Assembly (NCBI GenBank): GCA_016926255.1
Contig: JAFGOY010000010.1
Location: 1-64,000, forward strand
Source of the DNA: Anaerolineae bacterium
GTDB lineage: Bacteria; Chloroflexota; Anaerolineae; Aggregatilineales; UBA3940
Length of the DNA stretch: 64,000 nucleotides
Direction: 5' to 3'
Position 1 is the first letter of the stretch. Each line of letters opens with the position of its first letter. The position numbers were made by a program, and so were the translations under genes. The notes beneath the pieces are model-generated. The model saw nothing but the letters and a program-made list of their open reading frames with translations, made no database searches and was not told where the DNA came from. Shown one piece after another: positions 1 to 64,000 of this stretch.

Positions 1-1
1 G

Positions 2-190
2 GACGAACCCGATCCGACCGCAACAGAAGAATCGACAGCGACAGAAACACCGGAGCCAACAGACGAACCGGAAGAAACGGAAGAGCCGACAGAATCACCC
101 ACCCCAACGGAGGAACCAGAGCCAACGGAGGAACCGAGACCAATCGAGGAATCGACTGTCGAGGGAATGCCCACACCTGAATCTGAGTAG
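2..190 (+). CDS. C-terminal tail of an acidic Thr/Pro/Glu-rich surface protein (5' truncated)
   Basis: Only the last 62 codons lie in the window, ending at TAG 188-190. The residues are almost entirely E, P, T and S in a degenerate TEEPEPTEEP pattern, so no function can be read from them. Such tails are typical of extracellular linkers or wall-spanning regions. The tail of the class A PBP at 40.9 kb is similar but less acidic, so this may be another exported wall enzyme or a secreted protein; that is a guess. A strong terminator follows after 25 bases, so this is the last gene of its transcript. Confidence 0.7.
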   Translation, partial: DEPDPTATEESTATETPEPTDEPEETEEPTESPTPTEEPEPTEEPRPIEESTVEGMPTPESE

Positions 191-215
191 GTTTGGCAAG
201 GTTCCTACTGAATAG

Positions 216-257
216 AATACGGGCGGTGGAGTTCAATCCGCCGCCCGTATTGTTTTT
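216..257 (+). terminator. Rho-independent terminator
   Basis: A 15-bp stem (216-230 with 237-251, one G-U pair) encloses a 6-base loop, and the right arm runs into TGTTTTT. It ends the transcript of the truncated gene at 2-190. Confidence 0.9.
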
Positions 258-360
258 CCTCATTATCTGATGGGGTTGGTTTGCTTCCCCCGATTCCTGG
301 ATATCTCAGTAAAAAAGATGTGATGCATCCTTATCTGGATACACCACAGTCACACTCCTA

Positions 361-432
361 TGAGGGCGGGAGGTATCGAACCTCCGGCCAAGAGCTTAAA
401 AGGCTCCTGCTCTACCACTGAGCTACGCCCCC
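361..432 (-). tRNA. tRNA-Lys (anticodon UUU)
   Basis: Read on the minus strand, the sequence folds into a full cloverleaf. The acceptor arm is GGGGGCG with CGCCCTC (one G-U pair). The D arm is GCTC/GAGC, the anticodon stem GGAGC/GCTCT, and the T arm GGAGG/CCTCC with TTCGATA in the loop. The anticodon loop CTTTTAA gives UUU, lysine. The discriminator base is A at 361, and no CCA is encoded. A promoter lies just upstream (453-482). Confidence 0.95.
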
Positions 433-452
433 GATTGGTTTTTCGCTGCGCT

Positions 453-482
453 AGTATACCGCAGGCAGTTGGCCTGCGGCAA
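453..482 (-). promoter_or_regulatory. Promoter of tRNA-Lys with a hairpin in its spacer
   Basis: On the minus strand TTGCCG (482-477) and TATACT (458-453) are separated by 18 bases, placing transcription start about 14 bases before the tRNA. The spacer is largely a perfect 8-bp inverted repeat, CCGCAGGC 459-466 with GCCTGCGG 472-479. Confidence 0.55.
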
Positions 483-491
483 ACTTAGGAA

Positions 492-526
492 CCTCTCCGA
501 AATTTGCTCTGCGAACTTCGGAGAGG
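492..526. repeat. Intergenic hairpin repeat, copy A
   Basis: A 35-base element with a perfect stem; with the flanking A and T the arms ACCTCTCCGAA (491-501) and TTCGGAGAGGT (517-527) pair over 11 bp. The interior TTTGC/GCGAA can extend the stem. It is related to copies at 5521-5556, 47374-47409 and 63584-63619. It lies between tRNA-Lys and the membrane protein gene at 566. Confidence 0.75.
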
Positions 527-565
527 TAAGAAAAACAGAGCGGCAGTTATTTTGTGGATACTCGA

Positions 566-1909
566 TCAGCTGTACTGCGACGGCGGCGGGTTTTTCGGGC
601 CGGTGTTGACTCCCAACTGCTCCTTCAGGAAATCATCGACGATGTTGAAGTAGAACCAAGCCCCCGCTGTCACCCCGACCAACACGAGCAGGATTACCCA
701 CATGAAGCGTACATTGGAAACCAAGAACGAATCGAGGAAGCCGCTGCGCGGGTTGAGCAGCGTGTGATTGAACATGAATGTCACCGGCAGGAAGAACAGC
801 ACCCATACGATCTTTCGCCACTGGAAGATCGTGCGACCGGTGCTGTGACCCAGGGGCACCAGTTCGAAGAAAGCCGTCTCGGTAGACACCATGAACAGCA
901 CGAGACTGGCATTTTGAACGGTAGTCAGCACGGTTGCCATCACGCTGACGATCCGGTCGTCGAACTGCACTTCCGGCAGGTACAGCGACAGCGCACTCAG
1001 AGACCAGCCAAAGGCACCGATAAAAATCAGAATGGCGATGGTGAGCACCCCGATTACCGCTTCTCGCTTTTCGCGCTGGGCCTCCGGGACATCCAGATCG
1101 ACACCGCCGGGGGTGCCAAAGGCGATGCCGGGCGACAGCTTCAGGGTCCGGGAGAGAATCACCGAAATGACGGCGAGCAGCAGATTGGCGGGGTAGAAGT
1201 TGAATTTCGATTTTGCCTTCCAAATGCGGCCCGCAATACGGCGTGCAAAGTCGCCGGAAAAACTGACCAGCCCGACTGTACCGGCCATCAACAGGGCAAG
1301 AAGTGCGCCTTCGAAGGTAAAGAGAGAAATCCCTTCTTCCAGAAAGGCGAAGATAGCCCCGTACAATGCCAGGATCAGGGCGACCAGGGGCAGCGTCAGG
1401 CAGCCGCGTTTGACGGCAGTTCTGTTGAGTCCCCACCGGGTAACCTTGCCGAGCCAGGCAACCAGCTTGTCGATGCCAATCGCCCGAAGCCATTCCTGGA
1501 TGCGGTCTTCCTCGTCGCGCAGAATGTTGGACAACTCAGACGAGGTAAAGCCGAAAATGATCGCCATCAAGATTGCCAGGAAGAGATTCGAACCGACCAC
1601 CTGTGGAGCAGTGGCGATCTGCTGTGGGGCGGGAATCTGGGCAACCAGGGGACGTCGCTGAACCTGTTCGGAGAGGTTGACGTATTCACCGGTCTGTAAT
1701 GGGTTCGGTATCTCGTAATCAGGCAGGGGGAGATCAGGATCAGGGAGCGGGTACTGCCCGACATCAATCGACGGCGGTTCGGGAAGCCCCGGAAATACCT
1801 CGTAGGGATCGACGGCACCGGTGGCGACAAGGATCACCATCACGGCGACGCAGCTAAAAACCAGGAAAAACGCGATAAAACCAATCAGCCGACCGGTAAG
1901 TTTGCGCAT
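566..1909 (-). CDS. Polytopic membrane protein of unknown function
   Basis: This 447-residue protein starts with a signal-anchor-like helix (residues about 5-30). A proline-rich extracytoplasmic stretch follows (about 35-110, with PLPDPDLPLPDYEIPNP). After it come about eight hydrophobic segments with short loops. I see no protease, transporter or kinase motif. The start is supported by GGAGAGAG a few bases before ATG 1909. It is transcribed toward tRNA-Lys. The N-terminal anchor plus a disordered Pro/Gln-rich linker suggests an envelope protein, but I do not recognise the family. Confidence 0.75.
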   Translation of the reverse strand: MRKLTGRLIGFIAFFLVFSCVAVMVILVATGAVDPYEVFPGLPEPPSIDVGQYPLPDPDLPLPDYEIPNPLQTGEYVNLSEQVQRRPLVAQIPAPQQIATAPQVVGSNLFLAILMAIIFGFTSSELSNILRDEEDRIQEWLRAIGIDKLVAWLGKVTRWGLNRTAVKRGCLTLPLVALILALYGAIFAFLEEGISLFTFEGALLALLMAGTVGLVSFSGDFARRIAGRIWKAKSKFNFYPANLLLAVISVILSRTLKLSPGIAFGTPGGVDLDVPEAQREKREAVIGVLTIAILIFIGAFGWSLSALSLYLPEVQFDDRIVSVMATVLTTVQNASLVLFMVSTETAFFELVPLGHSTGRTIFQWRKIVWVLFFLPVTFMFNHTLLNPRSGFLDSFLVSNVRFMWVILLVLVGVTAGAWFYFNIVDDFLKEQLGVNTGPKNPPPSQYS

Positions 1910-1983
1910 GGTCTCTCTCCATTCACTGCTGAAAAAAACAGGATACCATTGAGCCAGTCAATTGATACAACACCGCCGCCACA

Positions 1984-2017
1984 GGAAAGGGGCACTCAAA
2001 TGGTACTGGAGTGCCCC
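1984..2017 (-). terminator. Terminator of the DnaB-like ATPase gene
   Basis: A perfect 9-bp stem, GAGTGCCCC (2009-2017) with GGGGCACTC (1989-1997), is followed on the minus strand by TTTCC. It sits just after the stop codon of the gene at 2046. Confidence 0.75.
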
Positions 2018-2045
2018 GCATTTCTGAATAAGTGACTGGTGCGGA

Positions 2046-3140
2046 TCAGGCCTCGATGATTTTGTCGTCGATGAGCTGCTGCTGCACCATCTGGCCCTGT
2101 GGATCGAAGCAGAAGAAGGGCGCATGGAGATGAAATTCGACATCGATCATTGCCCGCCCGGCGCGGTTCTTCTCAATCGTAAAGACGACCCATTCACGGT
2201 ACTGGCGGGCCTGATAGGGATTAAAGGCGATGTGGTCCTTCGAGAGAATCTTGTATTTGTTGTTCATGATCATGGCGATGTCGCACTCGTAATCGAGCGC
2301 GGAGCTACCGCGCAGATGGAAAAGGTGCAGACGCTTGGCCTGCAAGCCCGTCCGGTCGGAGGCAACGATGGCGAAAACCGGGACGTCGAGTGACATGGCG
2401 ATGTCTTTCAAGCCTTCGACGATGATCGTCACTTTGTCGTTCTCGTCGGTCGCTTTTTCCGGGTGAATGGCGACTTTTTGCAGGTAGTCGACGAAAACGA
2501 CCACGTTGCCCTTTGTCGCCTTGACCAGCCGCGCGGTCATATCCCGAATAGCGGAAAGGGTGGTAACGGCGGTGGAGGCCTTCAACAGGATCAGCCGGTC
2601 GGCGTATTCGCTAAGCCGGGCCAGCGCGGGTGATGTCCGGCTGTTCTCGCGGAGGATGCCCCGCAGAGAGCCAGTACCTCCCCGATCTTTGCTGAGATAG
2701 TTGCGGGCATGCTTGGAGACGATAATATCCTGGAGGTCCTTCATGCGCAGGCCCTGGGCGGTGATCATCTCAGGTGGGTTGACACTTTCCAGGCAAAGCA
2801 GGCGGTTCATCAGGTGGGCTTCGGTATGCTCATAGGACAGGTAGAAAGCATACATATTGCTGGATTTCGCAATGTTGCGGGCGATCTGCATGGCGGTGAT
2901 CGTCTTACCGATGCCCTGTGCGCCTCCCAGCAGCACCAGTTCTCCGCGCTGCAAGCCGCCACCGATGGCGGCATCGAGAGGATCGAGTCCGGTGGGGACG
3001 GGGATGTAGTTAGAGAGATCGCCGCGAATGACGGCTTCGTTGGCCTCGTTGATAACCTGGGTAAGTGTGCGGGGCATATGAGCACCGCGTAAACCTGCAT
3101 CCGGATGGTCGTTTTTTCGGGATAGTTGCGAATCTGTCAT
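2046..3140 (-). CDS. Stand-alone DnaB C-terminal-type (RecA-fold) ATPase
   Basis: This 364-residue protein matches the helicase half of replicative DnaB: GLDPLDAAIGGGLQRGELVLLGG leads into Walker A GGAQGIGKT (72-80), then Walker B-like VVVFVDYLQKV and a late GRAMIDVEF strand. It lacks the DnaB N-terminal domain and linker that bind primase. It is therefore more likely a helicase-derived ATPase than the main replicative helicase. It lies downstream of the sigma/anti-sigma pair on the same strand with a 122-base gap. The ATG at 3140 has only a weak SD (AGGT). An internal ATG at 3077 is possible but has no SD. Confidence 0.8.
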   Translation of the reverse strand: MTDSQLSRKNDHPDAGLRGAHMPRTLTQVINEANEAVIRGDLSNYIPVPTGLDPLDAAIGGGLQRGELVLLGGAQGIGKTITAMQIARNIAKSSNMYAFYLSYEHTEAHLMNRLLCLESVNPPEMITAQGLRMKDLQDIIVSKHARNYLSKDRGGTGSLRGILRENSRTSPALARLSEYADRLILLKASTAVTTLSAIRDMTARLVKATKGNVVVFVDYLQKVAIHPEKATDENDKVTIIVEGLKDIAMSLDVPVFAIVASDRTGLQAKRLHLFHLRGSSALDYECDIAMIMNNKYKILSKDHIAFNPYQARQYREWVVFTIEKNRAGRAMIDVEFHLHAPFFCFDPQGQMVQQQLIDDKIIEA

Positions 3141-3262
3141 TATGATACCTGGTAGGGACTGTTAGAGCCTGCGTTATGACTGGAATAAATTCAGCAGCAC
3201 TTATTCTATCAGTGCCCTGAATTTGGGGCAATGGGACGGATAGGAAATTCGAGAAGGTATGA

Positions 3263-3538
3263 TTATTCACTACTGCTCATATAATCGCCCAGATCGAGGG
3301 CAATAAACAACCGCTGTTTTGCCTCTTGCGGCATCTGGGTTTTCCCATGCTCATGATATAACTCGACGGTTTTTGCCAGCGTGTTGACGACGACTCGGCA
3401 GTTTTCACAATCTTTCATGTGATATTCGATTTCCCGGCACAGCGATTCTTCCGCGTCGCCATCAAGATACAGGGATAATCCCTCCAACAACTCGTGACAG
3501 GATGATCCGCCCTCGTGATGATGTGTGTGCTTGTCCAT
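3263..3538 (-). CDS. Zinc-finger anti-sigma factor (zf-HC2)
   Basis: About 91 residues, His-rich at the N-terminus. The zinc-binding anti-sigma motif is visible as HMKDCENC (H-x3-C-x2-C). No transmembrane segment follows, so this is a soluble anti-sigma factor, possibly redox-responsive through the Cys/His zinc site; that is known of the family and not shown here. I place the start at ATG 3538, preceded by GAGGA. An in-frame GTG at 3550 overlaps the sigma stop (GTGA) and is an alternative giving tight translational coupling. It is co-transcribed with the ECF sigma factor just upstream, its expected partner. Confidence 0.85.
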   Translation of the reverse strand: MDKHTHHHEGGSSCHELLEGLSLYLDGDAEESLCREIEYHMKDCENCRVVVNTLAKTVELYHEHGKTQMPQEAKQRLFIALDLGDYMSSSE

Positions 3539-3546
3539 ACTATTCC

Positions 3547-4146
3547 TCACGCAGCCGCTCGCTCGGCGAAGTATTCAGAAAGACGCTCACGTAAGAACAA
3601 CCGCGCTCGATGCAAACGCGACTTGACAGCGGCAGTTGATATGTCAAGGGTATCGCCAACTTCGGCGGTCGATAACCCTTCGATATCACGCAGAATGAAG
3701 ACCGGCTTCAATGATTCGGGAAGCAGTTGGATGGCCTCGCCCATGTACTCAATCGCTTCACCGGTCAGCAGGTCTTTCTCCGGGATGCAGCACCAGTCGA
3801 AGAACTGGCGGGGAAGCATGTCGCCGGAATCGATCTGGACGGGTTCGTCGATGGAAACCGTGTCGGGCTGTTTTTTTCGCTGGCGCATCAAGGCCGTGTT
3901 GTAGGTAATACGATACAGCCAGGTGCCGACATTGCTCCGCCCTTCAAAGCGGGAGATATTCTTATAAGCGCTGATAAACGCTTCCTGGAGAATATCTTCT
4001 GCCTCAAATGGATCGCCGGAAACCTTGAGGGCGAGATTGTATAGCCGGTCGGCGTACAACTCGACGACCTGGGCAAAGGCGGCTTTGTCGCCCGATCTCA
4101 GGCGGTCGAGATCGATTTGTTCAGCGGTTGTGGGGTGTTCAGTCAT
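3547..4146 (-). CDS. ECF-family RNA polymerase sigma factor
   Basis: About 199 residues with sigma-70 region 2 (ADRLYNLALKVSGDPFEAEDILQEAFISAY, then GTWLYRITYN) and region 4 (LPESLKPVFILRDIEGLSTAEVGDTL, then AAVKSRLHRARLFLRERL). This is the RpoE-like two-domain layout. The window's longest reading begins at a TTG at 4188, but the family start fits ATG 4146 (MTEHPTT). There is no good SD; instead a perfect 15-base palindrome occupies the region just before the start codon (4149-4163). The anti-sigma gene follows directly, so the pair should be co-regulated and probably autoregulated. Confidence 0.92.
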   Translation of the reverse strand: MTEHPTTAEQIDLDRLRSGDKAAFAQVVELYADRLYNLALKVSGDPFEAEDILQEAFISAYKNISRFEGRSNVGTWLYRITYNTALMRQRKKQPDTVSIDEPVQIDSGDMLPRQFFDWCCIPEKDLLTGEAIEYMGEAIQLLPESLKPVFILRDIEGLSTAEVGDTLDISTAAVKSRLHRARLFLRERLSEYFAERAAA

Positions 4147-4148
4147 AG

Positions 4149-4163
4149 TTAGATAGTATCTAA
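4149..4163. promoter_or_regulatory. Palindrome at the ECF sigma start codon
   Basis: TTAGATAGTATCTAA is a perfect 7-1-7 palindrome that ends two bases from the sigma start codon, where a ribosome binding site would be expected. It could be an operator or a translation-blocking hairpin. No second copy was noticed. Confidence 0.45.
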
Positions 4164-4435
4164 GGTGATAGTTACCAACAATCAACAAAATGAACGATCT
4201 CGATCAAGTATAACACGATCCCGCGTTTTTAGTGGCCTGGGACAGTAAAGACGGGTTATCAGGACAGGCCGGTTTTGCCCTGAAACGATTTGCGCCGTAA
4301 AATGCAATTGTGGAAAATGATTACTCCGAAATCGTTACTTTCCTTTTCCACTTCTCGGCGGTGCCTGATCCGATATGATTATGCTCGGTTAATTTGAGAG
4401 TGCCGGAGCGTTCAATATAAAGCGAGAGACCGACC

Positions 4436-5134
4436 ATGAACCTATTTAAACGGCGTGACGATGCGTTCAAGGGTAATGTATATGAAGAAGAAGAAAAAGA
4501 ACCACGAGCCGGTTTGAGCAAAGAAATTCAGATTGCGATTGCCTTTGTGGCAGTGCTGATCGTGGGGAGTATCTGCGGCTTCTCGGCGACATCAGGGCTG
4601 CGGGCGGGCGAACCCCCTGCGCCGCAGTCAGCCGTACCGGTGGCCGATACCAAAATCCCGACGGCGCGCGAGGCATACGATATCGCCTACCAGTACGTGG
4701 TCGATCAGGGGTCTCCGGTCGAACTGGCAAGCGCGGTCGGAATCTGGACTCCGGGGGTAAGCGATGTGCAACTGGCGGCGGGCCGGACCGGTTGGACATT
4801 CTATTTCTACCGGCCTGAAATGGCCGATATGGTCACGGTGGTCGTTGGGCGGGAGGAAAATGTCCGGATCGAGGCGGTTGTGCCCTGGGAACCCGCGCCG
4901 GAGCTGACTCACGTCCAGAGCTGGCGAGTCGACAGTCCGCAGGCGGTGGAGGGCATGCTCGCCAACTGCGGTGATACGCTTGAGAGTGTATCGGATGGGG
5001 TTGTCGAACTGCGGCTGACGACGGCGGCGGAGAATCGCTCGGTGCTGTGGCAGGTAAGTGTCACCTCTGAGGAGAACCCGCTGGCGGTCTGCGAGATCAA
5101 TATCGACGGGACGACCGGGTTGGCCCGCCAGTAG
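4436..5134 (+). CDS. Membrane-anchored extracytoplasmic protein, unknown
   Basis: This 232-residue protein has a short charged cytoplasmic tail containing YEEEEKEP, one transmembrane helix (about residues 31-50) and a soluble domain of about 180 residues outside the membrane. That domain begins with a Pro-rich linker and contains a helix TAREAYDIAYQYVVDQGSP followed by beta-rich segments with FYFYRPEMADMVTVVV. Its end, VCEINIDGTTGLARQ, looks like a PepSY-type repeat, but I am not confident of that. It is divergent from the sigma operon (289-base gap), so it is a candidate regulon member. Confidence 0.7.
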   Translation: MNLFKRRDDAFKGNVYEEEEKEPRAGLSKEIQIAIAFVAVLIVGSICGFSATSGLRAGEPPAPQSAVPVADTKIPTAREAYDIAYQYVVDQGSPVELASAVGIWTPGVSDVQLAAGRTGWTFYFYRPEMADMVTVVVGREENVRIEAVVPWEPAPELTHVQSWRVDSPQAVEGMLANCGDTLESVSDGVVELRLTTAAENRSVLWQVSVTSEENPLAVCEINIDGTTGLARQ

Positions 5135-5183
5135 GCGAATAGACCCACCAGCAGGCAAACAGACTCACCGGGAAAAACTGGTG

Positions 5184-5213
5184 TTGCCAGCAGGGTAAGC
5201 CATCGCTTATAAT
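5184..5213 (+). promoter_or_regulatory. Strong sigma-70-type promoter for the 50-residue protein
   Basis: TTGCCA (5184-5189) and TATAAT (5208-5213) are separated by 18 bases, matching 5/6 and 6/6 of the consensus. Transcription would begin near 5220, about 70 bases before the small gene. Confidence 0.7.
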
Positions 5214-5290
5214 AATGCTCAGAAATTCCGCACGCCTGTCTCTTTATAGCCGGGCGTGCTTCGTGAGAAAAACTTGAAGGAGCTTTGAAT

Positions 5291-5443
5291 ATGGGTGGGA
5301 AAAAAGGCGCGAAGAAGACGGTCGGTAGGGCACGTAAAGCCGGCGGTCCGAAGACAATCATGAAACTGTACTATGTTCGCAAGGAAAATGGCGCGCTTGC
5401 ACCAAAGTACGAACGGATTGAACTGGAAGACGAAAAAGAGTAG
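5291..5443 (+). CDS. 50-residue basic protein, unknown
   Basis: An unusually clear small gene: near-consensus promoter, AAGGAG eight bases before ATG 5291, TAG at 5441-5443, and a terminator right after. The N-terminal half is Lys/Arg/Gly-rich (MGGKKGAKKTVGRARKAGG) and probably binds nucleic acid. The C-terminal half is a short amphipathic, acidic segment (YYVRKENGALAPKYERIEL, then acidic residues). Size and charge resemble a ribosome-associated or nucleoid protein, but I do not recognise a family. Expression signals suggest it is abundant. Confidence 0.75.
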   Translation: MGGKKGAKKTVGRARKAGGPKTIMKLYYVRKENGALAPKYERIELEDEKE

Positions 5444-5474
5444 TCTTGCCGCGAACGTTGTCAATCTGAACCAA

Positions 5475-5518
5475 TGACGCTCCATGCGTATGATCTGCGT
5501 GGGGCGTTTTGTTTTTAT
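5475..5518 (+). terminator. Terminator after the 50-residue protein gene
   Basis: An 11-bp stem with two G-U pairs (ACGCTCCATGC with GCGTGGGGCGT) is followed by TTTTGTTTTTAT. Confidence 0.8.
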
Positions 5519-5520
5519 AT

Positions 5521-5556
5521 CCTATCCGCAAATTCGCTTTGTGAACTTCGGATAGG
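5521..5556. repeat. Intergenic hairpin repeat, copy B
   Basis: A 36-base element with arms CCTATCCG (5521-5528) and CGGATAGG (5549-5556). Relative to copy A the stem pair C-G is replaced by A-T at the fourth position, so pairing is kept. It lies between a terminator and the SD of the epimerase gene. Confidence 0.8.
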
Positions 5557-5580
5557 ACAGTCGATGTGGAGGAACCGGGT

Positions 5581-6546
5581 ATGCAGGTTCTGGTCTTAGG
5601 TGCGACGGGATTCATCGGGGGGCAGATTGCCCATGCAGCGGTTCAGGAAGGGCTGGAGGTTCACGGATTCCGGCGCAGGCCGGGGTCGGTGGGGGCGATT
5701 GGCGATCTGGCGGTTACGTGGCATGAGGGCGATCTCTCTGATGGGCGCGGGCTTGACGAAGCCCTGCAGAGCTGCGATGTGCTGTTCCATGCCGCCGCAT
5801 ACGCTCCGGGGAGCGGATACAGCATCCGTGAGGCGAAACAAAAGGGTGTTTCGCAGCTGCGAATCGTGCTGGAGGCTGCCCGCCGAGCAAACGTTAAACG
5901 GGTGGTTTATACCAGTTCGCTGACGACCATCGGGACACCACCGCCGGGAAGCAATCGGCTGGCCGATGAACGCGATGGGTATCTGCCCGGATCGACAAGC
6001 AACGCCTACTACGAAGCGAAATGGGTGATGGAGTTCGAGGCGCTGCGGGCGTATCAGGCCGGGCTGCCGGTGATTATACTGGCCCCGACGGCAGTCTTCG
6101 GCCCTGGCGATTTGAAACCGAGCACAAGTCAAATCCTGCTGATGGTCGCGAAGAATCAGCTTCCGGTCGGGGTGGACATGGAAACCAATATCGTCGACGG
6201 GCGGGATGTGGCGCTGGCACATGTGCGGGCGGCGACGGCAGGCGAGCCTGGGGAGCGCTACATCATCGGCGGGCATAATCTGAACGTGGCCGACGCGCTG
6301 CGAGAAGCGGCACGGCTGGTGGGTGTCAGGGAGCCGCGCGGGGCGCTATCACTGAAAGCTGTGACACGACTGCTCCGGTTCGCCGAGTTTTTCCGGCTGC
6401 CGGTTCCGGCCACGATGCGAGGAATGCCGTACTGGATGGCGCTGAATTCTGAAAAAGGGTTCAGGACGTTCGGCTACACGCCGCGCCCGTTCGAAGAGAC
6501 GGTGGTTGATACCGTCGGGTGGTTCAGGGAGAACGGGTATTTGTGA
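5581..6546 (+). CDS. NAD(P)-dependent sugar epimerase/dehydratase-family protein (extended SDR)
   Basis: About 321 residues from ATG 5581, chosen because GGAGGA lies eight bases upstream; an in-frame GTG at 5566 sits before that SD. The N-terminal Rossmann motif is GATGFIGG (7-14). VVYTSSLTTIG and Y-Y-E-A-K give the Ser and YxxxK catalytic elements. IILAPTAVFGPGD and the C-terminal part follow dihydroflavonol-reductase/HpnA-like epimerases. The substrate cannot be told from sequence. It is a single gene between two terminator-like regions. Confidence 0.88.
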   Translation: MQVLVLGATGFIGGQIAHAAVQEGLEVHGFRRRPGSVGAIGDLAVTWHEGDLSDGRGLDEALQSCDVLFHAAAYAPGSGYSIREAKQKGVSQLRIVLEAARRANVKRVVYTSSLTTIGTPPPGSNRLADERDGYLPGSTSNAYYEAKWVMEFEALRAYQAGLPVIILAPTAVFGPGDLKPSTSQILLMVAKNQLPVGVDMETNIVDGRDVALAHVRAATAGEPGERYIIGGHNLNVADALREAARLVGVREPRGALSLKAVTRLLRFAEFFRLPVPATMRGMPYWMALNSEKGFRTFGYTPRPFEETVVDTVGWFRENGYL

Positions 6547-6614
6547 GAGTGATGGACTGTTTATGAGACCAGCGGGCGCGGCACGCCGCACCCGTACAAC
6601 CTGATACTCTTTTA

Positions 6615-8969
6615 TCAATCGGGGAGGGCGGGGACGTTGCCGAGGATGACGTTGTCGATTTCGGCGATGCCTGCTCCAGCACCTTTTGCCCCGTACAGTT
6701 CGAAGCGGAGTTCGACCGGCTGCCCCGCGTAGGGACTCAGATCGAGCCAGACACGCTCGAAATCGACCGAGGATGCCCCGGTTTGCCAGAGCACCTGCTG
6801 GTCATCGCCTTGAAGGACACGCAGAGTTAGTGTCTGCTCCCCGGCTGGCATTCGATAGAGGAAACTCAGAACCGGTGAGGTCATCTCCGAGGGAATGGGG
6901 ATGATCGCCGAGACTGCCGGGCTCCCCCAGGGCCGGCGTTCACCTCTCAGGCGGAGAATATTACCCTGTGATGTTCCCAGATCGACCACCTGGGCATCGG
7001 TACCAGCGAAGACCTCCCAACCCTGCAAGCCCAATGTAAAGGCTCCATTCGGGACGATGTTCAGGCGTGGCAAAAGCATCCAGGTGACGGTTGTCTTTTC
7101 GGTCAGTTCGATGATTACCGGCGGCGGCGCGGCGGCACCCTGCCCGCCCCCTTCGACGATCGGGAAAACGTGCATCCCGTCGAGTAACTCAATCAGCACA
7201 ACGCCATTCTGGTCGGCCTGGCGCAGCGTACCGTCATCTAACTGGACGGTGGCGTAGGGAACAGGCTGATCGCGCAGGTTGACGATCCTGGCTTCGAGAA
7301 GCCCTACAAGGCTGGCTTTACCGGCTTCGGAGTAGTCCCCGATGTTCCCCGCGTTGTCGGTGGCCCTGGCGCGGAAGCGATAGAGGCCGCCCTCGGCCAT
7401 TTCGTAGATGGCTTCCTGCTCGGTGGTTTCCGCCTGCCAGGTCTTCCACTCGCCGTAGTTGTGGCTGACGAGCACGTCGTAGGTGTCGACCCCGGTGCCG
7501 TATTCGCCGTCATCGCCTTCCCATCTGACGAGGACTCTGGCCGGGTCGTCGGGGTCTTTGGTTACGGTCAGCGATGTTTCCGGGCCTTCCCAGTCGTACT
7601 CAATGATGATCTGCGGCGGCCCGCCGACTGTATAGTCCTCCATGCGGGAGAAATTACGATCACGCGCCGGGAGCAGCCGGACGTTGTAGTTATTGTCGCC
7701 GTCGGGTTTGATAGTCGAATAGCCGCCCAACGGATTGATCAGCACCCCGGCTTCGGCCTCGGCCTCGATATCGAGATCGACGGTGACCCCGGTCACCGAA
7801 TACATGGTGATGATCCGCGCGCCGTCGGCACGGCGCATCTGGGTGATGACGACGCCCTCGCGCACCTCGCGCCGCGCTTCGACGATGTCATAGATCAGGC
7901 TGGTGGCAAGCTGCATTGCCTCGTAAGCCGGGCGGATTTCGGCATTGAGGGTGAGCAGTCCGTAGGCTTCGTCCATATTGTCGTCGGCAAGGCGGAACCA
8001 CATCAAGCGGTCGGCACCGGCGGCGTAGGCGTTGCCAACGGCTTGCAGGAAATACCAGGCGGCCTCATCTTCGGTGGCGTAACGCCAGTAGGGATAGTCG
8101 GGTGCGATGCCCAGGCCGCGCAGGGGGATCGCTGTCTCGGTGATCCAGATTGGTTTGTCGCCCATGCCGTAGCGATTCAGCACCCCACGCGTCTCGACGG
8201 TGAGTTCGTAGACCAGCTCCGGGCTGATATACATATGAATATTGGCGGCGTCGAAATAGTAATTATTGCGCGCGCCTTCGGGATCGAGCGAGGCGAGGCG
8301 GACGACTTCGGGGAAGAAGTCGCGTTCAAGGAGAAGGGCCATCCCCGCCATTGACACCGGGACGTTGGGATCGGCGGCCTTGATCGCCTGATAGCAGGTT
8401 TTCATCACCTGGAAATACTGCTGCGCGGTGCCTTCCCAGTAAATGTCGAGATCGGGTTCGTTCCAGATTTCGTAGCTGCCGATCTGTCCCCGGTAGCGAT
8501 TGGCAAACGAGTAGCAAAAATTGCCCCAATAGTTCTGGGGGTGATTCCAGGGCAGGTTGATATTGATCGGCATCAGGCCGGAACCGGGGTTTGCTTTAGC
8601 GTATTCGGGCGGGCCGTGCATGATGGCATGTACAGAGATACCGGCATCGTTCCAGATCGGGATGATGGTATCGCTGCGCTCCCAGGTCCAGTTTCCCTGG
8701 GTGGGTTCGTGCTCGTGCCAGTTGAACTGCCAGCGCACCACGCCCGCGCCGCTTTCCCGGGCGAGAGTCAGCCAGGGTTCTTCAGGGGCTATGAAGTTGA
8801 TTCCGTAGAAATCGCGCGGCTCCGGGAGATCATTCTGAGCGGTGACGGTATCTGCCGGAGGGCGGCCCATCCAGAGGATCGCTACCAGCAGCCCGGCAAG
8901 CAAGCGCAGAGCTGCGATCTGGCCGCTGGTTTTCCGGTGGAACGATTTGCGAGTGTTTCGTCTTCCCAT
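6615..8969 (-). CDS. Secreted clan GH-A-type glycoside hydrolase with accessory domains
   Basis: About 784 residues from ATG 8969, chosen for AGGAG at 5-base spacing; the longer reading would overlap the next gene. A signal peptide spans about 20-44. The TIM-barrel region carries the acid/base motif YEIWNEPD (Glu171) and the nucleophile strand PIWITETA (Glu278), as in GH39/GH5-like families. A fibronectin-III-like domain follows (VRWEGDDGEYGTGVDTYDV), then a short carboxypeptidase-regulatory-like stretch. The C-terminal beta-sandwich (GWEVF and LSFLYRMPAGE) is probably a carbohydrate-binding module. It should act on extracellular polysaccharide; the substrate is not known. Confidence 0.82.
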   Translation of the reverse strand: MGRRNTRKSFHRKTSGQIAALRLLAGLLVAILWMGRPPADTVTAQNDLPEPRDFYGINFIAPEEPWLTLARESGAGVVRWQFNWHEHEPTQGNWTWERSDTIIPIWNDAGISVHAIMHGPPEYAKANPGSGLMPININLPWNHPQNYWGNFCYSFANRYRGQIGSYEIWNEPDLDIYWEGTAQQYFQVMKTCYQAIKAADPNVPVSMAGMALLLERDFFPEVVRLASLDPEGARNNYYFDAANIHMYISPELVYELTVETRGVLNRYGMGDKPIWITETAIPLRGLGIAPDYPYWRYATEDEAAWYFLQAVGNAYAAGADRLMWFRLADDNMDEAYGLLTLNAEIRPAYEAMQLATSLIYDIVEARREVREGVVITQMRRADGARIITMYSVTGVTVDLDIEAEAEAGVLINPLGGYSTIKPDGDNNYNVRLLPARDRNFSRMEDYTVGGPPQIIIEYDWEGPETSLTVTKDPDDPARVLVRWEGDDGEYGTGVDTYDVLVSHNYGEWKTWQAETTEQEAIYEMAEGGLYRFRARATDNAGNIGDYSEAGKASLVGLLEARIVNLRDQPVPYATVQLDDGTLRQADQNGVVLIELLDGMHVFPIVEGGGQGAAAPPPVIIELTEKTTVTWMLLPRLNIVPNGAFTLGLQGWEVFAGTDAQVVDLGTSQGNILRLRGERRPWGSPAVSAIIPIPSEMTSPVLSFLYRMPAGEQTLTLRVLQGDDQQVLWQTGASSVDFERVWLDLSPYAGQPVELRFELYGAKGAGAGIAEIDNVILGNVPALPD

Positions 8970-9037
8970 ATACGCTCCTGGTGTGCGGTCATTATGGGCG
9001 AAGGGGCAGTGAAACGCAAGAATTGTGGGAAGAAAAC

Positions 9038-9985
9038 TTACGCTGCGGGCTGACCGGCCCAGGCGTGCCAGGCGAGAGTCCACAGAACGGAGAAGAAAGC
9101 GATCAGGAGGCCGTTGATCAACCAGCCGACTGGCCTGAGCAGGCAGGCCAGTGTGGTAAATTCGCCGGGCAGGTGAAGCAGGGCGTTAATCAGCAAGCCG
9201 AGAATAAGCTGGAGCATGACCAGGAAGGCAGTCTGCCCGGCATTGCTTTTGAGAATATCCCAGCCCCGCCGGAACGAGGCGACAGGGCGGCAGTTTTCGA
9301 GCGTGCAGGCACGGTCGGCAAAAAGCTGGACGATCAGCAGCATCAGCGAAATGAGGATCAGCACACCAACTCCTATCGACAGGATGATCAACAGAACGGT
9401 GCTGTTTTGAAGGGTGCTGGCAATAGCGTCGAGATCGCCAGCCGCGCCGGACAGACCGAGGTGAAGGCCCAGAACGACCACGGCGGTAATCACTCCCAGT
9501 GTGGCGGGCACGAGCGGTATCGAGAGAACGACCAGCATGTGCCAGGAACGTTTCCAGCCGGTTTGAAAGGCTTCTCGGAAGGGGGTGGGTTTTTCACTGC
9601 CGGGCGGATCGACGGCGTCGATCAGCGCACCAGCGGCGATCCGGTTGGCGAAGGCTATCGGGATCAGCATGATGAACAGCAGGACGATCAGGCCGATCAC
9701 CGTCAGGATGCCGGTCGTGACCAGTGAATTGAACTGTGCGGAATCGAGCGCGGAGAGTTCGGCGGTAACCGGCTCACGCAGATCGACGGCGGGGATACCG
9801 GGGATGGGGGCGCGATCTCCTGACGAATTGAAAAAGGCCGAAATCGAGTGGATGTTGAAGATCAGCGCGATCAGCAGGCTGGCAAAACTGCCACCGGTCG
9901 CGGCCATGACGAAGCCCATTATGAATGTCGATTTCTTTTCCCGGATGGTACGCCACGTTTGTTTGAGTAATTCCGATGTCGTCAT
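9038..9985 (-). CDS. Membrane protein, third of three tandem paralogs
   Basis: This 315-residue protein has about six transmembrane segments. It shares with the next two upstream genes an N-terminal LLKQTWRTIREKKSTFIMGF segment, a cytoplasmic DRACTLENCRPVASFRRGWDILKSN loop and the ending VWTLAWHAW. It lacks the acidic extracytoplasmic insert of the other two and is the most diverged. The R-A-C-x-x-E/L-E motif before a conserved RGW helix is the family hallmark here. Transport or membrane-organising roles are possible, but I do not recognise a named function. Confidence 0.75.
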   Translation of the reverse strand: MTTSELLKQTWRTIREKKSTFIMGFVMAATGGSFASLLIALIFNIHSISAFFNSSGDRAPIPGIPAVDLREPVTAELSALDSAQFNSLVTTGILTVIGLIVLLFIMLIPIAFANRIAAGALIDAVDPPGSEKPTPFREAFQTGWKRSWHMLVVLSIPLVPATLGVITAVVVLGLHLGLSGAAGDLDAIASTLQNSTVLLIILSIGVGVLILISLMLLIVQLFADRACTLENCRPVASFRRGWDILKSNAGQTAFLVMLQLILGLLINALLHLPGEFTTLACLLRPVGWLINGLLIAFFSVLWTLAWHAWAGQPAA

Positions 9986-10028
9986 CGCTGCCCCTAATAA
10001 TTACTTGTTGACAACCCCATTATAAATA

Positions 10029-10060
10029 AACCGCGCCATGCTCGAAAACATGGCGCGGTA
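10029..10060 (-). terminator. Terminator between membrane paralogs
   Basis: A 10-bp stem, CCGCGCCATG (10031-10040) with CATGGCGCGG (10049-10058), is followed on the minus strand by TTTATTTAT. It lies after the second paralog, so the third may need readthrough or its own promoter. Confidence 0.75.
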
Positions 10061-10083
10061 TCAGACTGATCAATCAGTTTCGA

Positions 10084-11040
10084 TTATTCAGCCGGGGCTG
10101 CATCGATGAGTGGTTCACCGGATTTTCCACTCAGACCGGTAAACGCACGCCAGGCGAGCGTCCACACTGCCGAGAAGTAGGTGGTGAACCCGGCGGAAAT
10201 GGCAATCGAAATCGGCCAGGCCAGGCAGCACAGGCAGACGCCGATGATGAGACGCGGAACGAACAGCACGATTCCGAGGCCGAACTGGATGGCGATGACG
10301 ATCAAGAAAAGGGCGATCACACTGCCGAGGTTGGCGGTGATGACTTCCCAGCCGCGCCGGTAGGATTCAAAGACAGTGGTGTCTTCAATCATGCAGGCCC
10401 GGCGGGCGAAGTGATGCCAGAGGCCAAGTGCGGCGGCGAAGATCGCCATCAGGCAGAAGGCGATGATACCGGTGGCACCCAGCCCTGCTGCAACGTTGGC
10501 GATGCTGTCCGGGTCGGTCAGCGTGGTGGCGCTGGTGATCGCGCCGAAGGCGAGAAAAACAATAATCGCCAGCATTACGATCATCGGGATGGCCGGGATC
10601 AGGGCAATACCGATCAGCCGCCAGCCTTTCTTCCAGGCTGCGCTCCAGGCTTCGGCGAAGGATGACGTGCCGCCGCCTGCCAGTGTATTCACCCCGGCTA
10701 TCAGACCGCCATGCGCGATGGTGGAGATGCCCCAGATACCGATACCAACCAGTACGGCGACGACGATGATCGCGACCATAATCCCCGTTCCGAGCGCCAG
10801 GAACGGCATGATGAACTCTGCGTCTTCGCCAAAGATGGCTTCAGGGTCAAACTCGCCCTCCGGGAATGTCGGTTCGCCTTCGTACTCGTAGGTGGTATCA
10901 CCGCTGGGTACATTCCAGTTCGACGAGCCGCCGCTGTTGCCGCTTGCCGAAGTCAGTGTGGCAAGCAGGCCCAGCAGAAACAGCCATTTGTTATTCCAGA
11001 CAAGGTTCCAGGCCTTGCTCAAAAGATGCCCGTAATCCAT
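10084..11040 (-). CDS. Membrane protein, second of three tandem paralogs
   Basis: About 318 residues from ATG 11040, preceded by GGGGAGAAATA; an ATG six codons upstream is an alternative. It starts MDYGHLLSKAWNLVWNNKWLFLLGL, nearly matching the first paralog. An acidic extracytoplasmic loop with EYEGEPTFPEGEFDPEAIF comes next, then about five more membrane helices. The shared RRACMIEDTTVFESYRRGWEVI loop and the ending VWTLAWRAF are present. It is paralogous to the genes on both sides, which points to tandem duplication followed by divergence of the outer loop. Confidence 0.78.
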   Translation of the reverse strand: MDYGHLLSKAWNLVWNNKWLFLLGLLATLTSASGNSGGSSNWNVPSGDTTYEYEGEPTFPEGEFDPEAIFGEDAEFIMPFLALGTGIMVAIIVVAVLVGIGIWGISTIAHGGLIAGVNTLAGGGTSSFAEAWSAAWKKGWRLIGIALIPAIPMIVMLAIIVFLAFGAITSATTLTDPDSIANVAAGLGATGIIAFCLMAIFAAALGLWHHFARRACMIEDTTVFESYRRGWEVITANLGSVIALFLIVIAIQFGLGIVLFVPRLIIGVCLCCLAWPISIAISAGFTTYFSAVWTLAWRAFTGLSGKSGEPLIDAAPAE

Positions 11041-11154
11041 TATTTCTCCCCTATTCATAAAAAGAACCAGCTATAAATATATCATTTATCTGATAATCTA
11101 TACGCTGGTTCTATGACTTCGTTTCAATCCGCCACCCCCTAAACAGTAGGGGGA

Positions 11155-12141
11155 TCATACTCCATGTAGAACTGTCCATTTTTGCCAGGCCAGCGTCCAA
11201 ACGGCGGAGAACAGCGCGGTGAAGGTCCCCATGATGGCGAGCAGCACCGGCCAGAGGCAGCAGCAGCAGGTGAAGAAGAAAATAGGGACGCCAAAGATAG
11301 TGGCAATGACGATCATGAAGCCGAGTTGGACGGAGTAGACCAGGAGGATGGCAAGTATGTTGTCACGGAAGATGATAAAAGCCCGTTTGTAGGCTTCGAA
11401 GACGCGCAGGTCTTCGAGCATGCAGGCACGGTCGGCGAGCATTCTCAGAATGCCAAGGAAGAAGATGATCAGCCCCAGTGTACCGAGTAGAACAATCCCC
11501 AGGATGACAGAAAGACTGATCCCTGTACCCATAATTACTGGCACTTCTGTGACGACACTGCCCATGATGACGCCGACCATCAAAGCAATGACCACAAAGA
11601 TCAACAGGACAGGGATCCAGGTGACCAGCCGGATGCCCAGCAGCCGCCCGAATTTTTTCCAACCGGCCTGCCATGCAAGGGCGAAGCTCGACTCGCCGCC
11701 TGAATCAAGAACATCGATCCCGGCAATCATGCCGCCGCTGGCGATGATGCCAATCAACCAAAGGACGATGAAGACAATTATCAAAACACACAATAGTGCA
11801 ATACTGATGAAGACGAGCGCAATGCCAAGCGCGGCGATCGCGGCTACTGCCGCTGCTACGGCATCCCAGTCCGGTTCGGGGACATCCTCCGGCCAGAAGA
11901 ATTCGAAATCATCCGGATCAAAATCGCCCGAGTCAAAGTCGAAATCCTCTGGGTCGAAATCGCCCTGGTCGCCTTCCCAGGCGTACTGCGGTTGGTTCGG
12001 CTGCTGGTATTCGTAGTTGGCACCATTCGACCCCATTGCCACACCGCTGCCGCCCAGCACGGCCAGGATGCCCAGCAGGATCAACCACTTGTTGTTCCAG
12101 ACAAGCTCCCATCCACGTTTGACTAATGCTACAAAATCCAT
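11155..12141 (-). CDS. Membrane protein, first of three tandem paralogs, with an acidic-aromatic loop
   Basis: About 328 residues from ATG 12141, chosen because GGAGGAGAG lies just before it; the longer reading overlaps guaA. It starts MDFVALVKRGWELVWNNKWLILLG. A striking extracytoplasmic loop at about residues 45-90 repeats GDFDPEDFDFDSGDFDPDDF, with Asp alternating with Phe. Six or so helices follow, with the DRACMLEDLRVFEAYKRAF loop and the ending VWTLAWQKW. The loop could bind cations. It follows guaA closely, so it may be read from the xpt-guaA promoter. Confidence 0.78.
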   Translation of the reverse strand: MDFVALVKRGWELVWNNKWLILLGILAVLGGSGVAMGSNGANYEYQQPNQPQYAWEGDQGDFDPEDFDFDSGDFDPDDFEFFWPEDVPEPDWDAVAAAVAAIAALGIALVFISIALLCVLIIVFIVLWLIGIIASGGMIAGIDVLDSGGESSFALAWQAGWKKFGRLLGIRLVTWIPVLLIFVVIALMVGVIMGSVVTEVPVIMGTGISLSVILGIVLLGTLGLIIFFLGILRMLADRACMLEDLRVFEAYKRAFIIFRDNILAILLVYSVQLGFMIVIATIFGVPIFFFTCCCCLWPVLLAIMGTFTALFSAVWTLAWQKWTVLHGV

Positions 12142-12173
12142 TTGCTCTCCTCCTGGCACTGTAAATCGATCAA

Positions 12174-13730
12174 TTACTCCCATTCAATAGTCGCCGGGGG
12201 CTTGGTCGTGATGTCGTAGACAACCCGGTTAACCCCCTCGACTTCATTGACAATCCGGGCGCTGACCCTGGCAAGCAGTTCCGGGGGAAGCTGCGCCCAA
12301 TCGGCGGTCATGAAATCGTCGGTGACCACCGCCCGCAGGGCGACCGTTTCGGCGTAGGTGCGATGATCTCCCATCACGCCGACGCTCTGCACCGGCAGCA
12401 GAACGGCAAACGCCTGCGAGGTTTCGCCGCGCAGCATCTCCGCATCACGCAGTTCGCCGGTAAAGATCGCGTCGGCATCGCGGAGACGTTCGAGGCGCTC
12501 CCAGGTGATCTCACCCAGGCAGCGCACAGCCAATCCGGGACCCGGAAAGGGCTGACGCCAGACAATCGCTTCGGGCAACCCCAGCGCCTCGCCAACTCTG
12601 CGTACCTCGTCCTTGAACAGGTAGCGCAACGGCTCGACCAGATCGAACTGCATATCGTCGGGCAGCCCGGCGACGTTGTGATGCGACTTGATGCGGTGCG
12701 CGTCGGGCCGGTCAGCCGCTGCCGATTCGATCACGTCTGGATATATCGTACCCTGAGCCAGGAAAGCGATGTCCCCCAATTCTGAGGATATTCGTCGGGC
12801 CTCTTTTTCGAAAGTGCGGACGAATAATTCGCCGATGATCCTGCGTTTCTGTTCCGGGTCGGTGACCCCATCTAGTGCGTCGAGGAAGGTTTCGACCGCG
12901 TTCACGGCGACGAGGTTCAGCCCCATCGACTGCTGGAAAGTGTCGATCACCTGCTGGGCTTCGCCTTTGCGCAGCATCCCGTGATCGATGAAAACGCTGA
13001 TCAGCCGATCACCAATGGCGCGGTGCATCAGCGCGGCGACGACCGACGAATCGACGCCGCCGGACAGCCCCAGCAGCACGCGGCCTTCACCGACCTGCTC
13101 ACGAATCCGGGCGATACTCTCCTCGACGAAAATTTCGGGCGTCCAATCGGGATTACACCGGCAGATATTGATCGCGAAGTTGGCGAGGAAATCGGTGCCG
13201 CGCGGGGTGTGGGTGACTTCAGGGTGAAACTGGATGCCGTAAATCTGGCGCTTGAGGTCGCCCATCGCCGCGATGGGTGAATTTGATGTATGGGCAAGGG
13301 TGACAAAACCCTGCGGGGCCGCTTCGATGCGGTCGCCGTGACTCATCCATACGTTGAGGTCGGCAGGAAGACCGGCCCACAGGGATACGCTGGCGTTCGT
13401 GTGAAGCGTCGCCGGGCCGTATTCGCGAGCCTGGGAAGCAGCGACTCGGCCACCCAGCGCATGAGTGATCGCCTGCATACCGTAGCAGATGCCCAGGATC
13501 GGAACGCCGAGTTCCAAAACAAAACCCGGCAGCGTAGGCGCACCGGGTTCGTAGACACTGTTGGGACCGCCGGAAAGGATGATCCCTTTTGGGTTGATGG
13601 CTTTAATGCGTTCGGCGGAGACGCTCCAGGGAAGCAGTTCGCTGTAAACGCCGCTTTCGCGCACCCGGCGGGCGATCAACTGGGCGGTCTGCGAACCGTA
13701 ATCCAGAACGACGATTGTGTCATGGGGCAT
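12174..13730 (-). CDS. guaA: GMP synthase, glutamine-hydrolysing
   Basis: 518 residues, the usual GuaA length. The N-terminal class I glutamine amidotransferase has [12 protein letters not shown] with the catalytic Cys and a downstream [11 protein letters not shown]. The ATP-pyrophosphatase domain has the P-loop [13 protein letters not shown]. The C-terminal dimerisation domain has [14 protein letters not shown] and ends [14 protein letters not shown]. It converts XMP, ATP and glutamine to GMP in the cytoplasm. xpt lies 21 bases upstream on the same strand, so salvage of xanthine to XMP feeds directly into this enzyme. Confidence 0.97.
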
Positions 13731-13751
13731 AATTCAAACCTGGCGTATGGT

Positions 13752-14324
13752 TCAGTCGGCAAAGACGATCTCGCCGTTGGACATGTCAGTGATGATTGCC
13801 AGCGATTCAATGCGCGGGCAGCGATCTTCTAAAAAGGCACGCCCGCCTTCAAAGGTTTTCTCAACCACGCAGGCTACGCCGACCAACTCGGCACCGGACT
13901 GTTTGACGACGCGGGTCAGGGCGCGGATCGTCTTACCGGTCGCCAGGAAGTCGTCGACGATCAGCACCCGGTCGTCGGCGTGGAGGAATTCGGGCGATAC
14001 CATCAAGAAAACTTCACCGCCTTTGGTATGAGACGGCGCGCTGTCGACGAAAACCGGCTCTTTCATCGTGATCGGCTTATGCTTGCGGGCGTAGACGACC
14101 GGCACGTTGAGCGCGATTCCAGTGGTGAGCGCCGGGCCGATGCCGGAGACTTCGGCGGTGATTATGCGGGTGATATTTTCACCGGCAAAGCGGCGGGCGA
14201 TCTCATTGCCCATGTGCATCATCAGGGTGGGGTCGATCTGGTGGTTGAGAAGACTGTCGATTTTCAGGATGCCGTTGCCAAGATTCTGGCCTTCGGCGAG
14301 GATGCGTTGTTTTAATTCCTGCAA
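13752..14324 (-). CDS. xpt: Xanthine phosphoribosyltransferase
   Basis: About 190 residues. KIDSLLNHQIDP near the N-terminus is the Xpt signature, and VLIVDDFLATGKT is the PRPP-binding loop. It makes XMP from xanthine and PRPP. I place the start at TTG 14324: GGAGAG sits six bases upstream, and MQELKQRILAEG then aligns with the family N-terminus. Another TTG at 14348 would put that SD inside the gene. It forms an operon with guaA. I looked for a purine riboswitch upstream and did not see one. Confidence 0.93.
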   Translation of the reverse strand: MQELKQRILAEGQNLGNGILKIDSLLNHQIDPTLMMHMGNEIARRFAGENITRIITAEVSGIGPALTTGIALNVPVVYARKHKPITMKEPVFVDSAPSHTKGGEVFLMVSPEFLHADDRVLIVDDFLATGKTIRALTRVVKQSGAELVGVACVVEKTFEGGRAFLEDRCPRIESLAIITDMSNGEIVFAD

Positions 14325-14596
14325 GAGATTCTCTCCATTTGATGTCAATATTGATCAGTGGCAGCGCCGGGCTGGAATGGCCTAATTGTATACAACCATT
14401 CAATGATTGCAAGGATACACTAAACAGGTAGGGAACAGTATCGATTCGTCATACGTTCTTATAAGCAGCATGCATAATCGCGGGATGACTATGAATTTGA
14501 ATCCGATGTAGTGTATTATTGTCTTGTAGTTGATCAAATGCTCATTTGCTTATTGACCAGAATGCCCATCTGCTCAGGCTGTCAGGAAAAACCAAC

Positions 14597-15826
14597 ATGA
14601 CGCGTAAAAGCTACCAACGAATAGTCCGGATACTCCTGGTAACGCTGCTGCTGTGCCTGCTTGTAACCCAGACTGCCGCTGCACAGGATGACACTGGGAC
14701 GGTCATTCATGTGGTTCAATGGGGAGAGACTCTTTACAAAATCGCCAAACAGTATGGGGTTTCTCAGGCCAATATCATGGCTGCCAATTCGCTGGCTTCG
14801 GCTGACCGGATTTACGCCGGGCAGCAGTTGATCATTCCCGGGGCAGATTACGAATACCCGTCCGGGGGGATTTACGTCGTGGTGCGGGGCGATACACTAT
14901 TCAAGATCAGCGTGAAGTACGGCGTGTCGATGCAGTCGATCATCGCAGCGAACAATATCATCAACCCGTCACGGATCGAAGTCGGTCAGCAGTTGGTCAT
15001 CCCCGGTGTCGATACCGGGACTACGACAGAATACACGGGCACCGGTGGGCCGGATACGGGAGAGACTGCGCCAGCAGAAACATCGGGCGAACCGATCAGC
15101 CATATCGTGCAGGGCGGCGAGACGCTTTCACAGATCGCCAGTCGCTATGGCTATACGACCTGGGAACTGGCCCAGGCCAACAGTATCAGCAACCCTTCGC
15201 TGATTTATGTGGGGCAGGTGATCCTCATCACGCGGGTACCGGCCTCGGAATCGATGGGAAGCACCGATACCCAGCCCGCCGCACAGCCATCGACGGGCGG
15301 TGGAACATATACCGTGCAGCCCGGCGACTATCTCGACAAGATCGCCGAAACCTACCAGGTGGCAATCGTCGACCTGATCAACGCGAACGGGATTGCCAAC
15401 CCGAACGTGATCAGCGTGGGGCAGGTGCTGACCATCCCGCCGATTCCGCCTGCGCCCGCAGCGACGATCACGTCGGGGAAGCAGATCGTTGTAGACCTGT
15501 CATTGCAGCGGACGTATGCCTACGAGAACGGCGTTTTGCAGCGCCAGTTCGTTGTCTCGACCGGGCTGCCCGCCACCCCGACCGTGCAGGGCAACTTCAC
15601 GATTATCAGTAAGGTGCTCTCACAGCGGATGAGCGGCCCCGGCTATGATTTACCCAACGTGCCCTATGTGATGTATTTCTACTCCGAGTACAGCTTCCAC
15701 GGGACGTACTGGCACAATCGATTCGGCCAGCCGATGAGCCACGGCTGCGTCAACATGCGAACTGACGAGGCGCAGTGGTTGTACAACTGGGCCCCGCTCG
15801 GCACGCCGGTGCTGGTGATCCCGTAG
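14597..15826 (+). CDS. Secreted L,D-transpeptidase with four LysM repeats
   Basis: 409 residues from ATG 14597 (AGGAAA upstream). A signal peptide spans about 8-29, ending TAAAQ. Four LysM repeats lie at about 37-81, 92-136, 168-212 and 237-281, each ending in a GQxL-type strand, with Thr/Pro-rich linkers. The YkuD domain (296-409) has HGTYWH and the catalytic SHGCVN motif (Cys384). It should bind peptidoglycan and form 3-3 cross-links or anchor proteins outside the membrane. It is divergent from xpt-guaA, with 272 bases between starts, and is followed by a terminator. Confidence 0.93.
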   Translation: MTRKSYQRIVRILLVTLLLCLLVTQTAAAQDDTGTVIHVVQWGETLYKIAKQYGVSQANIMAANSLASADRIYAGQQLIIPGADYEYPSGGIYVVVRGDTLFKISVKYGVSMQSIIAANNIINPSRIEVGQQLVIPGVDTGTTTEYTGTGGPDTGETAPAETSGEPISHIVQGGETLSQIASRYGYTTWELAQANSISNPSLIYVGQVILITRVPASESMGSTDTQPAAQPSTGGGTYTVQPGDYLDKIAETYQVAIVDLINANGIANPNVISVGQVLTIPPIPPAPAATITSGKQIVVDLSLQRTYAYENGVLQRQFVVSTGLPATPTVQGNFTIISKVLSQRMSGPGYDLPNVPYVMYFYSEYSFHGTYWHNRFGQPMSHGCVNMRTDEAQWLYNWAPLGTPVLVIP

Positions 15827-15849
15827 AGATGACAAGTAAGTGGGAGCAA

Positions 15850-15876
15850 GAGGCCGGTTTATACCGGCCTCTTTTG
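15850..15876 (+). terminator. Terminator after the L,D-transpeptidase gene
   Basis: A perfect 9-bp stem, GAGGCCGGT with ACCGGCCTC, has a 4-base loop and is followed by TTTTGT. Confidence 0.9.
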
Positions 15877-15892
15877 TCGAGGGGGCATGCCG

Positions 15893-16492
15893 ATGTCGAA
15901 TTACCTCAGCAATCTGGCCGACGAAATGGACTTTGTCAGCGAAATTCCCGAAGAGGAACTGGCAAAAGCGCTGAAAGGGCTGCGGACGATCACGGTAAAA
16001 AAGGACGGCTATTTCTTACGCGCAGGCGAAGTCCCAGGACGGATCGGTTTTCTGAAGGCGGGGCTGATGCGGCTTTTCTACATCGACCTGAACGGGGTCG
16101 AAGTGAACAAGCATTTCTGCATAGAAAACACCGTGGCAAGCTCTTACAGCGCGTTCCTCCAGCAGGCAGAATCAAAGTTCTTTATCCAGGCATTGGAAGA
16201 TACAGAACTTCGTACCATTGATTACGAAACCTACCGGGCACTGCTGAACGGCCATATCTGCTGGCAGATCGTCGCCAAAAAACTGGCCGAAATGATATTC
16301 ATCATGAAGGAAAAACGGGAAGCCGAATTACTGCTTTGCGATGCCCAGGAACGGTACCAGCAGTTCCTCACCGATTACCCTGGCCTTGAAAGGCGGATCG
16401 CCCAGTATCACATTGCCTCCTATCTCGGCATTACCCCCGAATCGCTGAGCCGGATTCGTGCCAGTTTGCGGGAAATTAACATAGATCAATGA
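15893..16492 (+). CDS. Crp/Fnr-family transcriptional regulator
   Basis: About 199 residues. The N-terminal cyclic-nucleotide-binding-like barrel (KDGYFLRAGEVPGRIGFLKAGLMRLFYID) is followed by a long helix and a short C-terminal helix-turn-helix (IAQYHIASYLGITPESLSRIRASLREI). The PBC motif for cAMP is not conserved (ENTVASSYSAFLQQAES), so it probably binds another ligand or none. I prefer ATG 15893 because GAGGGGG is seven bases upstream; ATG 15887 is too close to it. It heads a group with a small membrane protein and an SDR that it may regulate. Confidence 0.88.
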   Translation: MSNYLSNLADEMDFVSEIPEEELAKALKGLRTITVKKDGYFLRAGEVPGRIGFLKAGLMRLFYIDLNGVEVNKHFCIENTVASSYSAFLQQAESKFFIQALEDTELRTIDYETYRALLNGHICWQIVAKKLAEMIFIMKEKREAELLLCDAQERYQQFLTDYPGLERRIAQYHIASYLGITPESLSRIRASLREINIDQ

Positions 16493-16514
16493 TGTGACGT
16501 TCATTCTCCTGTAT

Positions 16515-16548
16515 TTTTTCGATAGTGTGGTTTCTATATCGAAAAAAC
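16515..16548. promoter_or_regulatory. AT-rich inverted repeat upstream of the small membrane protein gene
   Basis: TTTTTTCGATA (16515-16525) and TATCGAAAAAA (16538-16548) form a perfect 11-bp inverted repeat with a 12-base spacer, 20 bases before the next start codon. It suits an operator better than a terminator because it is not followed by a T run. Confidence 0.4.
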
Positions 16549-16568
16549 AGTTCAAGAAGGAGAATGAT

Positions 16569-16799
16569 ATGAAAGCAGTAATCGGCGCGGCAGCGACAAA
16601 TGGACTCATTGGTGGAATACTCAGCGGGATCATTTCGGCGCTGCTGAACTACTATCTACTGCCCTTCCCCAACACAGCGCTCGACAACGCAATGGGGCAC
16701 GGCTTCGGCGGGTTTTTCTGCGGCTTCATCAGCTGCGTGATCGGCATCCTGATCTACGCCAGCCAGCATGATTCGCAGAAGAACAAGGGGGCGCTGTGA
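16569..16799 (+). CDS. Small glycine-rich two-helix membrane protein, unknown
   Basis: 76 residues from ATG 16569 with AAGGAG upstream. There are two hydrophobic segments: AATNGLIGGILSGIISALLNYYL, and GFGGFFCGFISCVIGILIY. A short charged tail SQHDSQKNKGAL ends it. The stop overlaps the next start (TGATG), so it is translationally coupled to the SDR. I do not recognise the family. Confidence 0.75.
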   Translation: MKAVIGAAATNGLIGGILSGIISALLNYYLLPFPNTALDNAMGHGFGGFFCGFISCVIGILIYASQHDSQKNKGAL

Positions 16800-17533
16800 T
16801 GGAACTCTCGAACAGGGTAGTGGTCATTACCGGCGCATCGAAAGGGCTTGGCAGGGCAACGGCGCTTCGACTGAGCCGGAAAACGCCCCACCTCATTCTG
16901 ATCGCCCGCGACATATCGATGCTGCGGCAGGTTCAGGCGGAAATCGCAGAGACGACCGGGCATGAGCCGGTGATCGTTCAGTGTGATGTTTCCTCGGAGA
17001 GCGAGGTCGAACGCATGGCGGCGCTCGTCGAGGCGAAGTACAGCCGGGTCGATGTGCTGATCAACAACGCCGGTTTCGGGACTTACCGGGTATCGGAGAA
17101 CCTGTCGAACGAGGAAATGCGCCGTCACTTCGAGGTGAACTTCTTCGGAGCCTACTACTGTATCAAGGCACTGCTGCCCCTGCTCAAACAGAGCGAGGCG
17201 GGCTACGTCCTCAACGTCGGATCGCTATTCAGCCGGGTTGCGCTGGCCGAAAACAGCGTCTACGCGGCGACGAAGTTCGCGTTGGCCGGTTTTTCGGAGG
17301 GCCTGCGCTGCGAACTAAAGTCGTCGGGTGTTGGGGTAGGGCTGTTCATGCCGGGGCCGATGAATACCTCGTTCCAGGATGGCCGGGATGAGGGGGCGAT
17401 CAGATCGCCGATAGCGATGGAGCCGGAGCAGGCGGCGGCGGCCATCGAGAAGATGATCGCCGGGCGGAAGAAGTCGTTGGCAAGGCCCGCCTGGATGCTG
17501 ACCGCGCTCAGGCTGAAACAATCCTTTGCCTGA
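16799..17533 (+). CDS. Short-chain dehydrogenase/reductase
   Basis: About 244 residues, a classical SDR: cofactor motif TGASKGLG (11-18), structural NNAG (89-92), Ser142 and Y155-x3-K159. The absence of an acidic residue at the end of beta-2 (LIARD) favours NADP(H), which is a family rule and not proof. It overlaps the small membrane protein by one base, so both should be made together. The substrate is unknown. Confidence 0.9.
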   Translation: MELSNRVVVITGASKGLGRATALRLSRKTPHLILIARDISMLRQVQAEIAETTGHEPVIVQCDVSSESEVERMAALVEAKYSRVDVLINNAGFGTYRVSENLSNEEMRRHFEVNFFGAYYCIKALLPLLKQSEAGYVLNVGSLFSRVALAENSVYAATKFALAGFSEGLRCELKSSGVGVGLFMPGPMNTSFQDGRDEGAIRSPIAMEPEQAAAAIEKMIAGRKKSLARPAWMLTALRLKQSFA

Positions 17534-17562
17534 CAGTTCACAGGGGATGATCGGGGTATTGA

Positions 17563-17596
17563 GCGGCAGATGGTCTCGTCTGCCGCCCGTTTCGTT
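17563..17596 (+). terminator. Terminator after the SDR gene
   Basis: A perfect 8-bp stem, GCGGCAGA (17563-17570) with TCTGCCGC (17579-17586), is followed by CCGTTTCGTTT. It lies between convergent genes. Confidence 0.65.
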
Positions 17597-19494
17597 TATC
17601 CGATCTTCCACTCCCGCCACCAGCCCTCGGCTGGGATTGCCTGCCGCGTATCGTCATTGAGCGATCTTGACTCAAAATCGCGGCGCAGTTTCTCATGTGC
17701 GTAGAGCAGGTTGACCAGCGCGGTCATCCGGCGGCGCTCTTCGGGGAAGGTCAGGTTGTGGGTGTCGAAGACGGCCTTGAGCATCGTCAGGCGCTCGTCG
17801 AGTCCGAAGCTGTAATCGGGCGGGCCGACGACGTGAATGCTCAGCAGCGAGGGCAGCGGTGAGGCCATCGCCGCCGCAAACAACTCGATGTCGTAAAACG
17901 CCGCGCCGCCGTCGAAATAGAGTTCACCGTCGATATTCGGCGGGGTGACGTAAAACGGCTGGGCCATTCCACCGACAATCGCCTCGACGATCGGGCAGTT
18001 GATCGGGCTAAGCCGTCGCCCGGCGAAGTCTATTTGCAGATCGTCGGCCATGCCAAAGAAATCGGCGAATCCATCCGATCCCCGCGCTCCGACCGCGTAA
18101 AAAGGCAGCTTGATGTCCTCGAAGGTGAGCGTCATCCCATCGGCACAGCCCGTCCAGCGTTCCAGGTAGGCGGCGATCTGCTCCTTGAGCGGGTCCATGT
18201 TGGCGACCGCGCGGGCGATCCTGCGCGGGGCGAGGTTCAGCCGGTAGACATTCGACGGATCAAGCTGGTCGAAGAATTCTTCGAGATGCGTCAGTGCGTC
18301 GAGCGCCTCCGGCCTGTAGAGATCGGGATGGCGGCGCGCGCCCAGCACCACACCGTGAAACAATCCGTTCAGCACCCCCGCCGAGCAGCCGAAAATCCGC
18401 TCGACGTTCCCGTTCTGCGCGTCGACCAATCGGGTCATGATCAGCCCGGCGATGATCCCGGAGAACCCACCCGCGCCGTAGATCAGCGTGGTCGGCTTCG
18501 AGAAATCGCAGCCTTCAAGCTGCGGCTCGCCTAACTCGCGGAAGGTCGCCATCAGGTCGAGTTTGTTGGCGATGCTCTGCCGCATGTTGGTCCCCGCCTC
18601 GGTCGAGCCGATGTAGGGCAGGCGGATGTGCCAGCACTGCGGGGCGTGATCGGCAGATGGTTGATCGGCGGTTAGGGCGGTCAGTGAGCGGTATCGAGCC
18701 AGCAGATCGTTGTAATACGCGGCGAGGATCGCCTGGTTGCGTTCGTGCCAGCGGTGCATGATGAAGGGCTGCGAGAGCGCGTTTGGCTTCCAGTCGGGGA
18801 TCGGCGTATATGGCTCCGATTTGACGATGGGGCGAGGGTCGGCGGCTTCCATGTCGGCGACCATCGCCGAGATGTCGGCGAAGACCGGGCGGCCATCCTT
18901 GTAGTAGTGGCCGTTGACCGGAACCGCATCGTAGGCCAGGACGGTGCTCACTGCGGCGATGCAGGCATCGAGCAGCGGGGCATTTTCGATCCGGGTGCGG
19001 CAGTTGTGATAGTCGGCCTGGAGTGTATCATCCGGCGGGCCGAAGAAGACCGGGCGGGCGTCCTTGTCGCACACACACAGGTAAACCGGCACGGCCAGAT
19101 CGTCGAAGGTGAAGCTCGACAGATCATCGAGGCCGGTATATTCGCGGAGACGATCAGACAGCCAGCGCCGGAGCGGGTCGAGTTGATAGGCCCCGTACTT
19201 CAAGGCCCACAGATTGAATCTCCGCAGCTTTTTGACGGTCGTCTGCCGGAAATAAGCGGCGAAGGTTTCGAGGGCGTAGTTAGCGCTTTCGGAGAATCGA
19301 TCCGGGTTAGTACGGGCCGAGATCATGATCGCGTGGGCAAGGGCCGCCAGCGCCCCGGAAGAATTCCCGAAGATGCGGCCTATCGAAGCGCCCTCCGCTT
19401 CGAGGCGGCGGGCCAGATCGAAATCGCTTTGAAGCTGCGGCAGGTGATTCAGCTTTGCCGACTGGTAGATAACGGTCGTTGGCTGGTTATTCAT
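17596..19494 (-). CDS. Tandem double patatin-like phospholipase
   Basis: 632 residues made of two homologous patatin domains. Domain 1 (about 1-215) has nucleophile elbow GNSSG (Ser45) and catalytic Asp200 in YYKDGR, but its first strand lacks the Gly-rich oxyanion loop. Domain 2 (about 330-560) has the oxyanion-like YGAGGFSGI, GCSAG (Ser371) and the DGG motif (Asp528). Matching stretches FDDLAVPVY and FEDIKLPFY confirm the repeat. There is no signal peptide, so it should act at the inner face of the membrane as a lipid acyl hydrolase. It starts three bases after the stop of the upstream MFS transporter gene. Confidence 0.85.
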   Translation of the reverse strand: MNNQPTTVIYQSAKLNHLPQLQSDFDLARRLEAEGASIGRIFGNSSGALAALAHAIMISARTNPDRFSESANYALETFAAYFRQTTVKKLRRFNLWALKYGAYQLDPLRRWLSDRLREYTGLDDLSSFTFDDLAVPVYLCVCDKDARPVFFGPPDDTLQADYHNCRTRIENAPLLDACIAAVSTVLAYDAVPVNGHYYKDGRPVFADISAMVADMEAADPRPIVKSEPYTPIPDWKPNALSQPFIMHRWHERNQAILAAYYNDLLARYRSLTALTADQPSADHAPQCWHIRLPYIGSTEAGTNMRQSIANKLDLMATFRELGEPQLEGCDFSKPTTLIYGAGGFSGIIAGLIMTRLVDAQNGNVERIFGCSAGVLNGLFHGVVLGARRHPDLYRPEALDALTHLEEFFDQLDPSNVYRLNLAPRRIARAVANMDPLKEQIAAYLERWTGCADGMTLTFEDIKLPFYAVGARGSDGFADFFGMADDLQIDFAGRRLSPINCPIVEAIVGGMAQPFYVTPPNIDGELYFDGGAAFYDIELFAAAMASPLPSLLSIHVVGPPDYSFGLDERLTMLKAVFDTHNLTFPEERRRMTALVNLLYAHEKLRRDFESRSLNDDTRQAIPAEGWWREWKIG

Positions 19495-19497
19495 CGG

Positions 19498-20874
19498 TCA
19501 GTCGGTGGCGGCTGCGGCGGCTTCGATGGCGGCCAGTTGTTCGCGCACTTTGGCGTGGCTGGCACGCGTGATCGGGTACCAGAATAGCAGGGGCAGGGCG
19601 ATCAAAAAGACGATCAGCGGAATTGGCCCCATGAACAAGCGAATGCCAAACAGCGCTTTGGTAGACTGCACCGGGCTGCCTTCGACATAGTTGAAGAGCT
19701 TGAGCACCCACCCCGCGATGGCGATCCCCAGCGATTGGGTTAGCTTCCAGGTGAAGCCCCATACGCCGAAGAACATCCCGCCGCGATGCTCGCCGGTTTC
19801 GAGGCGGTCATATTCGATCACGTCGGGCACCATCGCCCAGGGAAAGACCCAGTTGGTCGAGAAACCCAGCCCGGCCACGAAAGCGATGACGTATATCCAG
19901 GGCGTTTTGCCCTGCGGGAGCAGGAACGTCGAGGCGACGGTCAGCCCACCGATCAGCAGGCCGATGGCGTAAGCCGGGCCTTTGTTGATCCGGTCGGAGA
20001 GCATCTTCCACGGAAACAGGAAGATGCCGATGCTAATCAACAGGATGCCCATCACCAGTGAAATTTCCAGGTCTTCAAGCCCGATCTGGTAGGTGAGGAA
20101 ATAGGCCAGCAGGGTTTGGACGAGCGTAAAGGAAACGTTGGCAATCAGGTAGGCGACGATCAGCCGGACGAAGGGTTTATTCTTCAGCGTGGTGAGGAAC
20201 GCCTTGATGGGCGGCGCTTCGGATTTTTCGTCGTTGGCCGCAATGGGGACTTTCTTCAGCCCGGCGGCGCAGCCCCACAGCGAGAACAGGTTGATCAACC
20301 CGTAGATCACGCCGACCATTCCCCAGCCGGTGCGTGCGGAGGCGAACAGCCCGACGATGATCGGCGTAACTGCTGCGCCGATGAGATAGGAGGGCACGCC
20401 GAGGATCATACGGACGGAGGTCAGGCTCGATCGCTCTTCGTAATCGTCGGTGAGTTCGGAACTCAGCGCGTAGTAGGGCACGGCGGTGATGGTCAGCGCG
20501 GTGTCGAACAGGATGAACGTCACGGTGATCCAGATGAACGTCCAGAAGTCGCTCAAGCCCGGCGGGACGAACCAGAGCAGCGCAATACTGATCGCCAGCG
20601 GGATCGCCCCGAAGATCATGAAGACGCGGCGCTTTCCGTATCGCTTCGAGATGGTGCGGTCGGCGATCCATCCGAACAGCGGATCGTTGACGGCGTCCCA
20701 TATTTTGGCGACGGCCAGTGCGCTGCCAGCAATCGCCGGATCGACCAGTGCGCCGTCAGTGTAGAAGATGAGCAGAAAGAAGCTGATGGCGGAGACGACC
20801 ATCGCGTTGCCGAAATCGCCCAGCCCGTAGATGAGCTTGGTCGAAGTTTTCAGTGAGGTGCTGTTTTTGGTCAT
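19498..20874 (-). CDS. MelB/MFSD2-type (GPH) cation symporter
   Basis: 458 residues with twelve predicted helices. LIYGLGDFGNAM and KIWDAVNDPLFGWIADRT are family signatures. Asp60 and Asp64 match the Na+/H+-site pair of MelB and the vertebrate lysolipid transporter MFSD2A. AAGSD-type sugar residues cannot be judged by eye. It has a good SD (AAGGG) and is followed after three bases by the double patatin gene, which makes a lipid or lysolipid substrate as plausible as a sugar. Confidence 0.88.
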   Translation of the reverse strand: MTKNSTSLKTSTKLIYGLGDFGNAMVVSAISFFLLIFYTDGALVDPAIAGSALAVAKIWDAVNDPLFGWIADRTISKRYGKRRVFMIFGAIPLAISIALLWFVPPGLSDFWTFIWITVTFILFDTALTITAVPYYALSSELTDDYEERSSLTSVRMILGVPSYLIGAAVTPIIVGLFASARTGWGMVGVIYGLINLFSLWGCAAGLKKVPIAANDEKSEAPPIKAFLTTLKNKPFVRLIVAYLIANVSFTLVQTLLAYFLTYQIGLEDLEISLVMGILLISIGIFLFPWKMLSDRINKGPAYAIGLLIGGLTVASTFLLPQGKTPWIYVIAFVAGLGFSTNWVFPWAMVPDVIEYDRLETGEHRGGMFFGVWGFTWKLTQSLGIAIAGWVLKLFNYVEGSPVQSTKALFGIRLFMGPIPLIVFLIALPLLFWYPITRASHAKVREQLAAIEAAAAATD

Positions 20875-20977
20875 GAGGTTCCCTTTTATGGAGACGGAAC
20901 AAAGATATAGAGCATTGATCAGTCAGCGTTCTATGATAGCAGCAGCTAGTATAAAAAACGACGAGGAAAAGAAAAGG

Positions 20978-22300
20978 TTACTCTTGCGGTGGGCCTTCGC
21001 CTCGGAGGATGTCCAGCCACGCGGCAATCTGGCCCTCGTAACCGTGATCGGAGGGAGTATACCAGCGCTGTCCCCTGAGCGCATCGGGGAGATACTGCTG
21101 GGTGACGTAGTGGTTGGGGTAGCTGTGCGGGTACTTATAGGCCGGGTGATCGGCGCTGCGGTCGCGCGGGCTGGTGCGCAGGTGCAGCGGAACGTCGGTG
21201 CTGGCCCCGGCTTCGATGGCCTTCATCGCTTCGAAGATCGCCAGTGCGCTGTTGCTCTTTGGCGCGGTCGCCAGATAGAGGGTCGCCAGCGCGAGGTGAA
21301 ACAGTCCTTCGGGCAGGCCTGTCCACTCGAATGCCTGAGCGCAGGCACTCGCCACGACGATCCCCTGCGGGTCGGCCAGTCCGACGTCCTCCCCGGCCAG
21401 GATCAGCAGGCGGCGCATGATGAATCGGGGGTCTTCCCCGGCCTGGATCATCTTGCCCAGCCAGAACAGCGCCGCGTCAGGGTCTGATCCGCGTATCGAC
21501 TTGATGAAGGCGCTGATCGTGTCGTAATGTTCGTCGGCCCCCTTATCGTAGCGGATCACCCGCTTCTGGATGCTCTCCTGGGCAATTGTCAGATCGATAT
21601 GGACGACATTGTCGGCGGCGGGCGATGTCGTCAGAACCGCCAGTTCGAGCGCATTCAGCGCGCTGCGGGCGTCGCCATCGGAGATCATCACGATATGGGC
21701 CAGGGCGTCGTCGTCGACGACGATCTTTTGCAGCCCGAACCCGCGTTCCTTGTCATGAAGGGCCTGTTCGAGGATGTCGAAGATGTGATCGGAATCGAGC
21801 GGGTAAAGCTCGAAAACGCGCGAGCGGCTCAACAGGGGGCGGATCACCTCGAACTGGGGATTCTCGGTAGTCGCGCCGATCAACACGACGTCACCCTGTT
21901 CGACATGCGGGAGCAGCGCGTCCTGCTGGGCCTTGTTCCAGCGGTGAATCTCGTCGATGAACAAAACGGTGCGCTGCCCGTGCAGATTGCGTTGTTCTTT
22001 GGCGGCGGCGATCACGTCACGCAGGTCTTTGATCCCGGCGAGGACGGCACTCAGGGTCTCGAAATGGCTGGCGGTGCTTTCGGCAATGATGTTCGCCAGG
22101 GTGGTTTTACCACAGCCCGCTGGCCCCCAGAGAATGATCGATGTCAGCCGGTCGGCTTCGATAGAGCGGCGGAGCAGCTTACCCGGCCCGACGATATGCT
22201 CCTGCCCGACGAATTCATCGAAGGTTCGGGGTCGCATCCGGTGGGCTAACGGCGCTTCCCTTTTGAACTGTTCCTCGCGGCCATACTCAAACAAATCCAT
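20978..22300 (-). CDS. rarA: Replication-associated recombination protein A
   Basis: 440 residues. It starts MDLFEYGREEQFKREAPLAHRMRP, then Walker A WGPAGCGKTT, Walker B VLFIDEIHRWNKAQQD, sensor 1 GATTENPQFE and arginine finger SRSRVFELYPL. The C-terminal part (GSDPDAALFWLGKMIQAGEDPRFIMRRLLILAGED) forms the tetramerisation domain and ends with the typical YKYPHSYPNHYVTQQYLPD. It is an AAA+ clamp-loader-like ATPase acting at stalled replication forks. Confidence 0.96.
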   Translation of the reverse strand: MDLFEYGREEQFKREAPLAHRMRPRTFDEFVGQEHIVGPGKLLRRSIEADRLTSIILWGPAGCGKTTLANIIAESTASHFETLSAVLAGIKDLRDVIAAAKEQRNLHGQRTVLFIDEIHRWNKAQQDALLPHVEQGDVVLIGATTENPQFEVIRPLLSRSRVFELYPLDSDHIFDILEQALHDKERGFGLQKIVVDDDALAHIVMISDGDARSALNALELAVLTTSPAADNVVHIDLTIAQESIQKRVIRYDKGADEHYDTISAFIKSIRGSDPDAALFWLGKMIQAGEDPRFIMRRLLILAGEDVGLADPQGIVVASACAQAFEWTGLPEGLFHLALATLYLATAPKSNSALAIFEAMKAIEAGASTDVPLHLRTSPRDRSADHPAYKYPHSYPNHYVTQQYLPDALRGQRWYTPSDHGYEGQIAAWLDILRGEGPPQE

Positions 22301-22419
22301 GGTGACGTCCTTTTGGATACCCTGTCACGCGATCAGCCGGTTTCCACGTGCGTTGATCAAGGACTCGCGTCACCTCTATTATGCTACGACTCGCGATTTC
22401 GCGCTGGCGGTGATCAGCT

Positions 22420-23049
22420 TTACAGGGTTCGCAAAACGGCCCGAACCGGGCTGCCGCACAGCCCTTCGATCTTCAGGGGCAGGGCGATCAATTCGTAGAT
22501 TCCGTCGGGAACGTCCTTCAGGATCAGCCTTTCGACGATGCTGATCCCATGGTAATTCAACCGGTGATGGCAGGCGAGTTCGGTGCTGTCGAAGGCGTCG
22601 ACCGTCGGCAGATCGACCCCCAGCAGGATCACGCCCAGATCGGCCAGCCAGTCGGCCAATTCGGGGGTGGGGTAGGGGAAGTCTTCCGGCCATTGGTCGT
22701 CGGGGAGTTCGCTGTTCCAGGTGTGGATCAGCAGCCGTTCCGCCCCGGTTAAGTCGTGATCGGCGAAGGCCGCCGGGGTGAGCGGCCCGTGTTTCGTGTC
22801 GATGGTCACTACCTGCGCCGGGCCGACATAATGATCGAGCGGCACGGTTGTGATATCTCCGCCGTCCTTTTCGGTGTGCCAGGGGGCATCGGTATGGGTG
22901 CCGGTATGCGGCCCCATGCAGAATTTGGTCAGGTTGACATAGTTGTCCGTTTCGATGTCGAGTATCTGCTCGACCTTGAACGATGCATCGCCGGGCCAGA
23001 GGGTCAGCCGGGGCGAAACCAGGCGGCTGATGTCATATAGTTGGACCAT
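22420..23049 (-). CDS. kynB: Kynurenine formamidase-like cyclase-family hydrolase
   Basis: 209 residues, typical KynB length. The metal-binding signature HTGTHTDAPWH is present, with a C-terminal His and Glu region (GISIVERLILKDVPDGIYELIALPLKIEG). KynB cleaves N-formylkynurenine; related cyclase-family enzymes act on other formamides or lactones. No other tryptophan-catabolism gene is nearby, so the substrate is uncertain. It is divergent from the ABC-CNB gene. Confidence 0.8.
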   Translation of the reverse strand: MVQLYDISRLVSPRLTLWPGDASFKVEQILDIETDNYVNLTKFCMGPHTGTHTDAPWHTEKDGGDITTVPLDHYVGPAQVVTIDTKHGPLTPAAFADHDLTGAERLLIHTWNSELPDDQWPEDFPYPTPELADWLADLGVILLGVDLPTVDAFDSTELACHHRLNYHGISIVERLILKDVPDGIYELIALPLKIEGLCGSPVRAVLRTL

Positions 23050-23263
23050 GATGTGTTTATCCTAGTGATAGTAGGTAGTTAGCTAAATTATACCGGTGAT
23101 ATAATCAACAGGATGAAAGGACGACAGGTATTGTAAAAAAATGATACCTGTTTCAGCCTGTCAAAAGCTGCTGAATAAATCAAATGGTGATTCGCTCACT
23201 TTTGTTAGAAACAGAAAAGCCAGTTGATCGTATAGGTATTGTGGGTTCTTCATAGGAGCGATT

Positions 23264-24406
23264 ATGGCTAAAAAGAAAAATAAAAACGGAAACAACGCCG
23301 GTGGATTGGAGAACGGCCACCTGATCGATCTGCGCGATGTCCACAAAGTCTACAAGACGGATGCCGGTGATTTTCCGGCGTTAAAGGATATCGATCTAAA
23401 AATCAACGCGGGCGAGTTTGCCGCGGTGATTGGGAAATCGGGCAGTGGTAAATCGACGCTGATCAACATGATCACCGGGATCGACCGCCCGTCGCAGGGC
23501 GAAGTGTTCATCGACGGGACGCCAATTCACCTGTTCAACGAGGGGCAGATGGCCCGCTGGCGCGGGCGAAACATGGGGATCGTCTTCCAGTTCTTCCAAC
23601 TGCTGCCGACTCTGTCGGTGGTCGAAAACGTGATGCTGCCGATGGATTTCTGCCGGATGTTCACCCCGCGTGAACGTTACGAGCGGGCGATGCACCTGCT
23701 TGAGCTGGTCGACGTGGCCGAACATGCCCACAAGCTCCCCACCGCCGTATCGGGCGGGCAGCAGCAGCGTGTCGCCATTGCGCGGGCAATGGCCAATGAC
23801 CCGCCGATCATCGTCGCCGACGAGCCGACGGGCAACCTCGACTCGCGCACATCGGAAGCCGTCTATGCGCTGTTTGAGGAACTGGTCGAGCAGGGCAAGA
23901 CGATCCTGATGGTGACCCATGACGATGACATGGCCCAGCGCGTTTCACGAACGATCATCCTGGCCGACGGCGAGATCGTCAACGAGTACCTGGTGCGGGC
24001 AATGCCGTCGCTGACCCCGGAGCAGTTGGTCAGCGCCAGCAACAAGATCGAGTGCCAGACCTTTGCCCCCGGTGAGCCGATCATTCTCCAGGATGCCGAG
24101 CCGGACAAGTTCTATATTGTTACCAAAGGCGAGGTAGACATCTTTCTCAGCCACCATGATGGACACGAAACCTATGTCGATACGATGGGAGTCGGCCAGT
24201 ATTTCGGCGAGATGGCGCTGCTCAGCGATTCGAACCGGACGGCGACCGTCAGGGCGTCTCGAACATCGGAAGTGGAAGTCGCGGTGCTGGACAAAGCGGT
24301 CTTCAACGAACTGATGAGCCAGTCAGAAGTCACCCACGAGGAAATCCGGCGCGAAGCTGCGCGGCGCTCGGAGAGCCAGGAGCGAGCCAGGAACGGGGAC
24401 AGGTAG
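23264..24406 (+). CDS. ABC-transporter ATPase fused to a cyclic-nucleotide-binding domain
   Basis: 380 residues. A Lys/Asn-rich N-terminus leads into a LolD/MacB-type ATPase: Walker [10 protein letters not shown] (57-65), Q-loop Q109, signature VSGGQ (162-166), Walker B IIVADEP and switch His219. From about 255 to 350 there is a Crp-like CNB domain with [16 protein letters not shown], which keeps the Glu and Arg of the phosphate-binding cassette. The tail is charged and helical. No permease gene is adjacent. ATPase activity may be gated by cAMP, cGMP or a similar ligand; that is inference. SD is GGAG before ATG 23264. Confidence 0.88.
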
Positions 24407-24464
24407 CTTCAGGATTCCACAAAGAGCGTTCTTTCGGCGTTCTCACAACTCCATTGCGGGTTAT

Positions 24465-24511
24465 AATACACCGGCAGCGGTAATCTCGGCTGTCCGGTGT
24501 ATTGTTTTTTT
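24465..24511 (+). terminator. Terminator after the ABC-CNB gene
   Basis: AATACACCGG (24465-24474) pairs with CCGGTGTATT (24494-24503), extended by CAGC/GCTG, and is followed by GTTTTTTT. Confidence 0.85.
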
Positions 24512-24543
24512 GTGCCCATGTTAAATGTCAACAGGACTCGATC

Positions 24544-25590
24544 ATGAAAGACGTTTTGCCTGCGCTGAATGCCTGGATCGAACAGGGCGAGGAGATCGCG
24601 GTGGCGACCGTGATCAATACCTGGGGATCGTCGCCTCGACCGGTCGGCTCGAAGCTGATCACGACGATGAGCGGCAGGATCGCCGGGTCGGTGAGCGCCG
24701 GGTGCGTTGAAGGGACGGTGATCGAGGAGTGTAAAAAGGCCATGCAGACCGGCCAACCGGCGCGGTTGACTTATGGCGTCGCTGACGACGATGCCTGGGA
24801 TGTCGGGCTGGCCTGCGGGGGCACCATCGAAATCTTCGTCGAGCCGTTTGCTGCCTATTCTGCACTCTACGATAAGCTGTCCGAGCGGCTTGAAACCCAC
24901 ACCCCGGCGGTTTTGATCAGCGTGCTGGAGGACAGCGAAAACCTGATCGGTAAGAAGCTTCTTGTCGATGCTGATGGCAGCGTGGTCGGGGACTGCGGCC
25001 TGATCGAGCAGGTGCCCGACCTTGTCGACATGGCCCTGGAGCATCTCGACCGGGGGAGATCGCGGGTTGAGGAACTGGACAACGACGTTATCCTTTTCTT
25101 CGAAGTGTACCCGCCGGTTTCCCGGCTGCTCATCGTCGGCGCGGTGCATATCGCCGACCCGCTGATCACGATGGCCAACCTGGCCGGGTTCAGGACGATC
25201 CTGATCGATCCGAGGGCGGCGTTCAACACGCGGGAGCGCTTTCCTCATGCCGACGAACTGATCTGCGGGTGGCCGCAGCACGTTCTGCCGGAGATGGCAC
25301 TTGACCGGTCGGCCTATGTTGCCATTCTGACGCACGATCCGAAGATCGACGACCCGGCACTGCGGGTGGCGCTCACGAGTGAGGCGCGTTATGTGGGAGC
25401 ACTGGGCAGCCGGAGAACCAACGAACTGCGCTGCGAGCGGCTGCGGGCGGGGGGAATACCCGCAGACCGGATCGCCCGGCTCCACGCACCAATCGGCCTG
25501 TATATCGGCGGGCGGTCACCGGTGGAGATCGCGGTCAGCATAATGGCCGAACTCATTCAAATCAGGTCGGGAGCTGCATCGACAAATTAG
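24544..25590 (+). CDS. XdhC/CoxI-family protein
   Basis: 348 residues from ATG 24544 (AGGA upstream). The N-terminal XdhC domain has ATVINTWGSSPRPVGSKL and GSVSAGCVEG. The C-terminal Rossmann-like domain has LLIVGAVHIADPL, ILTHDPKIDDPAL and YVGALGSRRT. XdhC proteins bind molybdenum cofactor, help sulfurate it and insert it into xanthine or CO dehydrogenases. No such enzyme is in the window. The Rossmann glycine motif, usually GAGHV, reads GAVHI here. Confidence 0.88.
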   Translation: MKDVLPALNAWIEQGEEIAVATVINTWGSSPRPVGSKLITTMSGRIAGSVSAGCVEGTVIEECKKAMQTGQPARLTYGVADDDAWDVGLACGGTIEIFVEPFAAYSALYDKLSERLETHTPAVLISVLEDSENLIGKKLLVDADGSVVGDCGLIEQVPDLVDMALEHLDRGRSRVEELDNDVILFFEVYPPVSRLLIVGAVHIADPLITMANLAGFRTILIDPRAAFNTRERFPHADELICGWPQHVLPEMALDRSAYVAILTHDPKIDDPALRVALTSEARYVGALGSRRTNELRCERLRAGGIPADRIARLHAPIGLYIGGRSPVEIAVSIMAELIQIRSGAASTN

Positions 25591-25628
25591 TTGACGCTGC
25601 TCTCAAATTTATATACACTCTCAGCACT

Positions 25629-26399
25629 ATGACCAACAACAAATCCAACCGCCGATGGCGCTATCCGCGCCGTCAATTCTCACGCGGGGTGCTCCGGGAA
25701 TCAGCCCGCGTTATCTTCACTGCCATCGCCGACTTCAAAGTCATTGGCCGTGAGAATATTCCCAAACGAGGCCCGCTCCTTGTGGTCGCCAACCACTTCA
25801 GTTTTCTCGACCCGGTGGCGATGGTTTTGGCTACCCCCTATCCGATTGAATTTGTAGGTGGATTCAACAATCCGGGCGCACCGCCCGTAGTCACCTGGAT
25901 TCCCAAACTGTGGGACCTTTACCCTGTGTTTCGTGGCACCGGCTCGACCTATGCCCTGAAAGCGGCTCAGGCCGTGCTGGAACAGGATGGCGTACTGGGG
26001 ATTTTCCCCGAAGCCGGTAACTGGGCGCACGTGCTGCGCCCGGCCCGGCCCGGCACCGCTTACCTGGCAACCCGCACCGGGGCAAGAATCCTGCCAATGG
26101 GATTCGATGGATTGGTGGACGTCTTCCCCCAGATCGAAAAGCTCCGCCGGGCGCAGGTTACCGTCAAAATCGGTGAGCCGTTTGGCCCCTTCAAAGTGAC
26201 CGGGCGCGGACGGGAACGCCGCCGCCAGTTGGACGAAGTGGGGGATGAGATCATGTCGCGTATTGCTGAACTGCTGCCCCCCGAACGGCGCGGGCACTAT
26301 TCGGATGACCCGGCGATTCGAGAAGCGGCCAAAGGCACGGAGATTTATCCCTGGGCCGATGCCACCGAAGACGACTGGCATGCAGGCGATCACCTGTAG
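25629..26399 (+). CDS. plsC: 1-acyl-sn-glycerol-3-phosphate acyltransferase-like (PlsC)
   Basis: 256 residues. The HX4D catalytic motif is NHFSFLD (His56, Asp61) and the phosphate-binding motif is GIFPEAG (about 124-130). It transfers an acyl chain to lysophosphatidic acid, making phosphatidic acid at the inner membrane face. The N-terminus is strongly basic (RRWRYPRRQFSR), suiting membrane attachment. It follows XdhC after 38 bases. Confidence 0.88.
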   Translation: MTNNKSNRRWRYPRRQFSRGVLRESARVIFTAIADFKVIGRENIPKRGPLLVVANHFSFLDPVAMVLATPYPIEFVGGFNNPGAPPVVTWIPKLWDLYPVFRGTGSTYALKAAQAVLEQDGVLGIFPEAGNWAHVLRPARPGTAYLATRTGARILPMGFDGLVDVFPQIEKLRRAQVTVKIGEPFGPFKVTGRGRERRRQLDEVGDEIMSRIAELLPPERRGHYSDDPAIREAAKGTEIYPWADATEDDWHAGDHL

Positions 26400-26521
26400 C
26401 GGCTGCCTGTCCCCCGTCTGACAACTATCTTTCAGTAACTCGTTTTCCAAATGAGTGTTGATATTATTGCGCGCCACAAGCACGCATCGATCATCTATTT
26501 GCCTCCAAGGAGCACATTCTC

Positions 26522-27856
26522 ATGGCAACCTTAACCGTCGATCCCAAAGCCACACGCCGCGAGCGGTGGGCCTGGTATCTTTACGATTTTGGCAACTCGG
26601 CCTATGCTGCGGTTGTCTTATTGGCCGTTTATTCAGCTTATTATAAAGGTGCGGTGGTTGGCGGCGCGGAAGGATCGCGGCTGTGGGGTCTCGGCACCGG
26701 GATCGCAATGCTGCTGGTTGCCGTCACTGCCCCCATACTGGGCACGATTGCCGATTACTCCGGCGCGAAGAAGCGGGTGCTGGCTTTCTATACGGCGCTG
26801 TCGGTTCTGTTCTGCGCGATGCTGTTCTTCGTGCAGGAAGGGAACTGGTTCATCGGGCTGCTGTTCTTTGTGATTGCCGAAACCGGCTACCGCAGTGCTC
26901 AGGTCTTTTACAACGCACTGCTGCCGGAGATCGCCTCCCCGGAAGAAATGCCGCGCGTATCGGGTAACGGGTGGGCGGTTGGATCGGTGGGCGGCGTGTT
27001 GTGCCTGATCCTCGTGCTGATTCCGATTGTGCTGACGGATAGCAACCCGCTGACGATCCGGCTGTCGCTGGTTTTTACGGCGGTCTATTTTGCCGTGTCG
27101 GCGCTGCCAACCTTTCTGTGGATCAAGGAGCGCGGGGCAGAGAAACCGCTTCCGGAGGGCGAGACTTATCTGTCGCTGGCTTTCAAGCGGCTGGGTGAGA
27201 CGTTCCGGGCGGTCAAGCAGTACCGTGAGTTCCTCAAGTTCATGATCTCCTATCTGATCTATAACGACGGAATCCTGATGGTGATGGATTTCGCCGGAAT
27301 CCTTGGGTTCATCCTGTTTGGAATGGGACAGCAGGAACTGATCATCTTCATGATCATCGTGCAGGTGACCAGCGTGGTCGGCGCGTACCTGTTTGGGCTG
27401 TACGCCGGTGATTTTGGCGGGAGGCAGTCGCTGATCGTCGCGCTTCTGTTGATGGTCGTCCCGGTTGTGTGGCTGTATTTCACCCACAGCAAGCTGGCGT
27501 TCTATTTCATCGGCGGGTTGGCCGGATTTGCGCTGACCGGGGTGCAGTCGGTGAGCCGGACGATGGTCGGATTGTTCAGCCCGGAGGGGCGAAACGCCGA
27601 GTTTTACGGTTTCTTTGCGATGGCGGGGCGAACCTCGTCGTTCATCGGCCCGGTGATCTTTGGGCAGTTAGTCGTCTGGGCAACCCGGCACTATGAAGGG
27701 CTGGGCCTCGAAGCGCTGCTCGCCGAGCAGATGGGGCACCGCGTGGCGTTGTTCTCGATCATAGCCTTCCTGGTGATCGGCTTTGTGCTGCTGCTGACGG
27801 TCAACGAGAAGAAGGCCCGCGCAGTGGTGGGTAATGGGGAAGCGGTGGCGGAGTAG
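26522..27856 (+). CDS. MFS transporter, UMF1/Atg22-like family
   Basis: 444 residues with about twelve helices. RRERWAWYLYDFGNSAYAAVV is the UMF1-family signature, and GTIADYSGAKKRVLAF is the family's loop 2-3. Family members are poorly characterised in bacteria; yeast Atg22 exports amino acids from the vacuole. AAGGAG lies upstream of ATG 26522. The convergent amidohydrolase gene is separated by a terminator. Confidence 0.85.
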   Translation: MATLTVDPKATRRERWAWYLYDFGNSAYAAVVLLAVYSAYYKGAVVGGAEGSRLWGLGTGIAMLLVAVTAPILGTIADYSGAKKRVLAFYTALSVLFCAMLFFVQEGNWFIGLLFFVIAETGYRSAQVFYNALLPEIASPEEMPRVSGNGWAVGSVGGVLCLILVLIPIVLTDSNPLTIRLSLVFTAVYFAVSALPTFLWIKERGAEKPLPEGETYLSLAFKRLGETFRAVKQYREFLKFMISYLIYNDGILMVMDFAGILGFILFGMGQQELIIFMIIVQVTSVVGAYLFGLYAGDFGGRQSLIVALLLMVVPVVWLYFTHSKLAFYFIGGLAGFALTGVQSVSRTMVGLFSPEGRNAEFYGFFAMAGRTSSFIGPVIFGQLVVWATRHYEGLGLEALLAEQMGHRVALFSIIAFLVIGFVLLLTVNEKKARAVVGNGEAVAE

Positions 27857-27911
27857 CCGTATTACCCGGCGCTGAAGCACCGGGCTAAAGGTCGCTGTAG
27901 ATAGATTGTAC

Positions 27912-27940
27912 GGGGGCGTCGATGAGACGCCCCTTGTTGA
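27912..27940 (+). terminator. Terminator between convergent genes
   Basis: GGGGCGTC (27913-27920) and GACGCCCC (27926-27933) form a perfect 8-bp stem followed by TTGTTG on the plus strand. Confidence 0.7.
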
Positions 27941-27941
27941 T

Positions 27942-29270
27942 TCAGGCTTTATACTGGCGAACCTGCTTCATCCCCCGGCTGACCATCGATTGGGCATGGG
28001 CTTCGGCTTCCTGCAGGATTTTCTCTTCATCGAGTGTTTGCAGTTCCCGGTTGCGCATCAACCACTGCCCATCGACCATCACATCGGTGATGTCGGCACT
28101 CTTGGCCGAATGCACCAGGTTGGCGATCAGGCTGTGGAGGGGGTGCAGATGCGGCGCATCAAGATCGACCATGATCAGGTCGGCGGGTGCGCCAGCTTCG
28201 ATCGCGCCGCCTTCGAATCCCAATGCACGTGCACCGTTTTGAGCAGCCATGCGCAGGGCGGTGTCGCCGGGCAGGCTTTCGGGATCGCGGGACTGGTATT
28301 TCTCGGAGAGAACCGCCTGCCGGATCACGGCGAACATATCCATGTCGGCGTTCGATCCCGGCCCATCGGTGCCCAGGCACATATTGACTCCGGCGGCGAG
28401 GCGATCCTTGATCGGCGGGAAGGGCATCGCCAGTTTCATATAGGTGATCGGGCAGTGGGGGATGTAGACGCCTTTCGCCGCCAGGATGTCGATGTCGTCC
28501 GCGTCGAGGCTCAGGCAGTGGGCAGCGACACATCCGCCGGGCACGTCGAAAACGCCCAGCCGGTCGATATGTTGAACCGGACGCAGGCCGTAACGTTCGA
28601 GTGACTGCTCGATCTGCTGATTGTCTTCGGCGAGATGCAGGTGAATCCCCTGCCCGGTTTCGTGAGCGATCTCGACGATGCGCTCAAGAAATTCGGGCGG
28701 GCAGATATACGGCGAGTGCGGGCCTAGAAAGGTGCGGAGTCGGCCATTGGCCGATCCGTGCGTCTCTCTGATCCATTCGGCGGTGCCGTCCAGTCCGGGG
28801 CCGATCTCGGCGTCCTCCCCGATGCCGAATACACACCATGCCAGCGCCGCCTTCATCCCGCTCTGCTCGACGACATCGGCGACGCGATCCATGTAGAAAT
28901 AATGATCGTTGAAGGCGGTGATCCCGGATCGGATCATCTCGCAGGCGGCGAGGGCCGCGCCCCAGTACACGTCGTCGGGTGTCAGGGCGCTCTCGGCGAC
29001 CCAGATTTTCTCGTTCAGCCAGCGGTCGAAGGGTAAATCCTCGGCCCAGCCGCGCTCGAAGGTCATCGGGCTGTGGCAGTGGGCGTTGACGAATCCGGGC
29101 AGCACGGCGTGATGGCTTCCGTCGACGGTTTGATCGGCGGTGAGGTCGGCGGGCGCTTTACCCACCGACTCGATCTTGCCGTCACGGATGACCAGATCGG
29201 CATTGTGATGGATCGTACCCTGTTCGTCCAGTGTGACGATATCGACATTACGGATATGGATGACGGTCAT
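27942..29270 (-). CDS. mtaD: Amidohydrolase, MTA/SAH deaminase (MtaD/TrzA) family
   Basis: 442 residues. Metal ligands NAHCH (His64, His66), HLHLAED, AHCLSL and GTDGPGSN are in family order, and the N-terminal and C-terminal beta strands form the usual small composite domain. Close families deaminate methylthioadenosine or S-adenosylhomocysteine; chlorohydrolases of the same fold differ little in motif. AGGAG lies eight bases before ATG 29270. The gene stands alone, with stem-loops upstream. Confidence 0.83.
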   Translation of the reverse strand: MTVIHIRNVDIVTLDEQGTIHHNADLVIRDGKIESVGKAPADLTADQTVDGSHHAVLPGFVNAHCHSPMTFERGWAEDLPFDRWLNEKIWVAESALTPDDVYWGAALAACEMIRSGITAFNDHYFYMDRVADVVEQSGMKAALAWCVFGIGEDAEIGPGLDGTAEWIRETHGSANGRLRTFLGPHSPYICPPEFLERIVEIAHETGQGIHLHLAEDNQQIEQSLERYGLRPVQHIDRLGVFDVPGGCVAAHCLSLDADDIDILAAKGVYIPHCPITYMKLAMPFPPIKDRLAAGVNMCLGTDGPGSNADMDMFAVIRQAVLSEKYQSRDPESLPGDTALRMAAQNGARALGFEGGAIEAGAPADLIMVDLDAPHLHPLHSLIANLVHSAKSADITDVMVDGQWLMRNRELQTLDEEKILQEAEAHAQSMVSRGMKQVRQYKA

Positions 29271-29297
29271 GGTGCTGCTCCTGATCTTTTATATACG

Positions 29298-29430
29298 GGA
29301 CTCTGTCCCTGAGACCCCGCAAACTTTTGAAAAAGTTTGACCAAAACTTTGTAATCATTTATCGGGCTATACCCGATAAATGGTATCCGGGGTGTAGGGA
29401 GCCAGACTCCTTGCCGGGGCACGGAATGAA
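29298..29430. repeat. Cluster of stem-loops in a 175-base intergenic gap
   Basis: Three palindromes occur in tandem: AAACTTT/AAAGTTT; CATTTATCGGG (29356-29366) with CCCGATAAATG (29372-29382), perfect over 11 bp; and CCGGGGT/ACCCCGG around a GGAG/CTCC core. They may end the ABC exporter transcript (minus strand) or be a mobile palindromic element. Confidence 0.5.
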
Positions 29431-29445
29431 ACCCCGGAAAACAGA

Positions 29446-31254
29446 CTACTCAGAGAGTCGCTCACGCGCCTGTTCGATATAGCTCAAAGACTGGTGACGG
29501 AAGTAGGTATTGTACAGTTCGGCGTAGTGCCCGCTCTGGGCGATCAGCGAGTTGTGGCTGCCTTCCTCGATGATCTCACCCTCTCGGAGCACAATGATCC
29601 GGTCGGCGCTGCGGACGGTGCTCAGTCGGTGGGCGATCAGGATCGAGGTCGAGCGGGCCAGGATCATCTCGATGGCTTCCTGGATTTGCATCTCGGTGAA
29701 CGGGTCAATGCTCGCCGTCGCCTCATCGAGAATGAAGATCGCCGGTTTCTGCACGAGCACTCGCAGCAGGCTGACAAGCTGGCGTTGGCCCATCGAGAGG
29801 CGGGCACCCCGCTCGCCGACGTCGGTAGACAATCCATCGGGCAGGGTTTCCATCCATTCGCCGCCGCCGATACTGTGGGCGATGGCATCGATTTCTGCGT
29901 CGCTGGCATCCTGGCAGCCGTAGCGGATATTGTCGGCGATGGTGCCGCTGAACAGGAACGGGTCCTGGGGAACCAGCCCCAACCGGCTGCGGTAGGCGGT
30001 CAGGTCGAAGCTGCGGATGTCCTGCCCATCGATCCGAATCTGGCCTTCCTGAAACTCGTAGAAGCGGGTGATCAGCCTGGCGATGGTGCTTTTCCCCGCC
30101 CCGGTATGGCCGACGAAGGCGACGCTTTCGCCGGGCCTGATCTCCAGGCAGAAGTCTTTGAGCACGGACGGGGCACTGTCATAGGCAAAGCTGACGTGCT
30201 CAAAGGTAATGCCGCCTGAGAGCTGCCCGACCGGGCGCGAGCCGATCTGCTGGACGGTGTTCTCGGCGTCGATCAGCGCGACGACACGTTCCAGGTCGCT
30301 CATCGCCTGCTGGAACTGGCTCCAGTAGGAGGCAATGTTGATAAAAGGAAAGAAAAAACGGTCGATGGACTGGATGAACAGGTACCAGACGCTGACGCTG
30401 ATCAGGCCGCCGACGACCGTCTGCGCGCCCAGGTAGACGACCGTTGCAATCGCGATGCCGGACAGGATGTTCAGGGCCGGAAATACCGAGGCGATGACGA
30501 ATCCTCGCTGTAAGTTGATCCGGTAGGACTGGGTGTTGACGTCGACGAACCGCTCGTATATCCGGGCTTCCTGGCGGAAGTTCTTGGCGACGCCGATCCC
30601 GGCCACGCTCTCCTGGATATTGTCGTTGACGGCGGCCATTGCCCGCGAGCCGTGCCGGGTGACCTCCCTGGCGGTTTTCCTGAACCACAGGGCCGCGCCC
30701 GCGATGACCGGGAAGAACGCCAGCGCCAGGAGGGTAAGCCAGACGTTCCGGCTGAACAGCACGCCAAACAGGATCAGTGCCTCGACGACCTGGGAGACGA
30801 TCTCGGCGGTGAACATGATCACCTGGATCAGGTCTTCGGTGTCGCTGGTGATGCGGCTGAGAATCTTGCCCGACTTGGTGACATCGTAAAAGGCCATATC
30901 GCGGTAGAGCGAAGCTCGCTGGGCGTCTTTTCGCATTTGCGCGGCCAGCCCGGCGACAGCTTTGTTCAGCATCAGGCGGCGCAACCAGTTGGCCGCGTAC
31001 CAGGTGACAGCGATGGCGGCCAGGCCGACGACGATCAGGGCCAGGGTTCTGTCGGGAGCATTGGCCTCGAGGGCGGCGATTCCTTTCGACGTCAGGATTG
31101 GGATGAATGACAGCGCAACGGCAAGAAACAGGCTCGTGCCTATGATCCCCCACACCTGCTTTTTGAACGGGCGAATGTAGTCCCCCAGGCGTTTGAACAG
31201 GTAAGAGTCGGCATACTGACGGTCGTATTTTTCGGCGTCCAGCCCCATGAACAT
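29446..31254 (-). CDS. ABC exporter half with the consensus Walker B Glu
   Basis: 602 residues: six-helix exporter domain, then the ATPase with Walker A GHTGAGKST, Walker B FILDEATASID with catalytic Glu, and a non-canonical signature LSMGQ. This pairs with the neighbour's LSGGQ and degenerate Walker B to make one active and one degenerate ATP site, as in TM287/288-type heterodimers. The start ATG 31254 has AAGGAGA upstream and lies 12 bases after the partner gene. The substrate may be a drug, lipid or peptide. Confidence 0.92.
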   Translation of the reverse strand: MFMGLDAEKYDRQYADSYLFKRLGDYIRPFKKQVWGIIGTSLFLAVALSFIPILTSKGIAALEANAPDRTLALIVVGLAAIAVTWYAANWLRRLMLNKAVAGLAAQMRKDAQRASLYRDMAFYDVTKSGKILSRITSDTEDLIQVIMFTAEIVSQVVEALILFGVLFSRNVWLTLLALAFFPVIAGAALWFRKTAREVTRHGSRAMAAVNDNIQESVAGIGVAKNFRQEARIYERFVDVNTQSYRINLQRGFVIASVFPALNILSGIAIATVVYLGAQTVVGGLISVSVWYLFIQSIDRFFFPFINIASYWSQFQQAMSDLERVVALIDAENTVQQIGSRPVGQLSGGITFEHVSFAYDSAPSVLKDFCLEIRPGESVAFVGHTGAGKSTIARLITRFYEFQEGQIRIDGQDIRSFDLTAYRSRLGLVPQDPFLFSGTIADNIRYGCQDASDAEIDAIAHSIGGGEWMETLPDGLSTDVGERGARLSMGQRQLVSLLRVLVQKPAIFILDEATASIDPFTEMQIQEAIEMILARSTSILIAHRLSTVRSADRIIVLREGEIIEEGSHNSLIAQSGHYAELYNTYFRHQSLSYIEQARERLSE

Positions 31255-31266
31255 TGCAAGGTCTCC

Positions 31267-33093
31267 TTAGATGGCTTCGCCGGGCACAGGTGGGGCCGAT
31301 TCGTCAGCTGAATCGACGGTTTTTTCGTCAACTCCCTCGTAGCGGGCAAAGATGCGCCGGTAGGCGTTGGACTGCTGGATGAGGTCTTCGTGCCTGCCCT
31401 GGGCGACAATCCGGCCTTTGCGCATCACGATGATGTGATCGGCCCAGCGAATCTGTGAGAGGCGGTGGGTGATCAGGATGGTGGTGCGGCCACGCGCCGC
31501 CGCCCAGATCGCCTTCTGGATGCGATCTTCGGTGGCGCTGTCGATGGCGCTGGTGCTGTCGTCGAGAATCAGGATGCGGGGATCGGTCAGAAAGGCGCGG
31601 GCGATAGCCAATCGCTGCCGCTGCCCGCCGCTGAGGGTCACCCCACGCTGCCCGATGACCGTTTCATAACCCTCCGGGAAACTCATGATGAACTCGTGAG
31701 CCTGGGCTTTCTTTGCCGCCTCTTCGACCGCCTGCTGATTGGCACCGGGGCAGCCAAAGCGGATGTTGTCGGCGATGGTGCGGCTGAACAGGAAAATTTC
31801 CTGCTCGATGATGCTGATCTGGGAGCGCAGCGCAGCCAAGTACCAGTCGCGCACGTCGATGCCGTCGACCAGCACGCGGCCCGCGTCGACGTCGTAGGTG
31901 CGGTTGATCAGCTTGGTCAGGGCGCTTTTCCCGGAGCCGGTCTGCCCGACTATTGCGACGGTCTGCCCCGGTTCGATGCTGAACGAAATATCATGGAGAA
32001 CGAGGCTGCCCGGCATGAAGCTGAAATTGACCTGCTCGAAGGTGAGAGAGCCTTTCATCCCCGGTCTGAGACCTTCCTCGTTCTGATCGAGATCGGTTTT
32101 GGCCGTAATCACATTCAGGATGCGTTCGGCGCTGGCAAGCCCGGAGGCCAGCCGGGCCAGCGAAAAGGACGAGGTGAAAACCGGAAAGTCGAACAGGCTA
32201 ATCAGCCCCATGAAGGCGATAGCATCGCCGATATCGATTGCATTGGCCCGGTAAAGGATCGCCGCATGGAGAAATGCCCCGACGACCGCTATGCCAAAAA
32301 GCAGGATCGCAAAATAGCGTGCCTCGATCTTGCCCTGGTCGATAAAACGGTCGCGGACATCGTCGATCAGTTTGCTCAGGCGGGCGCTTTCCTGTTCTTC
32401 CTGGGCGGTGCCCTTGACAACTTCGATGCCGTCGAGTGTTTCGGCAAGGCGAGCGTTCATCCGGCCAAAACGGGCGCGCACGTCCTGGGCAACCCGGTGC
32501 AGGGATTTGACATAGCGATACTGGACGAATGCATAGATCGGGATGAACAGCGCAGGCGTCAGGATCAGGGCCGGGTGGATCATCGGCGATGCGATCAGCG
32601 GCATGAGGAGGAACATCCCTGAGCCGACAACCATGTTGAGGCCGGGACTCATGAAGAAGTTCATCTCGCGGACGTCGTTGGCGACCCGCGCCATGATCTC
32701 GCCAACAGGCTGAAGGTCGTGATAGGCCATGCTCTTACCCAGCAAACTGGCGTAGAGTTCGTCGCGGACATCCCGCTCGACGCGCTGAGCGAATGTCTCG
32801 GAGGAGAAGTTCCGCATCAATTGCAGGCCGCCCCGGATCAACTGTGATACGACGATGACCAGTGAGAGATAACCGACGCGCTGCATATCTTTGCTGTCGA
32901 CAATCGCGTTGAAGGCTTCGCCGATCAGGTAGGGGAGCACCGAGGCAAGCGCGGCGTTGCTGAACGCGCCCAGAATCATACCCAGCCCGACCCAGGGATG
33001 GCGTCGGATGTGCGACCAGATGAACCGTCCCGGACTGGAATGATCGGTGCGGATGGAAGAATGAGCAACAAACTCGGCTGATGTTTCAACCAT
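31267..33093 (-). CDS. ABC exporter half with a degenerate Walker B
   Basis: About 608 residues from ATG 33093; a TTG nine codons upstream is the only longer choice. Six membrane helices are followed by the ATPase with Walker A GQTGSGKSA, canonical LSGGQ, and Walker B ILDDSTSAID in which Asp replaces the catalytic Glu. It should form an obligate heterodimer with the next gene's product. Confidence 0.92.
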   Translation of the reverse strand: MVETSAEFVAHSSIRTDHSSPGRFIWSHIRRHPWVGLGMILGAFSNAALASVLPYLIGEAFNAIVDSKDMQRVGYLSLVIVVSQLIRGGLQLMRNFSSETFAQRVERDVRDELYASLLGKSMAYHDLQPVGEIMARVANDVREMNFFMSPGLNMVVGSGMFLLMPLIASPMIHPALILTPALFIPIYAFVQYRYVKSLHRVAQDVRARFGRMNARLAETLDGIEVVKGTAQEEQESARLSKLIDDVRDRFIDQGKIEARYFAILLFGIAVVGAFLHAAILYRANAIDIGDAIAFMGLISLFDFPVFTSSFSLARLASGLASAERILNVITAKTDLDQNEEGLRPGMKGSLTFEQVNFSFMPGSLVLHDISFSIEPGQTVAIVGQTGSGKSALTKLINRTYDVDAGRVLVDGIDVRDWYLAALRSQISIIEQEIFLFSRTIADNIRFGCPGANQQAVEEAAKKAQAHEFIMSFPEGYETVIGQRGVTLSGGQRQRLAIARAFLTDPRILILDDSTSAIDSATEDRIQKAIWAAARGRTTILITHRLSQIRWADHIIVMRKGRIVAQGRHEDLIQQSNAYRRIFARYEGVDEKTVDSADESAPPVPGEAI

Positions 33094-33205
33094 GGTGGTT
33101 TCGCCTGCTCCTTTTACCAACGGGCTGTTGCCAATAACCCGTTGACTACAGCCTGTAAACTATACCAGCTTGCCCCGGGATTCATCCACAGTAAATTCGG
33201 TCTGG

Positions 33206-33238
33206 AAAAAGAAAAACCACACTCGAACGAGCGTGGTT
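33206..33238 (-). terminator. Terminator after gdhA
   Basis: On the minus strand AACCACGCT pairs with AGTGTGGTT (one G-U) and is followed by TTTCTTTTTC. It lies 31 bases after the gdhA stop. Confidence 0.8.
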
Positions 33239-33268
33239 CCTCTTTGTTTTCTTTATGAATTCAGGGGT

Positions 33269-34540
33269 TTACACCCAGCCGCGTACTTTGATAGCATTGG
33301 CAACCCGGTCGACGGCGATGACGTAGGCCGCCGTCCGCATGTCGATCTGGAATTTCTCTGCGGTTTCGTGTACAGCATGGTAGGCGGAGGTCATCTTCTC
33401 GTCGAGACGCTGGTGAATGGTTTCGACGTCCCAGTAGTAGTCATAGGCGTTCTGCACCATCTCGAAGTAGGAGACGGTCACGCCGCCTGCATTGCACAGG
33501 AAGTCGGGCAGGACATAGACGCCATTCTTATAGAAGATTTCGTCGGCTTCGGGAGTGGTTGGACCATTGGCTAACTCGGCGACGATCTTTGGCGTGATCC
33601 GCTTGGCGTTCGCCCCGGTGATCTGGCTTTCCAGCGCGGAAGGGGTGAGGATGTCACAGGGGATTTCGAGCAGTTCGGCATTGGTCACCTGCTCGGTGCC
33701 GGGGAACCCGATCACTGATCCGTTCTCGCGCTTCCAGTCGATCACTGCCTGAGGATCGAGCCCGTCGGGATTGTAAATGCCGCCCTTTGAGTCGGAAACG
33801 GCGATAATCTTGCAGCCCAGCAACTCGACGCCTAACAGGGCGGCAAACTGTCCGGCGTTGCCGAAGCCCTGGATCACCATCGTCGCGCCGTTGGTATCCA
33901 GGCCAAGTATCTTTGCTGCCTCGCGGATCACATACATGCCGCCGCGTGCCGTCGCGTCCATTCGCCCCTGTGAACCGCCGATCTCCAGCGGCTTGCCTGT
34001 GATCACACCGAACTCGTTATAGCCTTTGAGGAAAGCGTATTCGTCGGCCATCCAGGCCATGATCTGCGGGTTGGTATAAACGTCGGGGGCCGGAACGTCT
34101 TTCTCCAGGCCGATGATCCGCCCGACCTGGCGAATATAGGCCCGGCTGAGGCGCTCAAGCTCGCCCATCGACATTTCCTTCGGATTGCAGATTACGCCGC
34201 CCTTGCCGCCCCCCAGCGGAATATCGACGACGGCGGTCTTCCAGGTCATCCAGGCGGCCAGCGCCCGGACGGTATCGATTGTTTCCTGGGAGTGGAAACG
34301 CAGCCCGCCTTTCGTCGGCCCGCGTGAGTCGTTGTACTGGACGCGAAAGCCCTTGAATATTTTCGTCGTGCCATCGTCCATCTTGACGGGCAGGGTGACG
34401 TGGAGTTCACGCAGCGGTTCGCGCAGCAGGGCGTGAATGGCCGGGTCGAGGTTGAGCACTGCCGCTGCCTTATCGAGCTGCTTTTGTGCAATCTTAAAGG
34501 GATTAAGTTCTTCGGTCGGGTTGGTGTTGGCTTCAGTCAT
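33269..34540 (-). CDS. gdhA: Glutamate dehydrogenase (Glu/Leu/Phe/Val family)
   Basis: 423 residues, the usual hexameric GDH length. Catalytic region PLGGGKGGVICNP with the substrate Lys, then PAPDVYTNPQIMAWM, and nucleotide motif GFGNAGQFAA. It interconverts glutamate and 2-oxoglutarate with ammonia. Discriminating glutamate from branched-chain amino acids needs alignment; length and motifs favour glutamate. AAGGAG lies six bases before ATG 34540. It is divergent from the sensor kinase. Confidence 0.93.
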   Translation of the reverse strand: MTEANTNPTEELNPFKIAQKQLDKAAAVLNLDPAIHALLREPLRELHVTLPVKMDDGTTKIFKGFRVQYNDSRGPTKGGLRFHSQETIDTVRALAAWMTWKTAVVDIPLGGGKGGVICNPKEMSMGELERLSRAYIRQVGRIIGLEKDVPAPDVYTNPQIMAWMADEYAFLKGYNEFGVITGKPLEIGGSQGRMDATARGGMYVIREAAKILGLDTNGATMVIQGFGNAGQFAALLGVELLGCKIIAVSDSKGGIYNPDGLDPQAVIDWKRENGSVIGFPGTEQVTNAELLEIPCDILTPSALESQITGANAKRITPKIVAELANGPTTPEADEIFYKNGVYVLPDFLCNAGGVTVSYFEMVQNAYDYYWDVETIHQRLDEKMTSAYHAVHETAEKFQIDMRTAAYVIAVDRVANAIKVRGWV

Positions 34541-34964
34541 GACATCTCCTTAGCATGGTGATTGAAAACTCAACAATAATTTCAGAGTAGATTGGACGCA
34601 GGATAATTTTTAATTTTTGATTTGCTCCTTTTTTATGCCGCCAGCACATAGTCGATGGTTGGCCGACCCACGATGTGCTCTTCAGGATACTGTCAAAGGT
34701 TGATTGCGGCTCGGAGGCACAAGGCCTCACTATTTAAACACAGAATTATCCTAATGGGTATCAAGTAAAATATATTTCACCAACTTTACAAGACAGGAAA
34801 TGACCCGATCGGGTAATTTGGGAAAGTGTTTTGCAATATTTACAATGATTGTCGTTTGGTGGAAACCCACCGAATTTGTGTTTTTTGGACTTTCGGCTAG
34901 TGACGAATTTCACAAATGGTGATATAGTCGTCGCTGGCTGAACAAAGGGCAATGGGCAGGATCG
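34541..34964. other. 424-base gene-free divergent region
   Basis: AT-rich spacer between gdhA (minus) and the sensor kinase (plus). It holds a kinase promoter (34900-34928), an inverted repeat AGCACAT/ATGTGCT (34643-34649 with 34673-34679), and a GAGGC/GCCTC hairpin. I see no RNA gene and no ORF with a start and SD. Confidence 0.6.
34900..34928 (+). promoter_or_regulatory. Promoter of the sensor kinase operon
   Basis: GTGACG (34900-34905) and TATAGT (34923-34928) are separated by 17 bases. Start of transcription would lie about 30 bases before the kinase ATG. Confidence 0.5.
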
Positions 34965-37205
34965 ATGATCGAAAAACAAAGCGCCGACCGGCAGCTATAC
35001 GATGCGTTAGCCAGCCTGAACGAAATTGGCTCCAGCATCAACCGTATAAAGGCGGGCGAATCGGACAGTGTCGAGGTTACGCTGCACCGGATCGTCGAGA
35101 GCGCGATCAAAGTGATCCCCGGTTCATCGGCGGTGATCTATACCTACGATCACAACCGGCAGGTTTTCGATCCGATGTCCCGTGTATCAGCCGGGGAAGA
35201 CACGGAACCGGTGCCCGGTGACGAACCCCGCCCGGATGGGATGGGATTCTGTGCCGTCAGGGAACAACGGCGGATTCTTTCATATGAGAGCAATGTGCCG
35301 GGCATCCACCCGATCAAGGCCGAGGCTGGGGCCAGGGTTGTTGCCTGTTTCCCGATGATCATTGCCGAGGAAACCGTCGGTACGGTTTATATCTACCTGC
35401 ACGAGGATCGCGAGTTCGACGAGCTTGAACTGCTGCTGCTCGAAAACTTCGTCAGCCAGGCGGCGCTTGTCGTTTACCATACCCGGCAGATGGGGAGTAT
35501 TCAGCGGTTACTGGCTCGCAAGGATGAAGAACTTCTCCGGCTGCGCCGGGCCGGGCTGCTGATCGCGGCCAGGCCGCACCTCCAGGAAATACTGGTCGCC
35601 ATCCTTCAGATGGCGCTCGAAGTGACCGGAGCACAGTACGGCAGCTTCTTCCTGGTCGATAAATCGGGGCAAATCCTTCGTTCGACGGCGATGCTGGGCA
35701 AGGATTTGAGCCGTCCATTAAAGAACGATCTCCCCATTGAGGCTCCCAGCATCGCTGGTTGGGTCGCCCGGCATCACGAACCGGTATGCATATCCGATCT
35801 ACGGGAGGAACCCTGGGCGAGCATCTACTACCCATTCGACCGCGACCTGGAGATGCGGTCAGAACTGGCCGTCCCATTGATCGGGGCGAGCGGACGCCTG
35901 AACGGGGTACTGAACCTGGAAAGTCCGGAGATCGAGGCGTTTTCGGAAACCGACAGCCATCTTCTCCAGGCACTGGCAACCCAGGCAGTGATTGTCTTGC
36001 AGGAAGTGATGCTGCTGGACGCACTCAAAGAAGTGGCGGAGTGTCTGCTCGTCAAGCCGTTCATGGAGGTGCTTCATAAACTGGCCGAAATCGCCGTCGA
36101 TCTGCTCAATGCCGGGGCGAGTGCGATCTGGCTGGTGGAAGATGGGTCACTGGTTCTACAGGCTGCCAGCGCCGGGCATGAACACGGCGAGAGGATTCCC
36201 ATCGAAGGCAGCCTGGTCGGGCAGGCGGTGCTGAACGGCGAACCGGTTGTCTCGGACGACGTGCGGGTCGATACGCGGTTCTGCCGCCCTGACCTGGCTA
36301 CCGCCCAGGGCTGGATGCAGGCACTGGTGGTGCCGCTTTACCTGGGCAATAAGTCCGAACCCTCCGGGGCGTTTGGTGTCTACTGTGTCGAATCCGACTC
36401 AGGGCGCTTCAATGAGTCGGACTGGACGATCAAGGTGCTGACCATTCTTGCCGATTATGCATCGCTTTCCATTCTGAACGACGAACGGCAGCACGCGCTG
36501 AATACCGCGCAGGAGCAGGTCACCGTCGCCGAAACTTTTGCCGCGCTGGGGGATATAGCCGCTAATCTGCTGCACCAGCTCAACAACAAGATCGGGATCA
36601 TACCGGTACGGGTGCAGGGCATTCAGGACAAGTGTCAGCCGGTATTGGAGACAAATGCTTACCTTGCCGAGAACCTCGAACAGATCGAGGAAGGAGCGCG
36701 GGAAGCAATGGCGGTGGTTCGGGAGAATCTCAGCATTCTGCACCCGATTGACCTGACAATGGTGAACGTGGATACCTGTGTCAAAGAGGCAGTGAGCAGC
36801 GCCAATATCAGTCAGGATATTCGGGTAAAGGTCAACCCGCTGGTTGATCTTCCCCCGGTGATGGCCGGAAAACAAAGCCTCGTACTTGTGTTTGCCAACC
36901 TGATCGAAAACTCAGCCAATGCGATGCAGGGTGAAGGCACGGTGACCATCGAAGGCCGCCGGGATGACGGCTGGGTCGAGATTTGCGTCAGTGATACCGG
37001 CCCTGGGATCGCGTCAGAGTTACAGGGCCGGATTTTTGAATTCAACTATTCGGGGCATAAGAACGCCTTCAGCGGCAAACTGGGGTTTGGCCTGTGGTGG
37101 GTCAAAACGCTTATGACCCGGCTGGGGGGAACGGTAACGGTGGAGAGCGATGGGCAGCACGGGGCAACGTTCAAGCTCAGGCTTCCAAGTGTAGAAGTGC
37201 GGTAA
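34965..37205 (+). CDS. Soluble histidine kinase with three GAF domains
   Basis: 746 residues, no membrane segment. GAF-like domains lie at about 20-175, 200-350 and 360-508, then a dimerisation region with the phospho-acceptor His537 (LLHQLNNKIG) and the catalytic domain: N-box NLIENSANAM (645-654), G1 DTGPGI (677-682), G2 GKLGFGLWW (704-712). The HQLNN H-box resembles HEINN-type kinases. It should sense cytoplasmic ligands, perhaps nucleotides, haem or redox. The response regulator follows after six bases, so the two form a cognate pair. Confidence 0.9.
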   Translation: MIEKQSADRQLYDALASLNEIGSSINRIKAGESDSVEVTLHRIVESAIKVIPGSSAVIYTYDHNRQVFDPMSRVSAGEDTEPVPGDEPRPDGMGFCAVREQRRILSYESNVPGIHPIKAEAGARVVACFPMIIAEETVGTVYIYLHEDREFDELELLLLENFVSQAALVVYHTRQMGSIQRLLARKDEELLRLRRAGLLIAARPHLQEILVAILQMALEVTGAQYGSFFLVDKSGQILRSTAMLGKDLSRPLKNDLPIEAPSIAGWVARHHEPVCISDLREEPWASIYYPFDRDLEMRSELAVPLIGASGRLNGVLNLESPEIEAFSETDSHLLQALATQAVIVLQEVMLLDALKEVAECLLVKPFMEVLHKLAEIAVDLLNAGASAIWLVEDGSLVLQAASAGHEHGERIPIEGSLVGQAVLNGEPVVSDDVRVDTRFCRPDLATAQGWMQALVVPLYLGNKSEPSGAFGVYCVESDSGRFNESDWTIKVLTILADYASLSILNDERQHALNTAQEQVTVAETFAALGDIAANLLHQLNNKIGIIPVRVQGIQDKCQPVLETNAYLAENLEQIEEGAREAMAVVRENLSILHPIDLTMVNVDTCVKEAVSSANISQDIRVKVNPLVDLPPVMAGKQSLVLVFANLIENSANAMQGEGTVTIEGRRDDGWVEICVSDTGPGIASELQGRIFEFNYSGHKNAFSGKLGFGLWWVKTLMTRLGGTVTVESDGQHGATFKLRLPSVEVR

Positions 37206-37211
37206 GGGTGG

Positions 37212-38360
37212 ATGGCAATGGATGAGAAAACGATGCGTGCGCTGGTCGTCGAAGACGATCCCTCCTGGCAGACTATTCTCAGTGAGATACTGACCGACAG
37301 GGGATTGAAAGTCGATGTAACCGACAAGCTGGATGAAGCGATTATCCTGATGCGTTCTGCGTCACATCGGCTGGCAATTGTCGATCTTTCACTGGATGGC
37401 AGCGATCATCGCAACCGGGATGGGCTGCGCGTGTTAGATGCAGTGAAAACTTATGATCCGGGCTGCGTAACAGTGATGCTGACCGGATACGCGACGGTCG
37501 AATTGGCAGTCGATGCTTTGACGGCACATGGTGCGTTTACCTGCCTGAGGAAAGAGACGTTCACCCGGTCGGCTTTTCGGGAAATGGTCGACGAGGCATT
37601 GGCAGCGGCTCTGCCCTGGACAGAATCAGGGGTGGAAGGCACGCCGGTCAACCTGGATGAGGCGGTTCCGTTTGATACCGGCGAAAAACCCGAGCAGGTG
37701 CGAACGGCGCTCGTCGTCGACGACGATGCCGGGTGGCGAGCGATCCTGGGTGAACTGCTGCGTGAAGCGGGATACGAAACACGGGTCTGCAACGGGTTGG
37801 GCGAAGCCCTGGGCTGCCTGGGGCGAGAACGTTATTCGCTGGCGGTGGTAGACCTGTCGCTGTCCGGGCGGGAGAAAGCCCCCCGGTCGCGGGCGATGTC
37901 TGCGCCTGGGAGTGCTGGCGATGAGCCGGATGGCTACCGCCTGCTGGGGCTGACACGGGCGTCGGGCATCCCTACGATTGTTGTTAGCGGGATTACATCG
38001 CCCAAAGAGATCGAACATACCTACGACGAATACGGTATTTTCGCCTGCCTGGAAAAACAGACATTCGACCGCCAGGCATTCATCAGGACGGTTGGCGATG
38101 TGGCGTCGGCCGGGCAGATCGATGGCGAGCTGGAACAACTCACCGAACGGGAACGACAGGTGCTGGCGCTGCTGGTCAGGGGTGTGACCAACCAGGATAT
38201 CGCCGATTCACTGATGATCTCGATCAATACGGTGAAGCGTCATCTCAAGGCGATTTACAAGAAATTGGAAGTTAGTACGCGTTCAGCCGCCGTAGCAAAG
38301 GCCTTGAACGCAGGTTTATCCACCGGGGCTGGCCCCTTATTATCAAGTATGGAGGATTGA
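37212..38360 (+). CDS. Response regulator with two receiver domains and a LuxR-type HTH
   Basis: 382 residues. REC1 (about 8-130) has the acidic pair in VVEDDPSW and phospho-acceptor Asp58 (IVDLSLDG), Thr91 and Lys114. REC2 (about 165-295) has VVDDDAGW, Asp214 (VVDLSLSG), Ser259 and Lys282. The LuxR/GerE HTH follows (LTERERQVLALLVRGVTNQDIA, then INTVKRHLKAIYKKL). Both receivers keep their key residues, so two-site phosphorylation is possible. ATG 37218 is an alternative start with slightly better SD spacing. It precedes serA by seven bases. Confidence 0.9.
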   Translation: MAMDEKTMRALVVEDDPSWQTILSEILTDRGLKVDVTDKLDEAIILMRSASHRLAIVDLSLDGSDHRNRDGLRVLDAVKTYDPGCVTVMLTGYATVELAVDALTAHGAFTCLRKETFTRSAFREMVDEALAAALPWTESGVEGTPVNLDEAVPFDTGEKPEQVRTALVVDDDAGWRAILGELLREAGYETRVCNGLGEALGCLGRERYSLAVVDLSLSGREKAPRSRAMSAPGSAGDEPDGYRLLGLTRASGIPTIVVSGITSPKEIEHTYDEYGIFACLEKQTFDRQAFIRTVGDVASAGQIDGELEQLTERERQVLALLVRGVTNQDIADSLMISINTVKRHLKAIYKKLEVSTRSAAVAKALNAGLSTGAGPLLSSMED

Positions 38361-38367
38361 TCCACCT

Positions 38368-39345
38368 ATGGCTTACCATGTTCTTGTCCCAGATAATGTC
38401 AACCAGGCTGCGCTGGACATTCTCGAGGCAGCGGAGGGTATCACCTATACTGCGCCCGGCAGCATGCCGCGTGAGGAGACCCTTGCTGCTATCGGGGAAG
38501 CCGACGCACTGATCGTTCGCAGCTCGACAAAGGCCGATGCCGAGCTTCTGGCGGCGGCCACTAAATTGAAGACCATTGCGCGGGCCGGTGCGGGCGTCGA
38601 TAACGTCGATCTCGCCGAAGCGACCAAACGGGGGATCGTGGTGATGAACACGCCGGGCGGCAATACGGTCTCGACCGCCGAGCATACCTTCGGCCTGATG
38701 CTGGCGCTGGCCCGCCATACGGCGCAGGCGATGGTGGGTATGCTGGAGGGACGCTGGGATCGGAAGAAGTACCAGGGCGTCGAACTGCGCAACAAAGTCC
38801 TGGGGATCGTCGGCTTCGGGCGGATCGGGCAGGCGCTTGCCAAACGAGCCGTTGGTTTCGAAATGCAGGTGATCGCCTACGATGCCTATCAAAACGAGGC
38901 GATGGAAAAACAGGCCGAGGCACTCGGCGTGAAGCTGGTCGACCTGGATGTGCTTTACGCGCAGGCCGATTTCATTTCGCTGCACGCGGCACTGACCGAC
39001 GAGACGCGCGGTATGGTGAATGCCGGAGCGATTGCGAAGATGAAAGACGGTGTTCGGATCGTCAATGCGGCGCGTGGGGCGCTGATCGATGACGAGGCGC
39101 TGGCCGCTGCCATCAAAGACGGGAAGGTCGCCGGGGCTGCCATTGACGTATATGTGTCCGAACCGCCGCCGGAAGATCACCCGCTGGTGGGGCTGCCGGG
39201 GGTCGTCCATACCCCGCACCTGGCAGCCAGCACTGTCGATGCCCAGATTGCCGTAGCGGTCGATGCCGCTCAACAAACCGTCGATGCTCTGCTGAATGCA
39301 GAGTATAAAAATGTTGTTAACCAGGACGTACTGGCGAAAAAGTAG
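38368..39345 (+). CDS. serA: D-3-phosphoglycerate dehydrogenase-like 2-hydroxyacid dehydrogenase
   Basis: 325 residues. The NAD-binding domain has GIVGFGRIGQALAKRA, and the catalytic Arg, Glu and His lie in IVNAARGALIDDEAL, YVSEPPPEDHPL and HTPHLAAST. It is the short form with no C-terminal ACT or ASB domain, so serine feedback is not expected by the usual route. A GGAGG lies 12 bases upstream inside the end of the regulator gene, so it may be co-transcribed with the two-component genes. DUF1015 follows. A related hydroxyacid as substrate cannot be excluded. Confidence 0.85.
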   Translation: MAYHVLVPDNVNQAALDILEAAEGITYTAPGSMPREETLAAIGEADALIVRSSTKADAELLAAATKLKTIARAGAGVDNVDLAEATKRGIVVMNTPGGNTVSTAEHTFGLMLALARHTAQAMVGMLEGRWDRKKYQGVELRNKVLGIVGFGRIGQALAKRAVGFEMQVIAYDAYQNEAMEKQAEALGVKLVDLDVLYAQADFISLHAALTDETRGMVNAGAIAKMKDGVRIVNAARGALIDDEALAAAIKDGKVAGAAIDVYVSEPPPEDHPLVGLPGVVHTPHLAASTVDAQIAVAVDAAQQTVDALLNAEYKNVVNQDVLAKK

Positions 39346-39361
39346 TCGCCAGTATTTTTTT
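39329..39361 (+). terminator. Terminator overlapping the serA stop codon
   Basis: TACTGGCG (39329-39336) pairs with CGCCAGTA (39347-39354), followed by TTTTTTTG. The serA stop lies in the loop. A second 9-bp hairpin, CGGTCACGG with CCGTGACCG, follows at 39375-39402. Confidence 0.85.
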
Positions 39362-39444
39362 GTATAGGGCAGGCCGGTCACGGTGTCTTGCTGCCGTGAC
39401 CGCGTCTTGCCACCTGACGATTACGCTAAGGAGTTCGATAAGAT

Positions 39445-40797
39445 ATGGCTGTTGTGAAACCATTCAAGGGGGTTCGCTACAATCCTGAACGATGTGTAGA
39501 CCTGCAAGCTGTTGTGAGTCAGCCCTACGACCGGATCAACGATGAACTGCTTGACCGCTATTATGAACTAAGTCCGTACAATATCGCGCATGTGATCCGG
39601 GGACGGGTTGAAGAAGGTGACGATCCGCTGTGTCCCGATGGCCCTAACGTCTATACTCGCGCGCGGGACTATTATCATCAATGGATGGATGAGAGTGTCC
39701 TGATCGGCGAGGAGAAACCCGCTTTTTATGCTTATGAACAGACCTTTACGGTCGATGGCGTCGATTACGTCCGGCTGGGGATGCTTGCCGCCGTTGAACT
39801 GACCGATTACGACGAGGGGATCATCCTGCCCCACGAACGCATCCATCCCGGTCCCAAAGCCGACCGGCTGCGCCTGTTGAACACGCTTCAGGTAAACGCG
39901 GAACCGATCTTCATGCTTTACCCAGACCCGGAAAATAAAGTCAATGCCCTGATGCGGCAAGTAATCGGTGACCGGGAGCCGGATATCGATGTGGAAGAAA
40001 TTCTCGAAAGTGGTGTTCGGCAGCGGATGTGGGCGATCACGGATGAGGTGATCATCGAGGCGATTGAGGCTGAGATGGCCCCCAAGCGGAATCTGATCAT
40101 TGCCGACGGGCACCACCGCTATGCGACCGGTTTGCATTACCGCGAATTGATGCGTGAGAAGTATCCCGATGCTTCGGCGGATGAGCCATACAATTATATC
40201 TCTGCGACCCTGCTCAGCATGAACGACCCCGGTCTGGTGATCCGCCCGGCGCACCGGGAAATCTGCGATTTCAGCGGGCACACACCGCAGGAGGTTCTGG
40301 AACGCGCCGCCGAGTATTTCGACATCGCCCCATCGCCTGACCTCGACACGATGCTGGGGACAATCAACGCCGATCCGCGTGGTCACTCATACGGGTTCTA
40401 TGGCGGGCCGGAAGTCGGCTTTCACGTTCTGTCATTCAAAGATAGCGACCTGGCGCTGACGTTGATTGGCAATGGACAGTCGGCGGAGTGGAAGATGCTG
40501 ACGGTGAGCGTGCTTCATGAAATCCTCCTCGAACAAATCGCTGAAGTACCCTACGAGGGCATTAAAGACCGGTCGATGATCCGCTACCATCGCTACCCGC
40601 AGGTGCCTATCGACGCGATTGATGCAGGGAAGGGAAACTTCGTGTTCTTCCTCAGCCCGACAAGGATCGAACAGGTCGAAGCCTGCGCTGCACGCGGGGA
40701 AATCATGCCCCAGAAAAGCACCGATTTCTACCCGAAGATCATCGCCGGGTTAGCCCTCCGCCCGATCAACGTGAACGGCCACCACAAACCCAGTTGA
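39445..40797 (+). CDS. DUF1015 family protein
   Basis: 450 residues. The family pattern is clear: VKPFKGVRYNPE, then VVSQPYDRI, ILPHERIHPGPKADR and IADGHHRYATGLHYRE. The function is not established. DUF1015 genes are often found beside serine-biosynthesis genes, as here after serA, so a role in serine or phosphoserine metabolism is plausible. Both genes are separated by a terminator, so they may be transcribed apart. SD AAGGAG precedes ATG 39445. Confidence 0.85.
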   Translation: MAVVKPFKGVRYNPERCVDLQAVVSQPYDRINDELLDRYYELSPYNIAHVIRGRVEEGDDPLCPDGPNVYTRARDYYHQWMDESVLIGEEKPAFYAYEQTFTVDGVDYVRLGMLAAVELTDYDEGIILPHERIHPGPKADRLRLLNTLQVNAEPIFMLYPDPENKVNALMRQVIGDREPDIDVEEILESGVRQRMWAITDEVIIEAIEAEMAPKRNLIIADGHHRYATGLHYRELMREKYPDASADEPYNYISATLLSMNDPGLVIRPAHREICDFSGHTPQEVLERAAEYFDIAPSPDLDTMLGTINADPRGHSYGFYGGPEVGFHVLSFKDSDLALTLIGNGQSAEWKMLTVSVLHEILLEQIAEVPYEGIKDRSMIRYHRYPQVPIDAIDAGKGNFVFFLSPTRIEQVEACAARGEIMPQKSTDFYPKIIAGLALRPINVNGHHKPS

Positions 40798-40817
40798 GAA
40801 ATCAACCCTTCAAACGA

Positions 40818-40851
40818 AAAAGGACGAGAGCCCATAGACCCTCGTCCTTTT
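40818..40851. terminator. Bidirectional terminator
   Basis: AAAAGGACGAG (40818-40828) pairs perfectly with CTCGTCCTTTT (40841-40851). It serves the DUF1015 gene on the plus strand and the PBP gene on the minus strand. Confidence 0.85.
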
Positions 40852-40871
40852 CGATTTGGGAGATAGATGAA

Positions 40872-43800
40872 TTAGCCGCCGTTTTCTTCGGTTTCGACCG
40901 GCACCGGGCCGGATAGGGTCGGCGTGAGGGTCGGCGTTGCGGTGGGTTCTGGTGTTTCGGTTGGCTCTGGTGTTCTGGTTGGCCTGGGTGTTGTGGTTGG
41001 CTCCGGCGTGTCGGTTGGCGTTCCTGTCGGCTCCGGGGTGGGCTTTGCGTGCATGAAGTGCACCCGCGTTTCGGCGCTGTGGCCTTCGGTGTCGTAGACG
41101 ATCAGGCGGATGGTCATCGGGCCATCTTCGTAAGGCGACAGATCGACCTGTCCCAGCGCGTTATTGCTGATCGGGACGGCGGTGTCGCCCTGCACGACGC
41201 CCCATGCTTCGGGGTCGTGGCTGACGCCAAACTCAACACGGTAGTGAGAGAAGTTGGCAACGTCGACCGAGCCATAGACGGTGATCAGATTGCCCTGCGT
41301 CGAGCCTTCCTGCGGCTCGCTGATGACCAGCGTCGGCTGGGTGACATCCGGGCCGCAGCTCTCCTCCGGCGGCTGCAGGACTGCCATGTCGGCAGATATG
41401 CCGCGCGCGTTGAGCCAAGCCTGCCCGCCCTCGGTGTTCATCAGCCAATTGCGGATGTAGGGCCGGAAGTCGATCAACTGGCTTTGGTTGGGCAGCACGA
41501 GATACAGGCGGTCGGTCGCGCCGCTTTCGCAGTATTCGTTGGCTAATAGATTGGTGAACGGATCGACCCGAAGCACCTGGTAAAGTCCCTCGTTGGTCCC
41601 CGGTGGATCAGAGGCGAACAGTTCGGTTGCTATGCTTGAATGCTGCTGGCAGTAATCGGAGGGCAGCGCACCATCGTCCACACAGACATTCTGGGGGAAC
41701 ACGTGCGCATCCGACCGGGGGGTAAACTCATGCGGTGGGTACCATTCAACGGCCCCGTCCATGATCCCCCGCCAGATCGGTCCGGCCCCGGTAACGCCAG
41801 TGACGTTGATCATCGGCGAGTTGTCGGTATTGCCGACCCACACACCAACCGCGATCTCGGTCGTGAAGCCCATTGTCCAGTTATCACGGAAGTCGTTAGT
41901 GGTGCCGGTCTTGGCCCCGGCGGGGTAGGTGGGGCTGAGCGGCGTGTTCTCTCCGAAGGAGGGCACACGGGCTTCTTTGTCCGATAAAATATCCTGCATC
42001 AGGTAGGCATGGGCGGGGTCGAGGGCCTGCTCGCCTTCGGGAACGGTGTACGGGTAGCCTTCGATCACCTCCCCGTCGCGCTCGATGCGCTCGATGGCGT
42101 AGGGCGGACGCAGCGTGCCGCCGTTGGCGATGGTGGCGTAGGCATTGGTCCATTCGAGCAGGTAGACTTCACCCGCGCCGAGCGTCAGCGAGAGGCCGTA
42201 ATTGTTCGGGTTGGTCGGGTCGCCAAGTGACGATATCCCCACGTCGTTGAGCACCTGTAACAGGGCCGGAACGCCGACGTGATCGAGCGTCATCACTGCC
42301 GGGACGTTGAGCGAGTTGGCAATGGCTTGGCGCACGGTAACCGGCCCCCGGAACGTTCCGCTGTAATCAACCGGGGCGTATATCCCAAAACCGGGAATCT
42401 CGTATTCGATGGGCACATCCCAGATGACGGTCGCCGGTGACCATCCCTCGCGGAAAGCCGCCAGGTAGGTGAACGGCTTGATCGACGAGCCCGGCTGCTG
42501 TGGGGTCAGTGCGATATTGACCTGCCCGTCGATAGTTTCATCGTGAAAGTCGCGGCTCCCGACCATCGCTAAAATCGCCCCGGTATCGACATCGATCACC
42601 ACCGTCGAGGCGTTGTTGACATTGCGGTCGGTTAGCCCGGCAAGCGATTCTTCGACCTGCTGCTGGGCGAGATTTTGCAGGTTGGGGTCGAGTGTGGTGT
42701 AGACATCGAACCCCGATGTGTAGATCGCCGAACCGATAGCCGGGTCGGCTTCAAGAAGCTGCTGGACGTAGACGACAAAATGCGGGTATCTGATCTGGAG
42801 ATCGGGCGCGTCGAACTCACGCAGGGCAACCGCCTCAAGCTCTGGCCGGGCGGCCTCGATCTCCGCCGATGTGGTACACGGAAGCTGGAGGTCGGTTTTA
42901 CCCATGTCGATGCAGCCTGCTTCGAGCATCAGCGAGAGCACCTGCTGCTGGCGGATGACCGCGCCCTCCTTGTTGGTCACCGGGTCGTAGAGCGCCGGTG
43001 CCTGGGGCAGCCCGGCCAGAAATGACGCTTCGGCCAGTGTCAGGTCACGCGCGCTTTTGTTGAAATAGGTCTGTGCGGCGGCCTCGATGCCGTAGGCGAG
43101 GTTGCCGTAGGGAATCTGGTTCAGATAGAGTTCCAGTACCTCGGTTTTCGAGAAGCGGCGGCCAAGCTCGGCAGCGAGGAAAACCTCTTTCAGCTTGCGC
43201 TGGTAGGAACGGTCGAGGCGTTCCTCTTCGGGGAGGAGTAATGAGCGGGTCAACTGCTGGGTGATCGTGCTGGCCCCGGAGACGATCTCGCCCTCGCGGA
43301 GGTTCTGATAAGAAGCACGGACAATCGCCGGGATGCTGAAGCCGGGGTTGACAAAATAATCGCGCTCCTCGGTGGCAATCGTGGCGACGATGATCCAGGG
43401 GGACATATCTTCCAGCTTGACGTAGTCACGGAAGCCGCCTTCGGGATCGTTGATCTCGTAGAGGATATGCCCTTCCCGGTCACGGATGCGGGTCGTCTGG
43501 AACTGGAGCGATCGCGCCTGCAGGTCTTCGATTTCGCGTATGCCCTGGAACGAGGGAGCGGTTACCTGTGAATAGTAGATCGCGGCTCCACCGCCAGTCA
43601 GCATGAACAGCACCAGCCCGGCGACGAGCGCCAGCCCGATACCCTGGAGGACGCTGCGTCCGGTCAGCCGTTTGCGGGAGCGTTGTTTCTTCTTCGCGGG
43701 ACGCGGGCGCTGGGCGGCCTGAACGCGGGCCGGTGGTCGCGGCACGGGTTGCCGCGCAGGTGGCCGCTGCTCACTAACCGAGGCCCTGGATGGTGGGCTG

Positions 43801-44441
43801 TAGGTCGGCTCCGGTGCTGCCGGGGGCCAGGGCGGGCTGTACTCCTCATCGGGAGTGGGCGGGATTTCGTCCCGGTAGGAACTCCGCGCGGCCATTGTCG
43901 CTCCCAGGTCTTCACGGGGTGTATGGCGTGGAAGCGGCATCCCGAATTCGTCAAGGCGCACTTCATCCAAATCCTCCGGAGGAGGCTGGTACTGGTTGTG
44001 CTGCTGGCGACCGGGCCGGGGCGCTGCACGCCCAGGCTGCCAGTCGTCGTCGGTGTTCGGCAGGGGCGGCTCGACGGAAAGATCAGGTGAAACCGGCCTC
44101 GGCTGCTGTTCGGGCCTCTGCCCGCTCGCCTCCTGGCGAAAAGACTGGGAGGGCGCGATAGGCTGGTCGGTGGGATGTGGAAACGGGGGCGGACCTTTCT
44201 TTCTCTGAGACGGTCGCTGCGGGCTGCTGTCGGCGGGCCGGGATGGGCCGGGCGGCGGCGTCTGATCCTGGCTGGGAACAGGCATCCCCAGGTCTTCGAT
44301 CTCTTTCCAGCGGGCGGCCTCCTGTTCGGCCTTTTCTTTGGCCTCCATCAGGTGATCCAGGCCGCCGGTGCTTTTCTTGCGCTCCGGTTCGTCTTCCTGT
44401 TCGCCATTTTGAGATCGGTCGAATTGTTTGTCGTCTTCCAT
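40872..44441 (-). CDS. Class A penicillin-binding protein (PBP1A-like)
   Basis: About 1189 residues from ATG 44441, chosen for AAGGG eight bases upstream. A very long Pro/Arg/Gln-rich cytoplasmic region (about 1-265) precedes one helix. The GT51 glycosyltransferase domain has EERDYFVNPGFS and ASTITQQLTRSLL. The transpeptidase domain has SSIKPF (S-x-x-K), SLN and KTGTTNDFRD. A beta domain (EPQEGSTQGNLITVYGSVDVANFSH) and a Thr/Pro/Glu-rich tail of about 50 residues end it. It polymerises and cross-links peptidoglycan. It is transcribed divergently from rho. Confidence 0.93.
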   Translation of the reverse strand: MEDDKQFDRSQNGEQEDEPERKKSTGGLDHLMEAKEKAEQEAARWKEIEDLGMPVPSQDQTPPPGPSRPADSSPQRPSQRKKGPPPFPHPTDQPIAPSQSFRQEASGQRPEQQPRPVSPDLSVEPPLPNTDDDWQPGRAAPRPGRQQHNQYQPPPEDLDEVRLDEFGMPLPRHTPREDLGATMAARSSYRDEIPPTPDEEYSPPWPPAAPEPTYSPPSRASVSEQRPPARQPVPRPPARVQAAQRPRPAKKKQRSRKRLTGRSVLQGIGLALVAGLVLFMLTGGGAAIYYSQVTAPSFQGIREIEDLQARSLQFQTTRIRDREGHILYEINDPEGGFRDYVKLEDMSPWIIVATIATEERDYFVNPGFSIPAIVRASYQNLREGEIVSGASTITQQLTRSLLLPEEERLDRSYQRKLKEVFLAAELGRRFSKTEVLELYLNQIPYGNLAYGIEAAAQTYFNKSARDLTLAEASFLAGLPQAPALYDPVTNKEGAVIRQQQVLSLMLEAGCIDMGKTDLQLPCTTSAEIEAARPELEAVALREFDAPDLQIRYPHFVVYVQQLLEADPAIGSAIYTSGFDVYTTLDPNLQNLAQQQVEESLAGLTDRNVNNASTVVIDVDTGAILAMVGSRDFHDETIDGQVNIALTPQQPGSSIKPFTYLAAFREGWSPATVIWDVPIEYEIPGFGIYAPVDYSGTFRGPVTVRQAIANSLNVPAVMTLDHVGVPALLQVLNDVGISSLGDPTNPNNYGLSLTLGAGEVYLLEWTNAYATIANGGTLRPPYAIERIERDGEVIEGYPYTVPEGEQALDPAHAYLMQDILSDKEARVPSFGENTPLSPTYPAGAKTGTTNDFRDNWTMGFTTEIAVGVWVGNTDNSPMINVTGVTGAGPIWRGIMDGAVEWYPPHEFTPRSDAHVFPQNVCVDDGALPSDYCQQHSSIATELFASDPPGTNEGLYQVLRVDPFTNLLANEYCESGATDRLYLVLPNQSQLIDFRPYIRNWLMNTEGGQAWLNARGISADMAVLQPPEESCGPDVTQPTLVISEPQEGSTQGNLITVYGSVDVANFSHYRVEFGVSHDPEAWGVVQGDTAVPISNNALGQVDLSPYEDGPMTIRLIVYDTEGHSAETRVHFMHAKPTPEPTGTPTDTPEPTTTPRPTRTPEPTETPEPTATPTLTPTLSGPVPVETEENGG

Positions 44442-44483
44442 CTTCTTATCCCTTAGCATTTGCTCACCAACGGCTGCACAGTA

Positions 44484-44489
44484 ACTATA
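44484..44489 (-). promoter_or_regulatory. Extended -10 of the PBP promoter
   Basis: On the minus strand TGCTATAGT gives TGn plus TATAGT, about 40 bases before the PBP ATG. No good -35 was seen (TTTCAA at 18 bases). Confidence 0.45.
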
Positions 44490-44540
44490 GCACGCGCATC
44501 GACAAACTTGAAACACCAATACACAGCGATTTTTTCGAAA

Positions 44541-44569
44541 TTGACGTATAATCAGGCCAATGCTATACT
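44541..44569 (+). promoter_or_regulatory. Strong promoter of the rho transcript
   Basis: TTGACG (44541-44546), 17-base spacer, TATACT (44564-44569) with an extended TGC. Transcription should begin near 44576, leaving a leader of roughly 350-430 bases before rho. Confidence 0.75.
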
Positions 44570-44575
44570 TTGGGC

Positions 44576-45003
44576 GTACTTGACAAGCCGGTGCTTCCTG
44601 CTATAAACTCAACCGGTAGCTTGAACGCCAGGGGCTTTGGCAAGAAGGCGTATCCACGATTAAATTTCACCCCAGCATAAGTGTTTGCAGAGTATGTCAT
44701 CATCACCTTCCCTGCTAACGTTTGTGGGGTTCAATGCACTTAACAATATACATCCGGTTGAAGGACCTGGAAGCGGCGAGTTATAAGTGTCTGTCAGGAC
44801 AGCGCTTCGGCAAGATATGTCTGCCTGATCATTGAGTATCAATCAGTAACGACCGGAAAGAAATTCACACAGGCCAAACAAAGGCATTCCACAGTCGACT
44901 TCAAGAGATTGTCTTGAGGGGATAGGTGCCGTGGCGAGAACAACTTTTGTCACGGTTGCCGGGCTGTTGCCATTACATAAATCAACAAACGGTACCTAAA
45001 GCT
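44576..45003 (+). ncRNA. Long structured 5' leader of rho
   Basis: No gene of convincing length lies here. Pairings visible by eye include AAGCCGGT with ACCGGtaGCTT, GCCA/TGGC, and ACCCCA with TGGGGT. A C-rich, G-poor stretch at about 44655-44720 would suit Rho binding. A short hairpin CCGTG/CACGG at 44930-44956 lies just after a GTG with a GAGGGG SD (44926). Autoregulation of rho by attenuation is known in other bacteria; for this leader it is inference. Confidence 0.4.
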
Positions 45004-46293
45004 ATGAAAGAATTGAATATCGTCGAACTTGAGGACATGGTGCTGACCGACCTGCGCGATCTGGCACGCGAGGCAGGGATCGCAGGGTTCAGCCGGTTAA
45101 AAAAGCAGGACTTAATCGTCTCTTTACTGCGTCACAAAGCCGAACAGCAGGGATTTGAACTGCGCGGCGGTGTGCTGGACATCATAGAGGACGGGATCGG
45201 TTTTCTCCGCAGCGGACACTATCTCCCCGGTGCAGAGGATATCTATGTCAGCCAGACGCAGATCAAACGATTCAACCTGCGCACCGGGGACATGGTGATC
45301 GGGCAGGTTCGCCCGCCTAAAGAAAACGAGAAATACTTCGGGCTGCTGCGCGTGGAGGCCGTCAACGGGTTGGACCCGGAGCAGGGGAAATACCGGCCTC
45401 ACTTCGAGCATCTTACCCCGATTTTCCCCGAACGCCGTTTTAACCTGGAAACTATTCCGCGCATCATATCAACCCGGTTATTGAACCTGATCGCGCCGAT
45501 TGGACGCGGGCAGCGTGGGTTGATCGTGTCACCGCCCAAAGCGGGTAAGACGACTGTTCTCAAGGAAGTTGCCAACTCGATCAGCTACAACTATCCCGAA
45601 GTTCACCTGATGGTGCTGCTGATCGGCGAGCGACCGGAAGAGGTTACCGACATGGATCGCTCGGTTGAGGCGGAAGTCATCGCGTCAACCTTTGACGAGA
45701 CATGGGTCAGCCAGGTGCGGGTCAGCGAGATGGCGCTCGAACGGGCCAAGCGGCTCGTCGAGAGCAGCAAAGACGTGGTGATCCTGATGGACAGCATTAC
45801 CCGTCTGGCACGTGCCTATAACCTGGTCGTGCCTCCCAGCGGTCGAACGCTGTCGGGCGGCCTCGACCCCAGCGCCCTGTATCCGCCGAAGCGGTTCTTC
45901 GGTGCGGCCCGCAATATCGAAGAGGGCGGCTCGCTGACGATCATCGCCACCTGCCTGGTCGATACGGGTTCGCGTATGGACGATGTCATCTACGAGGAAT
46001 TCAAGGGTACCGGGAACATGGAACTCCATCTTTCCCGCAAGCTCCAGGAACGCCGCATTTTCCCGGCTTTCGACATAGAACGATCCAGTACCCGCCGCGA
46101 AGAACTCCTGCTGGGGCCGGATGTGCTCCAGCGTGTGTGGCTGATGCGCCGTATGTTCGGCCAGATGGTATCGCCACCGCCCAATGGCGCCGGTATGGAT
46201 CAGACTGCAGCGACCGAAGCAATTATTGACCAGCTTCGGCGAACCGAAACAAACGAAGATTTCCTCGAATTTCTTACCGAGGCATCAAAGTAA
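45004..46293 (+). CDS. rho: Transcription termination factor Rho
   Basis: 429 residues from ATG 45004. The N-terminal domain ([26 protein letters not shown]), the RNA-binding cold-shock domain ([21 protein letters not shown]), the P-loop PPKAGKTT and [13 protein letters not shown] are all canonical. It is a hexameric RNA helicase that ends transcription. A GTG at 44926 in the same frame has a better SD and would add 26 unusual residues; homology favours 45004. Its own terminator follows. Confidence 0.96.
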
Positions 46294-46318
46294 AGTTGTT
46301 GGTATAATTGAACCAGTT

Positions 46319-46358
46319 ACGGGCAAGATGTTACCATATTGCCCGTTTAATTGTGTTT
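46319..46358 (+). terminator. Terminator after rho
   Basis: ACGGGCAA (46319-46326) pairs with TTGCCCGT (46339-46346), followed by TTAATTGTGTTTT. Confidence 0.75.
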
Positions 46359-46388
46359 TAGAGTTATCAGACGAGCAAGGAGCACCGT

Positions 46389-47306
46389 ATGCGCGAAATC
46401 ACCGTCGCCACCGTCCAGATGAATCCCGGGCTAGGCGAGATAGAAGACAACCTGGTCAAGATGTCGGACTTCATTTCGAAGATCGCCAGCCAGCAGAAGG
46501 TCGACCTGATCCTGTTCCCGGAGCTGGCAACCAGCGGCTACGAACTCGGCGTCAAGTTTACACAGGTCGCCCAGCAGATCCCCGGCCCAACCGCCAACCT
46601 GATCTCCCAGCGGGCCCAGGAACTGGGCGTGTATATCGGCTTTGGGATGGTCACCAAAGAACGTGTCGAAAGCATCCTGTATGATACAGCGGTACTGGTC
46701 GGCCCCGACGGTGAACTGATCGGGCAGTATCACAAAACGCATCTCAAAGGCGAGGAGCGGATGGCCTTCCGTGAGGGCTACAAGCTGCCGGTCTTTGAAA
46801 CCGAATTTGGTAACCTGGGGTTCGTGCTGGGATGGGATTTGTCCTTTCCTGAAGTCTCACGCAGCCTTGTGCTGGACGGTGCCGAACTGCTCTGCGCGCT
46901 TGGCAACTGGGAGAAGGACGAAGTCGACGAGTGGAAGACTTACCTCAAAGCCCGCGCCTGTGAGAACGCCTGCTTCGTGGCCGGGGCAAACCGGGTCGGC
47001 GAGGACGTGACGATCACCTTTGGCGGCGAAAGCATGATCGTTGGCCCGCGCGGTCGAGTCCATGCTCATCTGCCTGGCGAGGAAGAAGTCAAAGAGGATA
47101 AGGCAAAGTCGGAAAAGAAGGACGACGCAGAAAAAGGCGAAGACGCGGAAAAAGAAACGAAAAAGAGCAAACCAAAGACTCAGGCACTCGAAGGATACGC
47201 GGTTGCCCGGATCGACCTGGACGAGATCAAGAAGTTCCGTGAGCAGCGCCAGACGCTGCAAACCCGCCAGCCATCGATCTACCGGACGCTTGTCCGGCGC
47301 TACTAA
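46389..47306 (+). CDS. Carbon-nitrogen hydrolase-fold protein lacking the catalytic Cys
   Basis: 305 residues of the nitrilase fold. Glu45 (ILFPELATSG) and Lys116 (YHKTHL) of the Glu-Lys-Cys triad are present. The Cys expected in the nucleophile-elbow motif, usually C-Y/W-D-x-x-F-P-E, is Gly148 (GWDLSFPE; codon GGA 46830-46832). An insert of about 34 Lys/Glu/Asp residues lies at 231-264. The reading frame is otherwise intact, so it looks like a maintained non-enzymatic protein. An active-site Cys elsewhere is not obvious (Cys191 and Cys195 lie in another motif). Confidence 0.85.
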   Translation: MREITVATVQMNPGLGEIEDNLVKMSDFISKIASQQKVDLILFPELATSGYELGVKFTQVAQQIPGPTANLISQRAQELGVYIGFGMVTKERVESILYDTAVLVGPDGELIGQYHKTHLKGEERMAFREGYKLPVFETEFGNLGFVLGWDLSFPEVSRSLVLDGAELLCALGNWEKDEVDEWKTYLKARACENACFVAGANRVGEDVTITFGGESMIVGPRGRVHAHLPGEEEVKEDKAKSEKKDDAEKGEDAEKETKKSKPKTQALEGYAVARIDLDEIKKFREQRQTLQTRQPSIYRTLVRRY

Positions 47307-47338
47307 GTCGACCAGGTATTTCTTTCTGATTCTAATTG

Positions 47339-47370
47339 ACGGCGGCCCCAGGGCCGCCGTTCTGATATAC
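47339..47370 (+). terminator. Terminator after the nitrilase-fold gene
   Basis: ACGGCGGCC (47339-47347) pairs with GGCCGCCGT (47352-47360), followed by TCTGATATACTT. The T run is weak. Confidence 0.6.
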
Positions 47371-47373
47371 TTA

Positions 47374-47409
47374 GCTATCCGTAAATTCACTTCGTTCATT
47401 TCGGATGGC
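47374..47409. repeat. Intergenic hairpin repeat, copy C
   Basis: A 36-base element with arms GCTATCCG and CGGATGGC, one G-U pair. The interior AAATTCACTTCG matches copies B and D. It lies 50 bases before ltaE. Confidence 0.75.
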
Positions 47410-47459
47410 TGGCACCTATCGAGACGATTTCTGTAAACTAACCTGGGGGACGAGAGCTT

Positions 47460-48524
47460 ATGGACTCCATCGATCTGCGAAGCGATACAGTATCCTGGCC
47501 GACCGCTGAGATGCGTGTGGCGATGGCAAATGCTGAAGTCGGCGATGATGTATGGGGCGACGATCCGACCACGCTGCGGCTCGAAGAGCTGGCTGCCGAA
47601 CGGACGGGCAAAGAAGCGTCGCTGTTCGTCGCCAGTGGGACGATGGGGAACCTGATCGCCATCCTGACGCACTGCAAGCCCGGCGACGAGATGATCACCG
47701 GACGGCGGGCGCATACCTTCCTGCACGAGGTCGGTGGGGCGGCGGCACTGGGAGGTGTACACCCTTGCACTATCCCGGTTCAGCCCGATGGCGTCCTTGA
47801 CCTGGACGACATTCGTGCGGCGATCCGCGACATTTCCGACATGCACAACCCAATCACCCGCCTGATCGAGATCGAAAACCCGCAGGGCGACCTGGGCAGC
47901 ATCCCCTTATCACCCGATTACATGCGGTCGCTGCGGGCGCTGTGCGATGAATACGGGCTGCTCATTCATATGGATGGGGCGCGGGTCTTCAACGCGGCGA
48001 CCGCGCTTGGCTGTGATGTCAGGGAACTGACCGCCCCGGTCGATTCGGTGATGTTCTGCCTCTCGAAAGGGCTGTGCGCCCCCATCGGCTCGATGCTGTG
48101 TGGCTCGGAGGAGTTCATCCGGCGGGCACGGCGAATTCGCAAGATGCTCGGCGGGGGGATGCGGCAGGTGGGGATTCTCGCTGCGGCGGGGATCATCGCC
48201 ATCGAAAAGATGACGACCCGGCTGGATGAAGATCACGCCAATGCTCGCCGGTTGGCCGACGGGTTGGACGGGATCGAGGGCATCCAAATCGATCTGCCGG
48301 TCGAGACGAACATGGTTTTCTTCTCGCTGGATGAGACGCTGCCTTTCGACGCGGTTGGCCTGCGCGACCGGCTTGAGAAGGACTATAATATCAAACTGTG
48401 TATCGTTGGGGAGCGGCATTTCCGGGCAGTGACCCATTACTGGATCAAGGCGCAGACCGTCGATACGGTTGTTGAGGCGATACGAGAACAGTGCAATGCC
48501 GTCCACCAGGGCAGGGGCCAATGA
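47460..48524 (+). CDS. ltaE: Low-specificity L-threonine aldolase
   Basis: 354 residues, PLP fold-type I. IDLRSDTVSWPT, then VASGTMGNL, HMDGARVFNA and the PLP Lys203 in FCLSKGLCAP are family signatures. It cleaves threonine or allo-threonine to glycine and acetaldehyde. The next gene starts within its stop codon (ATGA). Acetaldehyde could be used by the aldehyde dehydrogenase further downstream, but there is no proof of a link. Confidence 0.93.
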   Translation: MDSIDLRSDTVSWPTAEMRVAMANAEVGDDVWGDDPTTLRLEELAAERTGKEASLFVASGTMGNLIAILTHCKPGDEMITGRRAHTFLHEVGGAAALGGVHPCTIPVQPDGVLDLDDIRAAIRDISDMHNPITRLIEIENPQGDLGSIPLSPDYMRSLRALCDEYGLLIHMDGARVFNAATALGCDVRELTAPVDSVMFCLSKGLCAPIGSMLCGSEEFIRRARRIRKMLGGGMRQVGILAAAGIIAIEKMTTRLDEDHANARRLADGLDGIEGIQIDLPVETNMVFFSLDETLPFDAVGLRDRLEKDYNIKLCIVGERHFRAVTHYWIKAQTVDTVVEAIREQCNAVHQGRGQ

Positions 48525-49525
48525 GCGATTCTGAACCTGTCTCATTTTCCATCATCCCGATCAGGCCGCTGTTTCACGGTGGCGATCAGGCTGGTGAATA
48601 CGTCGAACCGGTGATCGCCCCGGTTGACCGGGAGGCGGCGAATAAGCCGATCACACCCGGTATGCCGCTGCTGATGCATATCCCGCTGCCGCCGCCTGAT
48701 GCCTGGAAAGTCCCTGTCCCCCAGGGATCGGTCGAGCAGCCGATACAGACGAACCGGCAGCTGTTGATCGGGCAGCGCGTCGCGTTCCCGGTCGCGCCTT
48801 CACCGGGAATCCAGCCGATATCGACCGGGGTACCGGCTAGCCCGCCGCCCATCGAATCGACCTCAGTGATCGAGCCGCCTGCCGAACCGGTGCGTGTGGT
48901 TGCCGAACCCCCGGCTGCCGAAACACCTGCGCAGCGCTTCGACCCGGTTTATCCATATCTGCTGTATCTGGCGCTCGGTTTTGGAACGCTCTATATCAAC
49001 CTTGACGCGGTGACCCGCTATACGATTCTCTGGATGGTGTTGATGATTCTGGGCGGGGTACTGGGCCTGCTCGATTCGACCGAACAGCCTCAGGAAATCA
49101 CGCCTGCCGGGTTGGGATGGGGATTCAGCATCGGGCTGGTGTTCAGCCTGCCGCTGCTGATCCTGGTGGGGTCGGGGCTGTCTAACCTGTCGACGGCCCT
49201 GTTCCCGGAGGCAGGCGCGGCGCTGCTGTTCCAATCGCTGGCGGTGGTCGGCCCGATGGGAGAGACGCTGTTCTTCCGCGGTGCGATCCTCGACCGGCGC
49301 GGGTTTGCCGCGAGTGTCATCGCGGCGGGATTGAGCAGCCTGCTGTTCTTCTGGCCCGTCGCAGTGACGGCCTGGACATACCTGATCGCGGCGGTGCTGT
49401 TTTCGACGGTCCTGGCGGGAATCTACAGCTTTGTGCGCACCCGCTACGGGCTGGCGGCTTCGTATATCTGCCAGGTGACGATCAACCTGATGCTGCTGTT
49501 TGTGCCCGGCGTCTGGTTTACGTAA
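48521..49525 (+). CDS. CPBP-like membrane protein lacking protease residues
   Basis: 334 residues from ATG 48521, overlapping the ltaE stop. A disordered Pro-rich cytoplasmic segment of about 140 residues precedes about six helices. The CPBP (Abi/Rce1) motif EExxxR appears as E248-T-L-F-F-R253. The later His motifs are lost: SSLLFFWPVAV has no His, and the last motif reads Q318-x3-N322 instead of H-x3-N. It should not be a protease, if the assignment is right. The similarity is judged by eye. Confidence 0.6.
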   Translation: MSDSEPVSFSIIPIRPLFHGGDQAGEYVEPVIAPVDREAANKPITPGMPLLMHIPLPPPDAWKVPVPQGSVEQPIQTNRQLLIGQRVAFPVAPSPGIQPISTGVPASPPPIESTSVIEPPAEPVRVVAEPPAAETPAQRFDPVYPYLLYLALGFGTLYINLDAVTRYTILWMVLMILGGVLGLLDSTEQPQEITPAGLGWGFSIGLVFSLPLLILVGSGLSNLSTALFPEAGAALLFQSLAVVGPMGETLFFRGAILDRRGFAASVIAAGLSSLLFFWPVAVTAWTYLIAAVLFSTVLAGIYSFVRTRYGLAASYICQVTINLMLLFVPGVWFT

Positions 49526-49556
49526 CTTTTCCTGTGATGAAGAGCTGGAGGCTTTT

Positions 49557-51509
49557 GTGACATCTGGTCGACGGGATTCTTTCCCCTGGTTCTGGGTTGT
49601 GTTGGGTCTGTTGATTGTGATCGCTGCCATTCCCCGGTTTTTGAGTTGTGACTATAGCCTCCCCTATGTGGATCACCCGGACGAACCAAATAAGTATTTA
49701 GCAGCGCAGGTATGGCGTGGTCTGTATGAGCATCCCAGTGAAGAATATTACAAAGGTTATCCACCGGGATACCTGGTTGTCAGTTATCTGGCACAGGTGA
49801 TCGGCGAGCCGCTGGGTATCAATGGGCTGGCCGAAACAGTACGCCTGCTGCGCCATGTTGCGGTGATTGTCAACCTGGGGACGATGCTGTTGATCGGCCT
49901 GGCGGCACGCCGGGCAGGGGGCGACCTGGCCGGGTGGATCGCGGCGGCGCTGTGGGGTGTTTCACCTCTGGTGCTGGAAGTCGGATATTACGCCATTCAA
50001 GACCCATTCATCTATTTCTGGGTGACGCTGGCGCTGTGGCTGGCGATCGAGGCGTGGATTGACGAGAGCCGTCGGCACTGGATGTTGTGGAGCGTGGCCG
50101 TTGGGATCGTGGCGATCCTGTTCAAGTACCCGGTGATCACGGCAGTTGGGCCGGGGCTGCTGGTCGCCCTCATCTATACGATCCGGGATCGGCGCAAGAA
50201 TCTGCGCTACCTGGTCGCCGGGGTTGTCCCTACAATTGCCGTTGGCTTGTGGATGATTCCCCAGATTCAGGCAATGGAAAAGTGGCAGCGCCATGCCGGT
50301 GACGCAACCTCGAATATCTTCCAGAACCTGTTCAATGTGGGGAAGGTAGCCAACAACCTGTTCTATACATTTATCCCGATTGGGGCAGTGATCGCGCTGG
50401 TGATTGTCGGGCTGGGTGGGTTGGCCTACTGGTATGCCAGCCGATCGGAGAGTAAACGGATCGACAGGGGAACAGTCGTTTTAGCTCTGCTGCTGGTGAT
50501 CTCTATTCCCTGGCTGGCGGCGATCTTCGCCCAGGTAAGCCTCGAACGGATCAAAGACGTGCTGCCTGCCACCGCCGCAGCGTGTGTGCTGGTTGGCGCA
50601 GCAGTCGCGCAGATTGTTTACATTGTCCCGGAGCGGTGGCGATCCATCGGGCAGGTGGTGATCCCACTGGCCGCCGTCCTGCCGATCATGATCCCGCAGA
50701 CGCAGGCCGATTGGGAACTGGTGGCGGAGCGGATGCCCCCCGACCGGCGGGTGGCGATCCGGGAATGGTTCGATACGAATCTCGAAGCCGGGACGGTGAT
50801 CGTCACCTACGAGAACGAAAAGACCTTCAACCCGTTCTGGGGTGGGCTTCAGGGCCGCCAGTGGTTCGACTGGTGGCGCACCGAGGACATCATGGAGTAT
50901 TCCGTCGAGGAATGGCGTGACGAGCGCTACATGGCCTACGCGATTCTTCCACGCTGGAAAGTCGAGGCGATGGAGGCAACCGAAGACGGACAGGACTACT
51001 TCGGTCAAATGCTGCATCTGCGTGACTTCTACGCGCCGCCCGAGATGCGCGGCCCGGAAGTGGCGGTATATCGACTGTGGAAGATGCAGCACGAGGTCGA
51101 TATTCGATTCGGAGACATGATCACACTTCAGGGTTATGACATCAGCACGGTTGAGGCCAGGCCGGGAGATGTGGTGACACTGCGATTCTACTGGCAGGCC
51201 ACATCGACGCCTCCGGAGAACTACTCGCTGTTCGTTCACCTGATGCCCGCCGACGAGGTGAGAGTTATCACTCAGGCCGATGGCAACCCGGCGGTTCCCG
51301 AACGGCTGACCCGGACCTGGGACGAGCCGACCGAAATACTGATCAGCCCAGAATTTGCACTGACGATCCCGGAGGGCACTCCCCCCGGCGATTACCGGCT
51401 GCTGGTTGGTCTATACAACTTCGAGACGGGTGTCCGTCTGCCGGTCGGCGACGGAGCTTTTGGCTCCGTTGGCGATTCATACGAAATCCCGATCGTGATC
51501 GTCGAGTAG
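49557..51509 (+). CDS. Membrane glycosyltransferase, GT39/ArnT-like
   Basis: 650 residues from GTG 49557 (GGAGG at five bases). About ten to twelve helices, with the first extracytoplasmic loop YVDHPDEPNKYLAAQVWRG carrying the acidic catalytic-type Asp/Glu of the GT-C fold, and the substrate-like YYKGYPPGYLVVSYL. A C-terminal beta domain (about 530-650) is typical of Chloroflexi-type relatives. It would transfer sugar from a polyprenyl-phosphate donor outside the membrane. The acceptor is unknown. Confidence 0.8.
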   Translation: MTSGRRDSFPWFWVVLGLLIVIAAIPRFLSCDYSLPYVDHPDEPNKYLAAQVWRGLYEHPSEEYYKGYPPGYLVVSYLAQVIGEPLGINGLAETVRLLRHVAVIVNLGTMLLIGLAARRAGGDLAGWIAAALWGVSPLVLEVGYYAIQDPFIYFWVTLALWLAIEAWIDESRRHWMLWSVAVGIVAILFKYPVITAVGPGLLVALIYTIRDRRKNLRYLVAGVVPTIAVGLWMIPQIQAMEKWQRHAGDATSNIFQNLFNVGKVANNLFYTFIPIGAVIALVIVGLGGLAYWYASRSESKRIDRGTVVLALLLVISIPWLAAIFAQVSLERIKDVLPATAAACVLVGAAVAQIVYIVPERWRSIGQVVIPLAAVLPIMIPQTQADWELVAERMPPDRRVAIREWFDTNLEAGTVIVTYENEKTFNPFWGGLQGRQWFDWWRTEDIMEYSVEEWRDERYMAYAILPRWKVEAMEATEDGQDYFGQMLHLRDFYAPPEMRGPEVAVYRLWKMQHEVDIRFGDMITLQGYDISTVEARPGDVVTLRFYWQATSTPPENYSLFVHLMPADEVRVITQADGNPAVPERLTRTWDEPTEILISPEFALTIPEGTPPGDYRLLVGLYNFETGVRLPVGDGAFGSVGDSYEIPIVIVE

Positions 51510-51533
51510 CTGCGTTCGGCTGAAAGCCGCTTG

Positions 51534-51542
51534 TGCTATAAT
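51534..51542 (+). promoter_or_regulatory. Extended -10 promoter of deoC
   Basis: TGCTATAAT lies 74 bases before the deoC start, with a perfect -10 and TGn element. The -35 region is weak. Confidence 0.5.
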
Positions 51543-51615
51543 CGAAAAGCAAGTTTGTTCCTCTATTGTTTCCTCTTGTCTGGCGATTTCGCCCGACGAC
51601 GCGGAGGGTAAATTC

Positions 51616-52569
51616 ATGTCTGAATCGAATGGAAGAAATCCCGGCATCCCGCTCGATATGGGATGGGTGAATGAAACAGTTGTCAACCGCAGCGCGGTCG
51701 AACGGCGGGCGGCGACACTCCTGACCCGGCGTTCGGTGAAGAAGGATCAGCAGGCGGCGTGGCTGGCGCGGGCGGTCACCTGCACCGACCTGACGACGCT
51801 GGCCGGTGATGATACGCCGGGGCGCGTCGAGCGGTTGTGTGCAAAAGCAAAACAGCCGGTTCGGCAGGACCTTGTCCGGGCGCTCGGCCTGGACGAGATC
51901 AAGGTCGGCGCGGTTTGTGTCTATCACAGCCAGGTAGCCGAAGCGGTCGGCTTTCTGGAAGGATCGGGGATTCCCGTCGCCGCCGTATCGACCGGGTTCC
52001 CGGCGGGTCAGAGTCCGCTCAAGGAGCGGATCGGCGAGATCAAGGCGTCGGTCGAAGCCGGGGCGAAAGAGATCGATATTGTGCTTCACCGGGAGTATGT
52101 CCTGACCGGTAACTGGCCTGCGGTATATGACGAGGTCAAACAGTTCCGCGCGGCCTGCGGCGATGCCCACATCAAGACGATCCTCGCTACCGGCGACCTG
52201 GGCACGCTGCGGAATGTGTATCAGGCCAGCCTGGTGTGCATGATGGCCGGTGCCGATTTCATCAAGACCTCGACCGGGAAAGAATCGGTCAACGCGACGA
52301 TGCCGGTCGGCGTGGTGATGACCCGTGCGATCCGCGATTACGTCGAGCGGACGGGTCATAAAGTTGGATTCAAACCAGCAGGGGGAATCCGCACGGCAAA
52401 GCAGGCGCTCTACTGGCTGGTATTGATGAAAGAAGAACTTGGCGACGCATGGCTGAATAACACTCTGTTCCGAATTGGGGCAAGCAGCCTTGTTGAAGAT
52501 ATCGAACGGCAGTTATCACACCATGTGACGGGTCACTACGCGGCGCGGCATCACATGCCAATGGGTTGA
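51616..52569 (+). CDS. deoC: Deoxyribose-phosphate aldolase
   Basis: 317 residues. The Schiff-base Lys is K217 in GADFIKTSTGK and the second catalytic Lys is K253 in GFKPAGGIRT. It cleaves deoxyribose-5-phosphate to glyceraldehyde-3-phosphate and acetaldehyde. It is longer than the 220-260-residue bacterial form by an N-terminal extension (about 40 residues). The aldehyde dehydrogenase gene follows after 34 bases. Confidence 0.95.
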   Translation: MSESNGRNPGIPLDMGWVNETVVNRSAVERRAATLLTRRSVKKDQQAAWLARAVTCTDLTTLAGDDTPGRVERLCAKAKQPVRQDLVRALGLDEIKVGAVCVYHSQVAEAVGFLEGSGIPVAAVSTGFPAGQSPLKERIGEIKASVEAGAKEIDIVLHREYVLTGNWPAVYDEVKQFRAACGDAHIKTILATGDLGTLRNVYQASLVCMMAGADFIKTSTGKESVNATMPVGVVMTRAIRDYVERTGHKVGFKPAGGIRTAKQALYWLVLMKEELGDAWLNNTLFRIGASSLVEDIERQLSHHVTGHYAARHHMPMG

Positions 52570-52603
52570 AATTCCTTCTATTGAGCAAACATAGGAGTAC
52601 GAA

Positions 52604-55045
52604 ATGTCGGTAGCGGATGATTTCAAGACGATGGCTTACGGCCCGGCCCCCGAATCGCCGTCGGCGGCGGATGCGTGGCTGGATGAGCATGACCGTAAGT
52701 TTAAACTCTTTATTAACAACAAGTGGGTCGCGCCGAGCACCCGCCAGTATTACGACAACCTCAACCCGGCAACGGGTGATCGATTGGCCCAGACCGCCCA
52801 GGCGGGGCAGGCCGACATCGACGCAGCGGTTGAGGCGGCCCGCACGACCTTTGAATCGTGGAGCAAGACCCCCGGACACGTCAGGGCGCGGTATCTCTAT
52901 GCCATCGCCCGGAACATTCAAAGGCATCATCGCCTGCTGGCCGTGATCGAAACGATGGACAACGGTAAGCCAATCCGCGAATCGCGCGATATCGACGTGC
53001 CGCTGGTTGCCCGTCATTTCTATTATCACGCCGGGTGGGCGCAGTTGATGGAGTCCGAACTGCGCGATTATCAACCGGTGGGTGTGATCGGGCAGATCAT
53101 CCCCTGGAACTTCCCGCTGTTGATGCTGGCCTGGAAGATCGCCCCGGCGATTGCGATGGGCAACACGGTCGTCCTGAAACCGGCTTCGTACACGCGGTTG
53201 AGCGCGCTGCTGTTTGCCGAGATTGTTGCTGAGGCCGGGCTGCCTCCGGGGGTGGTCAACGTGGTGACCGGCAGCAGCAAGGCGGGTGGAATGATCCTCG
53301 ATCACGAGGATATCGACAAGATCGCCTTCACCGGCTCGACCGACGTGGGCCAGATTTTGCGCCGCCAGACTGCCGGATCAGGCAAGCGGATGTCGCTGGA
53401 GCTTGGCGGCAAATCGCCGTTTATCGTTTTTGATGATGCCGATCTCGACAGTGCGGTCGAAGGAATCATCAATGCGATCTGGTTCAATCAGGGGCAGGTT
53501 TGTTGTGCCGGGTCGCGCCTGCTGGTGCAGGAGAACATCGAGGACCGGTTCATCGACAAACTGAAAACGCGGATGGAACATCTCCGCGTGGGCGAACCGC
53601 TCGACAAGTGCATCGACATCGGTGCGATTGTCGATCAATCGCAGTGGGAAACCATCGATGGGTGGGTGAAGCGCGGCGTCGAAGAAGGTGCGGAACTGTT
53701 CCAGCCGGAGTGCCCGCTGCCCGATAAGGGCTACTTCTATCGCCCGACGCTGCTGACGCGGGTCGAGCCGACCGCAGCAGTCGCGCAGGAAGAAATCTTC
53801 GGGCCGGTGCTCGTCTCGATGAGCTTCCGTACGCCTCCTGAAGCGGTCGCGCTGGCGAACAACACGCGCTTCGGGCTGGCCGCCAGCATCTGGACGGACA
53901 ACATCAACATTGCCTTTGACGTTGCCTTGAGGATCAAGGCGGGGAGCATCTGGATCAACTGCACGAACCTTTTCGATGCAGCGGCGGGCTTCGGCGGCTA
54001 CCGCGAGAGCGGTTACGGGCGTGAGGGCGGGCGTGAGGGCCTGTTTGAATATCTGCGCCCGAAGTGGCAGCCGCGTCCTCGGCCCAAACTCGACGAGACG
54101 GCGAAGGAAGCCGAATGGGGCAAATATACCCCGGCGCGCCCTGTGGTCATCGAGGACAACAAACCGGGAGACGGCAGCCCGAAAGTGGATCGCACTCCCA
54201 AGATGTACATCGGTGGGAAGCAGAAGCGGCCCGATGGCCACTACACCCGCGCGGTGATGGGGTCTGATAGCGCGCTGGTCGGGCAGGTCGGTGATGGTAA
54301 CCGCAAGGATATCCGCGATGCGGTGGAAGCTGCACATACCGTCGCCGGGATGTGGGCCAAAGATCGTTGGGCAGCGCGCTCGGCGTTCAACCGCTCACAG
54401 ATTCTCTACTATGTCGCCGAAAATCTATCGGCGCGTGCCGACGAGTTCGCAAAACGCATCGAAGCGATGACCGGTCGATCCGCCGACGAAGCCAGAGCCG
54501 AGGTCGAGCAGTCGGTGTCACGGTTGTTCACTTACGCGGCCTGGGCCGACAAGTTCGGCGGAACGGTGCAGGAGACCCCGCTGCGCGGTGTGACCGTCGG
54601 GGCCAACGAGCCGGTCGGCGTGATCGGGATCGCCTGCCCGGACGAGTATCCGCTGCTGGGTTTCGTGTCGCTGGTCGCCCCGGCGATTGCGCGGGGCAAT
54701 ACGGTGGTGGTCATTCCCTCGGAGAAGTACCCCCTGAGCGCCACTGATTTCTACCAGATACTCGATACCTCCGACATGCCGCCGGGCGTGGTCAATATCG
54801 TCACCGGGGATCGCGATCACCTGTCCAAGACACTGGTCGAACATGAAGACGTCGACTCGATGTGGTATTTCGGCAGCGCCGAAGGGAGTTATCACGTCGA
54901 GTACCTGTCGACGGTCAATATGAAGCGCACCTGGGTGAGCTATGGTGAATCGCGTAACTGGATGGATCGGGAGCAGGGGGAGGGTGAAGAGTTCCTCCAC
55001 GAATCGACACAGGTCAAGAACGTGTGGGTACCGACCGGGGCATAG
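52604..55045 (+). CDS. Double-domain aldehyde dehydrogenase (ALDH16-like)
   Basis: 813 residues. Module 1 (about 30-500) is a full ALDH: N169 in PWNFP, Glu266 in LELGGK and catalytic C300 in NQGQVCCAGSR. Module 2 (about 525-813) starts again with YIGGKQKRPDG and includes VGVIGIACPDEYPLLGF, but ends before any catalytic Cys or Glu motif. This truncated, inactive second ALDH module is the layout of ALDH16. Being downstream of deoC, it probably oxidises acetaldehyde to acetate. A terminator follows. Confidence 0.9.
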   Translation: MSVADDFKTMAYGPAPESPSAADAWLDEHDRKFKLFINNKWVAPSTRQYYDNLNPATGDRLAQTAQAGQADIDAAVEAARTTFESWSKTPGHVRARYLYAIARNIQRHHRLLAVIETMDNGKPIRESRDIDVPLVARHFYYHAGWAQLMESELRDYQPVGVIGQIIPWNFPLLMLAWKIAPAIAMGNTVVLKPASYTRLSALLFAEIVAEAGLPPGVVNVVTGSSKAGGMILDHEDIDKIAFTGSTDVGQILRRQTAGSGKRMSLELGGKSPFIVFDDADLDSAVEGIINAIWFNQGQVCCAGSRLLVQENIEDRFIDKLKTRMEHLRVGEPLDKCIDIGAIVDQSQWETIDGWVKRGVEEGAELFQPECPLPDKGYFYRPTLLTRVEPTAAVAQEEIFGPVLVSMSFRTPPEAVALANNTRFGLAASIWTDNINIAFDVALRIKAGSIWINCTNLFDAAAGFGGYRESGYGREGGREGLFEYLRPKWQPRPRPKLDETAKEAEWGKYTPARPVVIEDNKPGDGSPKVDRTPKMYIGGKQKRPDGHYTRAVMGSDSALVGQVGDGNRKDIRDAVEAAHTVAGMWAKDRWAARSAFNRSQILYYVAENLSARADEFAKRIEAMTGRSADEARAEVEQSVSRLFTYAAWADKFGGTVQETPLRGVTVGANEPVGVIGIACPDEYPLLGFVSLVAPAIARGNTVVVIPSEKYPLSATDFYQILDTSDMPPGVVNIVTGDRDHLSKTLVEHEDVDSMWYFGSAEGSYHVEYLSTVNMKRTWVSYGESRNWMDREQGEGEEFLHESTQVKNVWVPTGA

Positions 55046-55075
55046 CGAACTGGTATTTCTCGGAGTAATTCAGCG

Positions 55076-55107
55076 CAGGCAGGGACACGCCCTGCCTGTG
55101 TTTTTTT
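55076..55107 (+). terminator. Terminator after the aldehyde dehydrogenase gene
   Basis: CAGGCAGGG (55076-55084) pairs perfectly with CCCTGCCTG (55090-55098), followed by TGTTTTTTT. Confidence 0.92.
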
Positions 55108-55114
55108 GGCTTGC

Positions 55115-55123
55115 TGGTATAAT
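55115..55123 (+). promoter_or_regulatory. Extended -10 promoter of the SUMF1 lipoprotein gene
   Basis: TGGTATAAT, with consensus -10 and TGn, starts eight bases after the terminator T run and 51 bases before the ATG. Confidence 0.55.
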
Positions 55124-55165
55124 CCTGCGAGTGTTAGCTAAATCGATTCTATCCATTGAAGGCTT

Positions 55166-56167
55166 ATGAAAAAACCGGCTCTTCTCTCCATCATTCTGCT
55201 GCTCTGCCTGCTGTCGACTGCCGGGTGTTTTGAATATCCTCCTCAGAAACCTGTGAAAACGGTTCAACCGGAAGATCAGGCCCCCGGGCTGACCTGGATC
55301 GGTACGAGCACGCCATTTCCGTCGGTGCCCGCGCCGGTGACGGCGACCAACTGGCCGACTCCAGCGCCGACTCCAACTCCCGACCTGCCGCCGGATCGTC
55401 TGACCGATGAGCACGGCGTCGAGATGATCCGCATCCCGACGGGCGAGTTCATCATGGGCAGCGAAGAAGGCTTCCCCGACGAGGTGCCGGTTCATACTGT
55501 CTATCTCGATACCTACTACATCGACCGGTTCGAGACGACCAACGCGGAATATCAACAGTGTGTGGCAGATGGTGCCTGTGAGCCGCCGCGCCAGTTCGAC
55601 TGCTGCGCTCATCAATCCATTGGAACGATCATCGACTACTACGGCAACCCGGCCTACGATAATTACCCGGTCACCTGGACGAACTGGTACGATGCGATCG
55701 ATTACTGTGAATGGCGTGGTGTTCGCCTGCCAACCGAAGCGGAATGGGAGAAGGCGGCCAGGGGTACCGATGGGAGGACTTATCCCTGGGGTAATGAAGA
55801 CCCGACCCCGGCACACCTGAATTTCAACTGGGAGTCCGGGGCGTTCGACCGGGAGCCGCTGGGCGTCACCGCGCCGGTTGGCAGCTACCCGCTCGGAGCC
55901 AGTCCGTATGGGGTTCTCGATATGTCTGGCAATGTCTACGAATGGGTACAGGACGTTTACGCCGTCGATTATTATTCGCGGTCGCCCTATGAAAATCCGA
56001 CCGGCCCCAATCCCGACGAGGGCGGCTGGCGGATCGCGCGGGGCGGCTCGTTCTGGAATCAGGCTTATCGCAACCGGTCGTCGAACCGAAACAATGCCTA
56101 TCTTCCGGCTGACCTCGCCCACTTCGATGCGGGCATTCGCTGTGCGATGGACGATCCGTATCAATAA
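55166..56167 (+). CDS. SUMF1-domain lipoprotein without the FGE cysteine pair
   Basis: 333 residues. A lipoprotein signal peptide ends in the lipobox STAGC (Cys21). A Thr/Pro-rich linker (about 45-80) leads to a formylglycine-generating-enzyme-type domain: GEFIMGSEEGFPDEVPVHTVYLDTYYID, LPTEAEWEKAARG, YPWGNE and the late RGGSFWNQAYRNRSSNRN. Real FGEs have two copper-binding Cys in that last motif; here both are absent. It is therefore unlikely to make formylglycine and probably is a binding domain outside the membrane. Confidence 0.88.
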   Translation: MKKPALLSIILLLCLLSTAGCFEYPPQKPVKTVQPEDQAPGLTWIGTSTPFPSVPAPVTATNWPTPAPTPTPDLPPDRLTDEHGVEMIRIPTGEFIMGSEEGFPDEVPVHTVYLDTYYIDRFETTNAEYQQCVADGACEPPRQFDCCAHQSIGTIIDYYGNPAYDNYPVTWTNWYDAIDYCEWRGVRLPTEAEWEKAARGTDGRTYPWGNEDPTPAHLNFNWESGAFDREPLGVTAPVGSYPLGASPYGVLDMSGNVYEWVQDVYAVDYYSRSPYENPTGPNPDEGGWRIARGGSFWNQAYRNRSSNRNNAYLPADLAHFDAGIRCAMDDPYQ

Positions 56168-56190
56168 AAAACGCCTGATTGCTCAGGCGT
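56168..56190 (-). terminator. Terminator after the phosphoesterase gene
   Basis: ACGCCTGA (56171-56178) with TCAGGCGT (56183-56190); on the minus strand it is followed by six Ts. Confidence 0.8.
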
Positions 56191-56214
56191 CTTGGATAAT
56201 CGATATCGTTCGGC

Positions 56215-56955
56215 TTACCAGCCGTGTTCCAGCCGGTTGATCAATCGCTCCGGCATGTCGGAGCGTTCCATACGCTGCTGCACCAGTTTGTAGTCATAAG
56301 GAATACGCCGGTACTCCCACGTCATGTTGTCGACATCAAGGATGGCATACGAGGCACGCGGGTCTGAATCGCGGGGCTGGCCGACGCTGCCCGGATTGAT
56401 GATCTGGCGCGAGCCGTTCAACCTGACCCGCATATTGTATTCCGGGGCGACGGCGTCACACTCGCCGCGATCTCCGGCCATCCTGAAGATAACAGGGGTA
56501 TGGGTATGCCCAACCAAGCAGTAGGGCGTCTGGTAGTAAGAGAAATTGAGGGCGGCGATCAGTGGGTCGAGGATATATTCCCAGACCGGTTCGCGGGGCG
56601 ATCCGTGTGCCAGTGTAAAATCGCCCAGCACGAAGGTGATTGGCAGGGCTTCCAGGAAGGCGAGGTTCTCGTCGGTGAGTGTTTCGCGCGTCCAGCCAAC
56701 TGCCTTGCGTGCATCGGCGTTGAATGTCCTTATGTCCAACCGGCCCAGTGCAGCCCAGTCGTGATTACCGGCGATGCACAGATGGGGCAGGCTGCGCAGG
56801 CGGTCGATACATTCGTTGGGATCAGGGCCGTAGCCGACCACGTCGCCCAGGCACCAGACAAAGTCATAATCCTGGCCCAACTGCCCGGCATCGGCCAGGA
56901 CGGTTTCGAGCGCCGTCAGGTTTGCGTGGAGATCTGAGATGACGAGATAACGCAT
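56215..56955 (-). CDS. YfcE/MJ0936-like metallophosphoesterase
   Basis: 246 residues. All metal-ligand motifs are present: SDLHAN, GDVVGYGP, GNHDWA, LAHGSP and GHTHTP. It should be a cytoplasmic phosphodiesterase or phosphatase. It is longer than MJ0936-type proteins because of a C-terminal segment (YRRIPYDYKLVQQRMERSDMP, then ERLINRLEHGW) typical of bacterial relatives. TAAGG lies upstream of ATG 56955. Confidence 0.9.
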   Translation of the reverse strand: MRYLVISDLHANLTALETVLADAGQLGQDYDFVWCLGDVVGYGPDPNECIDRLRSLPHLCIAGNHDWAALGRLDIRTFNADARKAVGWTRETLTDENLAFLEALPITFVLGDFTLAHGSPREPVWEYILDPLIAALNFSYYQTPYCLVGHTHTPVIFRMAGDRGECDAVAPEYNMRVRLNGSRQIINPGSVGQPRDSDPRASYAILDVDNMTWEYRRIPYDYKLVQQRMERSDMPERLINRLEHGW

Positions 56956-57162
56956 CTTTGTTTACCTTAGTATCAGAACCATTCTAAAATTATTACTGTT
57001 CTGAGTGTACTGCTGACAAAGTCATCTTACCACAGGTTATAGGCGGGGAAAAGCATTGTAATACACTGAAAGGGTTTTGATAGCCTATAGGAAAACCTCG
57101 ATCTGAGATATACTCCTCGACGTTGTTTTTCGCCCAATATCTAAAACCCTGAAAGCGTACCG

Positions 57163-58101
57163 ATGGCCTTTTCTTCCTCCAATCAAACCGATCAAGAACA
57201 ACCTTCGCGATGGGCTTATGTGGCACTCATCGCCGGGATTCTCTGCCTGGGCTTCGCCGCGATCTTCATCAAACTGGCGAACACCACCGCCGATCTTGTC
57301 GGCGCGTGGCGAATGACCATCGGGGCGGTGGTGTTGGGTGTCCCGATGCTGATCCACTGGCGGCGCGGGAAAGTCCGGCTGCCCCGCGCGGCGATTGGGC
57401 TGCTCGTATTGGGTGGGCTGGCCTTCAGCCTGGATGCTTTCGTCTGGAGTACGTCGGTCAACATGACCAGCGCGGCTAAGGCGACTCTCTTGGGCAACAC
57501 CACCCCGCTCTGGGTGGCGCTGGGATCGTGGCTGCTGTTTCACGAACAGTTGGACTCGACTTACTGGATCGGGACGGCGGTATCGATTGTAGGAATGATC
57601 CTGCTCATTGGCGTAGAATCGTTCCAGGGCGCGGGGATCAACCCCGGTGACCTGATCGCAATGTCGGCGGGGCTGACCTATGCGCTGGTTCAGATCGTGA
57701 CCGGGCGCGCCCGACAGAAGATCGACAGCCTGACTTATACCTGGGGCTTCACGATGATCAGTGCCGTCCTGTTCCTGAGCGGATCGTCGGTGCTGGGTCA
57801 TTCGCTGATCGACCTGCCGGTCAGGAGTATGCTGGCGCTGGTCGGGCTGGCGCTGGTGGCTCACGTGACCGGTTGGCTGTTGATCAGCTATGCTTTTGGA
57901 CATATTCCAACGCACTACCTGTCGGTGGCGCTCCTTGCGCAGCCGGTTGTGACGGCGCTGCTGGCGATGCCGATCCTGGGTGAGTTCCCAACGCTCTGGC
58001 AGATACTCGGCGGCATGGTGACCCTGGGCGGGATTTACCTCGTTCTCCGGGGATCGCCGTTGGAAAAACCTCACTCATTGAATGTGGAGGATGCCCAATG
58101 A
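57163..58101 (+). CDS. DMT-superfamily (EamA) transporter
   Basis: 312 residues with ten predicted helices in two EamA repeats. The first ends with FSLDAFVWSTSVNMTSAAKATLLGNTTPLWVALGSWLLFHEQ, and the second carries LLAQPVVTALLAMPILGEFPTLWQ. Substrates of such proteins are metabolites or amino acids for export. The next gene starts in its stop codon (ATGA), so the two are translationally coupled. Confidence 0.88.
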   Translation: MAFSSSNQTDQEQPSRWAYVALIAGILCLGFAAIFIKLANTTADLVGAWRMTIGAVVLGVPMLIHWRRGKVRLPRAAIGLLVLGGLAFSLDAFVWSTSVNMTSAAKATLLGNTTPLWVALGSWLLFHEQLDSTYWIGTAVSIVGMILLIGVESFQGAGINPGDLIAMSAGLTYALVQIVTGRARQKIDSLTYTWGFTMISAVLFLSGSSVLGHSLIDLPVRSMLALVGLALVAHVTGWLLISYAFGHIPTHYLSVALLAQPVVTALLAMPILGEFPTLWQILGGMVTLGGIYLVLRGSPLEKPHSLNVEDAQ

Positions 58102-59447
58102 TCTCAACTATCGAAACCGAAACGCAGTCAGCCCGTAAACCTCATGCCGATATTCTGATTGTCATCCTGTTTTCGCTGGTGCTGCGCGGCGTGTTGTTTT
58201 ATCTGCGCTACCGGGAGTACCTGCTGTCCGGTGGTAGTGATGCGATCACCGCTTTTGGCGGCAGTGATGTCCCTGGTTGGCTGGGAATGGCCCGCCATCT
58301 GAATCAGGTTGGCGATTTCTCCTACTGGCTGATGGGGCTGCGTCCTCCCCTTTTCCCCGCGACGGTAGCCCTGGTGCTCAGACTCGGCGGAAATACAGTT
58401 CACGCGGCGATTTTACAAACGCTCTTTGGCGTCGTGACGCCGGTTCTGGGCTATTTGCTGGCGCTTCGGCTGTTCTCACGCTCTGCTCGGATCGTAAACC
58501 CACACCGGCTTGCACTGCTCGCCGGGATTGTCATGGCGTTCGACCCGGCATCGGTATCGTCCAGCGTAGTTCTGCTTTCCGAACCACTGTTCAACCTTCT
58601 GTTCATCGCCACCCTTCTCCACCTGACCATCTTTATCCAGGAATCGCGTTGGTGGCACCTGGCTTTTGCTGCGTTGTGGCTGGCGCTGGCAATGCTCACC
58701 CGTTCCACGATGATTTATTTCTGGGCGGTGGCACCGTTTATTCTGGTGCCGTTGGTCAAGAAGTGGTGGCGTCCCGCCCTGGTATTGATGGTGGTGAGCC
58801 TGGGAGTTTACCTGGGATGGAGCGTGCGGAATCTGCGTTATCAGGGCCTTTACACCTATTCAACTCAGGCGAATTTCAGCCTGCTTTTTCTGCGGGCGGC
58901 ATCGGCAGAACACCTGGCGACCGATATCCCTATGGACGATATTTATGTTACTTATGTCCGAGAACTATATCAAAGTGTGGGTGATGAGGAGTCGGCGGCA
59001 AAGGCTGAGGCGGAGGACCTCTGGCATTTCCTGGTAGCCGATTCTCCGGAAATCTACGCTGCAATGGGACAGATGGCCCGCGCCAAGTTGATCGAGTACT
59101 GGCCTGCGGCCATCGCCGCTACCGGGATTGGCGCGTGGCGGGTGCTGTTTGTTACCAACGTCTTCCCCGGCTGGTTCAAGCCGGTCGAGATTGCCTATCA
59201 TTTCCTGTTGTATGGGCTTATGCTCTGGGGCGTATGGTGCTCGATCAGAAGCCGGGATTGGCCCCTGTTCCTGATCGCCGGGGTGCCGATTGTCTATATG
59301 ATCGGGCTGACGCTGGTTGCCCAGACCAGTGCAATGGATACGCGGATGCGCACACCGGTCAGCGGCCCGATCATCATCCTGGCGGCGTATGGGTTATCGG
59401 CGGTCTTGGCTGCGATCCGTGTTCAGCGAAAAGCGGTGGTCGGTTAG
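58098..59447 (+). CDS. Membrane glycosyltransferase-like protein (GT-C fold)
   Basis: 449 residues with about ten helices. The first loop GSDVPGWLGMARHLNQVGDFSYWLMGLRPPLFPATVAL resembles GT39/83 polyprenyl-phosphate sugar transferases, with Asp in the catalytic position. It is translationally coupled to the EamA gene (ATGA). Its end overlaps the lactate permease gene tail to tail by four bases, with no terminator between. Confidence 0.75.
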   Translation: MISTIETETQSARKPHADILIVILFSLVLRGVLFYLRYREYLLSGGSDAITAFGGSDVPGWLGMARHLNQVGDFSYWLMGLRPPLFPATVALVLRLGGNTVHAAILQTLFGVVTPVLGYLLALRLFSRSARIVNPHRLALLAGIVMAFDPASVSSSVVLLSEPLFNLLFIATLLHLTIFIQESRWWHLAFAALWLALAMLTRSTMIYFWAVAPFILVPLVKKWWRPALVLMVVSLGVYLGWSVRNLRYQGLYTYSTQANFSLLFLRAASAEHLATDIPMDDIYVTYVRELYQSVGDEESAAKAEAEDLWHFLVADSPEIYAAMGQMARAKLIEYWPAAIAATGIGAWRVLFVTNVFPGWFKPVEIAYHFLLYGLMLWGVWCSIRSRDWPLFLIAGVPIVYMIGLTLVAQTSAMDTRMRTPVSGPIIILAAYGLSAVLAAIRVQRKAVVG

Positions 59448-60994
59448 ACTATGGCCATCAACCAGCCGACCAGCGCGACGATGGCAACCGGTATCAGGCC
59501 GTAAAGCAGCATTTTGCCGATTACTTTGCCTTCTTCTCCGGCCAGCCCGACCGTGCTGCACCCGACGATCACTTTGGCCGGGGCGAGAACGCTCCCCAGC
59601 GCACCGCCCGCCGACTGTGCCCCCAGGATCAGCGAGACGCTCAGTCCGAGATATTCGGCGGTTTCCCGCTGGAGCATCCCAAAGACGACGTTTGAACTGG
59701 TGTTGCTGCCGGTCATGAATGCACCCAGCGTCCCGATGAACGGTGCGGCGAGCGGGTAGAGTGTCGCGCCGACGTTTTCGCTGATCCCGTGTGCCAGCAG
59801 ATTGGTCATCCCCGCGTGGGTCATAATCACCGCCATACCGACCATCGCAAGGATGCCCAGGCTGGATTTCCCGCCGTTTTTCGCCACGCGGGAGAGGATT
59901 CGTCTGGCGGCCCCAGGTTCGTAATACCCGGAACGTTGATAGATCACGAAGGCGATCAGTGAAGCATAGAGCAAAATTGCCCCCGGATGCCCGAACAGGC
60001 TGATCTGCCGCCCGGTTTCGGCGGGGGTGATCCACCCGGCGGTGGTCGAGACTTCAGCGAAGGGGACGGTCAGCCGGATAGTGTTGAACAGGCTTTTCAG
60101 GGCGGGGATCAGGTTGATGGTGAAGGCCAGCACGATCAGCACCAGGTAAGCCGAGAGGGATATCCACAGCGAGTGTGAGTCGGGTGTTTCAGTTGATTCT
60201 GTCTCATCCTGCCGGAAGCGGGTCAGGCGGGTCAGCGCAAAGGTGACGACCAAACCGGCCAGCGAAGCGCCGGTCGCGCCGAGCGTCCACAGGCCGTTGG
60301 TCACCAGCAAATACTGGGTGACGGCCATCACCGCGCCGAGAATACCGATCACCGGGAGGGTGCGCAGCATGCCACGCCACCCGCCGCCGATGACGGCGAC
60401 AATCGCACCGCAGAAAAACGAAGCGATCCCCAGCATCAGGGCCGCATCGGGTGCGATCACTTCGCCGGGCAGATTGGTGGCGGCGAGCAGCGCGAGAAAC
60501 GATGTTGCCAGCGATCCGAAAGATACCGCCCAGCCGTGCCCAATCGAGGCCATGATCACCGCCTGGATCGAACCGAAGCCCAGGCCAACCAGCAGCGGCG
60601 CGACGACCGCAACCGGCACGCCGAAACCGCCCATGCCTTGCAGCAGTGAGACGAACACCCAGCCCAGGATCAACCCCTGCATGGTGCGGTCGCCAGTCAG
60701 CCCGGAGAGTTTCGCAGCGATGATATCCACCGCGCCTGCTTCGTCGGTGACTTGAAAGACCAGCAGCGCCATCCAGATGACGTAGAGCACGTCGAGGCTG
60801 AGGAGCAGCGATTTGCCCGCAGCAATGCCCAGCAGACGCGGCCCTGCACCGAATGCCAGAACGGATACCAGCAGCGCAGCCAGGAAACCGGCCAGCCCTG
60901 CTTTGCTCCCGCCCCACTTGAAGCCAAGCATCAGGACAAGCATCACGGCCAGGGGAGAAAAGGCGAGCAGCCAGTTGAGGAAAGTGAGTTGCAT
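59444..60994 (-). CDS. lctP: L-lactate permease family transporter
   Basis: 516 residues with about 13 helices. GSNTSSNVVFG and GAQSAGGALGSVLAPAKVIVGCSTVGL are LctP signatures. These take up lactate or glycolate with protons. The gene is 28 bases after the methionine gamma-lyase gene and probably in its operon. The stop codon lies inside the end of the opposite glycosyltransferase gene. Confidence 0.93.
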   Translation of the reverse strand: MQLTFLNWLLAFSPLAVMLVLMLGFKWGGSKAGLAGFLAALLVSVLAFGAGPRLLGIAAGKSLLLSLDVLYVIWMALLVFQVTDEAGAVDIIAAKLSGLTGDRTMQGLILGWVFVSLLQGMGGFGVPVAVVAPLLVGLGFGSIQAVIMASIGHGWAVSFGSLATSFLALLAATNLPGEVIAPDAALMLGIASFFCGAIVAVIGGGWRGMLRTLPVIGILGAVMAVTQYLLVTNGLWTLGATGASLAGLVVTFALTRLTRFRQDETESTETPDSHSLWISLSAYLVLIVLAFTINLIPALKSLFNTIRLTVPFAEVSTTAGWITPAETGRQISLFGHPGAILLYASLIAFVIYQRSGYYEPGAARRILSRVAKNGGKSSLGILAMVGMAVIMTHAGMTNLLAHGISENVGATLYPLAAPFIGTLGAFMTGSNTSSNVVFGMLQRETAEYLGLSVSLILGAQSAGGALGSVLAPAKVIVGCSTVGLAGEEGKVIGKMLLYGLIPVAIVALVGWLMAIV

Positions 60995-61022
60995 GATCAG
61001 CCTCGATGGTGGTGAATGTCTA

Positions 61023-62234
61023 TCAGCGGCTCAATGCCTGGTCGATGTCGGCGATCAGGTCGTCGGCGTTCTCTATCCCCACCGACAGCCGCAGCACGCC
61101 TTCGGTGATCCCCTGTGCCTCGCACTGTTCGCGGGTGAGTGTCCGGTGTGACGAGCTGGCCGGGTGCAGGAGGATGCTGCAAATATCGCCCAGGCTGGTG
61201 ACGGAACTGATCAGTTTCAGCCCGTCGACAAATTTGAATACGCCCTGCCGGTCGACATTGGCGATCTCGAAGGCGATCATGCCGCCAAACAGTCCATCGG
61301 GGAACAGCTTGGTCGCTGTCGCGTGGCAGGGATCGTCACCCAGTCCGGGGTAGTAGACGCGTTCGATGGCCGGGTTTTCGTCCAGCCAGGCGGCGATTCT
61401 GGCTGCATTCGAGCAGGATTGCTGCATCCGCAGGGCCAGCGTGCGCATCCCTCGCAGTGTCAGCCAGGCGTCGAAAGCGCCGGGCACCGCGCCAAGCATC
61501 TTGCGGAACCCGTAAACCTTCTGCATCGGTTCTTGCGAACCCAGCACGATGCCGCCCAATACGTCGCCGTGCCCATTGATGAACTTGGTTGTGGAATGTA
61601 CAACGATATCCGCGCCGACCTCAAGCGGTTTGAGCAGGTAGGGCGTGGCGAAGGTGTTGTCGACCAGAACCACCGCGCCGACATCGTGGGCTATTTGAGC
61701 AATCGCCTGCAAGTCGACCACGCGCACGAGCGGGTTGGTCAACACTTCGCAGACGACGAGGTCAGGGGTGAACGTTTCCAGCGCCGACTGCACCGCACCG
61801 GTGTCGAGAAAATCGATGAAGTACAGGTCGATGTCGATCATTTCGGCGAACCAGTTGAGCAGGGAGCGAGTCAGGCCATAGAGCTGGTTGGCCGCTATGA
61901 CGACATCACCGGGTTCGAGCAGCGCCAGCAGCGCAGCGTGGATCGCCGCCATGCCGCTGCTGAAGCTGACTGCGCCTTCGGCCCCTTCCAGCGCGGTAAT
62001 GGCTTCTTCGAGCAGGGCTTGATTGGGCGCACTGTAACGCGAGTAGATATGCTTGGACGAATCGTAGGGGGTTCCGCCCGGATAATCAAAGGTTGCGGTG
62101 GTTTCTTCCATGCCCGGATGGATATAGCCCACCGATGGAACGATGGGCGGCACAGCCGGTGTGCTGTCATCGACCCGGACAGCGCTTCCGGCATGCACCG
62201 AAAGGGTAAAGAAATCGTGAGATTGATCTGCCAT
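61023..62234 (-). CDS. Cys/Met-metabolism PLP enzyme, methionine gamma-lyase-like
   Basis: 403 residues. The PLP Lys is K217 in VVHSTTKFINGHGDVLGG. The C-terminal SSHRTLTREQCEAQGI, with LRLSVGIENADDLIADID, is family-typical. Methionine gamma-lyase yields methanethiol, ammonia and 2-oxobutyrate; cystathionine gamma-synthase or lyase are close relatives, and the choice needs alignment. GGAG lies ten bases before ATG 62234. It heads an operon with the lactate permease. Confidence 0.88.
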   Translation of the reverse strand: MADQSHDFFTLSVHAGSAVRVDDSTPAVPPIVPSVGYIHPGMEETTATFDYPGGTPYDSSKHIYSRYSAPNQALLEEAITALEGAEGAVSFSSGMAAIHAALLALLEPGDVVIAANQLYGLTRSLLNWFAEMIDIDLYFIDFLDTGAVQSALETFTPDLVVCEVLTNPLVRVVDLQAIAQIAHDVGAVVLVDNTFATPYLLKPLEVGADIVVHSTTKFINGHGDVLGGIVLGSQEPMQKVYGFRKMLGAVPGAFDAWLTLRGMRTLALRMQQSCSNAARIAAWLDENPAIERVYYPGLGDDPCHATATKLFPDGLFGGMIAFEIANVDRQGVFKFVDGLKLISSVTSLGDICSILLHPASSSHRTLTREQCEAQGITEGVLRLSVGIENADDLIADIDQALSR

Positions 62235-62364
62235 GCGCGGTTTTCTCCAGTTTCTATCGGTGGTGAGGCGATCAACAGAATCCGCCCAGAACTATACACC
62301 AGGCTCAGGTTCTTCTCCACATAAGATATAATAGCGCTACTATATTGTTCGATTGGAGAGGGTG

Positions 62365-62811
62365 ATGAACTGGCAAAAAGTTTATAACCCATTCATGAAG
62401 GCCGTCCTGCGTTCGCCGCTGCACTGGCTGGCAGACCGCTCGACGATGCTGATTACCTACACTGGGCGCAAGAGCGGCAAGGAGTACTGCATACCGGTCA
62501 ATTATGTGCGTGACGGTGATCGACTGCTTTCAACTAGCATGGCGGATCGGGTCTGGTGGCGTAATCTGCGCGGCGGTGAGCCAGTACAGATCGTGATGAA
62601 GGGGAAGACCTATCGCGGCACAGGCCGGGTATTCGAGGTTGAGCAGGAGGTCTCGGAGCGGTTGGGCGTCTTGGCGCGGGTCAATCGAATGTATGCCCGC
62701 TACCTGGGCATCGAGATCAATGAACAGGGTGAGTCGGTTAACACGGAGCCGCTGGTCAGGGCAGCCGCAGGCCGGGTGGTCGTGGAGATCGATGGTCTGG
62801 AGCCGTTATAG
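62365..62811 (+). CDS. Deazaflavin (F420)-dependent nitroreductase-family protein (DDN-like)
   Basis: 148 residues from ATG 62365 (GGAG upstream; a TTG at 62353 lies before that SD). LITYTGRKSGKEYCIPVNYV and VWWRNLRGGEPVQIVMKGK are DDN-family motifs of the split-barrel fold. Members use reduced F420 on quinones or nitro compounds; some relatives use flavins or haem instead. A TATAAT lies 33 bases upstream (62327-62332). Confidence 0.85.
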   Translation: MNWQKVYNPFMKAVLRSPLHWLADRSTMLITYTGRKSGKEYCIPVNYVRDGDRLLSTSMADRVWWRNLRGGEPVQIVMKGKTYRGTGRVFEVEQEVSERLGVLARVNRMYARYLGIEINEQGESVNTEPLVRAAAGRVVVEIDGLEPL

Positions 62812-62873
62812 AGCAGCTTTTGACGATATTCCTGGGGTGCTGCCGCTAATCCTGCCGAAAAAGGCATTTCTAT

Positions 62874-62903
62874 TTGACCGCCCCGTATAGCTAACGGTAT
62901 AAT
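62874..62903 (+). promoter_or_regulatory. rplS: Promoter of rplS
   Basis: TTGACC (62874-62879), 18-base spacer, TATAAT (62898-62903). It predicts a leader of about 205 bases before rplS. Confidence 0.75.
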
Positions 62904-62909
62904 CCCTCT

Positions 62910-63114
62910 CCGTCTACTGGCCCAAAAATCACTCAGTTGGTATGTAGCGGTTTTTGATAGAATTGACTCTCAAATACCCTTTTCAAGAGGGTTGTGGTTT
63001 TACGAGAGAAAAAACTTTTCGTAAAATCCTTTAGCAATTGTTTGAATATAAGTGAAATATAGGAGGCAGCGCAGTGAACTGTCACACGCGACACAAGCTG
63101 CGCTGATGATTTGA
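62910..63114 (+). promoter_or_regulatory. rplS: Structured leader of rplS
   Basis: Hairpins in order: ACCCT/AGGGT near 62977-62993; GGTTTTACGA with TCGTAAAATCC (about 62995-63028); and CAGCGCAG (63067-63074) with CTGCGCTG (63098-63105), perfect over 8 bp. A consensus Shine-Dalgarno AGGAGG (63061-63066) touches the last stem. Autoregulation of L19 by leader RNAs is known in other phyla. This leader is not obviously the same structure. Confidence 0.55.
63074..63106 (+). CDS. Possible 10-codon leader ORF in the rplS leader
   Basis: GTG 63074 lies seven bases after AGGAGG and reads MNCHTRHKLR before TGA 63104-63106. It lies within the 8-bp hairpin's loop and right arm. A minimal ATG-ATT-TGA (63106-63114) overlaps its stop and abuts the rplS ATG. 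It may be a coupling peptide or simply a consequence of the hairpin. Confidence 0.35.
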   Translation: MNCHTRHKLR

Positions 63115-63459
63115 ATGGACGAGCTGATTAAATCACTGGAAGCACCCGAAAATCCCAATATTCCCGAACTTCGCCCAGGCGATTCTGTGAAAGTTCATGC
63201 CCTCATCGTAGAAGGTGATCGCGAGCGTGTTCAGATTTTCCCTGGTACTGTGATCCGCATCAAGCGGGGCGGCAATAATGCCAGCTTTACCGTTCGCCGG
63301 ATCGCTTCGCATGGAATTGGCGTCGAACGTACCTTTCTGCTGCGGTCACCGCGAGTGGAGAAGGTCGAAGTCCTTCGCCATGCCCATGTTCGACGCGCCA
63401 AGCTCTACTTTTTGCGTGGACGCACCGGTCGCAAGGCGCAGTTGAAGGAAAAGCGGTAG
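63115..63459 (+). CDS. rplS: 50S ribosomal protein L19
   Basis: 114 residues, the usual L19 length. FRPGD-type start IPELRPGDSVKVH, VQIFPGTVIRIKRGGNNASFTVRRIASHGIGVERTF and RRAKLYFLRGRTGRKAQLKEK are family motifs. It sits at the 30S-50S interface. There is no SD directly before ATG 63115; the preceding codon in frame is a stop. The nearest SD (AGGAGG) is 48 bases upstream, across a hairpin, which suggests special initiation. Confidence 0.97.
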   Translation: MDELIKSLEAPENPNIPELRPGDSVKVHALIVEGDRERVQIFPGTVIRIKRGGNNASFTVRRIASHGIGVERTFLLRSPRVEKVEVLRHAHVRRAKLYFLRGRTGRKAQLKEKR

Positions 63460-63545
63460 CGCTTCATGGTCGATTTTCTCACAGGGAATCGACTATGTGT
63501 GGGGAAAACCGGACGCTGCCAACTCTCGATGGGGGTGGCAGCTTG

Positions 63546-63577
63546 AATCCCGCAGTGTGAAGCGGGATTGTTTGTGT
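63546..63577 (+). terminator. Terminator after rplS
   Basis: AATCCCGC (63546-63553) with GCGGGATT (63562-63569), followed by GTTTGTGTT. Two 7-bp hairpins, GTCGATT/AATCGAC and GCTGCCA/TGGCAGC, precede it in the 85 bases after the stop. Confidence 0.7.
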
Positions 63578-63583
63578 TAAAAA

Positions 63584-63619
63584 CTTGTCCGCAAATTCAC
63601 CTTGCGAATGCCTGATAGG
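63584..63619. repeat. Intergenic hairpin repeat, copy D (degenerate)
   Basis: A 36-base element sharing TCCGCAAATTCAC, TTGCGAA and GATAGG with copies A-C. The outer stem is weakened, and an inner GCA/TGC plus TTC/GAA pairing remains. It lies 70 bases before murI. Confidence 0.65.
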
Positions 63620-63688
63620 ATAATGGCATGGACAGGTTCGAAGATCATCACCTGATCAGAGATTGCCACAATTATGAACAGGTCAGCC

Positions 63689-64000
63689 ATGCAGCCTGAT
63701 ATACGTCCAATTGGACTGCTCGATTCCGGTGTGGGGGGCTTATCTGTTTTGCGGGAAGTACACAAACAGCTTCCCAATGAAGACATCCTCTACTTTGCCG
63801 ATCAGGGGCATGTCCCCTACGGCCAGCGCCCTATCGAAGAAATCCACCGGTTCTCGTTGGAGATCACCCGGTTTCTGTTAGACAATCAAGCCAAGGTGAT
63901 CGTCGTCGCCTGCAACACGGCGTCGGCAGCCAGCCTGCACACCCTCCGCCACGAGTTTCCATCGGTGACATTTGTGGGGATGGAACCGGCGGTGAAACCG
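63689..64000 (+). CDS. murI: Glutamate racemase (3' truncated by the window)
   Basis: The first 104 codons are present. IGLLDSGVGGLSVLREV and VIVVACNTASAASLHTL are MurI signatures, the latter with the first catalytic Cys. It makes D-glutamate for peptidoglycan. ATG 63689 is preceded by AGG; ATG 63674 in frame is an alternative. It fits with the wall enzymes elsewhere in the window. Confidence 0.93.
   Translation, partial: MQPDIRPIGLLDSGVGGLSVLREVHKQLPNEDILYFADQGHVPYGQRPIEEIHRFSLEITRFLLDNQAKVIVVACNTASAASLHTLRHEFPSVTFVGMEPAVKP

Follow-up and report, generated by a model that had tools for sequence, protein, structure and literature searches.

The palindromic repeat at positions 5521-5556 belongs to a dispersed family that is, quite probably, of a mobile kind: MITE-like, of the IS5 type, and able to use a stop codon as its target site. 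A small non-autonomous palindromic element was one of the readings offered in the first-pass annotation, and it is supported by the dispersed copies, by ends held in common with IS5-family elements of related genomes, and by duplications of the trinucleotide TNA. The 65-70 dispersed copies with their patchy distribution across the order, and inverted termini around a variable middle, support this reading.

Copies in the window and size of the family

Four copies had been reported in the window, the whole 64,000-nucleotide stretch of DNA analysed here, and all four are indeed present. They are listed below together with the tRNA gene next to the first copy.

Copy A: 492..526, + strand, 35-base palindrome with a fully paired inner stem (47.3 bits, fold z -6.3)
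tRNA-Lys(TTT): 361..432, - strand, neighbour of copy A and outside the element (ARAGORN, Rfam RF00005)
Copy B: 5521..5556, + strand, 36-base palindrome (52.5 bits, fold z -6.0)
Copy C: 47374..47409, + strand, copy of the commonest (TTCATTT) type (58.5 bits, fold z -4.7)
Copy D: 63584..63619, + strand, decayed copy (40.7 bits, fold z -1.2)

Each copy had been described as a hairpin. The folds of copies A, B and C are much better than those of shuffled sequences, which upholds the description for these three, but copy D is degenerate and its stem is broken. The placement of copy A beside tRNA-Lys was correct, the distance being 60 bp, and a degraded right half may come after its palindrome (judged by eye only). 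Copies B, C and D each lie upstream of an ORF, again as described. The ORF at 5566-6546, which resembles an NAD-dependent epimerase by eye, begins 9 nt after copy B; copy C is preceded by a stop codon at 67 nt and followed by the next start at 50 nt, and copy D lies 124 nt past a stop codon. None of the four window copies abuts the stop codon of a long ORF (0/4). The association with stop codons, absent from the first-pass annotation, was found elsewhere in the genome. An Rfam search of the window at the gathering score returned the tRNA as its sole match and assigned the hairpin to no family.

Further copies, on which the earlier claim of a repeat family hung, clearly exist, and in numbers far beyond chance. 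With a gapped pattern fitting copies B and D, 100 shuffles of the window gave 0 matches, and an 8-kb DNA query containing copy C retrieved some 25 additional genomic places, several of which are identical at 32/32 bases. The proposed covariance-model search of the genome, conducted with a model built from 25 copies, found 65 distinct places at E<=0.01, with the count rising to 70 at E<=1; 150 of 1,670 first-look candidates were taken to scoring, and the resulting 65-70 copies may be a lower bound. The motif CTATCCGTAAATTC occurs 15 times in this genome vs 0 times for the reversed pattern. A strict palindrome pattern recovered just 2 copies.

Covariance hits were obtained in 2 of the 40 nearest genomes, one from the same family and one from another family of the order. 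Of 154 genomes of the order, 18 contain CTATCCGTAAATTC, and several of these have 5-19 copies; single occurrences in other genomes of the order are probably chance matches. A scan of named genomes yielded 33 stretches, mostly from Anaerolineae. The 18 pattern matches in viral contigs all lack a paired end and were taken as chance. A text search of the literature found no description of this repeat family.

Anatomy of the full element and its transposase-bearing relatives

Full copies reach about 37 bp past the palindrome, a feature that had not been annotated before. The full form has a core of ~73 bases, consisting of the 36-base hairpin, a variable spacer of ~23 bases and a shorter inverted right end, with 3 more bases on either side. 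Many copies continue in this way, reading TCTATCCGTAAATTCACTTCGTTCATTTCGGATAGA, the variable spacer and GATTTnTGGATAGA-TTG-TAA. At the two termini stand imperfect inverted repeats, TNAcnA(T/C)CTATCCGtAAATTC on the left and TTACAATCTATCCanAAATC on the right (reversed), or (T/C)CTATCC..AAAT in short form. Full copies number 18 by a strict filter and ~28 by eye. Identity among the 12 best full copies was 91% in the hairpin, a value inflated by use of the hairpin itself as the search handle, 78% in the right end and 53% in the spacer, which is the pattern expected of constrained ends and a free middle. Solo 36-base copies mostly have no recognisable right end. The right-end pattern produced 11 hits; those at C74:21955 and C14:94 have no adjoining hairpin, and the rest lie at known copies.

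The same ends bracket elements of ~60-210 bp with other interiors in other Anaerolineae, and in three genomes (L133, L183 and L184) they flank IS5-family transposase genes (~940 bp). At L133, from an Anaerolineales MAG (JAFGRA010000204.1), a core of 932 bp lies between them and encodes a 283-aa transposase matching DUF4096, DDE_Tnp_1 and NCBIfam IS5_3 (214 bits). Homologues of this transposase in G045 (66% identical) and G061 have the same ends. The L133 transposase frame stops within the right inverted repeat (L133:3760-3776), its TAG stop being derived from ACGGATAG.

In other genomes, 20 two-ended elements were counted after spurious pairings had been removed by eye, and 12 of them have identical 3-bp TNA flanks. 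Among the 18 full copies of this genome, 5 have matching TNA on both sides, and the overall agreement is above that of shuffles (p about 0.02); the target duplication appears decayed here. A 5-bp duplication (CTAAG) was suspected first. A comparison of the two ends of one element showed different bases following TNA; that base is therefore part of the element, and 3 bp are duplicated. The junction is still YTNA in copies away from stop codons, a group that includes the four copies of the window.

In the proposed mechanism, a small non-autonomous transposon (MITE) of the IS5-family type would have the palindrome as its conserved left end. A DDE transposase of the IS5_3 group would move it in trans, recognising (T/C)CTATCCGtAAAT ends and duplicating a 3-bp TNA target, and an IS5-type transposase presumably moved the copies of this genome. 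The target types of the IS5 family are taken as general background. Correia, RUP and Nezha-type bacterial MITEs are, like this element, small mobile inverted repeats moved in trans; they differ in having other ends and TA target sites of other transposase families. In common with IS5-family MITEs (NCBIfam NF033580, transpos_IS5_3), the element is small, has no coding capacity and has the ends of a transposase-bearing element, a probable short TNA target duplication and many dispersed extragenic copies. Unlike them, it has a 36-base hairpin as one end, often standing alone, it strongly favours stop codons and a single orientation, and its genome yielded no cognate transposase. Prokaryotic MITEs are treated in the literature (PMC10969869).

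The cognate transposase was sought by protein search in the 96%-complete assembly, and none was found. Multi-copy elements are often lost from such assemblies, and old MITEs need not have a cognate transposase in the same genome. The sole IS5_3-type transposase remnant seen in this genome, the decayed L237 (G000:C58:542-1238), was rejected as the cognate because its ends differ (GTGTTATGAAC-like). No clean empty site was found for any copy of this genome. Genome G050 is without the element that G023 has behind the same gene end, and a further ~100 bp also differ between them; the flanks in G008 are too diverged for an empty-site comparison.

Other repeats were observed in these relatives. In G001 and G008, another abundant dispersed repeat (GTCATTCCCGCGAAAGCGGGAATCCA...) occupies dozens of places each and occurs beside the L055 element. 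G023 (CAKZOB01 contigs; L061, L126, L131) contains a further repeat family with AGCAAATCGCTGAGAACCTTTGC... and CCTCACCCC... blocks in dozens of copies. These AGCAAATCGCTGAGAACCTTTGC/CCTCACCCC repeats often adjoin TIR elements, and elements there have a GCGCGCAGCAAGCAGCGCC interior.

Placement and orientation behind stop codons

In 33 of the 70 copies the palindrome starts 0-5 nt past the stop codon of a same-strand ORF (ORF cut-off, at least 90 aa). Eighteen copies have a gap of exactly 3 nt (TAA 9, TAG 7, TGA 2), which means that the stop codon occupies the TNA slot, and 2 further copies abut a stop through the other end, also at 3 nt. The 3-nt placement after TAA was also observed in at least 4 other genomes, one of which is the subject of the G050 comparison. 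Both TAA and TGA are TNA sites. Duplication of the stop codon upon insertion would leave an intact stop before the element and the gene unharmed, and would account for the exact 3-nt spacing. TNA-targeting insertion into stop codons would thereby be a simple rule by which mobile DNA fills a compact genome with its genes unbroken.

GTAG termini of REPs have been reported to supply TAG stops (PMC3733652). A supply of stop codons by the present element was ruled out, since the host genes have native C-termini: L20 (rplT), ClpX, ArgC, RpoD and a response regulator are among those that extend to the ends of their family models. The gene in the relative G050 also ends at the same place without the element.

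Besides the missing transposase, the solo copies and the want of a clean empty site, two observations on placement stand against the MITE reading. The first is the TAG stops, which are not TNA. Copies at TAG stops score lower than copies at TAA/TGA stops (p 0.008), as expected if old TAA stops drifted, and some TAA stops may later have become TAG in this way. TNA-type stops make up about 10% of the non-coding TNA sites near the copy loci as estimated with a crude gene caller, and the enrichment at stops is mild for the strict TNA subset (12 copies, p 0.04) and strong for the whole set. The second is the orientation of the stop-adjacent copies, 33:2 (p 4e-8), which is not expected from TNA targeting alone. 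Between tandem genes, 29 copies point the same way as the genes against 5 that do not; the few cases at stops in other genomes include both orientations. The stop excess and the strand bias exceed what target choice alone explains, and there is room for a REP-like function. The remainder of both may be due to selection, whether through the loss of harmful insertions or because the hairpin is mildly beneficial there; the orientation bias offers a direct way to test for function.

These placements resemble those of E. coli REPs, as do the size, palindromy, extragenic site and gene co-orientation of the copies. REP/RAYT systems (GTAG, CGTC families) are likewise extragenic palindromes of 20-40 bases, found downstream of genes and near stops, and E. 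coli REPs within 15 nt of a stop codon were reported to stall ribosomes (PMC12306157). A REP-like element would be a palindrome that owes its spread to a single-strand Y1 (RAYT) transposase and its retention behind the stop to its hairpin, through an effect on translation or by shielding the mRNA 3' end. We regard such an origin as improbable. Y1_Tnp (PF01797) is absent from this genome although present in 5 control genomes, and no constant GTAG/CGTC tetranucleotide tag is found at the foot of the hairpin, where the junction is YTNAn with 2-3 A-rich bases. Moreover, full copies have two inverted ends with a probable TNA duplication, and the G-U excess expected of a selected RNA hairpin is not significant (see below). 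Movement of an IS5-type MITE would have placed hairpins, by an unrelated route, where E. coli REPs reportedly slow translation. It is conceivable, though in our judgement unlikely, that the element is targeted to or retained at stops in one orientation through the action of its hairpin, as a repeatedly domesticated 3'-UTR element of housekeeping genes. It would then parallel REPs independently, in a genome that has no RAYT.

Stem pairing

Compensatory changes in the stem had been claimed from the copies of the window, and the wider family agrees in part. All 7 double changes in stem pairs 2-8 keep pairing, every one as Watson-Crick, vs 2.3 expected by independence, which bears out the earlier claim; on the other side, weakening single changes are more numerous (46 single changes in the same pairs). 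The outermost pair across the 70 copies is CG in 41, TA in 18, GC in 2, AT in 2 and others in 7. Selection on an RNA helix should favour G-U, but the imperfect stem pairs include 25 G-U and 19 A-C, which is not a significant excess, and the stop-adjacent copies include 12 of each. Selection for RNA pairing is therefore not supported, although the G-U vs A-C test is weak and function stays compatible with its outcome.

The suggestion of an RNA-processing site fares no better: the strand bias fits it, but G-U is not significantly above A-C. For the suggested protein-binding site, one presumed binder of the ends is the transposase. More generally, a selected cis-acting RNA or protein-binding element with no mobile phase, such as a processing site or a 3'-UTR stabiliser, is very improbable. 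The orientation counts at stops and between tandem genes are what it would lead one to expect, and the hairpin is better kept than the rest of the element. An intrinsic terminator lies downstream of 10 of 32 stop-adjacent copies, and a copy before such a terminator should be transcribed. However, the stem is no better kept in stop-adjacent copies than elsewhere, with G-U and A-C equal there, and transposase-bearing elements have the same inverted ends. The family is almost absent from relatives, which speaks against a conserved regulon; no copies were detected at the same genes in the relatives searched.

We read the palindrome as a DNA feature, its symmetry kept in the source elements or by template switching, a process that can correct quasi-palindromes. 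That the stem compensation arose from this mutational process and not from selection is possible though somewhat doubtful; the proposal bears only on the maintenance of pairing and can stand alongside the MITE reading. It is consistent with double changes that are all Watson-Crick with no significant G-U excess, and with an outermost pair that switches as a unit between CG and TA. The double changes are equally explicable as inheritance from a few source copies, and the counts are small. Some variant palindromes, whose inner stem changes are compensated (CCTATACG/CGTATAGG and CTATGC/GCATAG), make up minor subfamilies; they were observed at G000:C55:57699, C39:23273, C35:104563 and C2:22500.

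Follow-up and report, generated by a model that had tools for sequence, protein, structure and literature searches.

The MFS_2 transporter family includes both sugar and lysolipid carriers, which raises the question of how the switch between these substrates arose. The sugar side is represented by MelB and other symporters of the GPH type (UidB, YicJ, YagG, and YihO). On the lysolipid side stands the medically important animal transporter MFSD2A (sodium-dependent lysophosphatidylcholine symporter 1), for which the available parts of the literature mention no patatin partner. LplT belongs to another MFS family. In Escherichia coli, the LplT-Aas system couples this lysophospholipid flippase to an acyl-chain enzyme at the inner face of the membrane, as described in one study (PMC11416262). 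Here, we describe a bacterial transporter related to MFSD2A and encoded next to a fused double lipase domain, an arrangement that suggests a small membrane module moving and deacylating a fatty molecule. Our searches of open-licence papers gave no report of a tandem patatin or of a patatin-GPH pair.

The gene pair

The window, i.e., the whole 64,000-nt stretch of Anaerolineae DNA that was analyzed, carries a transporter gene followed by a gene for a tandem patatin (Table 1). The pair is real: both ORFs are present, their family assignments were confirmed, and the transporter stop codon is separated from the patatin start codon by exactly 3 bases (19495-19497), the spacing that an earlier note on this DNA had reported. 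A promoter scan of the minus strand gave no candidate directly upstream of 20874, with match numbers near chance. Like LplT-Aas, the pair would join an MFS carrier to an acyl-chain enzyme at the inner face. The parts are different: Aas is an acyltransferase/acyl-ACP synthetase, whereas the window encodes a GPH carrier and a protein of a hydrolase family.

Table 1. Features of the gene pair, in window coordinates
Feature	Position	Strand	Remarks
GPH/MFS_2-family cation symporter	19498..20874	-	458 aa; gene 1 of pair; ORF list, Pfam, TIGRFAM, phmmer
Tandem (double) patatin-like protein	17596..19494	-	632 aa; gene 2 of pair; ORF list, Pfam, hhalign
Transporter Asp60 (MelB Asp55), cation site	20695..20697	-	Alignment to MelB
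Transporter Asn63 and Asp64 (MelB Asn58 and Asp59), cation site	20683..20688	-	Alignment to MelB
Transporter Lys377 (MelB Lys377)	19744..19746	-	Alignment to MelB
Patatin domain 1, residues about 1-326	18517..19494	-	Boundary approximate
Patatin domain 2, residues about 327-632	17599..18516	-	Boundary approximate
Domain 2 Gly-rich (oxyanion) loop YGAGGFSGI, residues 339-347	18454..18480	-	YGAGG in 13/13 alignment rows
Domain 2 nucleophile Ser371 in GCSAG	18382..18384	-	Ser in 13/13 rows
Domain 2 catalytic Asp528 in DGG	17911..17913	-	Asp in 13/13 rows
Domain 1 stretch replacing the Gly-rich loop, residues 8-20, VIYQSAKLNHLPQ	19435..19473	-	Loop absent in 12/12 rows reaching the region
Domain 1 Ser45 in GNSSG	19360..19362	-	Ser in 11/12 rows (Ala in G006)
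Domain 1 Asp200 in KDGRP	18895..18897	-	Asp in 12/13 rows (Ser in G006)

The transporter

The transporter matches PF13347 (MFS_2) with 306.1 bits (cut-off 27) and TIGR00792 (GPH) with 268.5 bits, above the cut-off of 231.35. It does not reach the MelB equivalog model NF007749 (160.2 vs a cut-off of 456), and the five NCBIfam families listed for it are all GPH-type models, none of them LplT. Among solved structures, MFSD2A provides the top phmmer matches (140-146 bits, vs 91-96 bits for MelB). A partner transporter from another order likewise scores 173-183 bits against MFSD2A and 89-94 bits against MelB. For two sugar-locus controls the ranking is reversed: YicJ scores 188-192 bits against MelB and 49-64 bits against MFSD2A, and a Vibrio xylose-locus protein scores 128-132 and 64-84 bits, respectively. 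MFSD2A is a distant relative, with at most 34% identity to any row of our tree, a value found for row L040.

In the tree, a starred branch (100/99) separates the window transporter from 10 of the 11 sugar-locus controls. The window transporter has the sugar clade on one side of its branching point and the MFSD2A side on the other, and it lies outside a 34-row clade (99/93) that includes MFSD2A. MFSD2A itself sits on a long branch and joins the G330-type partners at 93/95, an unstarred support. By its sequence, the transporter does not belong with the classic sugar symporters and is nearer to MFSD2A than to MelB. Two AlphaFold models built from two-row alignments had pLDDT values of 33.8 and 36.7, too low to model the pocket.

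Residue alignment indicates that the MelB cation-site set (Asp55, Asn58, Asp59, Thr121, and Lys377) is kept in full, as Asp60, Asn63, Asp64, Thr128, and Lys377. The Asp pair, Thr, and Lys are also points of likeness to MFSD2A; Asn63, shared with MelB, is the point of difference, since MFSD2A has Thr at this position. An Arg corresponding to the R149 column is present as well. PMC8329300 describes the Asp pair as the cation site in almost all members of the family, those that carry sugars among them, and MelB Asp19 and Asp124 as conserved among MelB orthologues only. The earlier note had drawn a lipid argument from Asp60 and Asp64 as residues common to MelB and MFSD2A. The correspondence holds, as they align with MelB Asp55 and Asp59. 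The argument does not: we rejected the pair as a mark of lipid transport because it is family-wide: all 59 aligned rows have Asp59 and 43 of the 59 have Asp55, and sugar carriers are among these rows. The MelB galactoside residues Asp19 and Asp124 are replaced by Ala24 and Ala131. We also rejected this loss as a mark of a non-sugar substrate; it is uninformative because neither residue is present in the five other GPH members of E. coli.

The tandem patatin

The whole patatin protein matches PF01734 with 38.9 bits (cut-off 27.7), in two stretches; singly, domain 1 (24.7 bits) and domain 2 (21.9 bits) fall below the cut-off. The two domains are mutual homologues (hhalign E 3e-29), and ordinary patatins of the same genome are homologous to domain 2 (E 1e-7) and domain 1 (E 4e-5). 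Domain 2 resembles patatin-like phospholipases in its Gly-rich loop, GXSXG, and DGG motifs, and its canonical active site, i.e., the Ser/Asp dyad plus the loop, is complete in all 13 rows. Domain 1 retains the dyad in most rows and lacks the loop in 12 of 12. The protein differs from patatin-like phospholipases in having two diverged domains per chain, one of them loopless, and it is far from the ordinary patatins of its own genome.

Visual inspection revealed no signal sequence, so the patatin would be cytosolic. A CBASS/defence role of the CapV type was considered and rejected (NF041079 score of 12.7 vs a cut-off of 200, and no PADLOC family matched). Plasmid records searched at E 0.01 held no relative of the double patatin, and a search of genome contigs returned one, on a contig that matches that of genome G008 in length and genes.

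A possible import-and-deacylation module

As the likeliest reading, with about equal odds for and against, we propose that the two genes encode an inner-membrane module for cation-driven uptake of an acylated amphiphile and its deacylation on the inner face. The MFSD2A-like symporter would use Na+, or else another cation, at the conserved site to deliver the amphiphile (a lysophospholipid, lyso-glycolipid, or other acyl-glycoside) to the inner leaflet. The cytosolic tandem patatin would then strip the acyl chain through Ser371 and Asp528 of domain 2. Domain 1, as a duplicated and altered copy, would more probably serve in lipid binding, positioning, or regulation than act as an ordinary lipase. 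In this scheme the gene pair, its recurrence, the families, and the residues are observed, and we infer the acyl substrate, the direction of import, the coupling of transport to hydrolysis, and the role of domain 1. A lysolipid is a possible substrate. If it is the substrate, the pair would be a second bacterial design for lysolipid import beside LplT-Aas, built from different parts, and would offer simple homologues of MFSD2A.

The same components could also work in the opposite direction. From the cytosol, the patatin would work at the inner leaflet, and E. coli YihP, of the same transporter family, carries the annotation of a putative exporter; the patatin might deacylate the cell's own lipids while the carrier clears the resulting lysolipid or the released head group, serving membrane upkeep rather than uptake. 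We consider this unlikely, as the retained residues of a Na+-symporter cation site would fit uptake down a Na+ gradient.

Recurrence and neighborhoods of the pair

The double-patatin fusion is rare: we found it in 14 genomes, in keeping with the earlier description of two patatin domains in one chain as unusual. A co-directional GPH transporter adjoins it in 11 of the 14, with the transporter first in 2 pairs and the patatin first in 9. The genes flanking the pair differ between genomes, which indicates that the two genes themselves are the conserved unit. AU tests of the paired transporters as one clade gave p 1.2e-7 for all 11 and p 0.02 for nine, with the window type excluded, and mapping the pairing onto the tree gave 3 changes. 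Since the paired transporters do not form one clade, the pair was assembled independently at least twice. The assemblies have opposite gene orders and draw on different transporter lineages; such repeated formation favors a functional link. The earlier note had asked whether the pair is conserved, and had regarded an unconserved pairing, with a transporter grouping firmly among sugar symporters, as telling against its reading; we find a separate clade and a recurring pair.

The two genes could in principle be neighbors with no shared function: three of the 14 fusions have no adjacent transporter, and many transporter orthologues occur without a patatin. Already disfavored, chance adjacency is very improbable in our judgment. 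Recurrence in 11 of 14 fusion genomes puts the pairing above chance, for which rough arithmetic (a few GPH genes among some thousands of genes) rather than a count gives about 0.2% per genome, and the pair recurs in reverse order with different transporter lineages.

A bacterial carrier related to the MFSD2A side that is repeatedly tied to a lipid-hydrolase family offers a small testable system for the sugar/lysolipid switch. In its fullest form, the import-and-deacylate reading is tentative, and we hold it to be possible rather than probable: an MFSD2A-type importer that takes up lysolipids or acyl-glycosides with Na+, joined to a tandem patatin in which domain 1 has turned into a lipid-binding or regulatory pseudo-domain, a dedicated module that arose at least twice and may stand closer to the animal lysolipid carrier than any other bacterial branch. 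We counted several observations against the import-and-deacylate reading itself: the long branch and unstarred support of MFSD2A, the position of the window type outside the MFSD2A clade, the unpaired fusions, the low-pLDDT models, and, as described below, the gene neighborhoods of L040, of the G330 and G941 pairs, and of the patatin-less orthologues.

The earlier note held that sugar transport gives no reason for the pairing, which was too strong in view of glycoside-hydrolase and isomerase/FGGY kinase neighbors. Next to the G330 and G941 pairs are genes for a fucose-isomerase-type protein and an FGGY kinase, with a class II aldolase too in G941, and the G008 pair is about 3 kb away from a GH31 gene. 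Relatives of the partner clade adjoin glycoside hydrolases (L040, the row closest to MFSD2A in identity, and L010); for a close relative of this clade, the neighbors encode a mannosylglycerate-hydrolase-like protein and a GH13 protein. Because the Asp pair is family-wide, the window carrier lies between clades, glycoside hydrolase genes surround that of a partner-clade relative, and two pairs sit by sugar-catabolic genes, a glycolipid or acyl-glycoside substrate is possible. Plant patatin is a galactolipase, and TIGR00792 takes its name from glycosides, pentosides, and hexuronides. A sugar-type carrier might move a hydrophilic glycoside, a glycosylglycerol, or an O-acylated sugar, with the patatin deacylating the cargo or its parent glycolipid before the sugar is catabolized. 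Such scavenging seems doubtful to us: the transporter falls outside the classic sugar clade, and most pairs (the window, G870, G1025, G1155, G1157, and G1058) have no adjacent sugar genes, as judged by eye and by Pfam where run.

Partner-transporter orthologues without a patatin, also counted against the import-and-deacylate reading, adjoin a luciferase-like oxidoreductase gene and/or an M19 dipeptidase gene. In favor of that reading, 4 of the 5 loci examined for a sister transporter clade have a GNAT-type acyltransferase gene beside the transporter.

The carrier–patatin pair and its conservation

In the window, a gene for a GPH/MFS_2 carrier is followed, after three bases, by a co-directional gene for a protein with two patatin domains, which we refer to as the double patatin; this spacing agrees with that given in an earlier note. 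The carrier scores 268.5 bits against TIGR00792 (cut-off 231.35). The genes flanking the pair are ordinary: upstream is a gene for a RarA/MgsA-type ATPase, in the same orientation as the pair, and downstream is one for a short-chain dehydrogenase, which converges on it.

Coordinates of the gene pair and of other loci discussed in the text
Location	Strand	Length	Feature
Window 19498-20874	minus	458 aa	GPH/MFS_2 symporter ORF (PF13347, 306 bits)
Window 17596-19494	minus	632 aa	Double patatin ORF (Patatin, 38.9 bits across two stretches)
Window 26522-27856	plus	444 aa	MFS-like membrane protein (by eye), the second such; position unrelated to the pair
L042:3883-7833			Fucose-isomerase-type and FGGY kinase genes by a pair; also DUF4432
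L061:2-3651			Fucose-isomerase-type and FGGY kinase genes by a pair; also class II aldolase
L043:3849-5930			Double patatin of genome G006, no adjoining transporter
L133:2968-7326			Deinococcus aetherius plasmid; MFS_2-type carrier in a run with haloalkane dehalogenase and flavin monooxygenase-like genes
L144:2902-6734			Croceicoccus marinus plasmid; MFS_2-type carrier in a run with acyl-CoA dehydrogenase genes

The double patatin is rare, as the earlier note supposed in calling its layout unusual. In genome sets that overlap one another, it is present in 3 of 61 relatives; the set for the class gave 2 of 396 genomes and that for the phylum 2 of 400. For the order of genome G330, a first set gave 7 of 201 and a larger one 11 of 400, and for the families of G330, G860, and G941 they were 4/5, 2/27, and 2/38, respectively. 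All sets combined yield 14 genomes; none was found in the plasmid records searched.

Whether the pair is conserved, a question raised by the earlier note, can be answered from the available flanks in all 14 genomes: a carrier gene adjoins the double patatin in 11, in both gene orders, and it is unlikely that the two are neighbors by coincidence. The transporter gene comes first in the window and in G008, where the gap is about 79 bases, depending on the chosen start. The patatin gene comes first in G330, G870, G858, G941, G860, G1025, G1155, G1157, and G1058, with gaps of about 7 bases in six genomes, about 30 in G1025, and about 150 in G860, and a 4-base overlap in G941. The unpaired genes of G006, G912, and G882 are on contigs of 6.6, 10, and 13 kb.

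Neighbors beyond the pair differ between genomes. By eye, some pairs have a glutaminyl-tRNA-synthetase-like gene nearby, and others dihydroorotate-dehydrogenase-like and methylene-THF-reductase-like genes. The pair adjoins sugar isomerase and FGGY kinase genes in G330 and G941, and a GH31 gene lies about 3 kb from it in G008. The isomerase loci L042 and L061 come from genomes that belong to different families; the isomerase at L042 weakly resembles the sulfoquinovose isomerase SftI (72.6 bits, cut-off 700).

Recurrent association of carrier and patatin

In a transporter tree of 61 rows, the 11 patatin-linked carriers require three label changes. A single clade of all 11 is rejected (AU p 1.2e-7), as is one of the nine carriers from the order of G330 (p 0.02). 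The first of the two transporter trees, which had 59 rows and included seven patatin-linked carriers, likewise rejects a clade of all seven (p 0.0003). Matches weaker than E 1e-20 to the seed profile and rows of <340 or >=520 residues were left out before the first tree; for the second, 15 more rows were removed as near-duplicates or as distant. In a 14-row patatin tree, unpaired rows stand next to paired ones in each part, with G860 (paired) and G912 (unpaired) as sisters. On the simplest reading, the pair would have formed repeatedly, or its carrier been exchanged, in one case with reversal of the gene order.

Domains and active sites of the double patatin

Scored singly, neither half reaches the Pfam threshold of 27.7 (24.7 for domain 1, N-terminal; 21.9 for domain 2, C-terminal). 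Nevertheless, an alignment of one half to the other spans 263 columns (hhalign E 3e-29), and each half aligns to ordinary patatins from the same genome, which confirms the two patatin domains per chain described in the earlier note. In domain 2, the Gly-rich loop (YGAGG) is present in 13/13 alignment rows, and so are the nucleophile Ser and the catalytic Asp. In domain 1, the Ser is conserved in 11/12 rows and the Asp in 12/13, with G006 lacking both; the Gly-rich loop is missing from all 12 rows that reach that region, and in most rows a Q-x-x-K-L stretch replaces it. By eye, the G860 protein and the G330 protein, in its first part, have the same domain 1 pattern. Because its active-site residues are kept, while domain 1 lacks the loop, domain 2 is likely the enzyme and domain 1 an altered copy, perhaps with a role in binding or regulation. 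Inspection by eye shows no signal peptide, so the double patatin should act in the cytosol. The unpaired G006 protein has an intact domain 2, and the domain 1 dyad and the partner carrier may tend to be lost together.

Placement and residues of the carrier

In phmmer searches, the window carrier matches MFSD2A chains (140-146 bits) better than MelB (91-96), and so does the G330 partner (173-183 versus 89-94). The order is reversed for two sugar-locus controls: YicJ (MelB 188-192, MFSD2A 49-64) and a Vibrio protein whose gene lies beside xylose isomerase and GH43 genes (MelB 128-132, MFSD2A 64-84). Ten of the 11 sugar-locus controls fall in a 14-row clade (100/99), and the eleventh, a Thermus protein, is placed elsewhere. 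The window carrier lies outside this clade; the earlier note had named firm grouping with sugar symporters as counting against its proposal. It is also outside the 34-row clade (99/93) that contains MFSD2A, and it therefore appears to lie between the two. Carriers of the G330 type appear to lie on the MFSD2A side, where MFSD2A joins them at 93/95 support, unstarred and on a long branch.

Asp60, Asn63, Asp64, Thr128, and Lys377 of the window carrier correspond to the cation site of MelB; MFSD2A has Thr at the position of Asn63. MelB Asp19 and Asp124 are replaced by Ala24 and Ala131, and the other five E. coli members likewise lack them. Passages of PMC8329300 describe the cation positions as conserved in nearly all family members and the galactoside residues as confined to MelB orthologues; the MelB sugar pocket is set out in PMC12851581. 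Thus, the Asp pair to which the earlier note drew attention is present (Asp60, Asp64) but not diagnostic.

Possible function of the pair

Adjacency, recurrence, family assignments, and residues are established directly for the pair. We suggest that the carrier would use a cation to bring an acyl-chain amphiphile into the cell as far as the inner leaflet, where domain 2 would hydrolyze it. Export instead of import is possible. Against the suggested import and hydrolysis stand the position of the window carrier outside the MFSD2A clade, the sugar-gene neighbors at two pairs, and the three genomes with an unpaired double patatin. A passage in PMC10281868 gives the family's substrates as ranging from sugars to lysolipids. 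Among alternative substrates, a glycolipid or an acyl-glycoside must be taken seriously: PMC10083588 names an MFS carrier for gentiobiosyl-diacylglycerol, which places glycolipid-type substrates within the fold's reach. The proposed import and hydrolysis has a logic analogous to that of LplT-Aas, in which a flippase works with an acyl enzyme located at the inner face (PMC11416262), but the parts differ. Among the open-licence papers searched, none was found to describe a tandem patatin or a patatin–GPH pair. Carrier and patatin both belong to known families; what appears to be new is their recurrent combination, as a form of the flippase-plus-acyl-enzyme arrangement.

Neighborhoods of related carriers

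G330-type orthologues without a patatin adjoin luciferase-like oxidoreductase and/or M19 dipeptidase genes (assigned by Pfam at locus L100, otherwise by eye). This neighborhood recurs, without obvious sense, at L100, L101, L104, L105, and L107. Of all rows in the tree, L040 is the most similar to MFSD2A (34% identity), and this carrier has mannosylglycerate-hydrolase-like and sucrose-phosphorylase-like GH13 genes as neighbors. In a sister clade, a GNAT-family acyltransferase gene (about 375 aa) adjoins the carrier at four of five loci examined, making a second recurrent GPH-plus-enzyme pair. The carrier gene comes first and overlaps the acyltransferase gene in L111, L112, and L113 (genomes G960, G1005, and G967), and the acyltransferase gene comes first in L115 (G902). 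The neighborhoods of carriers from this branch are thus of acyl, sugar, and other kinds, and the substrate cannot be read from similarity to MFSD2A. The carrier runs on the two plasmids, L133 and L144, hint that other members of the family have hydrophobic substrates.
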